64,000 nucleotides of DNA, taken from positions 62,001 through 126,000 of the forward strand of contig JAJQGO010000019.1 in NCBI GenBank assembly GCA_021200415.1. The letters run 5' to 3'. Source of the DNA: Ruminococcus sp. (GTDB lineage: Bacteria > Bacillota > Clostridia > Oscillospirales > Ruminococcaceae). The stretch's first letter is position 1. Every line of letters starts with the position of its first letter. The translations under genes and the position numbers were made by a program. The notes below the pieces were generated by a model. That model ran no database searches. It was not told the origin of the DNA and worked only from the letters and a program-made list of their open reading frames with translations. Positions 1-64,000 of this stretch are shown here, in pieces.

Positions 1-278
1 GTTGCCTTGCCGAGGGGACCAACGAAATCGTGCAGACAATCGCCCTCGTTCAGGTGATTAAGCTTTTCGGTAGTAGCTCCGACAATCTGGAAAATTATGG
101 TAACAGAGCCATTTTCGCGGTCGAAATCAGCGATAGTAAGGGGAATACGCTCGCCGTTTTCATCGGTTCTGAGAATAATAAACTGACCCGGTTCAGCTTT
201 TTTAGCAATCATAGGAGCGTTAATCCGCATCAGGGTTACGGTAGGATTAAGGCTTCTTTTTTCGAGTATTTCAAACAT
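1..278 (-). CDS. NfnA/SudB-like ferredoxin-NADP+ reductase subunit alpha, 5' part only
   Basis: The minus strand reads from an ATG at 278-276 without a stop to the window edge (92 codons visible). A Shine-Dalgarno AAGGAAGG precedes the ATG. The visible protein has the FAD-domain start of the NfnA/GltA-small family: an N-terminal beta strand, KKAEPGQFIILR, then GERIPLTIADFDRE and HDFVGPLGK. In this family these residues form the flavin-binding barrel of the subunit that pairs with NfnB in NADH-dependent ferredoxin:NADP+ oxidoreduction (electron bifurcation). The C-terminal NAD-binding and cluster-binding parts lie outside the window, so the alternative (sulfide dehydrogenase or dihydroorotate dehydrogenase electron-transfer subunit) cannot be excluded. 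Confidence 0.8.
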   Translation of the reverse strand, partial: MFEILEKRSLNPTVTLMRINAPMIAKKAEPGQFIILRTDENGERIPLTIADFDRENGSVTIIFQIVGATTEKLNHLNEGDCLHDFVGPLGKA

Positions 279-494
279 TTAAATACCTTCCTTCAGAATA
301 ATTGTGTGCATCATCCGGTTAATATGGGCACACGCTCACTATTATATTATAACATACAATTTAAGCTGTAAGGTATATATTTATGATATAGTAATATTCC
401 AAATTGATATGAGATAAATAAAGAGCTATTATAAGGCTCTGTGACAGGGAATTTCAAATTCTCTGAAAAAATCGAATTTTTTTGAAAAAAGGGG

Positions 495-523
495 TTGACA
501 AATGAATTTAAACCTGCTATAAT
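495..523 (+). promoter_or_regulatory. Perfect sigma-A promoter of tRNA-Leu
   Basis: TTGACA at 495-500, a 17-bp spacer and TATAAT at 518-523, ending 39 bases before the first base of the tRNA. Both hexamers match the consensus exactly. Confidence 0.9.
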
Positions 524-562
524 AGATAAGCAGTCAGAAATGACCGCAATTGAATATGGTTT

Positions 563-647
563 GCGAGTGTGCTGGAATAGGCAGACAGGCACGTTTGAGG
601 GGCGTGTGTCGACAGACGTATGGGTTCAAGTCCCATTACTCGCACCA
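563..647 (+). tRNA. tRNA-Leu (anticodon GAG)
   Basis: An 85-nt cloverleaf with a class II long variable arm. The acceptor stem GCGAGTG pairs with TACTCGC, the anticodon loop TTGAGGG gives GAG, the T arm contains GGTTCAAGTCC, and CCA is encoded at 645-647. It reads CUC/CUU leucine codons. It has its own perfect promoter upstream and a terminator right after CCA, so it is a monocistronic tRNA unit. Confidence 0.93.
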
Positions 648-650
648 TTA

Positions 651-680
651 AATCTCATCCTTTTGGGTGAGATTTTTTTT
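651..680 (+). terminator. Intrinsic terminator of tRNA-Leu
   Basis: AATCTCATCC, a TTTT loop and GGGTGAGATT form a stem that runs into a T tract (to 680), four bases after the tRNA CCA. Confidence 0.85.
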
Positions 681-712
681 GTAAAAAAGCCTGCGTACCG
701 AAATACGCAGGC
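681..712 (-). terminator. Intrinsic terminator of the FNT-family gene
   Basis: On the minus strand GCCTGCGTA, a short loop and TACGCAGGC (689-712) are followed by TTTTTT. It lies just after the stop codon of the transporter gene at 720. Confidence 0.85.
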
Positions 713-719
713 TGCCTGT

Positions 720-1358
720 TTATTGCTTGTCGAAAAGCTTTTTCATCATGGGGATAAGCATTCCGCCCAGTGCGTTTCCCACTGCGACAGTCAGCACATA
801 CAGACCTCCCTTGAATGTGGGATTGGCTGCGAACATATAAAAGCAATCGGCAATCGAGTGATTGAAGCCACAGAAAATGAACACCATTACCGGAACTGCC
901 GTGCCGAAAACAAATGAAAAATCGCTGCCGCTTTGCTTGCATCTTTTTCCGTTGTCAACAGCCAGATACATGAGCAGTCCGCAGAAAAGTCCGAGAATAA
1001 TCTGACTGAGAACGCTGTCGTTCATTTTCGTATCCATAGCTGCGGAGGCACGCTCCTGAAGCGTCGTTCCGATTCGGGTTAATCTTGCAAGACCTGCGGC
1101 GACTCCCGTTCCGATTATGTTTCCCAGAAGAGTAATAAGAACCTCACGTATGTAAATTGGCTTGTTTTCGGGAATATACCCTACCTTTCCGGTGTAGAGG
1201 GCGAAGCCGCACTGTATGATTGTAAATAATCCGAAGCTGAACAGCAATCCGCCCAGATATTTGTTGTCAACCATTAAATAGACGATTCCGCCGATTCCTA
1301 TCATAATTCCGGACATAATTGCTTTAGCGAGAATGCTTTTAAAAGATTCAAGTTTCAT
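720..1358 (-). CDS. Formate/nitrite transporter (FNT) family channel
   Basis: A 212-residue, very hydrophobic protein with about six membrane segments. It begins MKLESFKSILAKAIMSGIMIGIGG, matching the FNT start in which the first helix carries small residues. The family forms pentameric channels for formate, nitrite or other small monovalent anions. FNT re-entrant-loop positions are visible in LITLLGNIIGTG and FVFGTAVPVMVFIFCGFNHSIAD, where FNT proteins carry the GNxxG-type motif and the conserved central residue region (N-H here). At 212 residues it is shorter than the usual 260-280, with short termini and loops. The substrate is not evident. RBS AAGGGG precedes the ATG. It is convergent with tRNA-Leu and transcribed alone. 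Confidence 0.75.
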   Translation of the reverse strand: MKLESFKSILAKAIMSGIMIGIGGIVYLMVDNKYLGGLLFSFGLFTIIQCGFALYTGKVGYIPENKPIYIREVLITLLGNIIGTGVAAGLARLTRIGTTLQERASAAMDTKMNDSVLSQIILGLFCGLLMYLAVDNGKRCKQSGSDFSFVFGTAVPVMVFIFCGFNHSIADCFYMFAANPTFKGGLYVLTVAVGNALGGMLIPMMKKLFDKQ

Positions 1359-1423
1359 GATGATACCCCTTATTGTAAGATAAATTTATGATTTATTTGC
1401 AGTGAAGTCTGAACAAAAGAAAT

Positions 1424-1450
1424 GCCCCGCCTTACTTACGTAGGGTGGGG
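1424..1450 (-). terminator. Likely terminator of tRNA-Gln
   Basis: On the minus strand CCCC.CC pairs with GG.GGGG around an 11-base loop and is followed by a T-rich stretch. It lies 24 bases beyond the CCA end of the tRNA. The T tract is interrupted, so confidence is moderate. Confidence 0.55.
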
Positions 1451-1473
1451 ACATTCGCCTGCTGAAAATCAGC

Positions 1474-1549
1474 TGGTTGGGGTGGAAGGATTTGAACCCT
1501 CGGAATAACGGAGTCAGAGTCCGCTGCCTTACCGCTTGGCGACACCCCA
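1474..1549 (-). tRNA. tRNA-Gln (anticodon CTG)
   Basis: A 76-nt cloverleaf on the minus strand. The acceptor TGGGGTG pairs with CACCCCA, the D arm has CCAAGCGGTAAGG, the anticodon loop CTCTGAC gives CTG, the T arm has GGTTCAAATCC, and CCA is encoded. It reads CAG glutamine codons. A perfect promoter lies upstream on the same strand. Confidence 0.92.
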
Positions 1550-1586
1550 GTGTCATATTCAAACGCTGTAAACATTCAGCTTTTAT

Positions 1587-1615
1587 ATTATATCACCTTG
1601 AAATGGAAATGTCAA
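1587..1615 (-). promoter_or_regulatory. Perfect sigma-A promoter of tRNA-Gln
   Basis: On the minus strand TTGACA (1615-1610), a 17-bp spacer and TATAAT (1592-1587), about 38 bases before the tRNA 5' end. Confidence 0.9.
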
Positions 1616-1657
1616 CACCTGAAATTTATTTTTATTTTTTAATTTTATCTCAGGTGC

Positions 1658-1686
1658 TTGAAATAACACGTCCCGAAAGGTATAAT
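1658..1686 (+). promoter_or_regulatory. Sigma-A promoter of the lipid kinase gene
   Basis: TTGAAA at 1658-1663, a 17-bp spacer, TATAAT at 1681-1686, 50 bases before the ATG. Confidence 0.8.
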
Positions 1687-1736
1687 ATATTATGAGCAAT
1701 TGTGCATTGCATTATTCGGGAATCTGGAGAAAGAAA

Positions 1737-2660
1737 ATGAAAAAAACATATTTTATTTATAATCCGGTGGCAGGCAAGGCAGCTATTGGCGACCGGCTTT
1801 CTGATATAATAAATGAATTTACAAAGGCAGGCTATGAGATGACGGTTCATCCCACACAGGAAAGCGGAGATGCCGTTGAAGCCGCTTCATATGCGTGTCG
1901 GGAGGGATTCGATCTGATTGTCTGCGCAGGCGGTGACGGAACTCTGAGTCAGTGCCTTCACGGAGTGATGAACAGCGAAAATAAAATTCCCATAGGATAT
2001 GTTCCTGCCGGTTCAACGAACGATTTCGCAAGAGGACTCGGCATTCCCAAGGGAATCATGGAGGCTGTCAGGTGGATAATTGACGGAACTCCCATGCCCT
2101 GCGATGTGGGCAGCTTTAACGGCAAATCCTTTTCGTATACCGTTGCTTTCGGAGCCTTCACCAACGTCACATATGAAACCTCCCAGCAGCTGAAAAATAT
2201 TTTAGGTCACGCGGCATATATTTTCAACGGAATGATGCATTTGACGAGTATACGTTCCAAACGAATGAGGATTGAGTACAACGACAATGTTTTAGAAGAT
2301 GATTTTATTTTCGGGATGGTAACAAATTCATCTTCAATTGCGGGGCTGCTTTCCCTCAGCGATTTTCTTCTTGATGACGGTCAGTTTGAGGTGACGCTCA
2401 TAAAGAAGCCGTCAAATGTTGTGCAGCTTCAGAAAATAGTTCGTTCTCTCCTTAATATAAAGGAGGAAATCGACAAGGATTATATCAAATTTTTCCGCAC
2501 GGACAAGATAACCTTCACATCCCTCAGTGATGAGCCGATAACATGGACTCTTGACGGGGAATACGGCGGAAATGACGAGGTTAATCGTGTTACGGTAAAT
2601 AAAAAGGCTGTTTCGTTTATAATCGGACCGAATGAAAATTCAAATTTTTCGGAGGTCTGA
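1737..2660 (+). CDS. Diacylglycerol kinase catalytic-domain lipid kinase (DagK/YegS family)
   Basis: A 307-residue soluble protein. The start at 1737 is chosen because GGAGAAAG lies just upstream and the protein then begins MKKTYFIYNPVAGK, the standard DAGK fold opening. The nucleotide site GGDGT is at residues 65-69, followed by VPAGSTNDFARGLGIP near residue 90 and a TLDGE motif in the C-terminal domain. Family members phosphorylate diacylglycerol to phosphatidic acid, recycling lipid released by teichoic acid synthesis, or act on related lipids. The exact lipid cannot be read from sequence. It is followed after 33 bases by the small ORF at 2694, probably in the same transcript. Confidence 0.88.
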   Translation: MKKTYFIYNPVAGKAAIGDRLSDIINEFTKAGYEMTVHPTQESGDAVEAASYACREGFDLIVCAGGDGTLSQCLHGVMNSENKIPIGYVPAGSTNDFARGLGIPKGIMEAVRWIIDGTPMPCDVGSFNGKSFSYTVAFGAFTNVTYETSQQLKNILGHAAYIFNGMMHLTSIRSKRMRIEYNDNVLEDDFIFGMVTNSSSIAGLLSLSDFLLDDGQFEVTLIKKPSNVVQLQKIVRSLLNIKEEIDKDYIKFFRTDKITFTSLSDEPITWTLDGEYGGNDEVNRVTVNKKAVSFIIGPNENSNFSEV

Positions 2661-2693
2661 ATCACGGGAAAGCTTTTGAAAGGAGTGAATACT

Positions 2694-2879
2694 ATGGGTG
2701 CAATATTATCTCTGCTTCTGGGTATGCTTTCGGGTATTCCCGATAATAATAACAATAACAACAAAAACAAAAATAAAAAATCAAACTCAAGACACGGCGG
2801 CTACGACGAAGAGGAAAGATTTGACAATGATTTCTATGACGAGGAATCTGAATCAGAGGATTATGATGATTATGATTAA
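2694..2879 (+). CDS. Small protein with hydrophobic N-terminus, Asn/Lys linker and acidic tail
   Basis: A 61-residue ORF with a clear AAAGGAG site and ATG at 2694. It has a short hydrophobic start (MGAILSLLLGMLSG), a polar Asn/Lys run, and a tail rich in Asp, Glu and Tyr. I do not recognise a family. The composition resembles a small membrane-associated protein with a charged disordered tail. It shares the promoter of the upstream lipid kinase and is followed by the promoter of the next gene. Confidence 0.55.
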   Translation: MGAILSLLLGMLSGIPDNNNNNNKNKNKKSNSRHGGYDEEERFDNDFYDEESESEDYDDYD

Positions 2880-2891
2880 ACGCTTGCTAAG

Positions 2892-2920
2892 TTGACATAA
2901 TTGAGATTATATGGTATAAT
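2892..2920 (+). promoter_or_regulatory. Perfect sigma-A promoter of acidic lipoprotein gene
   Basis: TTGACA 2892-2897, a 17-bp spacer, TATAAT 2915-2920, 38 bases before the ATG at 2959. An AAGGGGAG ribosome site follows at 2941. Confidence 0.9.
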
Positions 2921-2958
2921 GCAGTTATAGAAAATTTTTTAAGGGGAGAATATATAAT

Positions 2959-3849
2959 ATGAAAAAGAAACTGGCTTTGCTTTTGTCGATGCTTATGGTA
3001 TGCTCGTTTGCGTCATGCGGCAGCTCCGATAATGAAGAAGATGATGATACTGACGGAGAATCAATTTCAAGCAGCGTGGACGATGATGAAAGCTCCGAAG
3101 CTGATGAGGAATCCGAGGAGTCCGCTGAATTAGAAAGCTCCGACGACACGGAGGAGTCCGAGAATGAAACCTCCGAGAGCAGCGATGAAAGCTCAGAGGA
3201 TACAGACAGCAGCTCCGAGAATGAAAGCTCCGAGAGCAGCGATGAAAGCTCAGAGGATGAGGACAGCAGCTCAGATAATGAAGCCCTCAGCGACTTTGTA
3301 ATGGGTACGGTTGAGGATAACGTATACACAAGCAGCTTTGGAAATTTGACCTTTACTGCACCGGATAATTATGTTTTCTACAGCGATGAGGAGATTCTCG
3401 ATCTTATGGATCTGGGTGCGGAATTATTGTACGATGATGCATCGGAGCTTTACGCGGAGCTTGCTCAGCAGACAACTATTTATGATATGGTGGCTCAGGA
3501 TTCCGAAACAGGCGATAATGTTATAATTATGTATGAAAATCTTGAGGCATACGGCAGCGGAATTGCCGACCTCTATGACGTTGATACATATATCGAAGCG
3601 CTTGATACGCAAATGGAGTCTCTTGCCTCCTCCGGCATGACGTTCACCAAGACAGATGCGGCTGATGTAACATTCTGCGGTCAGGATTTCGTAAAAACTG
3701 AATATACCTTTACTATGGAGAGCTATGATTATACAACGTCGCAGGTATATTATATTACTAAAAACGGCGATTATATGACGGTTATTATTCTTTCCGCGGG
3801 AGCTTACGGCGACGGCGATTTGTCAGCGCTTGAATCGTGCTTTTCTTAA
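2959..3849 (+). CDS. Lipoprotein with Ser/Asp/Glu-rich linker
   Basis: A 296-residue protein. Residues 1-20 form a lipoprotein signal (KKK, hydrophobic core, then CSFASCGSS), with the second Cys as probable lipid site. Residues 25-110 are almost only Ser, Asp and Glu and contain a 19-residue tandem duplication. The C-terminal 180 residues (SFGNLTFTAPDNYVFYSDEEI onward) look like a folded extracellular domain of the kind seen in Firmicute lipoproteins that resemble photosystem-assembly or DUF-type beta domains, but I cannot name it. The acidic linker probably acts as a flexible spacer through the wall. It is monocistronic with its own strong promoter. Confidence 0.8.
   Translation: MKKKLALLLSMLMVCSFASCGSSDNEEDDDTDGESISSSVDDDESSEADEESEESAELESSDDTEESENETSESSDESSEDTDSSSENESSESSDESSEDEDSSSDNEALSDFVMGTVEDNVYTSSFGNLTFTAPDNYVFYSDEEILDLMDLGAELLYDDASELYAELAQQTTIYDMVAQDSETGDNVIIMYENLEAYGSGIADLYDVDTYIEALDTQMESLASSGMTFTKTDAADVTFCGQDFVKTEYTFTMESYDYTTSQVYYITKNGDYMTVIILSAGAYGDGDLSALESCFS
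3160..3273 (+). repeat. 57-bp tandem duplication encoding an acidic linker
   Basis: Two adjacent 57-bp units (3160-3216 and 3217-3273) encode ENETSESSDESSEDTDSSS and a near copy. They differ at only a few bases, so this is a recent in-frame duplication inside the lipoprotein spacer. Confidence 0.8.
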
Positions 3850-3924
3850 TCAGATAAAGCAGCCGAATTTGCAGCTGCGCCCTGACGAAACGGAAAAAGA
3901 AAGCACAAGGAGTCTTTTGAAATT

Positions 3925-4854
3925 ATGATATGCAGCAATATTTTGGAAGCAATCGGTCATACGCCGATTATTCGTCTTAACAGAATGAACAAAAAGGGCA
4001 GCGCACAGGTGCTTGTGAAGTTTGAGGGACTGAACGTGGGCGGCTCAATAAAAACGAGAACAGCCTACAATATGATTCTTGACGCCGAGCAAAAGGGTCT
4101 GATTAACGAGGATACGGTAATTGTTGAGCCGACCAGCGGAAATCAGGGAATAGGTCTTGCGCTTATCGGGGCAGTCAGAGGATATAAAACTGTCATAATT
4201 ATGCCTGATTCCGTCAGCGAGGAGCGCCGAAAGCTTGTGGCTCACTATGGGGCGGAGGTCATGCTGATACATGATGCGGGAAATATTGGCGACTGTATAG
4301 ATGAATGCGTAAGAACCGCAATGAAGATGAAGGCTGAAAATCCCAATGTCTACGTTCCGCAGCAGTTTGAAAATCCTGCCAACCCGATGGTACATAAGCA
4401 TCACACAGGACTTGAAATACTCGAGCAGATAGGCGGCGAGATACATGGCTTCTGTTCCGGTATCGGCACGGGCGGAACAATAAGCGGAATCGGCGAAACG
4501 CTTAAAGCCCTCTATCCTGATATTGAGATATGGGCTGTAGAACCGGAAAATGCGGCAATTCTCGCAGGCGGAACTATCGGTACGCATTATCAGATGGGCA
4601 TAGGTGACGGACTGATTCCCGATAACCTGAATATGGATATTTACGACCAGATTTACGTTGTAACGGACGATGAGGCAATTCAGACCGCAAAGGATCTTGC
4701 ACGTCTGGAGGGAATAATGTGCGGAATTTCCAGCGGAACTAATGTTGCGGCAGCCTTGAAGCTTGCGGAAAAGCTTGGTGAGGGCAAAACGGTCGTGACG
4801 GTTCTTCCGGATACGGCTGAAAGATATTTCTCAACACCCTTGTTTGATGATTAA
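3925..4854 (+). CDS. cysK: Cysteine synthase (O-acetylserine sulfhydrylase family)
   Basis: A 309-residue PLP-dependent beta-replacement enzyme that makes L-cysteine from O-acetylserine and sulfide. The Schiff-base lysine is K43 in GGSIKTRTA. The substrate loop at residues 70-74 reads TSGNQ where most CysK have TSGNT. The PLP phosphate loop GTGGT is at 181-185, and a late GISSGTN matches the ring-contacting serine region. NVGGSIKTR differs from the usual NPGGSVKDR. These variations leave some doubt about the exact acceptor (O-acetylserine, O-phosphoserine or another). AAGGAG lies upstream of the ATG. It stands alone and ends at a bidirectional terminator. Confidence 0.88.
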   Translation: MICSNILEAIGHTPIIRLNRMNKKGSAQVLVKFEGLNVGGSIKTRTAYNMILDAEQKGLINEDTVIVEPTSGNQGIGLALIGAVRGYKTVIIMPDSVSEERRKLVAHYGAEVMLIHDAGNIGDCIDECVRTAMKMKAENPNVYVPQQFENPANPMVHKHHTGLEILEQIGGEIHGFCSGIGTGGTISGIGETLKALYPDIEIWAVEPENAAILAGGTIGTHYQMGIGDGLIPDNLNMDIYDQIYVVTDDEAIQTAKDLARLEGIMCGISSGTNVAAALKLAEKLGEGKTVVTVLPDTAERYFSTPLFDD

Positions 4855-4860
4855 CCTGCA

Positions 4861-4896
4861 AAAAAAAGAGCAGCTAAGCTGCTCTTTATTTTTTTC
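4861..4896. terminator. Bidirectional terminator between cysK and the ABC transporter gene
   Basis: GAGCAGC, TAA loop, GCTGCTC (4868-4884) is flanked by A tracts on the left and T tracts on the right, so it can serve both convergent genes. Confidence 0.85.
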
Positions 4897-4906
4897 TATA
4901 TATTTT

Positions 4907-7243
4907 TTATTCCGATCTGAGAGCTTCAACTGCGTCCTTCTTGGCAGCCATTTTTGCAGGAATATGTCCGCCAATCATGGTGAGAATAGTGCTGATTGCT
5001 ACGAGAATTACAGCGTGGGAGAGCTGAAGCTTTGCAACGCCCTCAAGCTCGGTCAGATTATAAAGTAAGCTGTTTATCGGGAATGTCAGTAGCCATGCGA
5101 TAACTACGCCAAGCGTTCCCGAAAATACGCCGAGAATGCAGGTTTCCGCATCGAATACACGGGTGATGTCCCTCTTTCTTGCTCCGAGAGCCTTGAGAAT
5201 ACCGATTTCCTTTGTTCGCTCAAGAACTGATGTATATGTGATTATGCCTATCATTATCATGCTTGTGACAAGGGAGATTCCCGCAAAGGCAATGAGAACG
5301 ATTGTGATTCCATCCATAATTCCGCCCGAAAGATCAGACATAGTTCCTGCGAGATCCGTGTAAACTATGGTGTCCTCATCGGATTTATTCAGATTATAGC
5401 TGTCGAGATAGCTTAAAATGTTGTCCTTTGTTTCGAAGTCCTTGGGATAGAGCATTATGGCATATGGCGTGCTGTCGCCGCCGAGATAGGCGATGAGCTG
5501 CGTTTTAGTTTCCTCGTCAACCTCTTCCGTTGTAATGACGTTGAAGTCGCTTTCCCTCTGTGCCTTTACGATGTCGGATTCGTAATTTTCATCAACAACA
5601 AGCTGAGTAAGCTCGTCGGAGTAGGCAATTCCCGATGAAAGGAGAGCTATGGGAGCATCCTCCTTCTCACGTATGATTCCGCATATGCGCAGAGTTATGC
5701 TGCTGTCGGAGTTATACATAGCTTCGTAATCCATAGACGGCATATATGTACCATATTCCGTCTGCTCATAGTAGTCATTGTTGTTGATGAGCCTGAATTC
5801 TGTTCCCACAACCTCATCGAATTTTATTGTTTCGTCCCCCTCTGTATCGAATCCCATTGCGTTGAGAATCTGGCAGTCAAGCTCGTTGTCGGAATCAATA
5901 ACAAGAACAATGTCGGTTGTTTCCGTAGGATAGCTGCCCGCGAGGAGGTCGTAGTTCTGCTCAAGGTAAGAGCCGTCGCTTTCGTCAAGCTGCTTTGGAT
6001 AGGATGATATACCCGTCAGGAGTGAGCTTGATGAGTCTGAATCGGAGGATGAAAATGAAACGGGAATGATTCCGCTGTCTGTGCTGCGGAGAAGATTCAT
6101 GCCGGTGATTCGTGTGTATCCTATGTTGCTGCAATCGTCAGAGCTTACATTTTCAACGTAATCAAGGAAATCCTCCGTAAAAATATTCGTGTGGAGAAGC
6201 GTATTTTCCGTGGAATCATAGAGTATAATCTCATCCGTGTCGGCATATTCCGTATTGCCTGTCATGCTGTCCTGCATTTCACTTTGCATCTCACTTAAGG
6301 TTTCCTCGTCAATCTGAACAGCCGTCTGGGAAATGGTAATCGGCATTTGCGCAAGTGTCGTTCGCTCCATTTCGTCAATCTGTATCTGGAATCCGTTTGA
6401 CAGGCTCAGAATTACGGCGATTCCGATAATTCCGATACTCGAAGCGAACGCCGTCAGGAAGGTTCTGCCCTTTTTCGTGCGGATATTGTTCATGGAAAGT
6501 CCCAGTGCCGTTGTGAACTTCATTGCCGTATGGCGGAGGCTGAAGCCGTCCGATTTCGGTTTTTCCTTGTGTGGATGACTGTCGTCCACAATCTGACCGT
6601 CACTGAAGCGAATTATTCTGTCCGCGTATTTTTCAGCAAGCTCTGGATTGTGAGTTACCATAATAACAAGGCGGTCTTTAGCAACCTCCTTGATGAGATC
6701 CATTATCTGTACGCTTGTGTTTGTATCCAGCGCGCCTGTCGGCTCATCGCACAGGAGAATTTCCGGATCATTTGCAAGGGCACGGGCGATTGCCACACGC
6801 TGCATCTGACCGCCGGAAAGCTGATTCGGCTTCTTTCCGATGTGGTTGCCAAGCCCCACCTGTTTGAGAACCTCAATTGCCCGCTTATGCTTTTCCTCCT
6901 TGGAAACGCCGCTGAGCGTCATACCCATTTCAACATTTGCTACAATTGACAGGTGCATAATAAGGTTATAGCTCTGGAAAACGAAGCCGACGGAGTTGTT
7001 TCTGTAAGCGTCCCAGTCCTTGTCAGTGAAGTCCTTGGTCTTTTTGCCCTTGATGATGAGATCTCCCGAATCATAGCGGTCGAGTCCGCCTATGACGTTA
7101 AGGCAGGTTGTTTTTCCTGAGCCGCTTGCGCCCAGAATTGCGACAAATTCCTTTTCACGGAAAGCCACGCTGATTCCGTTGAGAGCCTTTGTTTCGGTAT
7201 TACCTGTGCGGTAAATCTTCGTAATATTCTTTAATTCAAGCAA
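4907..7243 (-). CDS. ABC transporter fused ATPase-permease, MacB/FtsX type
   Basis: A 778-residue fusion. The start is taken as TTG at 7243-7241 because GGAAGGAG sits just before it and the protein then begins MLELKNITKIY; a TTG six codons earlier would overlap that site. Residues 1-225 are a LolD-like ATPase: Walker A GASGSGKT at 38-45, signature LSGGQ near 143, Walker B LLCDEPTGALD. One membrane helix follows (about 255-285), then an extracellular domain of roughly 330 residues, then an FtsX domain with three helices and the ERTKEIGILKALGA loop. MacB-type transporters are mechanotransmitters for peptides, lipoproteins or antibiotics. Here ATPase and permease are one chain; substrate unknown. 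Confidence 0.88.
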   Translation of the reverse strand: MLELKNITKIYRTGNTETKALNGISVAFREKEFVAILGASGSGKTTCLNVIGGLDRYDSGDLIIKGKKTKDFTDKDWDAYRNNSVGFVFQSYNLIMHLSIVANVEMGMTLSGVSKEEKHKRAIEVLKQVGLGNHIGKKPNQLSGGQMQRVAIARALANDPEILLCDEPTGALDTNTSVQIMDLIKEVAKDRLVIMVTHNPELAEKYADRIIRFSDGQIVDDSHPHKEKPKSDGFSLRHTAMKFTTALGLSMNNIRTKKGRTFLTAFASSIGIIGIAVILSLSNGFQIQIDEMERTTLAQMPITISQTAVQIDEETLSEMQSEMQDSMTGNTEYADTDEIILYDSTENTLLHTNIFTEDFLDYVENVSSDDCSNIGYTRITGMNLLRSTDSGIIPVSFSSSDSDSSSSLLTGISSYPKQLDESDGSYLEQNYDLLAGSYPTETTDIVLVIDSDNELDCQILNAMGFDTEGDETIKFDEVVGTEFRLINNNDYYEQTEYGTYMPSMDYEAMYNSDSSITLRICGIIREKEDAPIALLSSGIAYSDELTQLVVDENYESDIVKAQRESDFNVITTEEVDEETKTQLIAYLGGDSTPYAIMLYPKDFETKDNILSYLDSYNLNKSDEDTIVYTDLAGTMSDLSGGIMDGITIVLIAFAGISLVTSMIMIGIITYTSVLERTKEIGILKALGARKRDITRVFDAETCILGVFSGTLGVVIAWLLTFPINSLLYNLTELEGVAKLQLSHAVILVAISTILTMIGGHIPAKMAAKKDAVEALRSE

Positions 7244-7306
7244 TTTACAATCTCCTTCCAATTTGTGAGATTACACAAATTCTATAGTGGTTGAATGTAC
7301 AATATA

Positions 7307-7335
7307 ACTATACAACAAACGGAAATCTTTGTCAA
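7307..7335 (-). promoter_or_regulatory. Sigma-A promoter of the MacB-like gene
   Basis: On the minus strand TTGACA (7335-7330), a 17-bp spacer and TATAGT (7312-7307), about 65 bases before the TTG start. Confidence 0.8.
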
Positions 7336-7428
7336 CGATATTTCGAGAAAGTAAACTAAATTTCACGTTTTCATCACAATGAATGTCGAATCCTGCCCCT
7401 GCCGCATATAATAGGCAGAGGGGGTGAG

Positions 7429-8061
7429 ATGATGTACACTGAAATTTTTCTTGCGCTCATTGTAAGTCTTGATACTTATCTTGCGGCGGCTGCCTACAGC
7501 GACAGCGAAATCAGGATTCCGCCGCTGTCTGCGCTGATTATAAGCTTCACGGGGGCGGCTGTTCTCGGCATATCGCTCAAATTCTCGGAGCTTCTCAGCC
7601 GCTTTATAGCTTCGGGGATATGCTCGGCGGCAGGTCTGATTATACTAATTGTAATAGGCATAATCACGATGTTCAAAAGCTTCATACGCTGTCTTATTAA
7701 GCGGCTTTCGGGGGAGGGTCGTGATTCCCTGAAAATAAACGGCTTCGGACTGGGCATAAGCATCTACCTTGATGAAACTGCCGCAGACATTGACAGCTCG
7801 AAATCCCTTTCCGCATACGAAGCGGCAGCTCTTGCGCTGGCAAGCTCTCTCGACTCCGCAGCAACAGGCATAAACTGCGGATTTACGGGGATTCAGCCGC
7901 TTCCTGCGGCAATTTTCACATTCGTGGCAGGCTTTCTGGCAATTATTCTCGGCGGTCTAACGGGCAAAAAAATCTCCTCCATGCGCCATGATTTTTCATG
8001 GGTCGGAGGAGCCATGCTTATAATTTTCGCCATATTCAGCTATGCGTTTCAAAGCTCGTAG
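7429..8061 (+). CDS. ytaF: Sporulation membrane protein YtaF-like
   Basis: A 210-residue membrane protein related to the MntP/YtaF manganese-exporter fold: two halves of three helices joined by a charged loop. The signature of the YtaF branch is seen in the centre (YLDETAADIDSSKSLSAYEA) and in AALALASSLDSAATG, where each half carries the conserved Asp (SLDTY near residue 15 and SLDSA in the second half). In Bacillus ytaF is transcribed during sporulation; its substrate is not established. GGGGGTGAG precedes two consecutive ATGs at 7429 and 7432, and either may be used. The 3' end overlaps the convergent phosphoesterase gene by 13 bp. Confidence 0.8.
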   Translation: MMYTEIFLALIVSLDTYLAAAAYSDSEIRIPPLSALIISFTGAAVLGISLKFSELLSRFIASGICSAAGLIILIVIGIITMFKSFIRCLIKRLSGEGRDSLKINGFGLGISIYLDETAADIDSSKSLSAYEAAALALASSLDSAATGINCGFTGIQPLPAAIFTFVAGFLAIILGGLTGKKISSMRHDFSWVGGAMLIIFAIFSYAFQSS

Positions 8062-8852
8062 ACTACGATTTCAGGCGGATTGAAAAGTCGGAGCTTGCCA
8101 AGACCTCCCGAAACGAGAAGCTGCATATTACCCACAGTATAATTTCCCTTTGAATATTTCGGCAGAAGCCTTCGTTCGGGGGAAAGCAGACCAACGCCTG
8201 TGAAGGGGATTCTTACAACTCCCCCATGAACGTGGCCGCAGACTGCAAAATCCGCTCCCCATTGGGCGTAGCTTTGGGCGAACAGGGGATTATGAACGGC
8301 AAGAATCGTCATGCAGTCGGGCTTATTTCCCAATGTATCGTGAATCTGCGACGCATCAACAGTATCGAGATTTTTATATTTGCCGTTTTTCTTGTAGACG
8401 GTTGAGGGCAGCTCAAGTCCGCAAAGGCTGATGTCCCTGCCGCGAATCCGAAGCCGAGCTGTTTTGTTGTTCAGGAGGACAGCTCCGGAGTTTATTACAA
8501 TCTGTATAAATTTATCACGCATCTCAGGGGAAAAATCAGTTTCATGATTCCCGAAAATGAGATATGTCGGAGCTATCTCCGTCAGGGCACGGAGAGTTGC
8601 CTCCGCTGTTGAAAGGTCGGTGCAGCTCCGTGAAACGAGGTCGCCCGTTATAAGGATTATATCAGGTTTTTCGGCGGAAATCCGTTTGCAGAGCCGCTTG
8701 TTGTTCTTTCCGAAGCGTCTTTTGTGGAGGTCGGCAGCCTGAACAATTTTAATATCTCCGCCGAGCTTTTCACGTCTGACGCAGAGCATAAAGCAATTTT
8801 CAGCAATCAGATCCGCAGCTAAAAATATTACTAACAGTATAATTATTATCAC
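8049..8852 (-). CDS. Membrane-anchored metallophosphoesterase (YkuE/YaeI type)
   Basis: A 267-residue calcineurin-like phosphoesterase with one N-terminal membrane helix (residues 1-18). The metal-binding motifs are visible in order: AADLHKRRFG (D-x-H), ILITGDLVS (GD), LIFGNHE (GNHE), an isolated His in LAVHNP, and CGHVHGG near residue 210. The family includes UDP-2,3-diacylglucosamine hydrolase-like and wall-linked enzymes. A Gram-positive substrate is likely a phospholipid or teichoic acid precursor but cannot be fixed. The start overlaps the stop of the upstream membrane gene (ATGA), so the two are translationally coupled. Confidence 0.85.
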   Translation of the reverse strand: MIIIILLVIFLAADLIAENCFMLCVRREKLGGDIKIVQAADLHKRRFGKNNKRLCKRISAEKPDIILITGDLVSRSCTDLSTAEATLRALTEIAPTYLIFGNHETDFSPEMRDKFIQIVINSGAVLLNNKTARLRIRGRDISLCGLELPSTVYKKNGKYKNLDTVDASQIHDTLGNKPDCMTILAVHNPLFAQSYAQWGADFAVCGHVHGGVVRIPFTGVGLLSPERRLLPKYSKGNYTVGNMQLLVSGGLGKLRLFNPPEIVVYEL

Positions 8853-9286
8853 TTTTTCTGCCTTCTCGAGTCGAGATATTTTTGAATGGGAATATCAATC
8901 AGGGCGAAAACAGCCAGATACAGGGAGGTTATCATAAATCTTCCCGCATAGGTTGAAATCACCTCCGGAGCAGTTCCGGTGTAGTCAACATCAGGGCTGA
9001 ACGTGCTGATTCCGGGATCGACCAGCAGAAAAACAACTGTCAGCACAAGTCCGAACGCAAAGGGAACGGCTGTGGAAAAAATAAATACAAATTTACGTGA
9101 AATGCTGTCCTTTTTTCCTGCGTCAAGCTGAACGAGATGATACATAAAGCAGATTATCAGGGGAGTGATAAGTGTATATTTTTCGTCGTAGCCGAGCTTC
9201 TCGAAAGCAAACCAGTTAAGCCACTGAACGAAAAGGCTTAGCAGAGCGATAATGCCGCCGGAGAGCCAATTTTGTTTGTATTGCAT
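8849..9286 (-). CDS. Hypothetical four-helix membrane protein
   Basis: A 145-residue protein with about four hydrophobic segments (near residues 8-28, 38-55, 68-88 and 112-132) and a basic tail (KYLDSRRQKK). I do not recognise the family. It is the first gene of a two-gene unit with the phosphoesterase (4-nt overlap) and has an AGAAAGGA ribosome site. It may help anchor or regulate the phosphoesterase, which is inference from coupling only. Confidence 0.65.
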   Translation of the reverse strand: MQYKQNWLSGGIIALLSLFVQWLNWFAFEKLGYDEKYTLITPLIICFMYHLVQLDAGKKDSISRKFVFIFSTAVPFAFGLVLTVVFLLVDPGISTFSPDVDYTGTAPEVISTYAGRFMITSLYLAVFALIDIPIQKYLDSRRQKK

Positions 9287-9354
9287 AAAAATCCTTTCTG
9301 ATTTTTGTTTATAAAGCCAATGCCCATCTGACGACGGGCATTTTCTATTTATTT

Positions 9355-9588
9355 TTATTCAATAGTAACAGAAACCTTGAGATTCTGCTTAGCAGCGCCT
9401 GCACGCATAATTGTGCGGATAGCCTTGGCAATTCTGCCCTGCTTGCCTATAACACGTCCCATATCATCGGGAGCAACCGTAAGGTGGAAAACAATAACGC
9501 CCTCAGCGTCGGGTTCGTCCTCTACGATAGTTATAGCGCTTTTATCATCAACAAGTCCTGCTGTAACAGCATAAAGCAAGTCTTTCAT
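9355..9588 (-). CDS. khpA: KH-domain RNA-binding protein KhpA (YlqC)
   Basis: A 77-residue single KH domain. The RNA-clamp loop GKQG sits inside MGRVIGKQGRIAKAIRT, and the length is normal for the family. KhpA pairs with the Jag/KhpB protein to bind RNA and influences division and elongation in Gram-positive cocci. Its place after rpsP and ffh is the conserved Firmicute order. GGAGGT precedes the ATG. Confidence 0.93.
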   Translation of the reverse strand: MKDLLYAVTAGLVDDKSAITIVEDEPDAEGVIVFHLTVAPDDMGRVIGKQGRIAKAIRTIMRAGAAKQNLKVSVTIE

Positions 9589-9693
9589 TTAATGTACCTC
9601 CGTAAAATCCCGACGGATATAGAGGGCTGAGACACATCGTCTCCCCTCTGCTCCGCAAAGGATTAAGCTGTCGGCGTCTTTGCAGGGTTAGCC

Positions 9694-9936
9694 TCAAAGA
9701 ACGCCTTCATTCTTAAGGATAGTCTTAACTGTATCTGTAGGCTGTGCGCCCTTTGAGATCCATTCCTTAGCCTTATCAGCGTCAACCTTGACAACTGACG
9801 GATTCTTTGTAGGGTCGTAGTAACCGATTTCCTCTACGAATCTGCCGTCTCTCGGATATCTTGAATCTGCGACAACGATACGATAGAAGGGAGCCTTCTT
9901 AGCGCCCATTCTTCTGAGTCTGATTTTAACTGCCAT
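9694..9936 (-). CDS. rpsP: Small ribosomal subunit protein bS16
   Basis: An 80-residue protein beginning [26 protein letters not shown], the diagnostic bS16 start, with [13 protein letters not shown] in the middle. It binds 16S rRNA early in 30S assembly. A strong GGAGGTG site precedes it. It lies between ffh and khpA, as in other Clostridia. Confidence 0.97.
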
Positions 9937-10086
9937 TTTTGTTTCACCTCCGGAAGATTATTAGTATATTTCAAGCGGGTGCAGAACCGCGTTGAAGCGT
10001 AGATTTAAGGCAGCGCCGCAATAATAGCTGTACGTGGCACAGGCAAAATATGTGCGCCCTGCGGCTATGCCGTTTGATGGGAAATA

Positions 10087-10239
10087 TCAGGCGGCAGCTG
10101 ACACACCTGACAGCAGTACGAGAATAAAAAATACCGCAATGACAAGTATTAACAGCACCTTAAAAAGCGTAATTTCAATGCGGAGAACAAGTGAAATGAG
10201 GTAACCGCAAATTACGAGTAAAATTAAAAGAAACAGCAT
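10087..10239 (-). CDS. Possible 50-residue membrane protein between ffh and rpsP
   Basis: The minus strand has a 50-codon ORF starting at ATG 10239-10237, five bases after the ffh stop, with GGGGTGA at the end of ffh as a possible ribosome site. The peptide is almost wholly hydrophobic: MLFLLILLVICGYLISLVLR, a short polar break (IEITLFK), then a second helix ending LLSGVSAAA. It would be a two-helix hairpin in the membrane. I know no family for it. The remaining spacer to rpsP (9937-10086) holds no other ORF but has a weak match (10004-10070) to the termini of the dispersed palindromic repeat described below. Confidence 0.45.
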   Translation of the reverse strand: MLFLLILLVICGYLISLVLRIEITLFKVLLILVIAVFFILVLLSGVSAAA

Positions 10240-10244
10240 TTATT

Positions 10245-11630
10245 TCACCCCATTGGAGGGAAGCCTCCGCCTTTTCCGCCGAATTGATCGAGATTCATGC
10301 CCGCAAGCTGCTTTCTTGCTCTGCGCATATTCATTTTGTTGCCCTTGCCAGTGAACTGCTTCATCATCTGCTGCATCTGTTCAAACTGCTTCAGGAGGCG
10401 GTTGACATCCTCAACCTTAGTTCCCGAGCCTGCGGCAATTCTGCGCTTTCTCGACGGATTTATAATAGACGGCTTCGCGCGTTCAGCCTTAGTCATTGAG
10501 GATATCATAGCTTCGATTCGGGTGAACTGTTTTTCGTCCACATCGGTATCCTTGAGCTTATCCCCTACGCCCGGGAGCATAGAGAGGATAGATTTCATAG
10601 ATCCCATTTTCTGAATCTGCTTAATCTGAGCGAGAAGATCGTCCATATCGAATTTGTTTTCCTTGAATTTCTTTGCGACCTTTTCAGCTTCCTTTTCATT
10701 CATGACCGTTTCAGCCTTTTCAATGAGGGTGAGAACGTCGCCCATGCCTAAAATCCTGGAAGCCATACGCTCCGGATGGAACGCCTCGAAATCATCGAGC
10801 TTTTCGCCCATGCCGACATATTTAATAGGCTTGCCTGTTACGGCGAGAACAGAAAGCGCCGCGCCGCCTCTTGTATCGGAATCGAGCTTCGACATGAGAA
10901 CGCTTGTTATGCCGACAGCTTCATCGAAGGCTTTAGCCACGTTTACGGCGTCCTGACCTGTCATAGCGTCCACAACGAGCATAATTTCATTAGGTTCAGT
11001 GACCTTTTTGATTTCCTTAAGCTCATCCATAAGCTCCGTGTCGATATGCAGACGTCCCGCGGTATCGATAATGAGAATGTCGTGGCCGTAATCCTTCGCA
11101 TAGGCAAGTGCCTGTTTAGCGATGATGACAGGGTTTATCTGACCCATTTCAAAGACCTTTACTTCAGCCTTTTCGCCCACAACCTGAAGCTGATTTATAG
11201 CGGCAGGACGATAAATATCGCAGGCTGCCAGAAGGGGACGATGCCCCTCTTTCTTGAGGAGCTTGGCAAGCTTAGCCGCATGAGTTGTTTTACCTGAGCC
11301 TTGCAGACCGCACATCATGATAACTGTCGGCGGCTTTGAGGCGTAATTTATGTGGGAATTGCTGTTTCCCATGAGGCTGCAAAGTTCTTCGTTTACGATT
11401 TTGATAACCTGCTGTGCAGGTGTAAGGCTTTCGAGAACCTCCTTGCCCACTGCACGTTCCTTGACCTTTGCCACGAAGTCCTTAACGACCTTGTAGCTGA
11501 CGTCGGCTTCAAGGAGAGCCAGACGCACCTCACGCATAGCTTCATTGACATCGTTTTCAGTGAGCTTGCCTTTTGATTTGAGCTTTTTGAACACATTATT
11601 AAGTTTATCTGAAAGACCTTCAAAAGCCAT
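10245..11630 (-). CDS. ffh: Signal recognition particle GTPase Ffh
   Basis: A 461-residue protein. The start at 11630 is preceded by AAAGGAG and gives MAFEGLSDKLNNVFKKLKSKG, the standard Ffh N-domain; longer readings upstream are not supported. The G domain has GLQGSGKTTHAAKL (G1), DTAGRLHID (G3) and SKLDSDTRGG (G4). The C-terminal M domain is Met- and Gly-rich with the SRP RNA-binding helix around SIINPSRKRRIAAGSG. Ffh binds 4.5S/6S SRP RNA and signal peptides and delivers ribosomes to FtsY and SecYEG. It lies downstream of ylxM in a conserved operon. Confidence 0.97.
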   Translation of the reverse strand: MAFEGLSDKLNNVFKKLKSKGKLTENDVNEAMREVRLALLEADVSYKVVKDFVAKVKERAVGKEVLESLTPAQQVIKIVNEELCSLMGNSNSHINYASKPPTVIMMCGLQGSGKTTHAAKLAKLLKKEGHRPLLAACDIYRPAAINQLQVVGEKAEVKVFEMGQINPVIIAKQALAYAKDYGHDILIIDTAGRLHIDTELMDELKEIKKVTEPNEIMLVVDAMTGQDAVNVAKAFDEAVGITSVLMSKLDSDTRGGAALSVLAVTGKPIKYVGMGEKLDDFEAFHPERMASRILGMGDVLTLIEKAETVMNEKEAEKVAKKFKENKFDMDDLLAQIKQIQKMGSMKSILSMLPGVGDKLKDTDVDEKQFTRIEAMISSMTKAERAKPSIINPSRKRRIAAGSGTKVEDVNRLLKQFEQMQQMMKQFTGKGNKMNMRRARKQLAGMNLDQFGGKGGGFPPMG

Positions 11631-11847
11631 AGCGTACTCTCCTTTACAAAAATAAAATAAATGATATAAATATATAAGATGAGCCTTGCGGCATGAGCGA
11701 ATCTGCATCGATAAAATGAACCGCCAAATTACGCAGCCGCATTCACACAAGCTGCCCGACATAGCAAATTGCACTGCCGACCTCGCGTACTGCCCTGTCA
11801 CGTCAATTTACACGCACTGCCCGACCTCACGAATCGCCGCACCTGCG

Positions 11848-12180
11848 TCAGAGAAGTGTCAGCCCCTTGTCGATTTCAGTAATAAGACGTTCCCGAATTT
11901 CAGGGTCTGCTTCATTGGCAGTTTCACGGAGATTTTCAAAGCATCCGCGCATTTTGCCCAATCTCTCGGCGAATCCGAGCTTTTCCTCATAATTCAGCAG
12001 AAGCGTTTCCGTGCGCTTTATAAGGGCACGCACAGCCTGTCGGGTAATGCCGAGGGGATTCCCGATTTCGGAAAGGGACAAATCCTCGCAGTAATAAAGC
12101 CCCATGATATTGCGCTGATGCTCCGTAAGAAGCTCGCCATAGCAATCCAAAAGCAGAACAAATTTTAATTCCTTAGCCAT
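11848..12180 (-). CDS. ylxM: YlxM family SRP-associated HTH protein
   Basis: A 110-residue helix-turn-helix protein of the YlxM (UPF0122) family, with LLLDCYGELLTEHQRNIMGLYY and a sigma-region-4-like HTH (LSLSEIGNPLGITRQAVRALIKR). It is encoded before ffh in many Firmicutes and is reported to associate with the SRP pathway. A strong promoter lies 43 bases upstream, so ylxM opens the ffh-rpsP-khpA operon. The 217-bp gap to ffh (11631-11847) holds no ORF and contains imperfect direct repeats. Confidence 0.9.
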   Translation of the reverse strand: MAKELKFVLLLDCYGELLTEHQRNIMGLYYCEDLSLSEIGNPLGITRQAVRALIKRTETLLLNYEEKLGFAERLGKMRGCFENLRETANEADPEIRERLITEIDKGLTLL

Positions 12181-12222
12181 AATAAAGCACCTGTTTGGGT
12201 GTAATCCAAAATCACTTTACAC

Positions 12223-12251
12223 AGTATACAACATTTCAGCTCACTTGTCAA
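12223..12251 (-). promoter_or_regulatory. Sigma-A promoter of the ylxM-ffh-rpsP-khpA operon
   Basis: On the minus strand TTGACA (12251-12246), a 17-bp spacer and TATACT (12228-12223). Confidence 0.88.
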
Positions 12252-12333
12252 GGGTTTTGAAAAAATTTTGAAAAGTTTTTTTGCGGTTGAAAAAAAGCAA
12301 AACCCCATGAATTTCATGGGGTTTGTTGTCTTA

Positions 12334-14193
12334 TCAGAAGTAATCATAATCATCATCGTAATAGTCATAATAGTCATAATAGTCATAGTAGTCATAGTAG
12401 TCATAATAATCATCATAATAGTAATCATAATAATCATCGTAGTAATAATCATCATAACCATAGAACAGCTCGTCGACGATTTCCTCCGCAAGGTCTGAGG
12501 ACAGACCAATCTTCTCGAGAAGCTCAGTAACAAAGCTGCTTATCTCGTCCTCTGTCACGTAATCCTCTAAGTCAAGGTCGTAGTCGTAGATGTCTATCAT
12601 ATAGGCATCGGCAGCGTCAGGAACTGAAACCTTTGCCGAATCGTCCGTGGACATACTAAGCGTAACCGTTCCGAAATCCGTTCCGTCAAGGTTGACATCA
12701 TAGGAAATATCCTGCGAGCTTCCGTCAGATTCAAGCTTCAGTGAAATGGGATCTATATCCTCAACGACAATTGCCAGATCGCAATTCACATAGCCCTTTT
12801 CCTCATCTACAATTTCAAAGTCGTCGAACTCAATTGAAGCCCCGTATGTATCGTATCCGTCGGAAATGCTGCACTCGATTTCGCCGGAGTAAACGTCCTT
12901 ATCCTCTTCCTCCGCATCAAGAACAATGCTTACAATGTCCTCGCCTTCAACTGTGAGGCTCAGCTCTGCTGCAATATTATCCTTTTCCTTGCCGACAGCG
13001 AATAAGCATTCAAATTCATCTTCAAATGAAATTTCAAAGCCTCTGATAGTGCCTGTTGCGTCAACATATGTTACAAGCTCAACTGCTTCGCTGCCGAAAT
13101 CTCCGGACTGCTTTGCCTCCTTCAATTCATCGGCAAGCTCGTCAAGAACCTCCTCGTATTCGTCCTCGGTGCAAATGCCAATCTTATCAGATACAAGCTT
13201 TTTAATTGTCTTGTCGTCAGCTGCCTTTTCAACGAACGCCTGAGCAATTTCAACTGCCTTTTTGCCGTCAATTTCAGCCGTTATAGCAGTGTATTCGGTT
13301 TCAATGCTGCCGATGTCAACGCTTTCCTTCTTTTCAAGCTCAACATCCTCAATTGATTCGCTCCATACAGCCGCATAATCGTTAATAAGATCAGAAAGCT
13401 CATCAGGAGAAATATAATCATCAGGATTGCTTGCAACATCCATTAAAATGTCAAAAATAGCGTTTTGTTCGCTGCTCATATCATCGAGAGCGCTGCTCAT
13501 ATCCATTCCGAGCCATGTTTCCGTAAGCTCAGGAACTCTCATGAAATAGGTGAAATCCTCCACATCTACGGCAATTTCAGCTGTAACGAGATTATCTCCG
13601 TTGAGCGATGCGTATACAGAGCCGGAGGTTTCCGATTTTTTGGCATTAGATTCCACACCGATTTCAAGAGAGTCAACATTATTGATTATGTCAACAATTG
13701 TCTGTATGTCCTCATCTGAGCTGTCAGCGTAATCACTGCCGATAAGCTCGCTGAGAAGCATATCCTTAGCCTCATCGGTGGTTTTATATTTCAGGGCAAC
13801 CGAACCGGAGGAGCCGTTTTTCATCTTGTCGAGATATTCCTCGTAGGATTCCTTGACTGATTCCGCACCGTTTGCCGCATTTTCCTCATAGACCCATGCG
13901 CAGTATTCATCAGGCTCAAGTGTTGCGAGCTTGACTTGATTTTTAACAAAATCGGACATATTATAGGCAACAACGCCGCCAACTGCAACTACAGCAACAG
14001 CGCCGACACTGATTGCCGCAATTTTAACGCCTTTTTTCTTTTTCGGAGCTTTATCAACTCCGCTTACAGTATTATCGGGAATGTAATTGTTTGAGTAGCT
14101 GTGATTTTCGGGTTTTGTTATAATTTCCACGCCGCATTTCGGGCAGAAACGCGCCCCGTCTTTAATGGGACTGCCGCATTTTTTACAAAACAT
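12334..14193 (-). CDS. Zinc-ribbon membrane protein with Asp/Tyr-repeat C-terminal tail
   Basis: A 619-residue protein. The start at 14193 gives MFCKKCGSPIKDGARFCPKCG, a two-CxxC zinc ribbon at the very N-terminus, after a GGTGG ribosome site. One membrane helix lies at about residues 52-75 (VKIAAISVGAVAVVAVGG). About 470 residues of acidic, repetitive beta-rich extracellular sequence follow. The last 45 residues are only Tyr, Asp and a few Gly/Phe, encoded by short tandem repeats. The topology is a cytoplasmic zinc ribbon, a single helix and a large exported domain. It is similar in layout to the zinc-ribbon protein at 31483. Function unknown. Confidence 0.8.
   Translation of the reverse strand: MFCKKCGSPIKDGARFCPKCGVEIITKPENHSYSNNYIPDNTVSGVDKAPKKKKGVKIAAISVGAVAVVAVGGVVAYNMSDFVKNQVKLATLEPDEYCAWVYEENAANGAESVKESYEEYLDKMKNGSSGSVALKYKTTDEAKDMLLSELIGSDYADSSDEDIQTIVDIINNVDSLEIGVESNAKKSETSGSVYASLNGDNLVTAEIAVDVEDFTYFMRVPELTETWLGMDMSSALDDMSSEQNAIFDILMDVASNPDDYISPDELSDLINDYAAVWSESIEDVELEKKESVDIGSIETEYTAITAEIDGKKAVEIAQAFVEKAADDKTIKKLVSDKIGICTEDEYEEVLDELADELKEAKQSGDFGSEAVELVTYVDATGTIRGFEISFEDEFECLFAVGKEKDNIAAELSLTVEGEDIVSIVLDAEEEDKDVYSGEIECSISDGYDTYGASIEFDDFEIVDEEKGYVNCDLAIVVEDIDPISLKLESDGSSQDISYDVNLDGTDFGTVTLSMSTDDSAKVSVPDAADAYMIDIYDYDLDLEDYVTEDEISSFVTELLEKIGLSSDLAEEIVDELFYGYDDYYYDDYYDYYYDDYYDYYDYYDYYDYYDYYDDDYDYF
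12340..12462. repeat. Short tandem repeat encoding the Asp/Tyr tail
   Basis: A run of degenerate 9-bp units of the form TAGTCATAA/TAGTCATAG on the plus strand encodes repeating D-Y-Y on the minus strand. Such tracts expand and contract by slippage, so tail length may vary between strains. Confidence 0.8.
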
Positions 14194-14272
14194 AATTATC
14201 CACCTAAATCCTTTCACCTAAAATTATTTTATTTTCATGAGGATACAAGAAAAGTCTATTCTCTATAGCTTA

Positions 14273-14301
14273 ATAATACCACACAAAAAAATTGATGTCA
14301 A
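14273..14301 (-). promoter_or_regulatory. Sigma-A promoter of the zinc-ribbon protein gene
   Basis: On the minus strand TTGACA (14301-14296), a 17-bp spacer and TATTAT (14278-14273), 80 bases before the ATG. Confidence 0.82.
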
Positions 14302-14349
14302 CAAAAAATTTGTTTTTTCGCCGCTTTGTATATTTTCTGTAATCTTGGG

Positions 14350-14373
14350 CAATCTTTGTGCGGTGCTGCCTTA
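14350..14373. repeat. Solitary right terminus of the dispersed palindromic repeat
   Basis: CAATCTTTGTGCGGTGCTGCC followed by TTAA matches the right end of the copy at 55486-55663 almost exactly. No left end is present nearby. It lies about 85 bases before the DUF1540 gene. Confidence 0.65.
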
Positions 14374-14458
14374 ATATACACATGAATAATTCGCGCTGTC
14401 GTGCAGATAATACAAGTAGTTCCGCAGGAACAATATTTCTCATAAGGAGATTTTAAAA

Positions 14459-14641
14459 ATGGAAAACAAAAAGAAAAATGATCACATCAAATGTACCGTA
14501 TCTCAGTGCCAGCATAACATGGTAACTGAAAATTACTGCTCACTCGGCTGCATTACTGTCGGCACTCACGAGGAGAATCCTACAGTTCCCGAATGTACCG
14601 ACTGTAATTCATTCGTTAAGCGTACAGGATGCTGCGGCTGA
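14459..14641 (+). CDS. DUF1540 cysteine-rich small protein
   Basis: A 60-residue protein with eight Cys: IKCTVSQCQHNM, NYCSLGCITVGTHE, ECTDCNSF and GCCG. This spacing is that of the DUF1540 family of Clostridia and Bacilli, which probably binds a metal such as zinc. Its role is not established. AAGGAG lies upstream. Eight cysteines but a different spacing and start rule out the SCIFF radical-SAM peptide. An inverted repeat (14652-14671) follows the stop but has a poor T run. Confidence 0.85.
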   Translation: MENKKKNDHIKCTVSQCQHNMVTENYCSLGCITVGTHEENPTVPECTDCNSFVKRTGCCG

Positions 14642-14765
14642 TTACTTCCTCCCCGATGCTGCGGCATCGGGCTTACATATTGGCTATATTCGGTATATAT
14701 ATTGTGCAATATAGACAAAGCTTGCTGTTTAATACGGTCAAAACATGAAAAGTTATTTTATGCTC

Positions 14766-14794
14766 TTGAAAAATTATCTTATATGAAGTATAAT
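14766..14794 (+). promoter_or_regulatory. Sigma-A promoter of ireB
   Basis: TTGAAA 14766-14771, a 17-bp spacer, TATAAT 14789-14794, 35 bases before the ATG. Confidence 0.82.
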
Positions 14795-14829
14795 AATAGT
14801 AACTTTGATTAAAACAGGAGGCTGATACT

Positions 14830-15075
14830 ATGTTCGATAAAACTATGACCTTTTCCGTTAATGAGGACAAAGAGGCTGAGCTGAAAAAAAATCTCACTAT
14901 CATTTATGACGCGCTCACGCAAAAGGGTTATAATCCTATAAATCAGATAGTTGGTTATATTCTTTCAGAAGACCCGACCTACATAACCACCTATAACAAT
15001 GCAAGAAGTCTTATCCGCCATATCGACAGGGATGAGCTTCTTCAGGTTCTTGTAAGATCGTATCTCAACTCGTAA
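14830..15075 (+). CDS. ireB: IreB family regulatory phosphoprotein (UPF0297)
   Basis: An 81-residue protein. The family core is clear: [27 protein letters not shown], then [13 protein letters not shown]. Enterococcal IreB is phosphorylated by the Ser/Thr kinase IreK and affects cephalosporin tolerance. The N-terminal threonine-containing stretch (DKTMTFSV) is where that phosphorylation occurs in Enterococcus. The usual partners (Holliday-junction resolvase RuvX, DUF1292) are not adjacent here. It is monocistronic, with AGGAGG before the ATG and a terminator after. Confidence 0.92.
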
Positions 15076-15090
15076 AGGCTCATAAAAACG

Positions 15091-15123
15091 CAGGCAGACG
15101 CAGAATCTGCCTGTTTTATTTTT
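15091..15123 (+). terminator. Intrinsic terminator of ireB
   Basis: CAGGCAGA, a 7-base loop and TCTGCCTG are followed by TTTTATTTTT. Confidence 0.85.
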
Positions 15124-15217
15124 CCACTGATAAATCTTATCCGAAGGGCTATAATATTACTGCGGCGGAAGCCGCGGCTTTTATAACTTTGATTAGTATA
15201 AAGGAATCTGAAGATTT

Positions 15218-15958
15218 ATGAATTATAAGGCTCTGGCAGCAGCAGTAATATTTACAGCGTCATCTCTTTCGGGAACTGCCGCTTATGCTGCTGACAACAC
15301 TAAAATCGGCTACGGTCAGGGAACTGCCGTTGACAGCGAAAACCGACCTGTAGATGCCGAAAGCTTCAACAGCCGATATGGCGATTATGATGCCTGCGCC
15401 CTATCGGAGGACGATAACCGAATTATTATCACTTTCGACCAGGGCTATGAAAACGGCTACACGGAAAAGATACTGGATACCTTGAAGGAAAAAAACGTAA
15501 AAGCAATCTTTTTTCTTACAGGCGATTATGCCAAAAAGGAAAAGGCTCTTGTACAGCGTATGATTGACGAGGGTCATGTTCTGGGAAATCACGGTATGAC
15601 ACACGCAAGCCTTCCTACGCTTTCCCCTCAGGAGGCGGAAGAGGAAATAATGTCGCTTCACAATTACGTTCTTGAGGAATACGGATATGAAATGCAGTAT
15701 TTCAGATGTCCGTGCGGAGAATATTCGGAGGCTGCTCTTGAAAAGGTGCAGGAATGCGGCTACAAAACCGTATTCTGGAGCTTTGCTTACGTGGACTGGC
15801 AAACCGACAGTCAGCCATCAGCCGGCGAAGGCTTTCAGAAGCTCACAGAATCGGCACATGGCGGCGAAATACTCCTGCTTCACTCAGTATCTGCAACAAA
15901 TGCCGAGATACTCGGCGATGTAATTGACAGCTTCAGAGAAGAAGGATTTGTTGTTTAA
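15218..15958 (+). CDS. pdaA: PdaA-type polysaccharide deacetylase (spore cortex)
   Basis: A 246-residue secreted protein with a signal peptide ending at about AAYAADN (residue 25). The NodB-fold motifs follow: TFDQGYENGYT (motif 1, with DQ where PdaA has DN and most deacetylases have DD), GNHGMTH (metal His pair), RCPCGEYSE, and ILLLHSVS. TFD[NQ]GYENGYT is the mark of the PdaA subgroup, which makes muramic-delta-lactam in spore cortex peptidoglycan, so I infer the same role. It agrees with the other sporulation genes here. The ribosome site is weak (AAGGAA at 15202), and no obvious sigma-A promoter was found, as expected for a forespore gene. Confidence 0.85.
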   Translation: MNYKALAAAVIFTASSLSGTAAYAADNTKIGYGQGTAVDSENRPVDAESFNSRYGDYDACALSEDDNRIIITFDQGYENGYTEKILDTLKEKNVKAIFFLTGDYAKKEKALVQRMIDEGHVLGNHGMTHASLPTLSPQEAEEEIMSLHNYVLEEYGYEMQYFRCPCGEYSEAALEKVQECGYKTVFWSFAYVDWQTDSQPSAGEGFQKLTESAHGGEILLLHSVSATNAEILGDVIDSFREEGFVV

Positions 15959-15980
15959 TTTAATTAAAAAGCATAGTTTT

Positions 15981-16020
15981 AGCAGCGGAGTAGTTCCCCA
16001 ACAGCTCCGCTGCTATTTTT
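15981..16020 (+). terminator. Intrinsic terminator of pdaA
   Basis: AGCAGCGGAG and CTCCGCTGCT form a 10-bp stem followed by ATTTTT. Confidence 0.88.
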
Positions 16021-16086
16021 GTATATCCCTAAAAATCATGACAGATGAGCGAATGAATATCCCTCATGCGTCCCCATTATATTTCC

Positions 16087-16278
16087 TCACTCCTCTATAA
16101 TTTCGATTGATACAATGTCGGATTCCCCAAGCTCTATGCCTTCTTCGAAGATAGCGATAGAATCCTCGGTGTCATCATTATCTTTAGCATATGTAAAGGC
16201 GTCTACTTTTCCTACATATTCTTTGCCGTTGATAGCTAACACACGAACTTTTTTACAAAAATATTGCTCTAAATCCAA
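16087..16278 (-). CDS. LSm-like small protein
   Basis: A 63-residue protein. It begins MDLEQYFCKKVRVLAINGKEYVG and ends DIVSIEIIEE, which fits the bent five-strand Sm fold (VRV-x-G-xx-xxGKV and a late I-x-S-I). A disordered acidic loop (KDNDDTEDS) lies between strands. Family members in Firmicutes are poorly studied, and RNA binding is inference from the fold. It follows the DUF1836 gene by 20 bases with a good AAGGAGGTG site, so they form one unit. Start by TTG at 16278 or the next Met is possible. Confidence 0.65.
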   Translation of the reverse strand: MDLEQYFCKKVRVLAINGKEYVGKVDAFTYAKDNDDTEDSIAIFEEGIELGESDIVSIEIIEE

Positions 16279-16298
16279 AATATTTCACCTCCTTTTCC

Positions 16299-16868
16299 TT
16301 AGATTCCTTCATTCAGTACCTCCGCAAGAACCGTTTCCATTTCCTGCTTCAGGAACGAACTGCGGTAAGCCATTATCATGACGTACATGGGCTTTTTTAG
16401 CTTTTCGCTGTCCGTTATAACGCCCTTGCTTTCCTCAATCGCCTTATTGATGAGTTTTTTTATAGACTTCGATTCAAAAGAGCCTTCGTCCTCGGCAGTA
16501 AAGATAATTCTGCAAAGGATGTTATATAAAAATACATCTGCGATTATATCGTCTGAGGTATCCTCCACGTCGCCGTTGACGTATCTCATGAGCTTTGCAA
16601 TATCCTCCAGCTTCATTGCTCCCCTGAGCATATTTATCAAAAGAATTCTGATAACCTGCTTTTCGGAATATTTTTTACCATGAGTTGCCGAAACCCAGCC
16701 GCGCTTTATCCAGTTCTGAATTGTCGAGCCTTCAAGTCCGGTCAGCTTTGAGAGCTGTGACAAGGTAAGTCCGCCGGTAGCCTCGAGAACGGGAGCAATA
16801 AGGGTGAATGCGGAATCTCTCGCCTGTTCGGTAAATTTAAGAGTTGTTCCGGGTATTTTTCGATTCAA
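16299..16868 (-). CDS. DUF1836 domain HTH protein
   Basis: A 189-residue protein with a helix-turn-helix near residues 34-60 (LTLSQLSKLTGLEGSTIQNWIKRGWV), typical of DUF1836. The rest is helical. Proteins of this family are probable transcription regulators of Firmicutes with unknown targets. The start is a TTG at 16868 after GAAAGGAGG. It is co-transcribed with the LSm-like gene, so target regulation might involve both. Confidence 0.78.
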   Translation of the reverse strand: MNRKIPGTTLKFTEQARDSAFTLIAPVLEATGGLTLSQLSKLTGLEGSTIQNWIKRGWVSATHGKKYSEKQVIRILLINMLRGAMKLEDIAKLMRYVNGDVEDTSDDIIADVFLYNILCRIIFTAEDEGSFESKSIKKLINKAIEESKGVITDSEKLKKPMYVMIMAYRSSFLKQEMETVLAEVLNEGI

Positions 16869-17122
16869 GGTCTTTGCCTCCTTTCAAATGATGTTATGAT
16901 TATATCATAGGTTCATCTGAACTTCAAATGCCGTTTTTTGACTTTAAAGGGAGATTTTGCGGATTTTTTTGGATTTATCACGAATATGCTTGATATTTCA
17001 CATTTTTTTGCATCAAATCAATAATTTGTGGGTTTATGTACTCATTTTATTTTTTTTTGAATATATATTTAAGGCGAAAGCTATCCCGTATCCACAAATA
17101 TATATGCATTGGAGTGAATCAT

Positions 17123-17401
17123 GTGAAAACTCAGCCTAATCAGCGTGCTGTAATTCTTGGACAGTACATAATTGAAAATAAAGCAACTGTACGTGCGGCA
17201 GCCAAAAAGTTCGGCATCTCAAAAAGCACCGTACATAAAGACGTCAGCGAACGCCTGCCGAAGGTCAATCCCGCCCTTCACGCGCAGGTTAAGGATATAT
17301 TGGAAATCAACAAGCAGGAACGCCATATCCGCGGAGGAATGGCGACAAAGCTGAAATATATGGAGCTTGCCGAGCGCAGGGCAAAGGCAGGAAATAAATA
17401 A
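17123..17401 (+). CDS. spoIIID: Stage III sporulation transcriptional regulator SpoIIID
   Basis: A 92-residue DNA-binding protein starting from GTG at 17123 (GGAGTG seven bases upstream). The reading frame extends further upstream without a ribosome site. The HTH is residues about 25-50 (TVRAAAKKFGISKSTVHKDVSERLP). The basic C-terminal helix (RHIRGGMATKLKY) is the SpoIIID signature. SpoIIID acts in the mother cell after engulfment, tuning SigE genes and sigK. Its presence supports true endospore formation. It is monocistronic, ending at a strong terminator. Confidence 0.95.
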   Translation: MKTQPNQRAVILGQYIIENKATVRAAAKKFGISKSTVHKDVSERLPKVNPALHAQVKDILEINKQERHIRGGMATKLKYMELAERRAKAGNK

Positions 17402-17406
17402 TAACT

Positions 17407-17436
17407 AAAAGCTCTGTCATGTACGGCAGAGCTTTT
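17407..17436 (+). terminator. Intrinsic terminator of spoIIID
   Basis: AAAAGCTCTG and CAGAGCTTTT form a 10-bp stem around a 10-base loop, five bases after the stop codon. Confidence 0.85.
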
Positions 17437-17453
17437 GAAAAAATCTATCTCAA

Positions 17454-17534
17454 AAACAGCAATTTAATATACATTCCGAAGCTATTCATGAGCTTGCGCT
17501 ACTTCGGGACGGGCGATATATCAGATTGCTGTTT
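17454..17534. repeat. Nested 81-bp imperfect palindrome in the spoIIID-trp spacer
   Basis: Three nested pairings share one axis: AAACAGCAA with TTGCTGTTT, ATATA with TATAT, and TCCGAAG with CTTCGGGA. The loop is about 20 bases. No T tract follows the stem and no ORF overlaps it. It may be a structured RNA or a miniature element. Confidence 0.55.
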
Positions 17535-17671
17535 ACTTTATTTTATGCAGATTTTCCGGTTTTGCAACTTGTAATTTCTTACAAACAATTTAGAACAGCG
17601 TCACCTATATACACATTCAACAATTCTTCTCACAGAAACATATGCATTTTCAACAAACTTTTTTATTTTAC

Positions 17672-17700
17672 TTGACATTTCACCAATTGCCCCATATAAT
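17672..17700 (+). promoter_or_regulatory. Perfect sigma-A promoter of the trp operon
   Basis: TTGACA 17672-17677, a 17-bp spacer, TATAAT 17695-17700. It is followed by about 360 bases of leader before trpE. Confidence 0.92.
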
Positions 17701-17711
17701 ATAAACAGTTA

Positions 17712-18008
17712 TAAACCGTTGAAGCGGGGATAAAAACAGTTGCTGACTGCACAGAGATCCGGGAGTGCTGAGAATCCGGAGAGAAACGAGCTGTTAAATG
17801 GGCCGCTGAGGGCGTGGTCAAAAGCTAAGCTGCATGGAAATTTGCAGGTCTTAGCTGAGTATTCCATGACGTGCGGCGCGCGTTAGACGTCGGGGATATG
17901 GTAGTATCCTGCTGAGTGGCAGTTTTTCTGCAAATCAAGGTGGCACCGCCGATAAAACATTTGTTTATTGGTCCTTGACGAGATATTTTGTCTTGTCAGG
18001 GCTTTTTT
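17712..18008 (+). promoter_or_regulatory. T-box riboswitch leader controlling trpEGDCFBA
   Basis: The leader contains the T-box sequence AAGGTGGCACCGCC at 17938-17951, followed by a terminator (CCTTGAC pairing with GTCAGGG and a T tract, 17973-18008). The AGAGA-like start (17749) and the long paired region up to 17900 fit stem I. The UGGC in the T-box would pair with a tRNA ending GCCA; tRNA-Trp has discriminator G, which matches the tryptophan genes downstream. Uncharged tRNA-Trp should stabilise the antiterminator and switch the operon on. Two TGG triplets (about 17799 and 17812) are candidates for the specifier codon; I could not decide between them. Confidence 0.88.
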
Positions 18009-18068
18009 ATTGCATATTCCCCTCTCAGGACAAATTTCACGGAAATTTTCTCTTGGGAGGGACTTTTT

Positions 18069-19556
18069 ATGATTAAGCCAAAAATTACTACAACCTTGGA
18101 AAAAGCACGCAGTCTTGCCGAAAACGGTAAGTACAAAATGGTACCTGTTACCGCGGAGCTTTTTTCCGATATGCACACGCCGATGAGAGTTATGGCGGCA
18201 CTGAAAAATGTCAGCCATCATTGCTTTATTCTCGAAAGCGCTGACAATACTAAGCAGTGGGGACGCTATACGTTCCTCGGGTTTGACCCGATTATGGAAA
18301 TCAGCTGCACTAACGGCACTGTCACCGTGAAAAACGGCGATGTCAAGGTCTATGAGAACGCAGACCCCAGAGCCTATATCAGAGAAATTCTTGAAAACTG
18401 CAAAAGTCCGAAATGTTCGGGCTTGCCTACGTTCACGGGCGGTCTTGCGGGATATTTTTCCTACGACTACATCAAATACAGCGAGCCGGTCCTGAATCTC
18501 GATGCGGAGGATACCGAGGGCTTCAAGGACGTGGATCTCATGCTTTTCGATAAGGTTATCGCTTTCGACAGCCATTTGCAGAAGATTTTCGTTATCGTCA
18601 ATATCCGCACGGAAAATCTTGAGGAAAATTACGCCGAGGGCTGCAAGGAGCTTGAAAAAATCTGCTCGCTTATTCTTGGAGGAGAGGCGGCAAGCTTTGA
18701 GCCGCTGAAGCTGAAATCCGATATAACGCCTCTTTTCAGTGAGGAGCAGTATTGCGGAATGGTTGAAAGGGCAAAGCAGTATATCTATGACGGGGATATA
18801 TTTCAGGTGGTTCTCTCCAACAGGCTTGAAGCGGACGCTGAAGGCAGCCTCTTTGACGTATACCGTGTTCTTCGCACGGAAAATCCTTCGCCCTATATGT
18901 TCTATTTCTCCAGCGACGATATTGAAATGGCAGGCTCTTCCCCCGAAACTCTTGTGAAGCTTGAGGACGGCGTGCTTCATACCTATCCCCTTGCGGGAAC
19001 TCGTCCGAGAGGGGCAACGGAGGAGGAGGACAAGGAGCTTGAACGCGGACTCCTTTCTGATGAAAAGGAAATTGCTGAGCATAATATGCTTGTGGATCTG
19101 GGACGCAACGATATAGGCAAGATAAGCAAATTCGGCAGCGTTTCCGTTGATGAGTACATGGCGATACAGCGCTTCTCAAGGGTTATGCATATCGGCTCGT
19201 CTGTCCGCGGAGAAATTGCCGACGGACTTACGGCTCTTGACGCTGTTGACTCCATTCTTCCGGCAGGAACTCTTTCAGGCGCTCCGAAGATACGTGCCTG
19301 CGAGATAATAAACGAGCTTGAAAACAATAAGCGCGGCGTCTACGGCGGCGCTATCGGATATCTTGACCTGTCGGGAAATCTGGATGTCTGCATTGCTATT
19401 CGCCTTGCGTTCAAGAAAAACGGACACCTCTTCATCAGAAGCGGCGCAGGAATCGTTGCGGACAGCGTTCCTGAAAATGAGCATAAGGAATGCATAAACA
19501 AGGCAAGGGCAGTTGTAGAGGCTATAAAGCTTGCAGAAGGAGGAATTTCATCATGA
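18069..19556 (+). CDS. trpE: Anthranilate synthase component I
   Basis: A 495-residue enzyme that converts chorismate and ammonia to anthranilate with TrpG. The ATG at 18069 follows GGGAGGG; earlier starts lie in the T-box terminator. The N-terminal tryptophan-feedback region FILESADNTKQWGRYTFLG is intact. Chorismate-site motifs follow: LAGTRPRGAT, HNMLVDLGRNDIG, LPAGTLSGAPKIRACEII and RSGAGIVADS. The gene overlaps trpG by 4 nt (ATGA), so the two subunits are translationally coupled. Confidence 0.97.
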   Translation: MIKPKITTTLEKARSLAENGKYKMVPVTAELFSDMHTPMRVMAALKNVSHHCFILESADNTKQWGRYTFLGFDPIMEISCTNGTVTVKNGDVKVYENADPRAYIREILENCKSPKCSGLPTFTGGLAGYFSYDYIKYSEPVLNLDAEDTEGFKDVDLMLFDKVIAFDSHLQKIFVIVNIRTENLEENYAEGCKELEKICSLILGGEAASFEPLKLKSDITPLFSEEQYCGMVERAKQYIYDGDIFQVVLSNRLEADAEGSLFDVYRVLRTENPSPYMFYFSSDDIEMAGSSPETLVKLEDGVLHTYPLAGTRPRGATEEEDKELERGLLSDEKEIAEHNMLVDLGRNDIGKISKFGSVSVDEYMAIQRFSRVMHIGSSVRGEIADGLTALDAVDSILPAGTLSGAPKIRACEIINELENNKRGVYGGAIGYLDLSGNLDVCIAIRLAFKKNGHLFIRSGAGIVADSVPENEHKECINKARAVVEAIKLAEGGISS

Positions 19557-20119
19557 TTCTGCTTATAGATAATTTTGACAGCTTTTCATTTAATTTGTAT
19601 CAGCTTGCAGGCAGCATTGAACCGAATATAAAAACTATCCGAAATAATGACGCTGACGCTGATGATATACGCAAAATGAATCCGTCCCATATAATCATCT
19701 CGCCCGGCCCGGGCAGACCGTGCGATGCGGGAAACTGCATTTCCATTATCAGGGGGCTTGCAGGTGAAATACCGATTTTGGGCGTTTGCCTTGGTCATCA
19801 GTCAATTGTGGAGGCCTTCGGAGGTAAGGTCGTCCATGCGGGAAAGCTCGTTCACGGCAAGGCTGAAACAATAGAAATCAACAACGAGCATCCGCTGTTC
19901 AGGGGACTCGGCAAAACCATCAGAGCCGCGAGATACCATTCTCTCGCAGCCGATAAGGATACACTTCCCGATTGTCTTGAGGTACTCGGAATGTCCTCGG
20001 ACAACGAGATTATGTCCGTCGCTCATAAGGAGCTGCCTGTGTACGGCGTGCAGTTCCATCCGGAATCAATTATGACTCCGCAGGGCGACGTTATTATGAG
20101 AAACTTTTTGAATTTTTAA
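19553..20119 (+). CDS. trpG: Anthranilate synthase component II (glutamine amidotransferase)
   Basis: A 188-residue class I amidotransferase. It starts with MILLIDNFDSFSFNLYQ. The catalytic triad is visible: Cys in ILGVCLGHQ, and His and Glu in YGVQFHPESI. It supplies ammonia from glutamine to TrpE. The ATG overlaps the trpE stop, with GGAGG nine bases upstream. Confidence 0.97.
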   Translation: MILLIDNFDSFSFNLYQLAGSIEPNIKTIRNNDADADDIRKMNPSHIIISPGPGRPCDAGNCISIIRGLAGEIPILGVCLGHQSIVEAFGGKVVHAGKLVHGKAETIEINNEHPLFRGLGKTIRAARYHSLAADKDTLPDCLEVLGMSSDNEIMSVAHKELPVYGVQFHPESIMTPQGDVIMRNFLNF

Positions 20120-20137
20120 TCTTAGGAGGAAATTATT

Positions 20138-21148
20138 ATGCTTAAAAACGAAATCTCTGAGCTTGCAAAGGGCAATAACCTGAGCCGTGAAACCACAGAG
20201 GCGGCATTCGACAAGATAATGAGCGGCGAGGTGAATGATATTCAGAAGGCAGGATTCCTGACGGCGCTTTCTATCAAGGGCGAAACGATTGACGAAATTA
20301 CTGCCGCAGCAGGCGTTCTCCGGAAATACTGCACAAAGGTTCCCCATGAATGTGACTGCTTTGAAATTGTAGGCACAGGCGGCGATAAGTCCAACACATT
20401 CAACATTTCCACCACAGCAGCTATTCTTCTTGCGGCAGCAGGAATCCACGTTGCAAAGCACGGCAACAGAGCGGCTTCATCAAAATGCGGAGCTATGGAC
20501 GTTGTTGAGGCGCTGGGAATAGATCTGGGACTTTCACCGGAAAAAAGCGGAAAGCTCCTTGACGAAATGGGACTTTGTCTGCTCTTCGCTCAGAAATATC
20601 ACTCCGCTATGAAAAATGTAGGTCAGGTACGCCGTGAGCTTGGAATCCACACGATTTTCAACATCATCGGCCCACTGGCTAACCCCGCCTTGCCGAAATA
20701 TCAGCTCATGGGCGTTTATTCAAGCGAGCTTGTTGAGCCGCTTGCGGAGGTTCTCCACAACCTTGGCATTGAAAATGTTATGACAGCTCACGGCGTGGAC
20801 GGTCTTGACGAGGTTTCACTTTGCGGTGAAACGGAAATCTGCGAGATTATCAACGGCGTCAAGAGAACATATCTTGCGTCGCCGGAGGATGTGGGAATGA
20901 CACGCTGTGCTAAATCCGACCTTACAGGCGGTACTCCCGAGGAAAACGCAAGGATAACTCTCGATATTCTCAAGGGCGTTAAAGGTCCTAAGCGTGACGC
21001 CGCAGTTCTGAACGCAGCCTACTCCTACCATATCGTTCGTCCGGAGGTATCACCTGCCGAGGCAAGAAAAATCATTGATGAAACAATCGACAGCGGCAAG
21101 GCAATAGAATTCTTCGAGAAATTTAAGGCTGCCGCTAAGGAGGACTGA
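20138..21148 (+). CDS. trpD: Anthranilate phosphoribosyltransferase
   Basis: A 336-residue enzyme that joins anthranilate and PRPP. It contains the PRPP loop GTGGDKSNTFNIST near residue 79 and KHGNRAASSKCG at about 107, both diagnostic. Length is standard. AGGAGG precedes the ATG, 18 bases after trpG. It is followed by trpC after two bases. Confidence 0.97.
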   Translation: MLKNEISELAKGNNLSRETTEAAFDKIMSGEVNDIQKAGFLTALSIKGETIDEITAAAGVLRKYCTKVPHECDCFEIVGTGGDKSNTFNISTTAAILLAAAGIHVAKHGNRAASSKCGAMDVVEALGIDLGLSPEKSGKLLDEMGLCLLFAQKYHSAMKNVGQVRRELGIHTIFNIIGPLANPALPKYQLMGVYSSELVEPLAEVLHNLGIENVMTAHGVDGLDEVSLCGETEICEIINGVKRTYLASPEDVGMTRCAKSDLTGGTPEENARITLDILKGVKGPKRDAAVLNAAYSYHIVRPEVSPAEARKIIDETIDSGKAIEFFEKFKAAAKED

Positions 21149-21150
21149 TA

Positions 21151-21942
21151 ATGATTCTGGACGACCTCGTTGCCGCAACGGCAAAGCGGCTTCAGACAGT
21201 GAAAAGCAATGCTCCGATTGACGAAGTAAAAAAAGCTGCGGAGGCTGTAAAAAATATTCGGGTAAGGGAGGATTTTCCCTTCAAAAGGGCGCTTTCAAAG
21301 GACGGTCTTTCCTTCATCTGCGAGGTGAAAAAGGCTTCGCCATCAAAGGGGATAATTGCCGAGGATTTCCCCTATCTTGACATAGCGAAAAGCTATGAGG
21401 CGGCAGGTGCGGACGCTGTTTCCGTCCTCACCGAGCCTGATTATTTCAAGGGCAGCACGGAATATCTCAGAGAAATTGCCGCGGAGATTTCACTTCCCTG
21501 TCTGCGCAAGGATTTTATCATTGACGAGTATATGATTTACGAGGCAGGCGCGCTTGGAGCTTCCGCTGTTCTGCTGATTTGCGCCATTCTCAGCGACAGT
21601 CAGCTGAAGGAATATCTGGAGCTTGCCCACTACCTCGGAATGTCGGCGCTTGTGGAAACGCACAGTCCGGAGGAGGCTGAAAGAGCCGCTGCCTGCGGAG
21701 CTGAAATTATCGGCGTAAACAACCGTGATCTGCGCACCTTTGAGGTTGACCTCCACACAACTGAAAATGTTGCGGCGGCTATCCCGAGGGAGAAAATTCT
21801 CGTATCCGAAAGCGGTATTCACTCAGCTGACGACATCGCCTTTGTCCGTGGGGCAGGAGCTGACGCAGTGCTTATCGGTGAAGCGTTCATGCGTGCGGAA
21901 AATAAAGCCGAGCTGATGAACAGATTCAGAAACAACGGGTAA
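21151..21942 (+). CDS. trpC: Indole-3-glycerol phosphate synthase
   Basis: A 263-residue TIM barrel. Active-site motifs: FICEVKKASPSKG, SVLTEPDYFKGS, LRKDFIIDEYMIYEA, IGVNNRDL and LVSESGI near the C-terminus. It closes CdRP to indole-3-glycerol phosphate. It starts two bases after the trpD stop, with AAGGAGG inside the end of trpD. Confidence 0.97.
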   Translation: MILDDLVAATAKRLQTVKSNAPIDEVKKAAEAVKNIRVREDFPFKRALSKDGLSFICEVKKASPSKGIIAEDFPYLDIAKSYEAAGADAVSVLTEPDYFKGSTEYLREIAAEISLPCLRKDFIIDEYMIYEAGALGASAVLLICAILSDSQLKEYLELAHYLGMSALVETHSPEEAERAAACGAEIIGVNNRDLRTFEVDLHTTENVAAAIPREKILVSESGIHSADDIAFVRGAGADAVLIGEAFMRAENKAELMNRFRNNG

Positions 21943-21948
21943 AGGCTT

Positions 21949-22554
21949 ATGAAAATAAAGATTTGTGGGCTTTTCCGCAGAGAGGACGCACTGTACGTGA
22001 ATGAGACTCTCCCCGATTATGTGGGATTCGTCTTTGCCGAGAGCCGCAGAAGGGTGACTCCCGAAACGGCTGCGGAGCTGAAAAGGCTTCTCGACCCGAG
22101 AATTAAGACTGTGGGAGTTTTCGTAAACGCAGACATGGATTTCATCGCCGATTTGACGCAAAGGGGAATCATTGACGCTGTGCAGCTTCACGGCACGGAG
22201 AATGAGGAATACGCACGGGAGCTTCGTGGGAGGATTCCTGCGGAAATCCCGATAATAAAGGCTTTTTCCGTATCCTGCGGTGAGGATATTGCGAATGCGG
22301 AGAAATTCCCCTGCGATTTTATGCTTCTCGACAACGGAAAGGGCGGTACAGGGCAAAGCTTCTCGTGGGAGCTGCTCAGAAAAAATATGCCCGAAGGAAC
22401 CTTTCTCGCAGGAGGCGTAAATACGGAAAATATCGCGGAGGCTGCCGAGCTTCGCCCCTACTGCATTGACGTCAGCAGCGGCGTGGAAACAAACGGCATA
22501 AAGGACAGAGAGAAGATTCTGAAGCTGGTGCAGACAGTAAGAAACTGCAAATAA
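21949..22554 (+). CDS. trpF: Phosphoribosylanthranilate isomerase
   Basis: A 201-residue TIM barrel with [11 protein letters not shown] at the N-terminus (catalytic Cys in KICG), [33 protein letters not shown] and [13 protein letters not shown] at the end. It isomerises PRA to CdRP. The usual KICG[LIM] start and the phosphate-binding loop are intact. It starts six bases after trpC, with AAAGG as the ribosome site. Confidence 0.96.
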
Positions 22555-22609
22555 ACTTGGGACAGTACACACAAATTCCTGTGCGGAATTGTCTCAGAAA
22601 GGATTTTTT

Positions 22610-23794
22610 ATGGAAAAAGGCAGATACGGCGTTCACGGCGGACAGTATATCCCCGAAACGCTTATGAACGAAATACACAAGCTCGAAGAGGCGTATGAGT
22701 TCTACAAGAACGACAAGGCTTTCAATGAGGAGCTTGACAAGCTTAACAGGGAGTATGCAGGCAGACCCTCGCTGCTCTACTATGCTGAAAAGATGACGAA
22801 GGATCTCGGCGGAGCAAAGATTTATCTCAAGCGTGAGGATCTCAATCATACAGGCTCACACAAAATAAACAATGTTCTGGGACAGGTTCTCATGGCAAAG
22901 AAAATGGGCAAGACCCGTGTAATCGCCGAAACAGGCGCAGGTCAGCACGGCGTGGCTACGGCAACGGCTGCTGCTCTTATGGGTATGGAATGCGAAATTT
23001 TCATGGGCAAGGAGGATACGGAGCGTCAGGCTCTCAACGTCTACAGAATGGAGCTTTTAGGCTCTAAGGTTCACGCTGTAGAAACAGGAACTATGACTCT
23101 CAAGGATGCCGTAAACGAAGCTATGCGTGAGTGGGTGTCACGAGTTGACGATACGCATTATGTTCTCGGCTCGGTTATGGGGCCTCATCCGTTCCCAATG
23201 ATAGTAAGAGATTTCCAGAGCGTCATCAGCCGTGAGGCTCGTGCGCAGATTCTCGAATACGAGGGCAAGCTTCCGGCAGCAGTTGTTGCCTGTGTCGGCG
23301 GCGGAAGCAACGCTATGGGAGCATTCTATAATTTTATTCCCGATGAGGGCGTTAAGCTTATCGGCTGTGAGGCTGCCGGACGCGGCATTGACACAAAGGA
23401 TACTGCCGCAACGCTTGCAACAGGAACGCTTGGAATCTTCCACGGCATGAAGTCGTATTTCTGCCAGAACGATGAGGGACAGATTGCTCCTGTTTATTCG
23501 ATTTCGGCAGGACTGGACTACCCGGGAGTAGGTCCTGAGCACGCGTATCTTCACGATACAGGCAGAGCTGAATATGTGCCGATAACCGATGAGGAGGCTG
23601 TTTCGGCGTTTGAATATATTGCCCGTACAGAGGGAATTATCTGCGCTATCGAGTCGGCTCACGCAGTCGCACACGTTATGAAAATCGCAAAGAATTACAG
23701 CAAGGACGACTCTATTATAGTTTGCCTCTCAGGCAGAGGAGATAAGGACGTTGCCGCTATTGCCAGATACAGAGGAGTGAATATATATGAGTAG
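22610..23794 (+). CDS. trpB: Tryptophan synthase beta chain
   Basis: A 394-residue PLP enzyme that condenses indole and serine. The start at 22610 follows AGAAAGGA; an earlier in-frame TTG has no ribosome site. It contains [16 protein letters not shown] (PLP lysine in HK), [23 protein letters not shown] and SGRGDKD, all family marks. The end overlaps trpA by 8 nt, consistent with coupled synthesis of the alpha-beta complex. Confidence 0.98.
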
Positions 23795-24566
23795 AATTGA
23801 AAGCGCATTCAAGGAAAAGGCTTTTGTGGCATTTCTGACTGCCGGAGATCCGAGTATGGAGAAAAGTGAAGAGTACATCGGAAGGCTCATTGACGGCGGA
23901 GCTGATGTAATTGAAATCGGAATCCCCTTTTCAGACCCAATTGCCGAAGGCCCCGTTATACAGTCGGCAAACGTAAGGGCGCTTCGCAACGGAGCTAATC
24001 TTTCAAAGGTGTTTGAACTCGTTAAAAATGTGAGAAAAAAATATAAGGAAACACCGATAGTTTTCCTGACGTATATTAATCCTGTGTATAAGTACGGAGC
24101 TGAGAATTTCTTTAAGAAGTGCAGTGAAATCGGAGCAGACGGAATAATAGTTCCCGATATGCCCTTTGAGGAAAGGGGCGAAATAAGCGAGGCTGCCGAA
24201 AAATACGGAATTGATATTGTGCCGCTTATTGCCCCCACATCGGAGGACAGGATAAAGCTTATTTCGCAGGTGGCACAGGGCTATATCTATATCGTTTCCT
24301 CTATGGGCGTAACAGGAATGAGAAGCGAAATTAAGACGGATATTGCTTCAATTGTAGAAACGGTACGCAAATATTCCGACAAGCCGACAGCAGTGGGATT
24401 CGGTATAAACAAGCCCGAACAGGCAACAAAATATTCGGCAATTGCCGACGGAGTTATCGTTGGCAGCGCCATTGTGAAGATTATTGAGCGTCTTGGGGAA
24501 AATGCAGGAGACGAGCTTTATAACTACGCAAAGGAAATGAAGGAAGCCTGCCTGAAGGCAGAATAA
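23787..24566 (+). CDS. trpA: Tryptophan synthase alpha chain
   Basis: A 259-residue TIM barrel that releases indole from indole-3-glycerol phosphate. The catalytic Glu is in [12 protein letters not shown], and the second acid region is [21 protein letters not shown] and [10 protein letters not shown] follow. It is the last gene of the operon and is followed by a strong terminator. It uses AGAGGAGTG upstream of ATG within the end of trpB. Confidence 0.97.
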
Positions 24567-24575
24567 TATAGGTAA

Positions 24576-24608
24576 AAGCCCATGGAATTTCCATGGGCTT
24601 TATTTTTT
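24576..24608 (+). terminator. Intrinsic terminator of the trp operon
   Basis: AGCCCATGGAA and its complement form a near-perfect palindrome followed by TTTATTTTTT. Confidence 0.9.
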
Positions 24609-24626
24609 AAATAATTCCTGATAGCT

Positions 24627-25478
24627 CTAAAATAATCCCCTGACGTCCTCAAGAGTCAGGCTTGGCTGGAGAGCAAGATTTATCCCGAAGGCTATGAGCT
24701 GCGACGCGCGCTCCGTCAGCCTGTCCACATCACGGGGCGTAACCATCATATTCGGCATATTCCTTGTGGGCTGACCGCCTGTAAAGCTCCGCACAATGGT
24801 GTGCATATCCACAACCGTGGGGACTCCGACCGCTATGACAGGCACGCCGAATATCTTCTCCGAAAGCTCCCTTCGGGCGTTAGACACACCGCTCCCCGGG
24901 GAAATTCCCGAATCCGAAAGCTGTATAGTCGTGCCCAGCCGCCTTATATCCGAACACGCCAGCGCATCTACCGCAATTATCCCCGACGGCTTCAGCTCAC
25001 GGCAAATTGCCTTTACCATTTCCGCTGTCTCGATTCCCGTCTGCCCCAGAACTCCACCTGCAAAGACACTCACACGCCGCAGAGATGTCAGAAATTCCTC
25101 CTCCTCGCTGTCAAGCTCATCCCGAAGATGACGTGTCGCAAGCACCTTTGCCGCAACCTGCGGACCGAGAGCGTCAGGCGTTATATCGTTGTTTCCAAGC
25201 CCCACAACAAGTATTTCCCCCTCCGGAATGAGCATACGCAGCTCACGGGCAAGCTCCAGCGTCATGTCCTCGTATTCATCGGAAAATTTGCTCAGACTGC
25301 TGCCCTCAAGGGTAATGTATCTTCCCCTGCCCTTTCCGATTGTGTCAATATGACTGTCGTCGTCAATCACTATTTCCGTGATGCGGAACGCCTTGCCTCG
25401 TTTAACCTGATGTATTCCGCTGTCCCTTCCCCTTACGGAGGCTACGCCCTCTAAGGCTAAATCTGTTCTTATTTCCAT
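24627..25478 (-). CDS. gpr: GPR endopeptidase (germination protease for SASPs)
   Basis: A 283-residue spore protease that degrades small acid-soluble proteins during germination. Family marks: IRTDLALE at the N-terminus (near the self-processing site), VVGLGNNDITPDALGP, VFAGGVLGQTGIET, IAVDALA and SGISPGSGVSNARRELSE. It is shorter than Bacillus GPR but normal for Clostridia. It lies divergent to rpsT, the usual Clostridia arrangement. No sigma-A promoter was seen upstream, as expected for a forespore-specific gene. Confidence 0.95.
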   Translation of the reverse strand: MEIRTDLALEGVASVRGRDSGIHQVKRGKAFRITEIVIDDDSHIDTIGKGRGRYITLEGSSLSKFSDEYEDMTLELARELRMLIPEGEILVVGLGNNDITPDALGPQVAAKVLATRHLRDELDSEEEEFLTSLRRVSVFAGGVLGQTGIETAEMVKAICRELKPSGIIAVDALACSDIRRLGTTIQLSDSGISPGSGVSNARRELSEKIFGVPVIAVGVPTVVDMHTIVRSFTGGQPTRNMPNMMVTPRDVDRLTERASQLIAFGINLALQPSLTLEDVRGLF

Positions 25479-25561
25479 TTTACACCTCGAATTTTCTGAA
25501 AATTGTGCATATTGCTTTAAATAGTGGATAAAATTTTGTTGTAATATTTCTGTTTTGCCTA

Positions 25562-25590
25562 TTGAAATATTTCACAGAAAATGGTACAAT
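25562..25590 (+). promoter_or_regulatory. Sigma-A promoter of rpsT
   Basis: TTGAAA 25562-25567, a 17-bp spacer, TACAAT 25585-25590. It leaves a leader of about 140 bases before the ATG, with possible hairpins (25605-25630, 25631-25655). Confidence 0.75.
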
Positions 25591-25735
25591 TTATATTGTC
25601 TCAGTGCGGAGAATCAAAGCTCCGCGTTTGCAGGCGTTCGTTACGTCTGCGGAGTATTCAACCCATGTATGCTCCATTATTATATGCTTAACACAGTGGT
25701 TTATACTGCGTTCAATTTCAAGGAGGTGTAACGAA

Positions 25736-25996
25736 ATGCCAAACATTAAATCCGCTAAGAAAAGAGTTAAGGTTAACAAGACTAAGGCTGCTGCAAATAA
25801 GTCCAGAAAGTCTAATCTCAAGACTGTTCTCAAGAAGGCTGACGCTGCCTGCGCAACAGGTGCTGCTGATAAGGCAGAGACAGTAAAGGTAGCTATCAAG
25901 AAGGTTGATCAGGCTGCTGCTAAGGGTCTTATCCACAAGAATAAGGCTGCAAGAAAGAAGTCACAGCTTGCTAAGAAGCTCAACGCTGCCGGCTGA
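25736..25996 (+). CDS. rpsT: Small ribosomal subunit protein bS20
   Basis: An 86-residue, very basic protein starting MPNIKSAKKRVKVNKTKAAANKSRKS and ending KGLIHKNKAARKKSQLAKKL. The ATG at 25736 follows AAGGAGGTG; the longer frame upstream is leader. It binds 16S rRNA. The long leader may allow translational feedback, which is inference. Confidence 0.96.
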   Translation: MPNIKSAKKRVKVNKTKAAANKSRKSNLKTVLKKADAACATGAADKAETVKVAIKKVDQAAAKGLIHKNKAARKKSQLAKKLNAAG

Positions 25997-26022
25997 TAGG
26001 TCTTTTTAAACATAAACAAGCT

Positions 26023-26054
26023 TTCCCCTGTGACCACCCACAGGGGATTTTTTT
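26023..26054 (+). terminator. Intrinsic terminator of rpsT
   Basis: TCCCCTGTG and CACAGGGGA form the stem, followed by TTTTTTT. Confidence 0.9.
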
Positions 26055-26071
26055 ATTTATTGGAATTTCTA

Positions 26072-26099
26072 TTGACTTTTCAATAAAATATGGTATAAT
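26072..26099 (+). promoter_or_regulatory. Promoter upstream of the TIM-barrel gene and nrdR
   Basis: TTGACT 26072-26077, a 16-bp spacer, TATAAT 26094-26099. Confidence 0.7.
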
Positions 26100-26106
26100 T
26101 GATTTA

Positions 26107-26160
26107 TAGGCAACATCGCACAAAGCCCGCCTGACGGCTTTGCCGCACATCTGCTTATAT
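26107..26160. repeat. Left half of the dispersed palindromic repeat
   Basis: GGCAACATCGCACAAAGC, then CCTGACGGCTTTGCCGCACA and TCTGCTTATAT match the left arm of the copy at 54918-55097. The right half is absent. It lies in the 5' leader of the gene at 26185. Confidence 0.7.
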
Positions 26161-26184
26161 ACACTTTTATTTGGAGGTTTTGAC

Positions 26185-26970
26185 TTGAAAGCCGGCGTTT
26201 CAACATCGTGTCTGTATCCTAAGCTGCTAGAGGAAAGTCTTTACGACCTGACCCTGAACGGAATAACCTCCGTGGAGGTTTTTGTTAATTCTCACTCGGA
26301 GCTTAGAAAAAGCTTCGCCTACGGCATCGCCGATACCCTTAAACGCTTTGAGGCTGACTGCCTGTCCGTTCATCCATTCACCGTAGAAATGGAACACATG
26401 ATGTTCTTCTCCGAATATGAAAGACGCCTTGAGGATATTCTCGAATATTACAAGCTCTACTTTCAGTTCATGAATATAGTCGGCGCGAAAATCTTCGTTT
26501 TCCACGGCGGAAAGGGAAGTCCCACATTCTCCCGTGAGCTTTTCTGCGAGCGTTACCACAAGCTCTATGAGCTTGGCAGACAGTTCGGCGTGACTGTCGC
26601 TGTCGAAAACGTGGCACGCTGTCTCAGCGGCTCATCGGCGTTTATCAGGGATATTTCGGCAATTCTCGGCGATGACTGCGCTTTCGTCCTCGATACAAAG
26701 CAGGCGCTTCGGGCAAGGGAAAATCCCTTCAGCTTTCTTGAAGCAATCGGAAAGAAAATCGCTCACGTGCATATCAGCGATTCCGGCGAGCTTGGGGACT
26801 GCCTTCCCATAGGCAAGGGACGATTTCAGGTGAAAAAATTTCTCGCGCGCGTCAACGAGCTTAACCCCGACTGCGGCATCATCTTAGAGCTTTACAGAAA
26901 CAGCTTCAGAGGTATAAGCGACCTCGTTTTAAGCTTCAATGTACTCAGCAAAATCATTGAATCACTTTAA
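26185..26970 (+). CDS. Sugar phosphate isomerase/epimerase-type TIM barrel (AP endonuclease 2 superfamily)
   Basis: A 261-residue protein. The start is a TTG at 26185, seven bases after GGAGG; a longer frame begins inside the repeat and is unlikely. It begins LKAGVSTSCLYPKLL. Barrel motifs: VEVFVNS, LSVHPFTVEME, KIFVFHGGKGS, VAVENVARC, FVLDTKQALRA, HVHISDSG and GIILELYR. The His, Glu and Asp pattern fits metal-binding members of this superfamily. The reaction is unknown. It is 30 bases upstream of nrdR, probably in the same transcript. Confidence 0.8.
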   Translation: MKAGVSTSCLYPKLLEESLYDLTLNGITSVEVFVNSHSELRKSFAYGIADTLKRFEADCLSVHPFTVEMEHMMFFSEYERRLEDILEYYKLYFQFMNIVGAKIFVFHGGKGSPTFSRELFCERYHKLYELGRQFGVTVAVENVARCLSGSSAFIRDISAILGDDCAFVLDTKQALRARENPFSFLEAIGKKIAHVHISDSGELGDCLPIGKGRFQVKKFLARVNELNPDCGIILELYRNSFRGISDLVLSFNVLSKIIESL

Positions 26971-27000
26971 TTGCCCGTTTGAGGCGGATCGGAGCTTCTT

Positions 27001-27483
27001 ATGAAATGTCCATACTGCGGATTTGACGACTCCAAGGTCGTGGATTCACGTCCGACTGACGAAAAAATCCGTCGGAGAAGAGAATGTATAAAATGTCATG
27101 CGCGCTTTACCACCTACGAGGCTATCGAAAAGCCGCTTCTCATGGTTGAAAAGCGTGACGGAACATTCGAGCCTTTCGACCGCAGCAAGCTGATTAAGGG
27201 CATCTTTACCGCAATCAAGAAAAGACCTGTTACTATTGATCAGGTTTCACGGATTGCGGATTTCGTGGAAAATCATTACGCAAATGAGCTTAAAACAGTT
27301 GCTCCGTCAAAGGAAATCGGTGAAATAATTCTGAATAAGCTCAGGGACATCGATCCTGTTTCGTATATCAGATTCGCCTCCGTATATGAGGATTTCTCCG
27401 ATATTGCCAGCTTTGTGGCTGCTATAAGCGAGCTTGAAAACAGAGAATCCGAGCGTGAAATGCCGCGGGATACTGTTGAATAA
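27001..27483 (+). CDS. nrdR: Transcriptional repressor NrdR
   Basis: A 160-residue protein with a four-Cys zinc ribbon (MKCPYCGFDDSKVVDSR, then RRRECIKCHARFTTYE) and an ATP-cone (VEKRDGTFEPFDRSKLIKGI, then RDIDPVSYIRFASVY). It represses ribonucleotide reductase genes when dATP is bound. Length is standard. No ribosome site stronger than GGAGCTTCTT lies upstream. No NrdR boxes were sought in the window's own promoters. Confidence 0.97.
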   Translation: MKCPYCGFDDSKVVDSRPTDEKIRRRRECIKCHARFTTYEAIEKPLLMVEKRDGTFEPFDRSKLIKGIFTAIKKRPVTIDQVSRIADFVENHYANELKTVAPSKEIGEIILNKLRDIDPVSYIRFASVYEDFSDIASFVAAISELENRESEREMPRDTVE

Positions 27484-27507
27484 ATATTTTATAAAGAGGT
27501 AATTTTT

Positions 27508-27888
27508 ATGAGCTTCATCGAAAACATCATTAACTCCTTCAACGACGACAAAGCGGAAGATTCTTTTACTAAAGAGGATATTCAGAAGTATTCATTTGTC
27601 ATGATGCTTTGCTATCTGATTCCTATTTTGTTTTTTGTGCCAATTATCATTAACGGCAAATCCAAATTCTGCTGCTTCCACGCAAATCAGCAGCTTGCAC
27701 TGCTTGTTATTGAAATCGTAATTGGTATTATCATGTTAATTTTAGGTCTGATACCTGTTATCGGCGCAATTCTTGATTCGCTTTTGTCGCTTGCACTTCT
27801 CTGCGTGGCTGTGTTTATGATGTATGCCGCTTACAAGGGAAAGGCTGTAAGAATCCCATTCGTAGGCAATTTAATCAACATTTTCTGA
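27508..27888 (+). CDS. Small DUF4870/Tic20-like membrane protein
   Basis: A 126-residue protein with a polar N-terminus (residues 1-28) and three or four hydrophobic helices. FCCFHANQQLALLVIEI fits the FHAxQ motif of the DUF4870 family. AAAGAGG precedes the ATG. It ends one base before the convergent DUF4830 gene. Function unknown. Confidence 0.75.
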   Translation: MSFIENIINSFNDDKAEDSFTKEDIQKYSFVMMLCYLIPILFFVPIIINGKSKFCCFHANQQLALLVIEIVIGIIMLILGLIPVIGAILDSLLSLALLCVAVFMMYAAYKGKAVRIPFVGNLINIF

Positions 27889-28317
27889 TTAGCTTACCGC
27901 CATTCTGAGACTGCCTCCGTCCTCACTGTACACCATTGAGGCTACGGCAGTATCGTCGCATACCAACAGCTCTGCCAGAAGCTTCTGACTGTCAGGGCTG
28001 TAATTTTTTACTTCGTAAATATAAAGCTGCGCGTCCCTGCCTGCGTATTCGCGGAGAGGCATTCCCTGTTTGTCCTGAAGCTGCGCGTACTCCTCGTAAA
28101 CATCGGAGAAATCCTCGGGAATTGTTATACTTTTGCTGCAAATCTCCTCAACCTCCCAGCCGTGCAGCGCAAAATATTCAATACGCTCGGAAACGCTTGA
28201 AGCTGATGTATATGCGCTTTCCGGTACTTCATAAGTATTACTTTTACGCGGCATGAGAATTACAGCCGCCGCAAGAACTGCTCCTGCAATAATAAGAATC
28301 TTAATATTTTTATTCAT
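27889..28317 (-). CDS. DUF4830 domain membrane-anchored protein
   Basis: A 142-residue protein with one N-terminal helix (residues 5-23) and an exported domain. The motifs YFALHGWEVEE, IPEDFSDVYEEYAQLQDKQG, REYAGRDAQLYIYEVKNY match DUF4830 as I remember it. No function is known. It is convergent with the DUF4870-like gene, with no spacer, so terminators must lie in the coding ends or be absent. Confidence 0.7.
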   Translation of the reverse strand: MNKNIKILIIAGAVLAAAVILMPRKSNTYEVPESAYTSASSVSERIEYFALHGWEVEEICSKSITIPEDFSDVYEEYAQLQDKQGMPLREYAGRDAQLYIYEVKNYSPDSQKLLAELLVCDDTAVASMVYSEDGGSLRMAVS

Positions 28318-28386
28318 TTTATTTGCCTCCTTGACATTCTAATTTATATTCCCCCGACAATTTCAATATGCCCCGAAAGGAACAAC

Positions 28387-29172
28387 ATGAATCAAATCAG
28401 ACTTGATAAATTTGTATCGGAACGCTCGGAATATTCCCGCAGCCAGATAAAAAATCTTGTGAAAAAGGGCGAAATCCGTATTGACGGAGCTGCCGTAAAA
28501 TCCTCGGATGTGAAAATCGACCCTGAAAATCAGAAAATCACCGTCTGCGGAACGGAGATAATTTACCGTGATAAAACATATATTCTGCTCAATAAGCCTG
28601 CCGGATATGTCTGCTCAACCGACCCCAAGGACGGCAGAATTGTTATGGAGCTGATTCCGCCTCAGCTGCGCACGAAGGGGATGTTTCCTGCGGGGCGATT
28701 GGATAAGGATTCCGTCGGCGCACTGCTGCTCACAGATGACGGCGAGCTTGCCCACAAAATTCTCTCGCCCAAGAGTCATATATCCAAAATATATATTGTG
28801 AAACTTGCCAATTGCTTCGAAAACAATTATATTAACTTATTCAAAAATGGCATCTGCCTGTCGGACGGCTGTCAATGCCTTCCGGCTAAGCTGCGACCCT
28901 CCGAAAAGTCCGAAAAACTGGCGTTTGTCGAGCTTTTTGAAGGCAAATATCATCAGGTAAAGCGAATGTTTTCTTCTGTTGGTAATCATGTTGACTTTTT
29001 AATGAGAATTTCCCTCGGAAATCTTGTTTTGCCCGAAAAACTGGGGATTGGAGAGTCTATGGAATTATTGCACAAAGATGTTGAAAACTTGTTCCGGACG
29101 CCCGATTTTGACGATTTTTGCCGCGAATTTGACCGCAATTTTTCGGCAATTGTGATAAAGAAATTGATATAA
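28387..29172 (+). CDS. RsuA/RluB-family rRNA pseudouridine synthase
   Basis: A 261-residue protein. An S4 RNA-binding domain lies at residues 1-60 (IRLDKFVSERSEYSRSQIKNLVKKGEIRIDG). The catalytic domain contains PAGRLDKDSVGALLLTDDGEL, with the catalytic Asp in RLDKDS, and LFEGKYHQVKRMFSSVG. Members modify 16S U516 or 23S sites; which one is not clear. The C-terminal 30 residues (FRTPDFDDFCREFDRN) exceed the usual family end. AAAGG precedes the ATG. Confidence 0.88.
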   Translation: MNQIRLDKFVSERSEYSRSQIKNLVKKGEIRIDGAAVKSSDVKIDPENQKITVCGTEIIYRDKTYILLNKPAGYVCSTDPKDGRIVMELIPPQLRTKGMFPAGRLDKDSVGALLLTDDGELAHKILSPKSHISKIYIVKLANCFENNYINLFKNGICLSDGCQCLPAKLRPSEKSEKLAFVELFEGKYHQVKRMFSSVGNHVDFLMRISLGNLVLPEKLGIGESMELLHKDVENLFRTPDFDDFCREFDRNFSAIVIKKLI

Positions 29173-29190
29173 CTTTGGCAAATTAGCATC

Positions 29191-29219
29191 TTGCAAAATC
29201 TTTGAAAATTTGGTATTAT
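29191..29219 (+). promoter_or_regulatory. Sigma-A promoter of the sugar ABC ATPase gene
   Basis: TTGCAA 29191-29196, a 17-bp spacer, TATTAT 29214-29219, 65 bases before the ATG. Confidence 0.65.
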
Positions 29220-29284
29220 ATTAGTATCGCTGATAGTATAGTTAATGTATCGGCAAGAAATATTGAACTGGAGGACTGGATTTA

Positions 29285-30424
29285 ATGGCAGGCTTAACAC
29301 TTAAAGGCATTTATAAAAAATATCCGGGCGGCGTAGTGGCTGTTAAGGATGTAAATTTAGAGATCAAAGATAAGGAATTTATCGTTCTTGTTGGACCTTC
29401 GGGCTGCGGAAAGTCAACTACTCTCCGTATGATCGCAGGACTTGAGGAGATTTCTGAAGGCGAGCTTTATATCGGAGATCGTCTCGTAAACGATATTGCT
29501 CCTAAGGACAGAGATATCGCAATGGTATTCCAGAACTATGCTCTCTATCCTCACATGACTGTTTTCGAAAACATGGCTTTCGGACTCAAGCTTCGTAAGG
29601 TTCCGAAGGACGAAATCGAAAGAAAGGTTAACGAGGCAGCTAAGATTCTCGACCTTACTCACCTTCTCGACAGAAAGCCGAAGGCTATGTCAGGTGGTCA
29701 GCGTCAGAGAGTTGCTCTCGGACGTGCTATCGTTCGTTCACCTCAGGTATTCCTTCTCGACGAGCCTCTTTCAAACCTCGACGCTAAGCTCCGTGCGCAG
29801 ATGAGAACCGAAATTTCAAAGATTCATAAGAAGCTCGGAACTACATTTATTTACGTAACTCATGACCAGACTGAGGCTATGACAATGGGCGACAGAATCG
29901 TTTGTATGAAGGACGGTATTGTTCAGCAGGTTGATACTCCTCAGGTGCTTTATGAGAATCCTGTAAATAAGTTTGTTGCAGGATTCCTTGGATCACCTCA
30001 GATGAACTTCATCGACGCTGTTCTCAAGAAGGCAAACGGTACGTATTACGTTGAATTCGGCTCAGAGGATACTAAGACCTCAAGAGGCGTTAAGTACACA
30101 ATCGAGGTTCCCGAAGCTAAGGTAAACGAGGAGCTTGCAAACTTCGTTGACAAGGAGGTTATCCTCGGTATCCGTCCGGAGAGCATTCACGATGAGGAAA
30201 TGTATCTCTCAAACGCTACAACCGGTGTAATTAACGCTCAGGTTGAAATCACAGAAATGATGGGTGCTGAAACATATCTCTACCTCGTATGCGAAGGTAT
30301 TCCGCTTACAGCAAGAGTTAGCCCTCGTTCAACTGCAAGACCGCAGGACGAAATCAAGGTTGCTCTTGATCCTAACAGAATCCATATCTTTGATAAGGAA
30401 ACTGAAAATACAATTATCAACTGA
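29285..30424 (+). CDS. Carbohydrate ABC transporter ATPase, UgpC/MsmX/MalK type
   Basis: A 379-residue ATPase. Walker [12 protein letters not shown]-loop [20 protein letters not shown], signature [15 protein letters not shown], Walker [17 protein letters not shown] and the switch His [10 protein letters not shown] are all present. Residues 240-379 form the OB-like regulatory domain ([12 protein letters not shown]). No permease or binding-protein gene is adjacent, so it may be the shared multi-substrate ATPase (MsmX) serving several sugar importers. Coding sequence has a biased, highly expressed look. GGAGGA lies upstream. A strong terminator follows. Confidence 0.92.
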
Positions 30425-30565
30425 TTTTGAAATTCCCAAATTCGATCCTTTTTCCCTAAGGCACGCTTGTTGACGTCGTTTTGAATGTTGTTGTCATTGT
30501 TAATTCCGTTTGTTTCAATTACGTGTGCTTTAGACATCCTTTCTTTATGGATCGGATAAATCACC

Positions 30566-30599
30566 AAAAACCGCAGGATATGCCCTGCGGTTTTTTATT
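30566..30599. terminator. Bidirectional-looking terminator after the sugar ATPase
   Basis: AAAAACCGCAGG and CCTGCGGTTTTTT form a symmetrical stem with a 6-base loop. Confidence 0.85.
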
Positions 30600-30631
30600 T
30601 TGCGTCATGATTCGCAATATTATCCTATTAT

Positions 30632-30825
30632 TTTTCCACAATGCGCCGTAAAGTTTTCCACAGGCTGTTGAAAGTGGTGTTGAATCGTTCGTGGACAAAT
30701 GTTGAAAACTCTGTGGAAAGTGTGGAAAGCCACGTAATATGCAGTTTTTTACAGGTCTGAAAAGTTGAAAGCCTGTGTGGATAATTGGGGAAAAGAAGTT
30801 AATAATAAACTTACATTGTGGAAAA
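30632..30825. promoter_or_regulatory. Cluster of seven DnaA-box-like 9-mers
   Basis: TTTTCCACA at 30632 and 30654 on the plus strand; on the minus strand TTGTCCACG (30690-30698), CTTTCCACA (30712-30720 and 30721-30729), the consensus TTATCCACA (30776-30784) and TTTTCCACA (30817-30825). Two boxes point one way and five the other. The 440-base gap 30425-30864 otherwise contains the terminator and no convincing gene. dnaA, dnaN, rpmH or gidA are not in the window, so this is more likely a DnaA-binding cluster away from the origin than oriC itself. Confidence 0.6.
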
Positions 30826-30864
30826 CTCGTCCGCAATAAAATCAAGGTAAAGGAATTGATAAAT

Positions 30865-31215
30865 ATGAAAAAGCTTATTGCAGCAAGCGCGGCGCTTTTG
30901 ATGATATGCATGACATTCACGGGCTGCGGCGCAGAGGAAAATTCATCGGATAACAGCGACAATACATCGTCAACCTCCGAGGCAGCTGACAATATCGAGG
31001 AAACCGAGGAAAGCTCCGACGAATCCGAAACGGATACTATGGACGACACCGGGAGTAGTGATGCCGCTGGAGATTACGTAAGCGGCGTTATCGGGGGAGC
31101 TGAATCCGCAGGGGAGGATCTTGTAAGCGGCGTCGGTGATGCCGCGCAGGATATTATTGACGGCGTTGAGGGTGATGACGAGGACAGCGAAAGCTCCGAA
31201 GAAAGCGACCGATAA
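30865..31215 (+). CDS. Small acidic lipoprotein
   Basis: A 116-residue protein with lipoprotein signal MKKLIAASAALLMICMTFTGCG; the lipid Cys is at residue 21. The rest is mainly Ser, Asp, Glu and Thr, with one Gly/Ala stretch (SGVIGGAESAGEDLVSGVGDAAQDIIDG). No folded domain is recognised. The start at 30865 is chosen for AAGGAATTG upstream and the signal peptide. It is downstream of the DnaA-box cluster and upstream of a palindromic repeat copy. Confidence 0.7.
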   Translation: MKKLIAASAALLMICMTFTGCGAEENSSDNSDNTSSTSEAADNIEETEESSDESETDTMDDTGSSDAAGDYVSGVIGGAESAGEDLVSGVGDAAQDIIDGVEGDDEDSESSEESDR

Positions 31216-31224
31216 TTTTCAAAT

Positions 31225-31302
31225 TTAAGGTAACACCGCACGAAGATTGTCGTGCAGATGCGCGGCAAAGCCGTCAGGCGTGCTTTGTGCGGTGTTGCCT
31301 AA
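31225..31302. repeat. 78-bp copy of the dispersed palindromic repeat, internally deleted and inverted
   Basis: TTAAGGTAACACCGCACGAAG at the left and CTTTGTGCGGTGTTGCCTAA at the right are inverted termini. The inside equals the right arm joined straight to the left arm of the 180-bp copies, in opposite orientation, with about 100 bp missing. Confidence 0.8.
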
Positions 31303-31333
31303 GGGCGGCTTCAACCGCCTTTACATATTTTTA

Positions 31334-31362
31334 TTGACATTGACGTTTTTTTGCTATATAAT
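31334..31362 (+). promoter_or_regulatory. Perfect sigma-A promoter of zinc-ribbon protein gene
   Basis: TTGACA 31334-31339, a 17-bp spacer, TATAAT 31357-31362. A small GGCGG/CCGCC hairpin lies just upstream (31304-31319). The 5' leader is about 115 bases. Confidence 0.9.
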
Positions 31363-31482
31363 ATAATTGTGTTATTGCAGGCAGTATCATACAGCGTTTT
31401 TCTTGTATTGCCTCTGAACACGGACTCAGGGATTCCTTGGGTCATGGCAGCACCGCACTAACTTATCAGGAGGTTATTATAT

Positions 31483-32661
31483 ATGATTTGTAAAAATTGC
31501 GGAAAAGAACTTTCAAGTAATGCTAAGTTCTGTACAAAATGCGGATCTAAAACAGAACTGGGCGATATGACTTCGGCTGAAACACAGTCCGCCGAGGTAA
31601 ATCCGGATTCAGTGTCTGAACCGGAATCAGAATCTACATACGATTCAGCCGCTTCATCAGGCAGCGACTATACCGAACCTGCGGAAAATACAGGAGCTGC
31701 CGCCGATATTATTCAGAATGACGGCTTCAGCAGCGGCGATACGGAATATATTCCGGCTGAACCCGAGCCTGCCGCACCCGCAAAGCTTACCGCAGGAAGA
31801 GTTACAGGAGCTGTGGCAGTATCAATTCTTACTGTGATTTTCCTGATTCTGTTCAACCTTATTTTCTGCACCCGAATCGGATTAAGCAGCGATATTGTGA
31901 AAAGCTCCGCCGATTCCCTGAGCATGGAAACTATACTTGAGCTTAGCTATGACGACAATCAGACCGTCGCTGAATACATTTATGATAACATCGACAGTAA
32001 ATTTATCTCCGAAAGCGGAATGGAATGCAAGGATCTGAAAAGCATAATCATCAAGTCGGATTTAAAGTCCTTTATCGCTGACAGAGCAGAGAGCTATGCG
32101 GCTTATCTCATTAACGGCTCGAAGTCGAAGGATCCGTCCCTGACCGCAGATGAAATAACAGAATTTTTCCAAGATAACGAGGATGTTTTCGAGGAAGAGC
32201 TTGGCTACGTCTACGGCATGACGAAGGAGGATTATTCCGAGCTTACAAGCTCCCTTGAGGACGAGGATTTTGACGAGGCACTTTCAGTCGGAAACCTGAA
32301 AAATTTACATCTTATATTTTCATTTATCACAATCGGCGTGCTTCTTGCAATTGTAATTCTCCTGTTCATCTGGATTGCGATTATCCTTGACAAGAATTAC
32401 AAGCACATTATGGGATTCATCGGAAACAATCTGCTTATTGCGGGTATTATTTTCCTTGTACCGTCGGTTGTATTCCTCATCGGTTCATCCATAGCAGCCG
32501 TTTATGGCGGAAGTGCTATAGCCTACATCTGCGCAAAGATGCTTCTCCCGTTCGCAGCAGTTGCAGCCTGCACAGGAGTGTTTGAGATTATTGTTGCCGT
32601 TATATTCAAGAAAATCAAAAAGCATATCAAGAAAACTCAGGTTAAGCTTCTTGCAAGATAA
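31483..32661 (+). CDS. Zinc-ribbon integral membrane protein
   Basis: A 392-residue protein. Residues 1-25 are a zinc ribbon (MICKNCGKELSSNAKFCTKCGSK). An acidic Ser/Glu linker follows to residue 100, then one helix (about 108-130), an extracellular helical domain, and three helices at the C-terminus (about 285-310, 322-345, 352-380). I do not know its function. The architecture is close to many Clostridial zinc-ribbon membrane proteins and like the protein at 12334. AGGAGG precedes the ATG. Confidence 0.75.
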   Translation: MICKNCGKELSSNAKFCTKCGSKTELGDMTSAETQSAEVNPDSVSEPESESTYDSAASSGSDYTEPAENTGAAADIIQNDGFSSGDTEYIPAEPEPAAPAKLTAGRVTGAVAVSILTVIFLILFNLIFCTRIGLSSDIVKSSADSLSMETILELSYDDNQTVAEYIYDNIDSKFISESGMECKDLKSIIIKSDLKSFIADRAESYAAYLINGSKSKDPSLTADEITEFFQDNEDVFEEELGYVYGMTKEDYSELTSSLEDEDFDEALSVGNLKNLHLIFSFITIGVLLAIVILLFIWIAIILDKNYKHIMGFIGNNLLIAGIIFLVPSVVFLIGSSIAAVYGGSAIAYICAKMLLPFAAVAACTGVFEIIVAVIFKKIKKHIKKTQVKLLAR

Positions 32662-32671
32662 ATAAATTCAT

Positions 32672-32681
32672 TTTTCGACAA
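32672..32681 (-). promoter_or_regulatory. Spo0A-binding site (0A box) upstream of spo0A
   Basis: On the minus strand TTGTCGAAAA, a match to the 0A box core TGTCGAA. It lies 128 bases before the spo0A ATG, upstream of a weak promoter (TTGATA 32749, 17 bp, TTAAGA 32772). This suggests autoregulation. Confidence 0.6.
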
Positions 32682-32808
32682 CCTTTTTATTAACAACTAT
32701 TTAGCCCTCTTTTCACTTCTATTTTACCTTTAAACTAAAAATCAGCTATTGATAAATGGCGATTGTCTGTGTTAAGATTAGAACGTAGAACAAAGGAGGT
32801 CTAAAAAA

Positions 32809-33564
32809 ATGAACAACAAAATAAAAGTACTTATCGGTGATGATTCTGCGGAAAGCGGCGTTAGCATAGCGAATAAGCTCCGCGAAAGAGGATTATACGC
32901 CTACACAAGGCGAAAGGACTGTAATGTTATCCTCGATTCCATCAAGAATGATCCTCCCGATGTGGCGGTTATTGATGTTTCCGCTCAGAACGGCGACGCT
33001 GTGTCACTCATGAAGCGGGCAAGAGAGCTGAACGGAAAATGCCCTGCATTTATCATTACTTCCGCCTACGACAACGAATTTATCGAGCATCAGGTTATGG
33101 AAAACGGTGCGGCGAGGTTTCTTCTCCGACCCTACAGCGCGGAGGATCTTCTCAGCGCCATAAATGCCTGTCTCGGGGATAGAGCTGCCGCCTATAACGA
33201 CGACATGGAAATCGTTGTAACCGACATTATCCATCAGCTCGGCGTCCCCGCCCACATCAAGGGCTATCATTACCTGAGAACGGCAATTCTCTATTCCATC
33301 GAGGATAAAAATCTTCTCGACAGCGTTACTAAGCTCCTCTATCCTACGGTTGCGGAAATATACAACACAACCTCATCAAGGGTGGAAAGAGCCATACGCC
33401 ACGCTATTGAAATCGCATGGGACAGAGGAAATGTTGACACGCTCAATTCCTTTTTCGGCTACACTGTGGATACCGGAAAGGGAAAGCCCACCAATTCCGA
33501 GTTTATCGCCCTTATTACGGATAAGCTGCGGCTGCGCTATAAGGCTGCTCTTAAAAGAGCCTGA
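32809..33564 (+). CDS. spo0A: Stage 0 sporulation master regulator Spo0A
   Basis: A 251-residue response regulator. The C-terminal domain is unmistakable: [21 protein letters not shown], then [21 protein letters not shown] and [17 protein letters not shown]. The receiver keeps the acidic pair D11/D12 and the phosphorylation Asp D56 (VAVIDV), Ser85 at the switch position, but Arg107 (LLRPYS) replaces the near-invariant Lys, and the Pro after D56 is gone. Phosphorylated Spo0A drives entry into sporulation and solvent or stress pathways. AAAGGAGG precedes the ATG. It is monocistronic with an upstream 0A box. Confidence 0.96.
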
Positions 33565-33666
33565 CGTGGCGTTCGGCTTGTGATAATTTCGGAGGGTGGA
33601 GCATAATTATGAATACGGCAGCGGCAGCTCAACACTGCCCAAAGCCAAGCTTTAGGAGGAATTATC

Positions 33667-34176
33667 ATGAGCTTTAAAAAAATTCAGCTTTCTGAGCTGA
33701 CCTTTAATCCGTTCGACCTTATCGGAAAGGGCTGGATGCTCCTGACCGGCGGCAGCACGGATAATTTCAACACTATGACCGCCTCATGGGGACAAATGGG
33801 CGTTCTCTGGGGAAAGGATGTTCTGACCTGCTATATCAGACCGAACAGATATACCTATGAGTTCGTTGAAAATAACGAGTATTTCACTGCGTCTTTTCTC
33901 GGTGAGCAATACAGAAAAGCGCTGTCCTTCTGTGGATCTCATTCCGGCAGAGACTGCGACAAGGCTAAGGAGGCAGGAATTACTCCTGTTGAATTTGACG
34001 GATGCACAGGCTTTGAGGAATCCAATATGGTGTTCGTGTGCAAAAAGCTTTACTACTACGACATGAAGGAGGATTCGTTCATCTCCGACGACGGCATTGT
34101 TGAAAAGCACTACAATCCCGATCCGCTCCACAGAGCGTATATCGCGGAAATTACCGCTGTTTACGTAAAGGAATAA
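33667..34176 (+). CDS. Flavin reductase-like (FMN-binding split barrel) protein
   Basis: A 169-residue protein. NPFDLIGKGWMLLTGGSTDNFNTMTASWGQMGVLWGKDVLTCYIRPNRYT is the flavin reductase-like domain start (TMTASW binds flavin). FTASFLGEQYRKALSFCGSHSGRDCDK matches the middle. These proteins bind FMN and reduce flavins or act on small redox substrates; the partner is unknown. AGGAGG precedes the ATG. A 22-codon ORF (33609-33677) upstream was not accepted. A terminator follows. Confidence 0.85.
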   Translation: MSFKKIQLSELTFNPFDLIGKGWMLLTGGSTDNFNTMTASWGQMGVLWGKDVLTCYIRPNRYTYEFVENNEYFTASFLGEQYRKALSFCGSHSGRDCDKAKEAGITPVEFDGCTGFEESNMVFVCKKLYYYDMKEDSFISDDGIVEKHYNPDPLHRAYIAEITAVYVKE

Positions 34177-34190
34177 TTTTGCCAAAACGA

Positions 34191-34220
34191 AAGGTCTGTT
34201 CATATGAGCAGACCTTTTTT
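34191..34220 (+). terminator. Intrinsic terminator of the flavin reductase-like gene
   Basis: AAGGTCTG and CAGACCTTTTTT around a 10-base loop. Confidence 0.85.
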
Positions 34221-34236
34221 AATATATGCTTAGTTA

Positions 34237-35667
34237 TTATTGCTTTTTGAGAAGCTTTTTGACCATTACGAATATCGCCTGATAATTGCACGCAATCATG
34301 AACAGGAATCCGCAGACGAGATATAAGGGATAGTACGTAGGCTTAGCTATTACCGCATAGCAGAGTCCGAACAGAACAAGCGTGTTGACGATGAATTTCA
34401 CGTTGTCTACACGGAAGGGAACATATCGCCTTGAATCGAAAATTCTTATGCAGTAGCAGATAAAATAGCTTGCGAGGGTTGCTATGGAAGCACCCTGAAT
34501 TCCAAGATTGGGAATGAGAATGATGTTCAGAATTATATTTGCTCCGCAGGCGACAAGGCTTGTCCAGAAGGAATTTTTCGTATGCTTTGTGGCAGTATAT
34601 ATGCTGCTGAGGAACTGATTAAAGCACATGAACAGCACGGCAATGACGAGTATTGGCGTATAGAGGTAAACCTCCGAGTATTCGGAATAGCTGCCTGTGC
34701 TTATGAAAATCGGCGTGATTATCTGAACTCCCGCAATCAAAAATGCGGCGGCAATGAACATTATGGACTGATAGGAGGAGTAAACCTTTTCATAGAAATT
34801 GCTTCTGTCCTTGGAATCGTTTTCCGTTATTGCCGACATATTCCATGCCTGAAAGAAAATATTTGAAACCATAGAAATGAGATTCGGGATTTTCGTGGCG
34901 TAGCCGTAAATTCCCGCGGCAGCTTCGCCAAGCTCCACCTTATCGCTGCTCATGTAGCGTATGAAAAGACGGTCGGAGAATCCGGTTATAATCCACATGA
35001 CGGCTGTGGGAATCAGGGGAACTGAAAACCGCAGCATACTTTTCGCAAGGGATTTACTGAAATAACGTATATTCAGGAACTCATAAAGGCGAGCAACAAT
35101 GAACAGGAAAATGGCTGAAAGAAAATCCGAGAGAATGACTGAAAGCATAAACCCATGAACGCCCATATCAAGCCCTGCAATGAAGATGATATTGAAAATG
35201 AAAAGCGTCAGTGTCGTGAGGATACCGTCAAACGAGAAGAGCTTGACCATTCCGCGCGCTCTTACGAATTGGGAGCAGAGGGATCTGAACGAGGACGTGC
35301 AGACGTAAACAAGAAGCAGAATGGTGTATCCGTCAATGTAGTCGAGGAAAGAAACAAGCCGCATTAGCGGAGCTAATATGAACATCAGGACGAGTCCGCC
35401 GCACGTCACGCAGCAAGCCGAGGTAAATACCTGATGCCGGTTGTAGCGCTTGTCAAGGCCGTAGCGGATAATGGCATCGGTCATGGAAAAGGTAAAAATG
35501 GGAATAAGAAAATTGGCTGTAATTTCCAGAAGCTCCTTGGTGCTGCTGTCGGCAGGGCTGATATTGCTTGTGTAGAGCCTTGTCAGCAGAAGTACGAGTA
35601 TCTTCGAGCCAAAACTGCCGATAGCGAAAACAACGGTGTTCATCGCCAGCTTTTTATATTTATTCAT
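34237..35667 (-). CDS. Polysaccharide flippase of the MATE/Wzx (PST) family
   Basis: A 476-residue protein with about 12-14 membrane helices. It starts MNKYKKLAMNTVVFAIGSFGSKILVLLLTRLYT, the usual lead of oligosaccharide flippases in Firmicutes, followed by a conserved charged position (RYGLDKRYN) and repeated Arg/Lys in loops. It probably moves undecaprenyl-linked sugars across the membrane. No polysaccharide genes are adjacent; the operon at 47-55 kb lacks a flippase, so it could serve that system, which is inference. TTCGGAG precedes the start. Confidence 0.85.
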   Translation of the reverse strand: MNKYKKLAMNTVVFAIGSFGSKILVLLLTRLYTSNISPADSSTKELLEITANFLIPIFTFSMTDAIIRYGLDKRYNRHQVFTSACCVTCGGLVLMFILAPLMRLVSFLDYIDGYTILLLVYVCTSSFRSLCSQFVRARGMVKLFSFDGILTTLTLFIFNIIFIAGLDMGVHGFMLSVILSDFLSAIFLFIVARLYEFLNIRYFSKSLAKSMLRFSVPLIPTAVMWIITGFSDRLFIRYMSSDKVELGEAAAGIYGYATKIPNLISMVSNIFFQAWNMSAITENDSKDRSNFYEKVYSSYQSIMFIAAAFLIAGVQIITPIFISTGSYSEYSEVYLYTPILVIAVLFMCFNQFLSSIYTATKHTKNSFWTSLVACGANIILNIILIPNLGIQGASIATLASYFICYCIRIFDSRRYVPFRVDNVKFIVNTLVLFGLCYAVIAKPTYYPLYLVCGFLFMIACNYQAIFVMVKKLLKKQ

Positions 35668-35801
35668 AACTCACACTCCGAAAATTTAAGGCAGTAAGGT
35701 AGATTTCGCCTTAGTAATACCTTACATTATAACATAAAAAAAGCCGTATGTCATCAGTTTCACGAAAAAATCACGAAATCATTTTTATTATTGAGATTCA
35801 A

Positions 35802-35830
35802 TTGACAATATCTCCCGTTCATGTTATAAT
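35802..35830 (+). promoter_or_regulatory. Perfect sigma-A promoter of the hydrolase-MurF-like-ddl operon
   Basis: TTGACA 35802-35807, a 17-bp spacer, TATAAT 35825-35830. The leader is about 115 bases and contains a short inverted repeat (TTCAG/CTGAA at 35841). Confidence 0.9.
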
Positions 35831-35953
35831 TATATGGAATGTTCAGATTCGCTGAATCGGCTTCGGCGTATAAAAATACGGCTTTTTGAATATGCTGAAA
35901 ACTAAGGCAAAACCTGCGTGGTCTTGTCTAATATGTTATTGGAGATAATAAAA

Positions 35954-36727
35954 TTGTATAAAACAGTAAATGGAATCAATATTAACTATGAACAAAAAGG
36001 CAGCGGTGAGCTTGTTGTGCTGCTTCACGGCTGGGGCGCAAATATCAAGCTTTTCGCAAATCTGATTGACCTTCTTGCGGAAAAATACACGGTCGTGGCA
36101 ATGGATATGCCCGGCTTCGGCATGAGCGATGAACCGCCCACGGCATGGTGTGTGGATGATTATGTACAGTTCGTTGTAGATTTCCTCAGGGACTACGACA
36201 ACAAAAAAATTACCTTTCTCGGGCATTCCTTCGGCGGAAGAGTCATAATCAAGCTGAACAGCCGCACGGATCTTCCCTTTGAAATCGAAAAGGTAATCCT
36301 CGTTGACAGTGCGGGAATTCTTCCGCCAAAATCGGACAAAGTAACCATGAGAAACCGCTTTTATAAATTCGGCAGAAGCTTTCTCTCAACGAAGCTTATC
36401 CGCAAGCTTTTCCCTGATGCGCTGGAGAATTTCCGCAAAAAAATGGGTTCGGCGGATTACGCAGCCGCTTCTCCCCTCATGAGACAGGTTCTCGTCAAGG
36501 TGGTTAACGAGGATCTCGAGCCTCTCCTGCCGAATATAAAGTGCCCCACGCTCCTTGTTTGGGGCGTAAACGATACGGCAACTCCCCTTTCGGACGGCGA
36601 AAAAATGGAGAAGCTTATTCCCGACGCAGGTCTTGTGAAGCTCGAAAACGCAGGGCATTATTCCTTCCTCGAGCAGCAGTTCATATTTAACAGGGTCATG
36701 CGGTCATTCATGAAAATAGGAGATTGA
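35954..36727 (+). CDS. Alpha/beta hydrolase
   Basis: A 257-residue hydrolase. The start is a TTG at 35954, nine bases after GGAG. Catalytic triad: nucleophile Ser in GHSFGGR, Asp in LLVWGVNDTATP, His in NAGHYSFLEQ. The oxyanion motif HGWGAN is near residue 27. The substrate is unknown. It is the first gene of the module, one base before the MurF-like gene, and may act on the same peptide or ester product. Confidence 0.85.
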   Translation: MYKTVNGININYEQKGSGELVVLLHGWGANIKLFANLIDLLAEKYTVVAMDMPGFGMSDEPPTAWCVDDYVQFVVDFLRDYDNKKITFLGHSFGGRVIIKLNSRTDLPFEIEKVILVDSAGILPPKSDKVTMRNRFYKFGRSFLSTKLIRKLFPDALENFRKKMGSADYAAASPLMRQVLVKVVNEDLEPLLPNIKCPTLLVWGVNDTATPLSDGEKMEKLIPDAGLVKLENAGHYSFLEQQFIFNRVMRSFMKIGD

Positions 36728-36728
36728 T

Positions 36729-38303
36729 ATGGAAATTGTATTATTTTTAATTTACACAATAGTTGCGGTTGCTGCAATTATTTTTACCTCCCTGAAGGAA
36801 ATTCATATGCTTCAGCTTAACGGCTACAAATTTGTTGAGCATACGAGATGGATGAGGAAAAATATCAAGCAGTATATCTATCAGATACTTTTGATAATAG
36901 TTCAATTTGTTCTGCTTGCGACAGGCGCAACTGCTCCCATGCTTATCGCTCTGACATTGGTGAACGCCTGCATAATAATTCGCTCCGTGCAGCGGAAAAA
37001 GGCGAAAAAACCTCTCGTTTTCACGGCAAGAGTCAAGCGTTTGATGGTGACCTTTTGGATAATCGAAGTCATCATAATCGGCGGCAGCTCCTTCATCTGG
37101 CGCGGCGAATTCAGCTCGCCTTGGCTCTACATTTTGATTGGCTCGGGAATTTATCTTACGCCTGCACTGATTGTACTGTCAAATGTTATAAACAAACCAA
37201 TTGAATCATCTATTCAGAAATGGTATATCAATGACGCAAAGAGAATGCTCAGGGAATCCCCGAATCTTCATGTAATCGGCATTACAGGAAGCTACGGCAA
37301 AACCAGTATGAAGTTTTACCTGAGCGAGCTTTTAAACTCTCAGTATAATACGCTGAAAACTCCCGAAAGCTACAATACGCCTATGGGAGTTGTAAAAACA
37401 GTGCGTATGCAGCTTAAACCGACACATGAATACTTCGTGTGCGAAATGGGTGCAAGGCGTGTAGGCGAAATTGCCGAGTTATGCGGAATTGCTAATCCTC
37501 ATGACGGAATTATAACGTCTGTCGGTCCACAGCATCTGGAAACCTTTAAATCAATTGAAAATGTTGTAAAAACGAAATTTGAGCTTGCGGATTACATTCC
37601 CGCTGACGGAAAAATTTACCTGAACGGTGATAATGAGCTTATCCGAAAAAAATACTCAGAGTATAAAAATGCTGTCACCTACGGCTTGAACGAAGGCAAC
37701 GACTATCGGGCGGCGGATATTTCTGTTTCCGACAGGGGCACGGAGTTTACGGTTATTGCCCCCGACGGCAGCACCTGCAAATATGCCACGAAGCTCCTCG
37801 GCGAACACAATGTTCAGAATCTCCTCGGGGCTATCGCCTATTGCCACGGCATTGGGATTCCCCTGCAAAAGCTTGTTCTTCCCGTGAAGAAAATCGCCGC
37901 AGTCCCCCACAGACTTCAGCTTCTCGACACGAGCGGCGACCTCTGCTACATCGACGACGCTTACAATTCAAATCCAAACGGCTGCCGTGCGGCACTGAAC
38001 GTTCTTGGGCTTTTCGATGCCTGCAAAATTCTCGTGACACCCGGAATGGTGGAGCTTGGAGCAAAGCAGGAGGAGCTGAACTACGAATTTGGCACGGAGG
38101 CAGCTAAGGTCTGCGACTTCATTGTCCTTGTGGGGAAGTCCCAGACAGAGCCGATTTACAAGGGCATTATGGATTCGGGCTATCCTGTGGAAAATGTTTT
38201 TGTGGCGTCAGGTCTTGATGAGGCTATTGATAAGGTAAAAAATTATAAAACCGACAAGAAAAAAATAGTTCTGCTGGAGAACGATCTGCCGGATAATTAC
38301 TAA
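36729..38303 (+). CDS. Membrane-anchored MurF-like Mur ligase
   Basis: A 524-residue protein. Residues 1-155 have four or five hydrophobic helices, which normal MurF (450 residues, soluble) lacks. The ligase part has the P-loop GITGSYGKTS at 184-193, TPESYNTPMGVV, CEMGARRVGEIAEL, SVGPQHLETF, GEHNVQNLLGAIA, and the C-terminal DDAYNSNPNG. These are MurF marks: it should ligate a D-amino-acid dipeptide to a nucleotide- or lipid-bound peptide. It is followed by ddl after 24 bases. It may act on a membrane-bound acceptor rather than UDP-MurNAc-tripeptide. Confidence 0.85.
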   Translation: MEIVLFLIYTIVAVAAIIFTSLKEIHMLQLNGYKFVEHTRWMRKNIKQYIYQILLIIVQFVLLATGATAPMLIALTLVNACIIIRSVQRKKAKKPLVFTARVKRLMVTFWIIEVIIIGGSSFIWRGEFSSPWLYILIGSGIYLTPALIVLSNVINKPIESSIQKWYINDAKRMLRESPNLHVIGITGSYGKTSMKFYLSELLNSQYNTLKTPESYNTPMGVVKTVRMQLKPTHEYFVCEMGARRVGEIAELCGIANPHDGIITSVGPQHLETFKSIENVVKTKFELADYIPADGKIYLNGDNELIRKKYSEYKNAVTYGLNEGNDYRAADISVSDRGTEFTVIAPDGSTCKYATKLLGEHNVQNLLGAIAYCHGIGIPLQKLVLPVKKIAAVPHRLQLLDTSGDLCYIDDAYNSNPNGCRAALNVLGLFDACKILVTPGMVELGAKQEELNYEFGTEAAKVCDFIVLVGKSQTEPIYKGIMDSGYPVENVFVASGLDEAIDKVKNYKTDKKKIVLLENDLPDNY

Positions 38304-38327
38304 TATATTTTAAAGGAGTCTTTCACT

Positions 38328-39509
38328 ATGAAAATCAATCTTGCCGTTCTTTTTGGCGGAAAAAGCGTTGAACATGAGGTTTCGGTCATTTCCGCCGTAC
38401 AGGCTATGTCAAGTCTTAACAAGGAAAAATATAATATTATTCCCATTTACATAACTAAAGGGAATGAATTTTATACGGGAGAGCAGCTTTTTGATATAAA
38501 CTCTTATAAAAATATTCCCGAGCTTCTCAAAAGCTGCACAGAATGTGTTCTCGTGCGCAGCGAAAACAAGGTAATTCTTATGCGGCAGAAAATGAAAAAG
38601 CTTGGCAGCAATATCATTTCCGAGATTGACATCGCATTTCCAATCGTCCACGGAACGAATGTGGAGGACGGCGCGCTTCAGGGCTACCTCCAGACGCTGG
38701 ATATACCCTACGTTGGCTGCGACGTGCTGTCATCCGCTGTGGGAATGGATAAATTCGCGATGAAAATCCTCCTGAAGGACGCCGGATTCCCTGTTCTCGA
38801 CTGCTGTCGATTTGCCGATTTTCAGGCAGAGAACCTCGAAAAGTGCCTTGATGAGGTTGAAGCGAAGTTCAGCTATCCCGTGATTGTTAAACCTATTAAC
38901 CTTGGCTCGAGCGTTGGAATTTCAAAGGCAAGCGACCGCCGTTCACTCGAAAAGGCTATGGAGGAGGCATTTGAATTTGCCGACAGAATCCTCGTTGAGC
39001 CTGCCGTTGTGAAGCTCAAGGAAATCAACTGCGCCGTTGTGGGCGACAGCGAGAGCGCCGAGGCATCCGTTTGCGAAGAGCCTGTTCAGTGCGATGAGAT
39101 TCTCAGCTACAAGGATAAGTACGTTTCGGGCGGCAAGTCGGGCGGCAGCAAGGGCATGGCGACGCTCAAAAGGAAAATTCCTGCGGATATTACCCCTCAG
39201 CAGGAGGAATTTATTCGCAAAACGGCAGTTGACGCTTTCAGGTATCTCGGCTGCACGGGCGTAACTCGTATTGATTTCATGATTGATATGGAGTCCGACA
39301 AGGTTTATCTCAACGAAATCAATACAATTCCCGGTTCGCTGGCGTTTTACCTCTGGGAGCCGAAGGGTGTAAAATATACGGAGCTTCTTGACAGGCTTAT
39401 TAACCTTGCACTTAAAAGATACCGCAAAAATGAGAAAATCAGCTATTCATTTGATACGAATATTCTTTCAATGGGCGGAAGCTTCGGTGCTAAAGGTTCA
39501 AAAAGATAA
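38328..39509 (+). CDS. D-alanine-D-alanine ligase family protein
   Basis: A 393-residue ATP-grasp ligase. Motifs: FGGKSVEHEVSVISA at the N-terminus, KPINLGSSVGIS, an omega-loop region SYKDKYVSGGKSG followed by KGMATLKRK, TRIDFMID and LNEINTIPGS. The longer Gly/Ser/Lys omega loop (about residues 263-282) differs from typical Ddl (YDYKxKY), so specificity may be different (D-Ala-D-Ala, D-Ser or D-Lac). AAAGGAG precedes the ATG. It supplies the dipeptide for the MurF-like enzyme next door. Confidence 0.88.
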   Translation: MKINLAVLFGGKSVEHEVSVISAVQAMSSLNKEKYNIIPIYITKGNEFYTGEQLFDINSYKNIPELLKSCTECVLVRSENKVILMRQKMKKLGSNIISEIDIAFPIVHGTNVEDGALQGYLQTLDIPYVGCDVLSSAVGMDKFAMKILLKDAGFPVLDCCRFADFQAENLEKCLDEVEAKFSYPVIVKPINLGSSVGISKASDRRSLEKAMEEAFEFADRILVEPAVVKLKEINCAVVGDSESAEASVCEEPVQCDEILSYKDKYVSGGKSGGSKGMATLKRKIPADITPQQEEFIRKTAVDAFRYLGCTGVTRIDFMIDMESDKVYLNEINTIPGSLAFYLWEPKGVKYTELLDRLINLALKRYRKNEKISYSFDTNILSMGGSFGAKGSKR

Positions 39510-39549
39510 TTTGCGTGAATTGCAATAAATCTTACAAAGGAGGAAAACC

Positions 39550-40491
39550 ATGAATACCCTGCACTTCAAATACGCAGTCGAAATTGAAAAAACTCGCTCG
39601 ATTACACAGGCTGCGGAGAATCTGTACATGGCGCAGCCAAACATGAGCAAGGCCATCAAGGAGCTTGAAAATACGCTGGGAATTACCATATTCAGGCGAA
39701 CCTCCAAGGGCGTTATTCCAACGGAACAGGGCATGAAATTCCTCGAATACGCAAAGCAGATTCTCATACAAATCGACAACATGGAGGCGATTCACTCCCC
39801 CGACAAGGCGCAGAAGCAGAAGCTGAAAATTTCTGTTCCCCGTTCGTGCTACATTGCCACTGCCTTTTCGGAGTTTGCGGCAGGCTTTGATTCCTCCGGC
39901 GATATTGAAACCTATCTCCGCGAAACGAATGCAATTCAGACGATTTCTGATGTCCGTGAGGAGGGATATGACTTCGGAATTATCAGGTTCAACACGGCTT
40001 ATGAGAAATATTTCATGGACTGTCTGGCGGAGAAAGGCCTCGATTCGCAGCTTCTCTGGGAATACGAAATGCTTGCTGTTATGTCCTCCGGACATCCTGC
40101 GGCTGAGCAGAAAAATATCCGATATTCCGAGCTTTGCGAGAATTACACCGAAATTGTTCAGGGGGATGATGGAATACCCCATTTATCCCCGTCAGGAACA
40201 CGTTTATCTGAAAATACGGCTGAAAATCATAGGAGAATATATGTTTTCGACAGAGGCAGCTTGTTTGATTTTATATCGTCCGTGCCGAATTCATTTACGC
40301 TTGATTCGCCAATTCCCGACGATATTTGCGGCAGATACGGACTTGTTCAGCGTAAATGCGCATATGACGGCAACAGATACCGTGATTTGCTGATACATTC
40401 CGCAGCTCACAGGCTCTCTGAACCGGAAATACAGTTTGTCAACAAGATTTATGAGGTCAGAAACAGAATTGCCTTCAGCGAGTTTAGTTAA
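39550..40491 (+). CDS. LysR family transcriptional regulator
   Basis: A 313-residue regulator. The N-terminal winged HTH is residues 1-60 (SITQAAENLYMAQPNMSKAIKELENTLGITIFRRTSKGVIPTEQG). The C-terminal region is a substrate-binding-like domain. It is 40 bases after the Ddl gene, so it may be co-transcribed and regulate the module, which is inference. AAAGGAGG precedes the ATG. A terminator follows at 40516. Confidence 0.9.
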   Translation: MNTLHFKYAVEIEKTRSITQAAENLYMAQPNMSKAIKELENTLGITIFRRTSKGVIPTEQGMKFLEYAKQILIQIDNMEAIHSPDKAQKQKLKISVPRSCYIATAFSEFAAGFDSSGDIETYLRETNAIQTISDVREEGYDFGIIRFNTAYEKYFMDCLAEKGLDSQLLWEYEMLAVMSSGHPAAEQKNIRYSELCENYTEIVQGDDGIPHLSPSGTRLSENTAENHRRIYVFDRGSLFDFISSVPNSFTLDSPIPDDICGRYGLVQRKCAYDGNRYRDLLIHSAAHRLSEPEIQFVNKIYEVRNRIAFSEFS

Positions 40492-40515
40492 AATATACAA
40501 TATAAATAATGATAT

Positions 40516-40545
40516 AAAGCACGCTCAGACGTGCTTTTTATTTTT
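40516..40545 (+). terminator. Intrinsic terminator after the LysR gene
   Basis: AAAGCACG, a 6-base loop, CGTGCTTT and a T tract. Confidence 0.85.
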
Positions 40546-40591
40546 GCTGATGACGTTTTGAAAAAAATTCGGAAAAAATTTGAAAAAGGGG

Positions 40592-40620
40592 TTGACAGGG
40601 GTGGCAGGATGTGGTATTAT
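40592..40620 (+). promoter_or_regulatory. Sigma-A promoter of the GntR-ABC operon
   Basis: TTGACA 40592-40597, a 17-bp spacer, TATTAT 40615-40620, 41 bases before the GTG. A GntR operator could overlap (TTAGTTCAATAATA region 40625-40640), but no clean palindrome was seen. Confidence 0.85.
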
Positions 40621-40661
40621 TGTATTAGTTCAATAATACAGTCGCTAAAGGAGGTGCTATT

Positions 40662-41042
40662 GTGTGGGAATTCAGCTATGACAAGCCGGTCTATATCCAA
40701 ATAATCGATGAGCTGAAAATACGTATGATTTCCGGTGTGTATAAGCCCGGCGAACGTATTCCGTCTGTTCGTGAGCTTGCCGAGGAAGCAAGAGTGAACC
40801 CGAATACTATGCAGAAGGCTCTTTCCGAGCTTGAACGCGAGGGGTTTCTCGTTTCGCTCAGAACCTCGGGCAGAATTGTTACGGCGGACGAATCAATTAT
40901 ACGTACGCTAAAGGATAACAGCGCGGAAAACGCTGTGAGGGAATTTGGGGAAACCATGGGCAGAATTGGCGTTTCTCCCGAAGATGCCATTGAACTGCTG
41001 AGAAAGTATTATTGCGAAAAAAACAAAACTAATGAGGGGTGA
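40662..41042 (+). CDS. GntR family regulator, YtrA subfamily
   Basis: A 126-residue protein starting at GTG 40662 after AAAGGAGGTG. The HTH (IPSVRELAEEARVNPNTMQKALSELEREG) is at about residues 33-62. The effector domain is the short two-helix YtrA tail, so it likely responds to a cell-envelope or antibiotic signal and represses its own ABC operon, as for the B. subtilis YtrA system. It overlaps the ribosome-binding region of the ABC ATPase gene, just 4 bases upstream. Confidence 0.92.
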   Translation: MWEFSYDKPVYIQIIDELKIRMISGVYKPGERIPSVRELAEEARVNPNTMQKALSELEREGFLVSLRTSGRIVTADESIIRTLKDNSAENAVREFGETMGRIGVSPEDAIELLRKYYCEKNKTNEG

Positions 41043-41046
41043 TCTT

Positions 41047-41745
41047 ATGTCAGTATTACTTAGTTGTAACGGATTGTCAAAATCCTACGGCGCAAAAGAG
41101 GCTCTCTGCTCCCTTGACCTGACCCTTGAAAGCGGAAAAATCATCGGACTCTTAGGGCCTAACGGAAGCGGAAAAACTACACTGATAAAAATGATATGCG
41201 GATTGCTTTCGCCTACAAAGGGCGAGGTTTTAGTGGACGGCAAGAAAATCGGGCCGGAAACAAAGGCGATTGTGTCATATCTGCCTGAAAGAACCTATAT
41301 TCCCGACTGGATGAAGGTGTCCGATATTCTTGGGTTCTTCAGCGATTTTTACAGCGATTTCCGTATGGAGCTTGCGGAGAGTATGCTTCAGAAGCTCAAC
41401 ATTGAAAAAACAGCAAAAATAAAAACACTTTCAAAGGGCACGAAGGAAAAGGTTCAGCTGATACTCGTTATGAGCAGAAATGCCCGCCTTTACATCCTTG
41501 ATGAGCCTATTGCAGGAGTTGATCCTGCGGCAAGAGATTATATTCTCGATACGATTATAACAAACTATAATCCTGAGGCTTCCGTAGTCATCTCAACACA
41601 CCTGATTCAGGACATCGAGAGAGTTCTTGACGATGTTGTAATGCTCCAGTGCGGACATCTGAAAATACATGGCTCGGCGGACGCTCTCAGAGCGGATCAG
41701 GGCAAATCTATTGACGAAATTTTCAGGGAGGTGTTCAGATGTTAG
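41047..41745 (+). CDS. ABC transporter ATP-binding protein
   Basis: A 232-residue ATPase starting at ATG 41047 (GAGGGGTG upstream). Walker A GPNGSGKTT, signature LSKGTKEK (a variant of LSGGQ), Walker B LYILDEPIAGVDP, and switch His VISTHL. Variant signature LSKGT is typical of bacitracin/lantibiotic-type ATPases of this YtrB branch. The end overlaps the permease gene by 7 nt. Confidence 0.92.
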   Translation: MSVLLSCNGLSKSYGAKEALCSLDLTLESGKIIGLLGPNGSGKTTLIKMICGLLSPTKGEVLVDGKKIGPETKAIVSYLPERTYIPDWMKVSDILGFFSDFYSDFRMELAESMLQKLNIEKTAKIKTLSKGTKEKVQLILVMSRNARLYILDEPIAGVDPAARDYILDTIITNYNPEASVVISTHLIQDIERVLDDVVMLQCGHLKIHGSADALRADQGKSIDEIFREVFRC

Positions 41746-42467
41746 GCAAGCTTATGAAGCACGAGTCTGTTTATATGGCAAGACGCTTTGTGCCTCTTTA
41801 TCTGATTTATATTGCGTTGGCGGTTCTTGCGAGAGTGGCTTATATTCTTGATTTTACTGATGTCACCAATGTAGGATTGAGTTTTGCACTCAACATGGGA
41901 ATAGTTCTTGTCGTAATAGCCTTCTTTCTGGCTTGCTTCGGATTGGCTTTGATGGGACTTTTCCTCAATGTTGCAAGATTCCGGTCAAACCTCTTTACGG
42001 ACGAAGGCTACCTGATGAATACTCTGCCGCTGCCGTCATGGTATCATATAGTCTGCAAGCTTCTTTCGGGTATTATCTGGTTTGTTCTGACCATGTGCGT
42101 TACCGTTGCAGGAGTATTTATAGCGTTTTATGAAATGGATGATTATGAGATATTCTCATTCACACTGGAAATAAGTATTGAGGTATTCCGTGCAGTGCCC
42201 CTTGAAACAGCACTGACCATAATATTGGCAGTCGTCACATTCTGCGCGTTCGTGCTTTTGTGCTACTTTGGACAGGCATTCAGCTCAATGGTGGGACACA
42301 AGAGGCTAATCAGCATCCTAATGATTATCGGTGGTTCGATACTTAATTCGTTTATATCGACAATGCTGTCAGAATTTTATTTTGTGCTGGCAGATAGCAG
42401 TTCAATTTCAGCTTATCTTGCAGTTAATATCGTTTATCATGCTGCTGTGGGAGGCTTGCTCTTCTAG
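41739..42467 (+). CDS. ABC transporter permease, with in-frame amber stop near the C-terminus
   Basis: A 242-residue membrane protein with about six helices (starts MLGKLMKHESVYMARRFVPLYLIYIALAV). It pairs with the GntR-ABC gene pair upstream. The reading frame ends in a TAG at 42465-42467, but codons continue without interruption to a TGA at 42507-42509, encoding 13 more residues (LTNLILRKRLNLQ). Related permeases often end in a K-x-LNLE/Q tail, so the TAG probably truncates the last helix end by 13 residues. It may be a nonsense mutation, a sequencing error, or readthrough. Confidence 0.85.
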   Translation: MLGKLMKHESVYMARRFVPLYLIYIALAVLARVAYILDFTDVTNVGLSFALNMGIVLVVIAFFLACFGLALMGLFLNVARFRSNLFTDEGYLMNTLPLPSWYHIVCKLLSGIIWFVLTMCVTVAGVFIAFYEMDDYEIFSFTLEISIEVFRAVPLETALTIILAVVTFCAFVLLCYFGQAFSSMVGHKRLISILMIIGGSILNSFISTMLSEFYFVLADSSSISAYLAVNIVYHAAVGGLLF

Positions 42468-42511
42468 CTGACAAATCTTATTTTGAGAAAACGATTGAAT
42501 TTACAGTGAAA

Positions 42512-42545
42512 AAAAGCCTCCCCAATATGGGGAGGTTTAATTTTA
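42512..42545 (+). terminator. Intrinsic terminator of the GntR-ABC operon
   Basis: CCTCCCC, AATAT, GGGGAGG with T-rich tail. It lies 3 bases after the TGA at 42507-42509, so it fits the extended reading frame. Confidence 0.85.
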
Positions 42546-42574
42546 TCCTGTGCATTTATAATATTTCGGGAGGC

Positions 42575-42609
42575 AAAAAAGCACGCCATCAGGCGTGCCT
42601 TTTATTATT
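42575..42609. terminator. Terminator of the secDF operon, bidirectional
   Basis: GCACGCC, ATCA, GGCGTGC with an A tract left and T tract right. On the minus strand it closes secF. Confidence 0.85.
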
Positions 42610-43591
42610 TCTTATCCTTGCTTTTTTCTGCCTTTGCAGCTCTCTTTTCAATCCACCATGACCATGTTACAGGAGCAACAAAGAGTGATGAATACAAACC
42701 GGAGAGAAGTCCGAAGAGAAGCGGAACAGAGAAGCTGAGAAGTGAATCATAGCCGCTTATCAGAACAACTACAGTGACTATCAGCATTGCGCCGATTGTT
42801 GTAATTGATGTTCTGACGGAACGTCTGAGTGACTGGGAGCAGCCAAGATTGATTACCTCGTTCATGGAAGCCTTCGGCATAAGCTGACGGTTTTCTCTGA
42901 TTCTGTCGTAAATTACGATTGTGTTGTTGATTGAATAACCGAGAATTGTCAGGATTACGGCAACCATGTTCGAGTTGAACTCAAATCCGAAAATAACCGA
43001 TGATGCGAATGCCACAACCAAGTCGTGAATCAGAGCGAGAACCGAGCATAAACCGGCTGCCCAGCCGCCTATTTTTCTGAATCGCAGAGCAATATAGATG
43101 ATGATAAGCACTGCGGCAAAAATTACGGCAACAATACACTTGAGGAAGAATTCCTTACCTGTTGTGGGGCTTACGTCGTTGGATTCTGAAAGCACGATGC
43201 TGCTGTCGGGGAAAGCCTCCTGAAGAGCGTCTGTAACCTCGGTCTGTCTGTCGGCGGTAAGTCCGTCCTCAGACGTGAAGGAAACTGTAATCTGCGTGCC
43301 GTTTGATTCGATGTTTTCACCTGTTCTTACGGAAACAGAGGTGCCTGTAATTTCCTTTACAACCGATTCAGCCTTAGAGGTGTCCATTTCGCCGGAGTAG
43401 TCATAGGTAATAACCGTGCCGCCCTTGAATTCGATTGCCACATTGACGCCTCTTATGAGGAGTCCGAGTATAGCGGCAACAATAACAACAGCAGTAGTTA
43501 TTACTATCATTCTGCGCTTTCCGCAGAAGTCATAAACCTTCTTCGGCATAACAGGCTGAGCTATTTTGTTTTGCGTTTTATTATTACTCAT
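42605..43591 (-). CDS. secF: Protein translocase subunit SecF
   Basis: A 328-residue membrane protein with six helices and an exported loop. Marks: FKGGTVITYDYSG after helix 1, the large periplasmic-type loop, YSINNTIVIYDRIRENR, and TSITTIGAMLIVTVVVLISG. It works with SecD and the SecYEG channel to pull preproteins out. It overlaps secD by 4 nt (ATGA). Confidence 0.96.
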   Translation of the reverse strand: MSNNKTQNKIAQPVMPKKVYDFCGKRRMIVITTAVVIVAAILGLLIRGVNVAIEFKGGTVITYDYSGEMDTSKAESVVKEITGTSVSVRTGENIESNGTQITVSFTSEDGLTADRQTEVTDALQEAFPDSSIVLSESNDVSPTTGKEFFLKCIVAVIFAAVLIIIYIALRFRKIGGWAAGLCSVLALIHDLVVAFASSVIFGFEFNSNMVAVILTILGYSINNTIVIYDRIRENRQLMPKASMNEVINLGCSQSLRRSVRTSITTIGAMLIVTVVVLISGYDSLLSFSVPLLFGLLSGLYSSLFVAPVTWSWWIEKRAAKAEKSKDKK

Positions 43592-45012
43592 TTAACGTCA
43601 CCTCCATAAAGCTTTCTGTTTCTGAAGCACTTGAATTTTGAAAGTGAAGTTACCATAAGTCTTGCGGCGAATACGCCCATGATGAAGTTGAAGATAACGC
43701 CTGCAAGGAGGGTATATCCGAATGAGTAAACCACGCCTTCGGTTGTTGCGCCGAACGCAAAGAAGATTGTGTTGTTGAGAATCTTCGAGAAGAAGCTTGT
43801 GGGAACTCCGAATGCGCCCATAAGTACGATTGCAACGATAACATTGGTGATATTACCGTCGAAAATAGCGGAGAATGCTTTCTTATACGCGGTCTTAACG
43901 GCTGAATCCAGCGATTTTCCTGCGCGAAGCTCCTCCTTGAGACGCTCGCCCGTAATGATATTCGCGTCAACGCCCATACCTACGGACAGGATAATACCTG
44001 CGATACCGGGGATTGTGAGAGTTGAGCCGTTCTGGAATCCGAACCAGCCTGAAACAACAGCAAGGCTTCCTGCAATCTGACCAATGAGGGCGATTACGGC
44101 AACTGCTCCGGGCAGACGGTAGAGAACTATCATGTAGATCGCAATGCAGATGAAAGCGATAATACCTGCGAGGACGATAGCGTTAAGCGAACCCTCGCCC
44201 ATTGTCGGGGAAATGGTCTTGAAGCTTGACGTTTCCATTTTGAACGGGAGCGCGCCGGAGCTTATCTTATCGGCGAGGCTCTTTGCGTCGTCGTAGGTTT
44301 CAAATGAACCCGAAATAATAGCTTCGCCGTCTGTGATAGCGCTGTTGACGGTAGGAGCTGAAATCAGGGTATTGTCCATCCAGATAGAGATAGCCGTATC
44401 TGTTCCTGCAAGCTCAGTTGTTGCCTCAGCGAATTTTTCCGTACCGGAATCGTTAAGGGTAAGCTGAACGACGTATTCATATTCGCCGGAATCGTTAAGC
44501 TGGCTTCCTGCCGTTGCCGAGGTAATATCCTCGCCGTTCAGGACGATTTCGCCTGATGGGATAACGCTGTCCTCGTCATCGGGGTCAGTTTCCGTATCAG
44601 TTCCTATGCGGAACGTCAATTCGGCTGTTTCGCCCAATTCCTTTACAGCTTCCTCAGGGTCGAAGTCTGTTTCGCCGGCCTGCCAGGGAAAGCGGACGAT
44701 AATACGGTCGCTTTTTGTGTCGCTGTAGACCTCGTTGTCGTTGATGCCGAGTGAAGTGAGTCTTGTTTTGATTACCTCAGTTGCTGCGTCGAGCTGATCG
44801 TCGGTAGCGTCATAATCGTCGGACGGTTTAAAGGTAACGTCCACGCCGCCCTGAATATCGATGCCGAGACGAATGTCGTCAACACCCTTAATCCAGGTAC
44901 TGATATTATCTCCGTACTGGTAATCCAGACCGAAGACTGATGAAACCGAGAACAGTATAATCAAAGCAAAGACGATGAAGAAAGTAGATTTTCCAATCCT
45001 TTTCACGGTCAT
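43588..45012 (-). CDS. secD: Protein translocase subunit SecD
   Basis: A 474-residue membrane protein with DIRLGIDIQGGVDVTFKP after helix 1, an exported P1-like domain (residues 45-250), and the C-terminal membrane half with GIAGIILSVGMGVDANIITGERLKEELR, the proton-path region. Separate SecD and SecF, as in most Clostridia. GGAGG precedes the ATG at 45012. Confidence 0.96.
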   Translation of the reverse strand: MTVKRIGKSTFFIVFALIILFSVSSVFGLDYQYGDNISTWIKGVDDIRLGIDIQGGVDVTFKPSDDYDATDDQLDAATEVIKTRLTSLGINDNEVYSDTKSDRIIVRFPWQAGETDFDPEEAVKELGETAELTFRIGTDTETDPDDEDSVIPSGEIVLNGEDITSATAGSQLNDSGEYEYVVQLTLNDSGTEKFAEATTELAGTDTAISIWMDNTLISAPTVNSAITDGEAIISGSFETYDDAKSLADKISSGALPFKMETSSFKTISPTMGEGSLNAIVLAGIIAFICIAIYMIVLYRLPGAVAVIALIGQIAGSLAVVSGWFGFQNGSTLTIPGIAGIILSVGMGVDANIITGERLKEELRAGKSLDSAVKTAYKKAFSAIFDGNITNVIVAIVLMGAFGVPTSFFSKILNNTIFFAFGATTEGVVYSFGYTLLAGVIFNFIMGVFAARLMVTSLSKFKCFRNRKLYGGDVK

Positions 45013-45052
45013 GCCTCCTAAAAATTATAGTGTCTCTTTGACAATTACAATT

Positions 45053-45081
45053 ATTATATTATAATTTTGCAAAAAAGTCAA
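45053..45081 (-). promoter_or_regulatory. Sigma-A promoter of secDF
   Basis: On the minus strand TTGACT (45081-45076), a 17-bp spacer, TATAAT (45058-45053). Confidence 0.8.
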
Positions 45082-45228
45082 GCTGTTATTGAACAATTCC
45101 TGTGATAATTTGAGGAAAAATCTGCGGAATGGGAAAAAATGGGCATAAATTCGCCTGAATTTTCATTTTTTCCCACGGAGGCGCATAAAATTTCTTAAAA
45201 TAATATCAGTAAATGGGAGGAAAGGCAG

Positions 45229-47301
45229 ATGGCACATGAGGAGCTTACAAAGCGTGAGGACGGAGAATATCTCATAGCTCTGGCGGGGAACCCGAATGTA
45301 GGAAAATCCACTGTATTCAACGCGCTTACGGGAATGAAGCAGCATACGGGCAATTGGGCGGGTAAAACCGTATCGAGCGCATCGGGCAGATTTGAATGGG
45401 AGGGAAGAAAATTTGTTCTTGCGGATATTCCCGGAACGTATTCTCTGCGCGCAAGCTCGGCGGAGGAGGAATGCGCAGGTGATTTTATATGCTTCGGCGG
45501 AGCTGACGCGGCAATAGTGGTCTGTGACGCAACCTGCCTTGAGAGAAATCTGAATCTCGCCATTCAGACGATTGAAGCCGCGCCGAGGACGCTCCTGTGC
45601 GTGAATCTCATGGACGAAGCCGAAGCAAAGGGAATACATATTGATTTTCAGCGTCTGGAGGAGCTTCTGGGCGTTCCGGCAGTGGGAGTTACCGCACGCA
45701 GCGGCAAGGGGCTTGATGAGCTTGTACGCCGTCTTTGTGAGCTTGTGGAATCCGAGCCACCTGAAAAAACCGTGTCTGCCGCACTTCCGGAGGAGCTTGA
45801 GGAAAAGGCATCGGAGCTTGAAAAACGTCTTGGGGAAAGGCTGACGAAGCTGCCGCCGAGGCTTGCCGCTCTGCGCCTTCTGGAGAGGGATTCGGACTTC
45901 ACGGAAAAAGCCGAGAAATATGAGGGCTTTCCCTATTCTGAGCTTGCGGAGGATTTTGAGCTGCCTGATTCGGGGAAGGCTGCGGACGCTGTTATTTCCG
46001 CGGTAATAGGACGTGCGGAGTACGTGGCAGGAGAGGCTGTCAGCTTAGAAAGCTCGCAGCCGTATCTGCGTGACAGACGTCTTGACCGTATCCTTGCAGG
46101 CGGAAAAATCGGAACGCCTGTTATGCTTCTTCTTCTGGGCGTTATACTGTGGATAACCATTGTGGGGGCGAATTATCCCTCGGAGCTGCTAAGCAGCGGA
46201 TTCTCCCGACTGGGAAACGCCCTCTCACAGGGGCTTATCCGTCTTGACGCACCCGAATGGTTCAGGGGCGTTCTTGCGGATGGCATTTACAAGGTTCTGA
46301 CATGGGTAATATCCGTCATGCTGCCGCCTATGGCGATATTTTTTCCGCTTTTCACTCTGCTGGAGGATTTCGGCTATCTTCCCCGTGTGGCATTCAATCT
46401 TGACAGGGGATTCCGATGTGCCAATGCCTGCGGAAAACAGGCCATAACTATGGCGATGGGCTTCGGCTGCAACGCCTGCGGAGTTACAGGCTGCCGTATA
46501 ATTGATTCGCCTCGTGAACGCCTTATAGCCATACTCACCAACAATTTTGTGCCCTGCAACGGACGCTTTCCAACTATTATTGCCGTTATAACCATGTTCT
46601 TTTCCGTGTGGGGCGGCTTTGGCGGCTCGCTGCTTTCAGCGCTCATGCTTTTGGGAGTTATAATTCTCGGCGTAGTCATGACGCTTCTCATATCAAAGCT
46701 GCTGTCGGTTACCGTGCTGAAGGGAGCCGCGTCCTCATTTACGCTTGAGCTGCCGCCCTATCGGCGTCCGCAGATTTCAAAGGTCATCGTGCGTTCAATT
46801 TTCGACAGGACGATTTTCGTTCTCGGGAGAGCCTGCACGGCTGCTGCGCCATGCGGACTGATTATCTGGATATGCGCAAACGTATCAGTTGGCGGCGAAA
46901 CGGTTCTTTCCCATATATCGGATTTTCTCGATCCGTTCGGTTCGCTTATGGGTCTTGACGGCGTTATACTTATGGCATTTATTTTGGGATTTCCCGCAAA
47001 TGAAATTGTCATACCTGTTATAATTATGACCTATCTCGCACAGGGAACGATTAGTGATATTTCCGATACGGCGCAGCTTCACACGCTTCTGACGGATAAC
47101 GGCTGGAGCATGACAACAGCTCTGTGCATGATGATTTTCACCCTGTTTCATTTCCCCTGCGCAACAACCTGCATGACTATTAAAAAGGAAACGGGAAGTC
47201 TCAAATGGACTGCATTGGGCTTTGCGCTCCCCACGGCTGTGGGGATAATAATGTGTATGGCGGTCAATTTCATCTGCGGTCTATTGTGCAGATTGACATA
47301 A
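45229..47301 (+). CDS. feoB: Ferrous iron transporter FeoB
   Basis: A 690-residue protein. N-terminal G domain: GNPNVGKST (G1), HTGNWAGKTV, DIPGTYSL (G3), NLMDEA (G4). The middle linker is charged; the C-terminal core has about nine helices with Gate motifs (FGCNACGVTGCRIIDSPRERLIAI, FVPCNGRFPT). It imports Fe2+. No feoA is adjacent, so FeoA may be elsewhere or the single gene suffices. GGAGGAAAGG precedes the ATG. Length is within the family range. Confidence 0.95.
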   Translation: MAHEELTKREDGEYLIALAGNPNVGKSTVFNALTGMKQHTGNWAGKTVSSASGRFEWEGRKFVLADIPGTYSLRASSAEEECAGDFICFGGADAAIVVCDATCLERNLNLAIQTIEAAPRTLLCVNLMDEAEAKGIHIDFQRLEELLGVPAVGVTARSGKGLDELVRRLCELVESEPPEKTVSAALPEELEEKASELEKRLGERLTKLPPRLAALRLLERDSDFTEKAEKYEGFPYSELAEDFELPDSGKAADAVISAVIGRAEYVAGEAVSLESSQPYLRDRRLDRILAGGKIGTPVMLLLLGVILWITIVGANYPSELLSSGFSRLGNALSQGLIRLDAPEWFRGVLADGIYKVLTWVISVMLPPMAIFFPLFTLLEDFGYLPRVAFNLDRGFRCANACGKQAITMAMGFGCNACGVTGCRIIDSPRERLIAILTNNFVPCNGRFPTIIAVITMFFSVWGGFGGSLLSALMLLGVIILGVVMTLLISKLLSVTVLKGAASSFTLELPPYRRPQISKVIVRSIFDRTIFVLGRACTAAAPCGLIIWICANVSVGGETVLSHISDFLDPFGSLMGLDGVILMAFILGFPANEIVIPVIIMTYLAQGTISDISDTAQLHTLLTDNGWSMTTALCMMIFTLFHFPCATTCMTIKKETGSLKWTALGFALPTAVGIIMCMAVNFICGLLCRLT

Positions 47302-47325
47302 AATGTGCAAATAAATTGTAAAATA

Positions 47326-47366
47326 CGGCAGATTCTATTGACATGGGTCTGCCGATTTGCTATAAT
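47326..47366 (+). promoter_or_regulatory. Perfect sigma-A promoter of the polysaccharide operon inside an inverted repeat
   Basis: TTGACA 47338-47343, a 17-bp spacer, TATAAT 47361-47366. CGGCAGA (47326-47332) and TCTGCCG (47348-47354) are inverted and bracket the -35 box, so it may be an operator or a weak terminator of feoB. The transcript's first 30 bases hold another inverted repeat (AAGGCA/TGCCTT, 47368-47396). Confidence 0.8.
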
Positions 47367-47477
47367 TAAGGCAAACCGCCCTTTATGCGGCTGCCTTGGA
47401 GCAAGATATTAAGGCAACGCATCAAGGATTTGTAAAGGAGACTTTTTGCAGCTCCCTTCGGGCTGTGAAACGCTATT

Positions 47478-48869
47478 ATGACTAAAAGAGACAGATATAA
47501 ACGAATTATTTCCTTAGCAGCCGCAGTTATGCTGCTTGGAATGCTAACCGGCATCTTCGCCGCAATCTGGTACAGATATTACAGCGATACGATTGTTCTG
47601 CCCTTCTACAGACGCGGAAACTGGGTTCTTATCGCTATCTACTGTGTCCTTATAATACTGTTTTTGAAGTCCTACGGCGGCTTCAAGCTGGGCTATCTCA
47701 AGAAAACCGATATGCTTTGCACGCAGATTATTTCCATGACCTGTGTAAATGTTATAACATATTTCCTCATAAGCCTTATCGGGCGCAGCTTCATGCAGGG
47801 TATGCCCATATTTGTCATGACTATTGTTGACTACGCTGTGATTGCCGTCTGGACGTTCGTCACGGGTAAAATATATTTCCTGATTTATCCGCCGAGGCGT
47901 CTTATTATCCTGTACGGCAGTCATCAGGCTGCTGCCCTTGTGATGAAAATGAGCCAGCGTGTGGACAAGTATATGATTTGCGAATCGGTCAGCATTGATG
48001 AGGACAGGGAAAAAATTTGCAGCCTTATACTTAAATATGAGGGTGTAATCATCTGCGATATACCTGCGGAGCAGCGAAACGATTATGTGAAATTCTGCTT
48101 TGAAAATTCCGTCAGAGCGTATATTGCCCCGAAAATTTCGGATATTATTATAAGAGGCGCGGAGGATATAAGATTATTCGATACTCCCCTCCTTCTTTGC
48201 CGCAACTACGGACTTGACTTTGAACAGCGCTTCTCAAAAAGATTTCTCGATATTATTATGTCGCTGATGATGATTATTGTCAGCTCGCCGTTTATGATTG
48301 TTTCGGCACTGGCAATAAAGCTCTATGACGGCGGCCCCGTACTGTATAAGCAGAAGCGTCTTACCATCAACGGCAAGGAATTTTATGTGTATAAGTTCCG
48401 CAGCATGATAGTTGATGCCGAAAAGGACGGCGTTCCGCAGCTTTGTACGGATCTTGACAGCCGTATTACTCCCGTGGGAAGAATCCTGAGAAAATTCAGA
48501 ATCGACGAAATGCCGCAGTTCTTTAATATATTAAAGGGCGATATGTCGGTTGTCGGTCCGCGCCCTGAACGTCCGGAGCTTTCCAATGAGTACAAAAAGA
48601 GTATGCCTGAATTTGAATACCGACTCAAGGTAAAGGCGGGGCTGACGGGCTATGCGCAGGTTACGGGCGTTTATGACACCTCCCCCTACGATAAGCTTAA
48701 AATGGATTTGATGTATATTGAAAATTATTCCATCCGGCTGGATTTTCAGATAATGCTTATGACGATGAAAACCATGCTCATGCCGGGCAAAACAAATGCC
48801 GAGGCCGAGGAAGGCGTTCTTCCTCCCGAAGGGCAGTCAAATAACAGAAAAGAGGATAACGACCAATGA
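47478..48869 (+). CDS. Initiating sugar transferase (polyprenyl-phosphate hexose-1-P transferase family)
   Basis: A 463-residue protein. Four N-terminal helices are followed by a cytoplasmic CoA-binding-like domain and the catalytic C-terminal part: YKQKRLTINGKEFYVYKFRSM, then DEMPQFFNILKGDMSVVGPRPERPEL and YAQVTGVYDTSPYDKLKMDLMYIENYS. The family (WcaJ, CpsE) transfers a sugar-1-phosphate to undecaprenyl phosphate to begin a repeat unit. The ATG has a poor ribosome site (AAGGAG is 36 bases away). It is first in an operon with sugar nucleotide and glycosyltransferase genes. It overlaps the next gene by 4 nt. Confidence 0.9.
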   Translation: MTKRDRYKRIISLAAAVMLLGMLTGIFAAIWYRYYSDTIVLPFYRRGNWVLIAIYCVLIILFLKSYGGFKLGYLKKTDMLCTQIISMTCVNVITYFLISLIGRSFMQGMPIFVMTIVDYAVIAVWTFVTGKIYFLIYPPRRLIILYGSHQAAALVMKMSQRVDKYMICESVSIDEDREKICSLILKYEGVIICDIPAEQRNDYVKFCFENSVRAYIAPKISDIIIRGAEDIRLFDTPLLLCRNYGLDFEQRFSKRFLDIIMSLMMIIVSSPFMIVSALAIKLYDGGPVLYKQKRLTINGKEFYVYKFRSMIVDAEKDGVPQLCTDLDSRITPVGRILRKFRIDEMPQFFNILKGDMSVVGPRPERPELSNEYKKSMPEFEYRLKVKAGLTGYAQVTGVYDTSPYDKLKMDLMYIENYSIRLDFQIMLMTMKTMLMPGKTNAEAEEGVLPPEGQSNNRKEDNDQ

Positions 48870-49942
48870 AAACAACCGCAGTTATTATGGCAGGCGGCAG
48901 AGGCGAACGCTTCTGGCCGAAGAGCAGAAATTCCCGACCGAAGCAGTTCCTTTCGCTGACGAAGGACGGCGAAACCATGATACAGAAAACCGTCAAGCGG
49001 CTTATGCCCCTTGTTGATTCCGATGATATTTTTATCGTCACGAATTCCGCATATATCGCTCTTGTACACGAGCAGCTGCCGGAGATTCCAAAGGAAAATA
49101 TTCTCGCTGAGCCTTGCGCAAGAAACACAGCTCCCTGTATCGCCTTTGCGGCAGCCGTTATTGAAAAGAAATACGGCGACGCGGTTATGCTTGTCCTCCC
49201 GTCGGATCACCTTATCGGCTATGAGGAGCTTTACGCAAGCACACTTAAAAAGGCTGTACGCGTCAGCCTTGAGGGGAAAAATCTTGTCACAATCGGTATA
49301 ACTCCCGACTACCCCGAAACAGGCTACGGATATATCAATTTCAGCAGCAGAACATCTGACGTCATGCCCGACGCCTATGAGGTAAAACGCTTCGTGGAAA
49401 AGCCGGATCTTCCCACGGCAAAGGAATATCTCGCATCGGGAAAATATCTCTGGAACAGCGGTATGTTTGTGTGGAAGGCTTCCTCTATTATGGAGAATCT
49501 CAAGGAATTTATGCCTGAAACGTATGAGGGAGCGCTCAGAATCGGCGAGGCTTACGGAACTCCTGAATTCACGGAGGTTCTCGGCAGAGAGTATTACGCA
49601 TTCAAAAGCGAATCGGTTGACTTCGGCATTATGGAAAAGGCAAAGGATATTTACACGATTCCCGGAAGCTTCGGCTGGGACGATGTGGGAAACTGGCTTG
49701 CCGTTGAGCGCATAAACGAGGTTGACGACAGCAGAAATTATATCGAGGGAAATGTTATTTCCATTGGCTCGGAGCGCACCACAATCTGCGGCGGAAAGCG
49801 TCTTATTGCGGCAGTGGGCGTGGAGGATATTATTATCGTGGATACGGACGATGCTGTGCTTATCTGCTCGAAAAATAATACGCAGGACGTAAAAAAGGTT
49901 ATTGCGCAGCTTAACGAACAGGGCAGAACAGACCTTGTGTGA
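48866..49942 (+). CDS. manC: Mannose-1-phosphate guanylyltransferase
   Basis: A 358-residue enzyme that makes GDP-mannose from GTP and mannose-1-P. Motifs: MAGGRGERFWPKSRNSRPKQFL at the start, VLPSDHLIG, GYGYINF, VKRFVEKPD, WNSGMFVWKA. It is the short ManC form with no isomerase domain. GDP-mannose feeds gmd at 50558. It overlaps the upstream gene by 4 nt and leads into the small two-gene cassette. Confidence 0.93.
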   Translation: MKTTAVIMAGGRGERFWPKSRNSRPKQFLSLTKDGETMIQKTVKRLMPLVDSDDIFIVTNSAYIALVHEQLPEIPKENILAEPCARNTAPCIAFAAAVIEKKYGDAVMLVLPSDHLIGYEELYASTLKKAVRVSLEGKNLVTIGITPDYPETGYGYINFSSRTSDVMPDAYEVKRFVEKPDLPTAKEYLASGKYLWNSGMFVWKASSIMENLKEFMPETYEGALRIGEAYGTPEFTEVLGREYYAFKSESVDFGIMEKAKDIYTIPGSFGWDDVGNWLAVERINEVDDSRNYIEGNVISIGSERTTICGGKRLIAAVGVEDIIIVDTDDAVLICSKNNTQDVKKVIAQLNEQGRTDLV

Positions 49943-49959
49943 GGGAAGGAGCGAGGATT

Positions 49960-50250
49960 ATGAAGCTTATTCCGTTTGCCGTTATTAAGTATGAAGATAT
50001 TCGTTTTGATATTATGGTATTATCCTTAACTGAAGAGGAACATAAGGATCGTGATATAATTCTCTATTTTGAGAGTCCCGATGAAATTTACGGATTTAAG
50101 AATGCGAGAATTAACGTGGATAAAATGATTATTATTTCAAGAGAAGGGTATACAGATGAGGAAATGAAAAGAATTATCCAAATTTGCAGGGATAATGTCT
50201 GGGCGATCAATAAAATTTCAAGGGAAGGGATAATTTATGCCCAGCATTGA
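49960..50250 (+). CDS. Small hypothetical protein of the two-gene cassette
   Basis: A 96-residue protein, starting at ATG 49960 after GGAAGGAG. It is AT-rich in codon choice compared with its neighbours. It begins MKLIPFAVIKYEDIRFDIMV and has no hydrophobic segment. I do not recognise a family. It overlaps the DUF4160 gene by 14 nt, so they are coupled. Together they sit between manC and gmd, and they look like an inserted module. Confidence 0.7.
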   Translation: MKLIPFAVIKYEDIRFDIMVLSLTEEEHKDRDIILYFESPDEIYGFKNARINVDKMIIISREGYTDEEMKRIIQICRDNVWAINKISREGIIYAQH

Positions 50251-50539
50251 GATTTTCGGATTTTATTTTTTCTTTTGGTCCAATGAGTTTATAGGAGAAC
50301 GGCTTGAACCCCTTCATATTCACGTTTCAAAGGGCGCTCCCTCAAAGGACGCTCCGAAATGGTGGATTAACAAGAACGGAGAGGTAAGGCTTGCAAGGGA
50401 TTACAATTTCCAAAGATATGGAATTAAGGATTCGGACATTCCCACTATTGAAAAAATAATCCACGATAATTACAGAAGCTTCTATGAAATGTGGGCAAAC
50501 CACTTTATAGGTGAAAATATAGAATTTAAAGATTTTTAA
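50237..50539 (+). CDS. DUF4160 domain protein
   Basis: A 100-residue protein. MPSIEIFGFYFFFWSNEF, EPLHIHVSKG and WWINKNGEVRLARDYNF are DUF4160 marks. Members often pair with DUF2442 genes in modules that have been suspected to be toxin-antitoxin-like; here the partner upstream is different. Function not proven. It ends 19 bases before gmd. AAGGGA lies in the previous gene as ribosome site. Confidence 0.75.
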   Translation: MPSIEIFGFYFFFWSNEFIGERLEPLHIHVSKGAPSKDAPKWWINKNGEVRLARDYNFQRYGIKDSDIPTIEKIIHDNYRSFYEMWANHFIGENIEFKDF

Positions 50540-51595
<1,056 letters not shown>

Positions 51596-51653
51596 TTCAA
51601 ATCAGGGCGGCTCCTTGCCGCCCGCTTATATTTCTTGAAAGGAGCTGCTTTGC

Positions 51654-52796
51654 GTGAACATTGCATTCGATGCAGTGCCTCTGGTCAGCGACAGAATGAC
51701 GGGTATCGGCTGGTGCGAAGCCGGTCAGACGACGGCTATGGCTCGTCTGCATCCGGAAAATTCCTACTTCTATAACTTTTTCTCCCGAAAGGACGATCAC
51801 ATCAAGCTTGAACGCCTGAAGCCGTTTACCGAAAATATTCAGCCGAATCTCGCCCACTTTTCAGGCTACATCTATCGGGCAGCTTCAAATTTCCTGCCCG
51901 TGCCATACAGCCGATTCTTTGGGAAAAATGCCGATATTACGCACTTTTTCAACTATATCGCTTACCCCGGTGTCTCAGGGCGAACTGTGATTACCGTTCA
52001 TGACATGGTGTACAAGGCGTTCCCCGAAACAGTCCGCGCACGCACGAAGTATATGCTGAATACGGGATTAAAGCGTTCCATGAAGCGTGCCGATATTATT
52101 GTAACGGATTCGGAATTCTCAAAATCTGAGATTATTAAATATTTTCCTCAGCATGAAAGCAAGCTGCGTGTTGTTCCGTGCGGCGTGGATTTACATAAAT
52201 TCCGACCGTGCGAGGATACCGAAATTATACAGAGAGTAAAAAAATCTCTCGGAATTGAGGGAGAATATTTTCTCTATCTTGGGACAATCGAGCCGAGGAA
52301 AAATCTCGGACGTCTTATTGAGGCGTACCATATTTTCACACAGCGTGAGAAGAATCCGCCGAAGCTTGTGCTTGCAGGCGGCAAGGGCTGGCTGTATGAC
52401 AGCATTTTCGCAAAGGTGACGGAGCTTGGACTTTCAGACAGGGTAATCTTTACGAAATACGTTCCGTCGGAGGATATGAATCCCCTCATGTGCGGAGCAT
52501 TGGCGTTTGTTTTTCCCTCTGTCTATGAGGGATTCGGTATGCCGCCCCTTGAGGCTATGGCGTGCGGAGTTCCTGTGCTTACAACGAATGCGGCGTCACT
52601 TCCGGAGGTTACGGGCGACTGCGCTGTAATTGCCGACCCATATTCGGCGGAGAGCATTGCGGAGGGTCTTGGCAGACTTTACTCAGACAGTGAGCTTCGC
52701 CGCAGCCTGAGCCGCAGAGGTCTTGAACGGGCAAAGGGCTTCACTTGGGAGCGCTCGGCAGAAATATTATACAATCTGTATAAAGAGCTTACATAA
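51654..52796 (+). CDS. Glycosyltransferase family 4
   Basis: A 380-residue GT4 enzyme starting at GTG 51654 after AAAGGAG. Acceptor-side N-domain; donor-side motifs LGTIEPRKNLGRLIEAY, SVYEGFGMPPLEAMACGVPV (E-x7-E) and PEVTGDCAVIADPYS. The fold is GT-B. It probably adds GDP- or NDP-linked sugar (mannose or deoxyhexose) to the growing glycan. Donor is inferred from the neighbours only. Confidence 0.9.
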   Translation: MNIAFDAVPLVSDRMTGIGWCEAGQTTAMARLHPENSYFYNFFSRKDDHIKLERLKPFTENIQPNLAHFSGYIYRAASNFLPVPYSRFFGKNADITHFFNYIAYPGVSGRTVITVHDMVYKAFPETVRARTKYMLNTGLKRSMKRADIIVTDSEFSKSEIIKYFPQHESKLRVVPCGVDLHKFRPCEDTEIIQRVKKSLGIEGEYFLYLGTIEPRKNLGRLIEAYHIFTQREKNPPKLVLAGGKGWLYDSIFAKVTELGLSDRVIFTKYVPSEDMNPLMCGALAFVFPSVYEGFGMPPLEAMACGVPVLTTNAASLPEVTGDCAVIADPYSAESIAEGLGRLYSDSELRRSLSRRGLERAKGFTWERSAEILYNLYKELT

Positions 52797-52820
52797 TTCC
52801 GCAGAAAGGAGAATCCGCCC

Positions 52821-53972
52821 ATGAACCGCAGTCTGAAAATTTTACAGGTCAACAAGGCATACTACCCCCATGTGGGCGGAATCGAGAGCCTCGTGCGGCA
52901 GTATTCCGAAGAGCTTGGGCAGCGGAGCGATACGGAGGTGCAGGTTCTCGTCTGTCGGGAGGGCAGGGGAAAAACCTGCCGTGAAAACGTAAACGGTGTT
53001 GACGTGACGAGGGCGGGCAGCCTTGGAACTTATTTTTCCTGTCCGCTGTCACTGTCCTTTATCAGGCTTTTCCGAAAAATGGCGAAGGATGCCGATGTAA
53101 TCGAGATTCACGTGCCATTTCCCCTTGCGGACGCGGCGCTGCTGCTGTCGGGCTTCAGGGGGAGAGTTGTTGTTGCGTGGCACAGCGACATTGTAAAGCA
53201 GAAAAAGCTTATGCGGCTTTATAAGCCGCTTATGATGAAAATGCTCAGACGTGCCGACTGCATAATAGCAGCTACGGAGGGGCACATAGACGGCTCGGCC
53301 TATTTGCCTGAATTTCGGGAAAAATGCCGCATTGTCCCCTATGGTCTGACAGCTGATGACTACCTGTCCGTGAGCAGAAGTCCGATTCTCACGGAGCTTT
53401 GCAGCTCTCCGAAGAGCGTAAAAGTCTTTTTTACGGGACGTCTTGTCTACTACAAGGGCGTGGACGTGCTTCTTAAAGCGTTCACGATGGTCAGGGGCTG
53501 CGAGCTTTTTATTGCGGGAACAGGCGAGCTTGAGGACAGTCTGAAAGGCTTTGCCGAGGCGAACGGAATCGCCGGTCGTGTGCATTTTCTGGGATTTCTG
53601 CCCGATGAGGAGCTTCGCCGTGCGTATGCGGACTGCGACATATTCGTGCTGCCCTCCGTGGCGAAAAGCGAGGCGTTCGGAATTGTTCAGCTGGAGGCTA
53701 TGGTCTATGGAAAGCCTGTCATAAACACGTCGCTGCCTTCAGGCGTACCCCATGTCAGCATTGACGGCGAAACGGGAATTACTGTTCCCCCATCAGACGC
53801 GGAGGCTCTTGCGGAGGCAATAAACAGGCTTGCCGAGGATGCGAAGCTTCGGGAAAAATTCGGAAATAATGCCGCAGAGCGTGTAAAGCTCTGCTTCAAC
53901 GAGAAAAATGTTATTCGGGAAATATTCGGAATACTCTCGGAAAATACCTTTTTAACGGAGGAAATTCAATGA
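52821..53972 (+). CDS. Glycosyltransferase family 4
   Basis: A 383-residue GT4 enzyme. N-domain VNKAYYPHVGGIESLVRQYSEEL, donor motifs FFTGRLVYYKGVDVLLKAF and PSVAKSEAFGIVQLEAMVYGKPV. It is the second transferase of the operon. It overlaps the reductase gene by 4 nt. GAAAGGAG precedes the ATG. Confidence 0.9.
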   Translation: MNRSLKILQVNKAYYPHVGGIESLVRQYSEELGQRSDTEVQVLVCREGRGKTCRENVNGVDVTRAGSLGTYFSCPLSLSFIRLFRKMAKDADVIEIHVPFPLADAALLLSGFRGRVVVAWHSDIVKQKKLMRLYKPLMMKMLRRADCIIAATEGHIDGSAYLPEFREKCRIVPYGLTADDYLSVSRSPILTELCSSPKSVKVFFTGRLVYYKGVDVLLKAFTMVRGCELFIAGTGELEDSLKGFAEANGIAGRVHFLGFLPDEELRRAYADCDIFVLPSVAKSEAFGIVQLEAMVYGKPVINTSLPSGVPHVSIDGETGITVPPSDAEALAEAINRLAEDAKLREKFGNNAAERVKLCFNEKNVIREIFGILSENTFLTEEIQ

Positions 53973-54907
53973 AAGCACTGATTATCGGAGGCGCAGGCTT
54001 CGTGGGAGGCTATCTCATACGTGAGCTTCTCGGCGCAGGCTGGGAGGTTCACGCCACCTGTCTGCCATCTGAAAAAATCGAGGAGGACGGCTGCTCGGTT
54101 CATACTCTCGACATTCTTGAAAAGGATGCGGTTACGGCAATTTTCAACAGCCTGAAGCCTGACGTTATATTCCACCTCGCTGCGCAAAGCTCAGTTGCTC
54201 TTTCGTGGAAAAAGCCGCAGCTGACAGCGGATATAAACATCAAAGGCTCTGTAAATGTGCTGGAATCCATGCGTGACGCGGAAAAAAAGGATATGAGGAT
54301 TATTCTCATCGGTTCGGGGGAGGAGTACGGCTTCATACGTGAGGGTGCGTGCCCCATAAGCGAAAGCGAGCCTCTTAATCCCGGAAATATCTATGCCGCG
54401 ACAAAGGCTTGTCAGGGAATGCTCGGGGAAATTTATTTCCGAGCGTACAGGCTTGATGTAATCATGGTGCGCGCGTTCAATCATTCAGGGCCGGGGCAGC
54501 TGCCTATGTTCGTTATTTCCGATTTCTGCCGCCAGATTGCCGAAATCGAAAAGGGTATCCGTCAGCCGCAGATGGCTGTGGGAAATCTTTCGGCAATGCG
54601 TGATTTTACGGACGTGCGTGATGTTGTGAGAGCATATCGCCTTCTTGCCGAAAGGGGAGTCAGCGGCGAAACGTATAATGTCGGCAGAGGACAGGCTGTA
54701 GAGGTTCGGACGATTCTCGATATGGCGCTGTCTATGGCGGAATGTCCCATATCCGTGGTAAACGATCCTGCGAAAATGCGCGCCTCGGATATTCCCATAA
54801 TCGAGCCTGACGTTTCACATATTGCCAAGCATACGGGCTGGAAGGCGGAAATCTCAATGGAGCAGACTATCCGTGATACTCTCGACTATTGGCGAAGCAG
54901 AGTATAA
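53969..54907 (+). CDS. GDP-4-keto-6-deoxymannose reductase (Rmd-like SDR)
   Basis: A 312-residue SDR. NAD(P) loop IIGGAGFVGGYLIREL; catalytic Ser/Tyr/Lys region IGSGEEYG and YAATKACQG; then RAFNHSGPGQ, a mark of Rmd and Gmd-linked reductases. Combined with manC and gmd it should give GDP-D-rhamnose (4-reduction only), although GDP-6-deoxy-talose or another epimer is possible. GGAGG lies upstream, with a 4-nt overlap. Confidence 0.85.
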   Translation: MKALIIGGAGFVGGYLIRELLGAGWEVHATCLPSEKIEEDGCSVHTLDILEKDAVTAIFNSLKPDVIFHLAAQSSVALSWKKPQLTADINIKGSVNVLESMRDAEKKDMRIILIGSGEEYGFIREGACPISESEPLNPGNIYAATKACQGMLGEIYFRAYRLDVIMVRAFNHSGPGQLPMFVISDFCRQIAEIEKGIRQPQMAVGNLSAMRDFTDVRDVVRAYRLLAERGVSGETYNVGRGQAVEVRTILDMALSMAECPISVVNDPAKMRASDIPIIEPDVSHIAKHTGWKAEISMEQTIRDTLDYWRSRV

Positions 54908-54917
54908 CTAATAATAA

Positions 54918-55097
54918 TTAAGGCAACACCGCGCAAAGCACGCCTGACGGCTTTGCCGCACATTTGCTTATATATTTTCCGTCATCTTGCACAAAAACTC
55001 CTTGACATACGTTAGTATGCCTGCGTCGCTTTTATACAACCTGACGAAAAATCTAATGGCGCATCTGCACGACAACCTTTGTGCGGTGTCGCCTTAA
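54918..55097. repeat. Full copy of the dispersed palindromic repeat (180 bp)
   Basis: Starts TTAAGGCAACACCGCGCAAAG and ends CTTTGTGCGGTGTCGCCTTAA: 19-21 base inverted termini. Inside, CGTCA and TGACG arms plus the hairpin CATAC-GTTA-GTATG (55010) lie around a centre with TTGACATACG. It has no coding capacity. It sits between the reductase stop (54907) and the coiled-coil gene. Confidence 0.85.
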
Positions 55098-55122
55098 AAA
55101 TAAAACAAAGAGGAGGATATAT

Positions 55123-55473
55123 ATGTTTGGATGTAGATTAACAAACGATAAGATGAAAGCCTACAGCGGCAAGAGTAAGGGCGCATTCAAAACGTCCGCA
55201 GATCTGGAGGCGTTCGGAAAAAAGCAGAATGAAGCAAATGAGCTTCTGGCTACAAACATAAACGACCTGATAAAGCGTGTGTGCGCACTTGAGGATCAGA
55301 AGCTCAGGGACGCAGAGATTATAAAGAAGCTTGCTCTGGAGCTTTCTGCGGCAAAATCCGAAATCGACCGTCTGAAGCTGACAGCAAAGCTCAACACAAA
55401 CGCTATCGACAGACTCAGCGGCGTACAGAATTCATCCTCGTCTGATGACACCTCATCCGGCGGCACGGAGTAG
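55123..55473 (+). CDS. Coiled-coil hypothetical protein
   Basis: A 116-residue protein starting at ATG 55123 after AGAGGAGG. Residues 35-95 form a probable coiled coil (ANELLATNINDLIKRVCALEDQ, then leucine heptads). The tail is Ser/Asp/Thr-rich. I do not recognise a family. It is bracketed by two full copies of the palindromic repeat. No promoter was clear upstream except inside the repeat (TTGACA at 55000). Confidence 0.7.
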   Translation: MFGCRLTNDKMKAYSGKSKGAFKTSADLEAFGKKQNEANELLATNINDLIKRVCALEDQKLRDAEIIKKLALELSAAKSEIDRLKLTAKLNTNAIDRLSGVQNSSSSDDTSSGGTE

Positions 55474-55485
55474 GAAGCTGTTGTC

Positions 55486-55663
55486 TTAAGGCAGCACCGC
55501 ACAAAGCACGCTTAATGGCTTTGCCGCACATCTACTTGCCAATTTTCGCCATCTTTCGCAAAAATTTTTTGACATACGTCAGTATGCCTGCAAAATTTTT
55601 GTTGCATCTGACGAAAATATGGACTTCGTATCTGCACGACAATCTTTGTGCGGTGCTGCCTAA
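55486..55663. repeat. Second full copy of the dispersed palindromic repeat (178 bp)
   Basis: Same orientation as the 54918 copy, TTAAGGCAGCACCGCACAAAG to CTTTGTGCGGTGCTGCCTAA. The central hairpin CATAC-GTCA-GTATG and outer arms CGACGAAAAT/ATTTTCG.. are kept although the sequence between them differs. It lies 12 bases after the coiled-coil gene. Confidence 0.85.
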
Positions 55664-55714
55664 AAATGCACAAAAAAGCCTGCGAAAATATAACAGACTT
55701 TATTTGTTTTATAC

Positions 55715-55743
55715 TTGACATTGCTGAAAAAAGGTTATATAAT
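55715..55743 (+). promoter_or_regulatory. Perfect sigma-A promoter of the ATP synthase operon
   Basis: TTGACA 55715-55720, a 17-bp spacer, TATAAT 55738-55743, 136 bases before atpB. Confidence 0.92.
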
Positions 55744-55796
55744 AAAACCGTAAGCAATGGTTTACACAGCTCTATTGCAGTAGCAGAGCGAAATCA

Positions 55797-55831
55797 ACGG
55801 AGATTTCTGCCGGGGCAGGTCTCCGTTTTTT
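55797..55831 (+). terminator. Intrinsic terminator inside the atp operon leader (attenuator)
   Basis: ACGGAGA and TCTCCGT are separated by 16 bases and followed by TTTTTT. It stands between the promoter and atpB. An earlier inverted pair (GCAAT/ATTGC, 55754-55777) could compete. Readthrough must occur for atp expression. Confidence 0.65.
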
Positions 55832-55878
55832 GCTGAATTTCTAAATATTACGATTTTTTTCGCAAAGAAGGTGTTAAA

Positions 55879-56556
55879 ATGAACGATCTTGCTGAAAAGC
55901 TTATGGAAGAGCTTGACTGTCGGGTCGCCTTCAAAATCGGCGGAGTTATCCCCGTCCCCGAATCAGCTGTTATTTCATGGGTGATAATCGCCGTTCTCGC
56001 ACTGGTTTCCATTATTTTCGTGCGGAAGCTCAAAACCGTTCCCACCGGTTCGCAGTGCCTTATCGAAATCGGCATAAACTGGCTCAATAACTTCTTTCTG
56101 GAGATTCTTGGGCCGAGAGGGAAAAAATATCTTCCCATTCTGGAAACGCTCATCATCTACATCGGCGCTTCAAATATTGTGGGACTTTTCGGTCTGCGTC
56201 CCCCGACAAAGGATCTTGGCGTAACCGCGACACTCGCGATAATTGCCATAATTCTCATACAGTACGCGGGCATACGTGAAAAGGGTACAAAGGGCTGGCT
56301 CAGAAGCTTCAAGGAGCCTATGGCAGTTATGCTGCCCCTTAATATTCTCGAGCTGTTTATAAAGCCGCTTTCCCTTTGTATGCGACTTTTCGGAAACGTT
56401 CTGGGCGCATTCGTTGTTATGGAGCTTATTAAGCTCGTAGTGCCTGTGGGAATCCCCGTCGTGTTCAGCTTCTACTTCGATGTGTTCGACGGTCTTATTC
56501 AGGCATATGTATTTGTGTTCCTTACTTCGCTTTTCATGGCGGAAGCGATGGAATAA
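55879..56556 (+). CDS. atpB: ATP synthase F0 subunit a
   Basis: A 225-residue membrane protein with about six helices. The essential Arg is in SLCMRLFGNVLGAFVV, the proton half-channel helix; FVFLTSLFMAEAME is the last helix. It forms the half-channels next to the c-ring. AAGGTG precedes the ATG. No atpI precedes it. Confidence 0.95.
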   Translation: MNDLAEKLMEELDCRVAFKIGGVIPVPESAVISWVIIAVLALVSIIFVRKLKTVPTGSQCLIEIGINWLNNFFLEILGPRGKKYLPILETLIIYIGASNIVGLFGLRPPTKDLGVTATLAIIAIILIQYAGIREKGTKGWLRSFKEPMAVMLPLNILELFIKPLSLCMRLFGNVLGAFVVMELIKLVVPVGIPVVFSFYFDVFDGLIQAYVFVFLTSLFMAEAME

Positions 56557-56605
56557 AGGCAATACCGCACAGCTGTTACAGCAATTGATGTGCGGAGATG
56601 CCAAA
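56556..56605. repeat. Short inverted repeat resembling the dispersed element, between atpB and atpE
   Basis: GGCAATACCGCACA and TGTGCGGAGATGCC are imperfect inverted arms (11 of 14 paired) around a 17-base loop containing AGCTGTTACAGC. The termini TAAAGGCAATACCGCAC match the family, but the centre does not. Confidence 0.5.
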
Positions 56606-56633
56606 ACCAATTTTCAACAGGAGGATTTTAATT

Positions 56634-56855
56634 ATGGGATCAATAGCATTGGGAGCAGCGATCGCTGTACTCACAGGAATAGGCGCAGGTATCGGTATCG
56701 GTCTTGCTACATCTAAGGCAACAGAGTCTATCGCACGTCAGCCGGAGGCTAAGGGCGATATAAACAAGGCGCTCCTTCTCGGATGCGCACTTGCCGAAGC
56801 AACAGCTATTTACGGCTTCGTTATCGCTCTCCTTATCATACTGTTCCTTGGATAA
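56634..56855 (+). CDS. atpE: ATP synthase F0 subunit c
   Basis: A 73-residue hairpin of two helices, starting at ATG 56634 after CAGGAGG. Polar loop ARQPEAKGDINK. The ion carboxylate is Glu in LAEATAIYGF. Sodium-ring positions (Gln in helix 1, Ser after the Glu) are Ile and Ala here, so proton coupling is more likely than Na+; this is inference. It forms the c-ring. Confidence 0.95.
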   Translation: MGSIALGAAIAVLTGIGAGIGIGLATSKATESIARQPEAKGDINKALLLGCALAEATAIYGFVIALLIILFLG

Positions 56856-56929
56856 TAACCGATTATACGCATAAACCGCCCCGAAGCCGCTTTGAGCTTC
56901 GGCGGCGGTCATAACAGGAGGACAGATTC

Positions 56930-57430
56930 ATGCTGGATATTGATATTTGGAATTTTATCTGGGCAATTGTCAATATTGCCATTTTATTTGTTGTGCTCAG
57001 AATCTTCCTATTCAAACCAATTAACAAAATCATGGACGAACGCACAAAGTCCATTCAGAACGATATTGACTCGGCTCAGAAATCACGGGAAGAGGCTGAG
57101 GAGCTTAAAACTGAGTACACTCAGACTCTCGCTGACGCAAAGGCTGAGGCTCAGCAGATTATCGTAAAGGCGCGGGAGGAGGCTTCCGCCGCTAAACAGG
57201 AAATGATCAGCAGCTCCGAGGAAGAGGCAAGACAGATTATAGATACGGCAAACAAAACTATCGAAAACGAACGCAAAAGAGCTATGCAGGAGGCACAGTC
57301 GCACGTTGCCGACCTTGCTATAGCTGCGGCTTCTAAAATAATCGGCGAGAATGTGGACGATGAGAAAAACCGCCGCCTCGTTGATGATTTTCTTGCGGAA
57401 GAGGGTGCATTGAATAATGAGGGAGAATAA
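56930..57430 (+). CDS. atpF: ATP synthase F0 subunit b
   Basis: A 166-residue protein. One N-terminal helix (residues 5-27, [21 protein letters not shown]), then a long charged helical stalk ([24 protein letters not shown]). It is the peripheral stalk. It overlaps the atpHA fusion by 14 nt. GGAGG precedes the ATG. Confidence 0.95.
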
Positions 57431-59465
57431 CAGGGAGTATATCAAATATCTGGTGCGAAAGGAAATTCCGCTGTCAACTGTTGACGAGACAAAGCGGATT
57501 CTTTCGGCTTGCAGCGACCTCCCCGACACGCTTAACAATCCTGTCGTAACCGATGAGGAAAAGCATGGCATTATACGTCAGCTCTTTCCGGAGGAAATGC
57601 AACAGCTCATTTTCAGCGTGTGCGACGACGGAGCTGTGGGCAGGCTTGGGGAAATTTTAGATGAATATACCGAGCTTTGCATTGAGCGTCAGGGCAGCAT
57701 AAGAGCTGTGGTGCGCTATGTTACGCCTCTCACGGAATCCCAGCAGGAGGATATGAAAGCCTTTATCAAGGAAAAGTTCAACAGGGAGGACGTTAATATC
57801 GAATATCGCTGCGACCCTGATATTATCGGGGGATTTATCCTTAACGCAGGCGATTTCGAGTACGACAAAAGCTACCGCACAAGTCTCAGACTTATGCGAG
57901 AAAGCCTGAAAAACCGCGCGGAATCAAGCTCTGATGAGGAGTCGTTCGCGGACATCGGCACAGATGACAGCTCAAAAAGGGCAAGCGATATTATTTCCGT
58001 CCTCAAGAGCGAGGTAGATGATTTCGACCGCAAATCCGGCGTAACCGAAACAGGCTACGTAACACGTCTCGGCGATGGCATTGCTATGGTTCACGGCATG
58101 AATCACGTCATGTATGGCGAGCTTGTCGAGTTTGAAACGGGCATTCGCGGAATCGTTCAGAATATCGAAACAAAGTCTGTGGGAATCGTGCTTCTCGGCA
58201 GCGATCATGGACTTACGGAAGGCTCTACCGTTATACGCACGGGCAAGCGTGCAGGCATCGGTGTCAGCGACAAGCTCCTCGGCAGAGTTGTAGACGCTCT
58301 TGGCGCGCCTATTGACGGTCTGGGCAGCATACGTGCCGACGATTACTTCCCCATTGAGCGTGAAGCTCCCGGCGTAATCGAGCGTAAATCCGTCAGCGTT
58401 CCGCTTCAGACGGGTATTCTTGCCATAGATTCTATGTTCCCTATCGGCAGAGGTCAGCGTGAGCTTATTATCGGCGACCGCCAGACGGGTAAGACGTCTA
58501 TTGCCGTTGATACTATTATAAATCAGAAGGGACAGGACGTTATCTGCGTCTATGTGGCAATCGGTCAGAAGGCATCAACCGTGGCAAAGGTTGTGAATAC
58601 ACTGAAAACCTACGGAGCTATGGATTACTCAATCGTTGTTTCCGCCTCCGCAAGCGACCCTGCCCCCTTCCAGTACATCGCCCCCTATTCGGGTACGGCT
58701 ATGGCTGAATATTTCATGTCCAAGGGCAAGGACGTTCTCATCGTGTACGACGATCTCTCAAAGCACGCCGTTGCCTATCGTGCAATGTCGCTTCTGCTTC
58801 ACAGACCCCCGGGACGTGAGGCTTACCCCGGCGACGTATTCTATCTCCATTCAAGACTTCTCGAGCGCTCAAGCCGTCTTGACGACGAGCATGGCGGCGG
58901 ATCTCTTACGGCTCTCCCCATAATTGAAACTCTTGCGGGAGATGTTTCCGCGTACATCCCCACAAACGTCATTTCCATAACGGACGGTCAGATTTACCTC
59001 GAAAGCGAGCTGTTCTTCTCAGGCGTCCGTCCTGCCGTAAATGTGGGACTTTCCGTATCGCGTGTAGGCGGTGCGGCTCAGACAAAGGCAATGAAACAGG
59101 TTTCGGGAACTCTCCGTATCGACCTTGCGCAGTTCAAGGAAATGGAAATCTTCACGCAGTTTTCTTCCGACCTCGACCCTGCGACAACAGAGCTGCTCAA
59201 TCACGGTCATATGCTGACGGAGCTTCTGAAGCAGCCTCTTTACAACCCGATCCCGCACAGCGAACAGGTGGTGCTTCTTTATGGGGCAACACACGGCTTC
59301 TTTGATGATGTTCCCGTAACCGGTCTGCGGAGCTTCAGGGAAAATCTCATGGGCTATATAAAAACCTTCGCGTCTGATATATTGCGGGATATTGACGAGA
59401 AAAAAATCCTTGACGACGATATGTGCAAGCGCATGGAGAAGGTTATCAGGGATTTCAAGAGCTAA
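57417..59465 (+). CDS. ATP synthase delta-alpha fusion protein
   Basis: A 682-residue single ORF with no stop. Residues 1-165 match the delta subunit (peripheral stalk cap): [64 protein letters not shown]. An acidic linker (about 168-187) follows. Residues 188-682 match the alpha subunit: [28 protein letters not shown], Walker A GDRQTGKT at 353-360, then [13 protein letters not shown] and [25 protein letters not shown]. The delta part lacks the first family helix partly. No separate atpH or atpA exists in the operon, so this protein must replace both. It overlaps atpF by 14 nt, and atpG follows by 15 bases. Confidence 0.92.
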
Positions 59466-59480
59466 GGCAGGTGAAGTTCT

Positions 59481-60389
59481 GTGGCTAATATGAAAGAAAT
59501 TCGCGAGAGAATCGCAAGTATTCAGCAGATTTTGAAAATCACCAACGCCATGTATCTCATGTCGTCGTCGAAGCTGAAAAAGGCACGCAAGGCTCACGAG
59601 AATACAAGACCCTACTTCGATAAGCTTCAGGAAACGCTGGAGGATATTCTCGAGCATACTCCCCATACACGCCAGACGTATTTCGACAGGCGTTCGCATA
59701 TCCCCGAGGAACAGCGAAAGAAAGGCTTCGTTATAATTACCGCGGACAAGGGACTTTGCGGAAGCTATAACCATAACGTCATAAAGCTTGCGGAACAGGA
59801 GCTGAAAAAGGCTTTCGCAAATAACTGCTACATCTTCGTTCTCGGAGAGGTGGGCAGGCATTACTTCATGAGCCGCAACAATGAGATTGACCACTCCACT
59901 ATTGACGGAGAATTTCTCTATACAACGCAGAATCCCACACTCTACAGGGCAAGGGAAATTGCGGAGATAGTTCTCGACAGATTCGATAAAAAGGAGCTTG
60001 ACGAGGTTTATCTCATCTATACCTACATGAAGGGAAATGAGTTTGAGCCGAAAACTGTCAGACTTCTCCCCTTTGAGCGAAAGCATTTCGGCGTTGACAA
60101 GAAGGACGGTACTCTCAAAAAGCTCCCGAAGGCGTCGTTCCTGCCCTCACCGGAGGAGGTTATGAACTATCTCATACCGAACTACGCAAAGGGACTTATC
60201 TACGGAGCTATGGTTGAGGCGTTCTGCTGCGAGCAGCAGGCACGCATGACGGCTATGGATGCCGCGTCAAACAGCGCAAGAGATATGATAAAGGATCTCT
60301 CCCTCATGTATAACCGTGCAAGACAGGCGGCTATAACTCAGGAAATAACTGAGGTTGCGGGCGGAGCTAACGCAATGGGCGATGAGTAA
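59481..60389 (+). CDS. atpG: ATP synthase F1 subunit gamma
   Basis: A 302-residue protein. N-terminal helix EIRERIASIQQILKITNAMYLMSSSKLKKA and C-terminal helix AMTAMDAASNSARDMIKDLSLMYNRARQAAITQEITEVAGGANA form the rotor coiled coil. KGFVIITADKGLCGSYN is the family Rossmann region. The start is GTG 59481 after AGGTGAAG; ATG at 59490 is an alternative. Confidence 0.95.
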   Translation: MANMKEIRERIASIQQILKITNAMYLMSSSKLKKARKAHENTRPYFDKLQETLEDILEHTPHTRQTYFDRRSHIPEEQRKKGFVIITADKGLCGSYNHNVIKLAEQELKKAFANNCYIFVLGEVGRHYFMSRNNEIDHSTIDGEFLYTTQNPTLYRAREIAEIVLDRFDKKELDEVYLIYTYMKGNEFEPKTVRLLPFERKHFGVDKKDGTLKKLPKASFLPSPEEVMNYLIPNYAKGLIYGAMVEAFCCEQQARMTAMDAASNSARDMIKDLSLMYNRARQAAITQEITEVAGGANAMGDE

Positions 60390-60422
60390 TTTTCTCAAAA
60401 TTCCGGAAAGGAGTTACTTTAA

Positions 60423-61823
<1,401 letters not shown>

Positions 61824-61835
61824 GGAGGCGCTGTC

Positions 61836-62246
61836 ATGGCTAAAACCTTCCACCTTGAAATAATCGCAAGCGACCGAGTTTTCTTTGAGGGCGAATGCGA
61901 GCATCTCGTTGTGACTGCTCTTGACGGACTTCTGGGAATCCTTTCGGGTCATGAGCCTCTTGTAACCTCTCTGCCCACAGGTGAGCTGAAATACATGACT
62001 GACGGGAAGTGGCACTACGCCGCAATTTCCGAAGGGTTTATGGAGGTTATGCCGGATTTCGCCATAATTCTTGCGGATTACTGTGAGCTGCCGGAGGAAA
62101 TTGACGTTAAGCGTGCCGAGGAGGCAAAAAAGCGTGCCGAGGAGAAGCTCCGCCACAAGCAGAGCATTATGGAGTATTATCACACTCAGGCTGCGCTGAA
62201 CAAGGCAATGAACAGATTAAAGGTATCGCAGAAGCATTTTAAATAA
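61836..62246 (+). CDS. atpC: ATP synthase F1 subunit epsilon
   Basis: A 136-residue protein. The beta-sandwich part (FHLEIIASDRVFFEGECEHLVVTALDG, then GLLGILSGHEPLVTSLPTGEL) is normal, followed by the two-helix tail (RAEEAKKRAEEKLRHKQS). It inhibits hydrolysis when extended. It ends the operon with a terminator eight bases later. Confidence 0.95.
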   Translation: MAKTFHLEIIASDRVFFEGECEHLVVTALDGLLGILSGHEPLVTSLPTGELKYMTDGKWHYAAISEGFMEVMPDFAIILADYCELPEEIDVKRAEEAKKRAEEKLRHKQSIMEYYHTQAALNKAMNRLKVSQKHFK

Positions 62247-62253
62247 GATTAAC

Positions 62254-62282
62254 AAAAAAGCACGCCATATGGCGTGCTTTTT
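62254..62282 (+). terminator. Intrinsic terminator of the atp operon
   Basis: AAAAAAGCACGCC, ATAT, GGCGTGCTTTTT. It closely resembles the secDF terminator. Confidence 0.9.
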
Positions 62283-62300
62283 CTATTATGATATGATATA

Positions 62301-62966
62301 TTATTGCTTTGTAAGCTCAAGAGTGCTGCCGGAATTTTCAGTAAGTGTGAGCGTATCTCCGTCAATTTCGTATTCACAGATTGCGTCCTCTTCGGATTCA
62401 AATTCAAAGAATTCAACACCCTCGCCTGTGAATTCTACCGTTTCTCCGTCAGCCTTGTATTCGCAGATTTGCAGATTCAGATAAAGCAGCTCACCGTCTA
62501 TAGTCATTGTGAAATCCGCGTCAATCTCGCTGAATGTTGACGTAAGCTCGTCATAGAGGTCGCCGCCGACAAGTGTATATTCGCCGTCAATTGAATCCTC
62601 ATCAGCGTCGCCGATTCTTTCAACCTCGAGAAGAAGCATTTCCTCATCTGCGCCGTCGTCCTCATCCATAGTAACGCTGAGAGTTGTACCGTCGTATTCC
62701 GAATCGAAGGTCACTGTGGAAACTATAAAGTTCTGATCCTCATCGAAATACATGATAGACGAATAGTCAGCTGAAAGCACGACTGTATTGTCCTCCTCAA
62801 AGCAGAAGCTGCCGCCCAGATCCTCGTTATACCATCTGCCGATAAGGGCTTCATCTATGTCACTGGATTTGCTTTCGGATTCGCTGTCAGTTTTTCCGTC
62901 TCCGCAGCCTGTCATTGCTGCAGCCAATGCTGTACAGGAAAGTAAAATTGCAAGAAGCTTTTTCAT
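62301..62966 (-). CDS. Lipoprotein with acidic linker and beta-rich domain
   Basis: A 221-residue protein with the lipobox MTGCGDG (lipid Cys at residue 21). A short Ser/Asp/Glu linker is followed by ALIGRWYNEDLGGSFCFEEDN, which looks like the start of a beta-sheet (lipocalin-like) domain as in DUF5640-type Firmicute lipoproteins. Function unknown. GGAGG precedes the ATG. It is convergent with atpC. Confidence 0.75.
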   Translation of the reverse strand: MKKLLAILLSCTALAAAMTGCGDGKTDSESESKSSDIDEALIGRWYNEDLGGSFCFEEDNTVVLSADYSSIMYFDEDQNFIVSTVTFDSEYDGTTLSVTMDEDDGADEEMLLLEVERIGDADEDSIDGEYTLVGGDLYDELTSTFSEIDADFTMTIDGELLYLNLQICEYKADGETVEFTGEGVEFFEFESEEDAICEYEIDGDTLTLTENSGSTLELTKQ

Positions 62967-63032
62967 ATGTATCCTCCATAAATTCTATTCTGTGGCTCGC
63001 CGTAGAAACTTACGCGTTCAGAAATTTTCATT

Positions 63033-63113
63033 GAGCGATATCAAATATGCCACCTAAGCAGATAAAGCGCGCGAAGCAAGCGTAAACGTGATACGCCCAC
63101 AGCGGCTCGCTGC
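63033..63113. repeat. Structured repeat, copy 1
   Basis: About 81 bp: GAGCGATATCAAATATGCC, then AAGCGCGCGAAGCAAGCGT, ACGTGATACGCCC and a hairpin CAGCG-GCT-CGCTG. It matches copy 3 at about 92 percent. The whole 62967-63565 gap contains no ORF other than these repeats. Confidence 0.8.
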
Positions 63114-63232
63114 TATAATTATATCACGGCAATTTGAATTTTACAATGATTTTTCTCTTTATTCCATAATTTTTATATGTTTGACTATTTAAATAATACC
63201 TGATGACGTTTTATTTGTCTATTTTCAACATT

Positions 63233-63296
63233 CTAAGCAGATTAAGCTCGCAAAGCAAGAGTATATGTGAAACGGCAGCGGCAGCGGCTCGCTGTT
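63233..63296. repeat. Structured repeat, diverged copy 2
   Basis: About 64 bp. TAAGCAGATTAAGCTCGCAAAG and GAGTATATGTGAAACG, then CAGCG-GCT-CGCTG. The first hairpin reads CTCGC-AAA-GC-AA-GAG, keeping pairing with different bases. Confidence 0.7.
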
Positions 63297-63326
63297 GAGG
63301 AAATCGCCGGTCTTAAAATCTCTGCT

Positions 63327-63407
63327 GAGCGATAGCAAATATGCCGCCTAAGCAGATTAAGCGCGCGAAGCAAGCGTAAACGTGATACGCCCGCAGTGGC
63401 TCACTGC
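63327..63407. repeat. Structured repeat, copy 3
   Basis: About 81 bp. It differs from copy 1 at six positions, two of which exchange the C-G pair for T-A in the last hairpin: CAGTG-GCT-CACTG. Confidence 0.8.
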
Positions 63408-63565
63408 CGCAAAATGCTGTATTTCAACAGCAAAAATTGTGCAGATATACAAAATTGAAAATAATTTTTTTCTTATTCAACGTCTGAGCGTTGAATTTGA
63501 CCTCTTTTCAGCCCTCTTATGAACGGTGCTTATCCGTCATGGACTACTGAAAGGAGGTTTTATTT

Positions 63566-64000
63566 ATGCCTGATTCAAATCTTAAACAAAAACGAAAAGC
63601 ATTTTGCTGCAGCTATGTGCTGCTGGGAAATGTGGAGGAGGCTGCGGTAAGAGCAGGCTTCAGCAGAGAATGCGCCCTTTCCGAAGGAGTCGCGTGTCTT
63701 GAATCCGCCGAGTGTAGGAGGCTTATTGCAAAGCTCAGAAATACTCTCGCGGACAGCGGAAATGTTATCTCAGGTCTGAAGCGACTTGCCTTCGGAAGCT
63801 GTACCGATGCGGTTTACCTTGTCTTCGCCGACGAGCTCCCACCTTCAAGCGTTATTTCAAATCTCGATCTGTTTAACGTGTCCGAGATAAAACGTGTGAA
63901 GGGCGGCGGAGTTGAGGTTAAGCTGTTCGACAGACAGAAGGCGCTGGAAAAGCTTTTTGAGTTCGAGAATACCTGTTCCGACCGCGGAAGCGCTGAAAGC
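63566..64000 (+). CDS. Terminase small subunit-like protein, 3' end cut by the window
   Basis: An ATG at 63566 after AAAGGAGG opens a frame that runs without a stop to the end (145 codons). AFCCSYVLLGNVEEAAVRAGFS is the N-terminal HTH-like helix pattern of phage terminase small subunits (Terminase_2). The middle (LKRLAFGSCTDAVYLVFADE) and FNVSEIKRVKGGGVEVKLFDRQKALEKLFEF also fit that family. In phages it binds packaging sites and hands DNA to the large subunit. The next genes are not visible, so a prophage start or a domesticated gene are both possible. Confidence 0.65.
   Translation, partial: MPDSNLKQKRKAFCCSYVLLGNVEEAAVRAGFSRECALSEGVACLESAECRRLIAKLRNTLADSGNVISGLKRLAFGSCTDAVYLVFADELPPSSVISNLDLFNVSEIKRVKGGGVEVKLFDRQKALEKLFEFENTCSDRGSAES

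Follow-up and report, generated by a model that had tools for sequence, protein, structure and literature searches.

F1Fo ATP synthases are asymmetric, with one delta subunit and three alpha subunits. In the window, by which we mean the whole stretch of 64,000 nucleotides of Ruminococcus DNA analysed here, delta and alpha are encoded by a single gene, which raises the questions of whether this fusion is real and how an enzyme built from it would accommodate delta. The initial annotation of the locus had seen a conflict between three alpha and one delta, and this stoichiometry problem is a genuine one. It had overlooked, however, that an enzyme with three delta copies might be able to hold as many as three stalks.

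Delta and alpha share one open reading frame

The list of open reading frames (ORFs), together with profile searches, placed the genes of an F1Fo ATP synthase in the order atpB-E-F-(HA)-G-D-C, with the following features:

55879..56556, + strand: atpB, subunit a
56598..56855, + strand: atpE, subunit c, one copy
56930..57430, + strand: atpF, subunit b of 166 aa, single copy, without extension
57417..59465, + strand: atpHA, the fused delta-alpha gene, a single uninterrupted ORF of 682 codons plus stop, with OSCP and alpha domains
57417..57692, + strand: delta N-terminal domain (NTD), residues 1-92, a six-helix bundle
57693..57911, + strand: delta C-terminal domain (CTD), residues 93-165, aligned with chain 9jc1_I; dN/dS 0.068 in the genus
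57912..57977, + strand: linker, residues 166-187, varying in length and sequence; dN/dS 0.385; pLDDT under 50 over residues 176-200
57978..59462, + strand: complete alpha, residues 188-682, matched by TIGR00962
59481..60389, + strand: atpG, subunit gamma, GTG start
60423..61823, + strand: atpD, subunit beta
61836..62246, + strand: atpC, subunit epsilon

The atpHA frame starts with ATG and overlaps the end of atpF by 14 nt. The initial annotation had read it as one ORF, delta-like over residues 1-165 and followed by a full alpha subunit from about residue 188, and the profile matches bear this out. Pfam OSCP (PF00213) covers residues 23-164 and spans both delta domains (profile positions 27-172 of 172; 93.4 bits against a cut-off of 22.3), while TIGR00962 covers residues 188-681 (profile positions 3-498 of 503; 769 bits against a cut-off of 484.45), indicating a full-length F-type alpha. 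Three Pfam alpha domains were matched at residues 211-276, 333-548 and 555-680. The P-loop GDRQTGKT (residues 353-360) and the stretch SVSRVGG (residues 546-552), which we take to be the arginine finger motif, are both invariant across 41 aligned rows. The operon is otherwise complete, as had been claimed from the start: atpB, atpE, atpF, atpG, atpD and atpC are separate ORFs that match their own families. The Pfam matches of atpF were ATP-synt_B and a sub-threshold DUF948, with OSCP absent.

Both parts of the OSCP fold are present in the delta part, namely a six-helix NTD and an alpha/beta CTD, the latter being the b2-binding domain of known enzymes. Modelling of full-length atpHA gave a poor result (mean pLDDT 60.5, pTM 0.39); we set aside its placing of delta against alpha, and the fold comparison of this model listed alpha chains only. 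An N-terminal helix of the alpha part is predicted at about residues 192-203. The delta-only model leaves the alpha helix unplaced (pLDDT under 50 over residues 176-200), and the first linker residues are modelled as extending the last CTD helix.

Beyond the operon, directly past atpC, the opposite strand carries a lipoprotein-like ORF (62301-62966, -) whose N-terminus has a lipobox-like stretch with CG. Another ORF (63566-64000), which runs off the window end, presumably resembles a phage terminase small subunit.

The fusion is real and conserved in the genus

A full-length single fused frame was present in 88 of 100 genomes of the genus, as counted from the table. Three others have a partial or broken fused frame (G328, G325, G353), four show separate genes only (G375, G376, G311, G346) and in five no F-type alpha was seen (G312, G317, G329, G360, G387). 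A scan of named genomes confirmed 325 loci, and the best 80 of the 325 were kept for parsing; 76 of these are labelled Ruminococcus and 4 only Oscillospiraceae, Clostridiales or Bacillota. All 80 kept loci are fused, with 176-203 delta-linker residues ahead of alpha in one ORF, although in one of them (L255) the fused ORF stops early at 576 aa. They include the cultured R. flavefaciens isolates ATCC 19208, FD-1, 007c, ND2009, MA2007 and MC2020. In total, 115 genus loci were parsed (35 + 80), corresponding to 84 distinct proteins.

According to the initial annotation, a frameshift or a missing stop would have undone the fusion. Such frame errors are excluded by the relatives, since 88 of 100 genus genomes and all 80 of the kept loci are fused in the same frame. 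With purifying selection acting on both ends of the protein as well, a sequencing or assembly artefact, a missing stop or a pseudogene retains a negligible probability, and the draft state of the genome is the one point in its favour. These results confirm that the delta-alpha fusion in the window is real and conserved in the genus.

A second atpH or atpA elsewhere in the genome, a check that had been proposed with the first description of the gene, was sought in the source assembly (2.35 Mb, 64 contigs, 99.5% complete). Searches of this assembly with the OSCP and ATP-synt_ab profiles found no separate atpH or F-type atpA. The one OSCP match lies in atpHA itself, and the four ATP-synt_ab matches are atpHA, atpD and a pair on contig C38 (G000, 238496-240678; L003 and L005), the frames of which, at 461 and 596 aa, have the sizes of V/A-type B and A. 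The source genome may hold a second rotary ATPase, represented by this V/A-type-sized pair.

Separate delta and alpha genes do occur in the genus. We fetched ten such operons (L119-L128), of which L119-L122 belong to genomes that showed no fused frame and L123-L128 to genomes that also carry the fused gene. Since the latter genomes have both operon types, the fused enzyme is not always the sole F1Fo in the genus. In L123-L128 gamma is short (266-267 aa), and so is epsilon where seen (85-87 aa). R. flavefaciens FD-1 has two equal-scoring fused copies on two contigs (L210 and L211; C31 and C41 of G337), representing either a duplication or assembly redundancy.

Relation to known delta fusions

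The initial annotation knew of no described delta-alpha fusion, yet an engineered one and natural NTD-less ones have been reported (PMC12229609). Ueno et al. (2025) built the deltaDeltaN-alpha fusion in Bacillus PS3 by removing the delta NTD and joining the CTD to alpha, and obtained an enzyme with up to three stalks and an H+/ATP ratio of 5.8; the delta NTD, located on the symmetry axis, was argued to limit the stalk number to one (PMC12229609). The same source describes a natural delta-alpha fusion without the NTD, from Acidaminococcus fermentans, and notes comparable features for UniProt entries G4Q3K6 and A0A1I2C5T3 (PMC12229609).

A chain of the engineered PS3 fusion is included in PDB 9jc1, and residues 93-675 of the window protein align with residues 2-571 of this chain (9jc1_I), the CTD (residues 93-162) aligning with residues 2-71. 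Among the 60 of 65 PDB matches listed, 9jc1_I was the only chain whose best match extends into delta. As in the engineered protein, a single chain runs from the C-terminus of the delta CTD into the N-terminus of alpha, and free delta is absent: CTD and alpha lie in one ORF, and no other delta or F-type alpha was found. The PS3 fusion, however, was designed, with its NTD removed to permit several stalks, whereas the window protein is natural and keeps the whole NTD, complete and under purifying selection, although about 12 residues shorter than the one removed from PS3 delta (residues 2-104). Fusions of the Acidaminococcus fermentans type are likewise delta-alpha gene fusions in an F1Fo operon, but they are missing the NTD that is present in the window. 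The idea of a delta-alpha fusion is therefore not wholly new; it is the natural form keeping the NTD for which our literature search, with its limited coverage of subscription journals, found no published description.

Mycobacteria join delta to b and have one fused copy per enzyme, hence no stoichiometry conflict. In their b-delta fusion (PDB 7jg5 and others), as in atpHA, delta is a domain of a larger chain, there of the stator. The partner there is b, while in the window it is alpha, present in three copies, and atpF is a separate 166-aa ORF without OSCP. A fusion of delta and b has been described for Gordonia as well as for some mycobacteria, with delta and b as a Rosetta Stone pair (PMC5709465). 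Compared with ordinary bacterial AtpH and AtpA, for example those of Bacillus PS3, both folds and the domain order are complete in the window, but the ordinary proteins come from two genes and there is one delta per F1. Finally, N-ATPases are described as lacking delta and having a longer b (PMC5706428). The window enzyme shares with them the F-type character without a separate delta gene, but it has delta as a domain, recognized by OSCP, and a b of 166 aa, and the alternate-F1F0 models TIGR03321, TIGR03324 and TIGR03305 all scored below their cut-offs.

Merging of the two genes and translation start

In sister rows, delta and alpha adjoin on one strand, separated by gaps of 9, 9, 10, 16, -4, 18 and 230 nt (L129, L130, L132, L311, L312, L131 and L313, respectively) as measured from mechanically set gene starts. 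Two in-frame stops lie between delta and alpha in G208 and G027, the closest in-frame sisters, and also in G229, and other sister rows have gaps that do not divide by three. These intervening stops and off-frame gaps speak against an origin of the fusion by losing one stop and nothing else; more than one small change was needed. We propose that delta and alpha became one chain after loss of the intergenic stop and spacer, and that the resulting protein belongs to the one F-type ATP synthase detected in the genome.

The start of the fused gene pairs well with the anti-Shine-Dalgarno sequence, at -8.6 to -12.4 kcal/mol in 33 of the 35 genus loci and, moderately, at -6.3 kcal/mol in the window and L037. 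If translation also began internally near the linker, a separate alpha would be made as well and delta would sit on only some alpha chains. An in-frame ATG near the CTD end or in the linker is indeed found in 34 of the 35 loci, and five of them (L045, L051, L059, L061, L070) have some internal start pairing at -5 or stronger. These better-paired starts are at differing places, however, and most relatives share an ATG whose pairing is weak or absent (-3.8 to +1.2). In the window, the only in-frame start of the linker region is codon 160, with a Shine-Dalgarno pairing of 0.0 kcal/mol, so that pairing gives no support to re-initiation inside the ORF. Internal initiation is accordingly the account to which we give very little weight.

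Repeated changes between separate and fused genes, with NTD loss inside a fused clade

Beyond the genus, fused frames were counted in at least 35 of the 391 class genomes, spread over 17 family groups, and in at least 18 of 398 genomes of the phylum sample, plus one partial frame; five genomes are common to the class and phylum sets. Two shapes were observed, one with a full delta (172-203 residues before alpha) and one NTD-less (77-141 residues). The NTD-less fusion is also carried by G066, G159, G061, G218, G084, G075 and G183 of the family sample, where OSCP gave a single weak match.

An alpha tree of 57 rows required seven changes between separate and fused genes, at least six of them forced by well-supported branches, and a quick alpha tree of 96 rows, with some long branches, gave seven too. 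The rows of both trees were hand-chosen from the parsed loci, and the trees decide neither the root nor gain versus loss, so some of the changes could be fissions. L310, which is without a delta ORF in its contig piece, was treated as separate in the trees and kept out of the delta alignments; L301, with a long N-terminal extension and no delta ORF found beside it, was set aside by hand and is in no tree or rate group. A single origin for the Ruminococcus fusions and those of a second genus (g35) was rejected (AU p = 1e-4), as was a single clade of all full fusions (p = 1.6e-4). By this tree, the origin of the Ruminococcus fusion is distinct from that of the sampled clades with NTD-less fusions. 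Within g35, the full-length L113 branches first and four NTD-less rows group together in a clade nested inside it (bootstrap 100), which indicates that fusion preceded NTD loss there. Two of these four rows have only 27 residues ahead of the CTD, which we read as helix 6.

Selection on the delta domains and the linker

Across the 35 fused genus loci (188 filtered pairs), dN/dS was lowest in alpha (0.051), followed by the CTD (0.068), the NTD (0.187) and the linker (0.385); pairs with a synonymous difference outside 0.05-0.55 were left out. In the distance, constraint and helix-face comparisons, pairs with an alpha p-distance under 0.03 were left out. We looked for relaxation of the NTD after fusion and found none: the fused value falls within the range of 0.11-0.30 seen in 13 separate-delta groups, so the NTD is still selected and shows no decay. 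The NTD/CTD distance ratio was nevertheless 3.4 in the genus, against 0.8-2.3 in groups with separate genes and 1.0-1.8 in three further groups with full-length fusions. On these distances, the unusual contrast stems mainly from a strongly constrained CTD. The CTD/alpha distance in the genus was 1.73, or 1.51 with trimmed domain bounds. Fusion did not detectably raise CTD constraint in general when CTD/alpha was compared between 9 fused and 14 separate groups (one-sided Mann-Whitney p = 0.16), pairs inside a group not being independent in this comparison.

Helices 1 and 5 of delta are, we assume, the alpha-binding face. The genus and the second genus gave face-to-rest ratios of 0.99 and 1.03, respectively, their unfused sisters were alike (0.94 and 1.09), and two other fused groups had 0.49. 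The ratio for helices 1 and 5 is thus no consequence of fusion.

The linker, measured from a set position within the final helix of the CTD to the alpha DIISVLK motif, is 14-25 residues long in 75 distinct relatives. It had been described as acidic at first, which does not hold consistently, since these relatives average 3.3 acidic and 2.7 basic residues. A variable linker predicted at low confidence would be easy to cut, and cleavage after translation would restore the normal stoichiometry by yielding ordinary delta and alpha, with two of the three delta units discarded. Yet there is no conserved site in a stretch so variable in length and with the highest dN/dS of the whole fused protein, the linker is shorter in other aligned fused lineages, and the NTD loss in fused relatives would make little sense were delta simply released. 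We therefore regard cleavage as improbable. Both processing and internal initiation are less likely than a fused chain working with either one or several stalks.

How many stalks would the fused enzyme hold?

Because F1 holds three alpha, the enzyme should contain three tethered delta units, provided that alpha3beta3 is kept and the chain stays uncut. One NTD would seat in the dimple at the centre of alpha3beta3, as its counterpart does in ordinary enzymes; such central seating is most likely because the NTD has stayed whole and under selection. The CTD of the same chain would then hold the b2 stalk, and the flexible linker would let the other two delta units stay displaced as spare heads. In such an enzyme, a covalent link would take over from the reversible bond between delta and F1 by which the stator is normally attached. 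We give somewhat better than even chances to this interpretation, drawn from sequence comparison, of a genuine conserved fused subunit with one seated NTD, one main stalk and two spare delta heads. It has its difficulties: three NTDs cannot all occupy the axis, and why selection would tolerate two unused delta units is left without explanation. Moreover, the much weaker constraint on the genus NTD than on its CTD (ratio 3.4) may be a sign that this domain is less important here than it is in ordinary enzymes, and its loss after fusion in a related genus shows that it can become dispensable.

Alternatively, each tethered CTD could take a b2 dimer and subunit a, giving two or three stalks, while the NTDs would be pushed aside on their linkers. 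Such an enzyme would have a raised H+/ATP ratio and might synthesize ATP at low proton-motive force. This is what the engineered PS3 fusion does, with up to three stalks and an H+/ATP ratio of 5.8 (PMC12229609). Further points in the same direction are a CTD nearly as constrained as alpha (dN/dS 0.068 against 0.051; CTD/alpha distance 1.73), a linker that looks flexible, and repeated fusion with NTD loss nested in a fused clade, the route that such an enzyme would need. However, the window protein has a complete NTD under selection, and this domain is considered to prevent additional stalks in PS3; raised CTD constraint, moreover, is not general among fused groups (p = 0.16 for 9 fused against 14 separate). 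Four of the five NTD-less groups, which would be expected to have several stalks, are without raised CTD constraint, and the fifth is a single pair. The operon, with one a gene and one b gene, gives no sign of it either. We consider several stalks possible, at clearly less than even chances. A shade more doubtful is the specific form in which the R. flavefaciens-group enzyme would naturally have two or three b2/a stators per c-ring, with its NTDs displaced or rebuilt for a new role.

Whether it holds one main stalk with two spare heads, as we favour, or several, the fused enzyme of the R. flavefaciens group offers a natural test case for ATP synthases that possibly hold more than one stalk. 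Every alpha would carry a whole delta, NTD included, in cultured rumen bacteria, which may allow a direct test of the idea that the NTD fixes the stalk number at one (PMC12229609). The repeated changes between separate and fused genes, together with NTD loss in a fused clade, may represent natural intermediates between ordinary and engineered multi-stalk enzymes, and such intermediates would make natural variable H+/ATP ratios an answerable question. If several stalks are indeed held, repeated fusion followed by NTD loss would be a convergent route to a variable H+/ATP ratio in anaerobes.

Other subunits in the genus and its relatives

The c-subunit motif of the genus is GxGxGIGIG ... LAEATAIY. 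As far as we can judge, it seems to be without the usual sodium-binding glutamine, and the coupling ion of the genus enzyme is for this reason likely to be protons. Many relatives (among L188-L226; L129, L131, L132) have two atpE genes, against one in the window. In nine of the ten NTD-less relatives L100-L109 (not L102), the c (125-167 aa) and a (267-385 aa) ORFs are N-terminally long, as counted from mechanically set starts. One NTD-less relative (L107, 1730-4542) has beta and gamma split into several ORFs, perhaps by assembly frameshifts.
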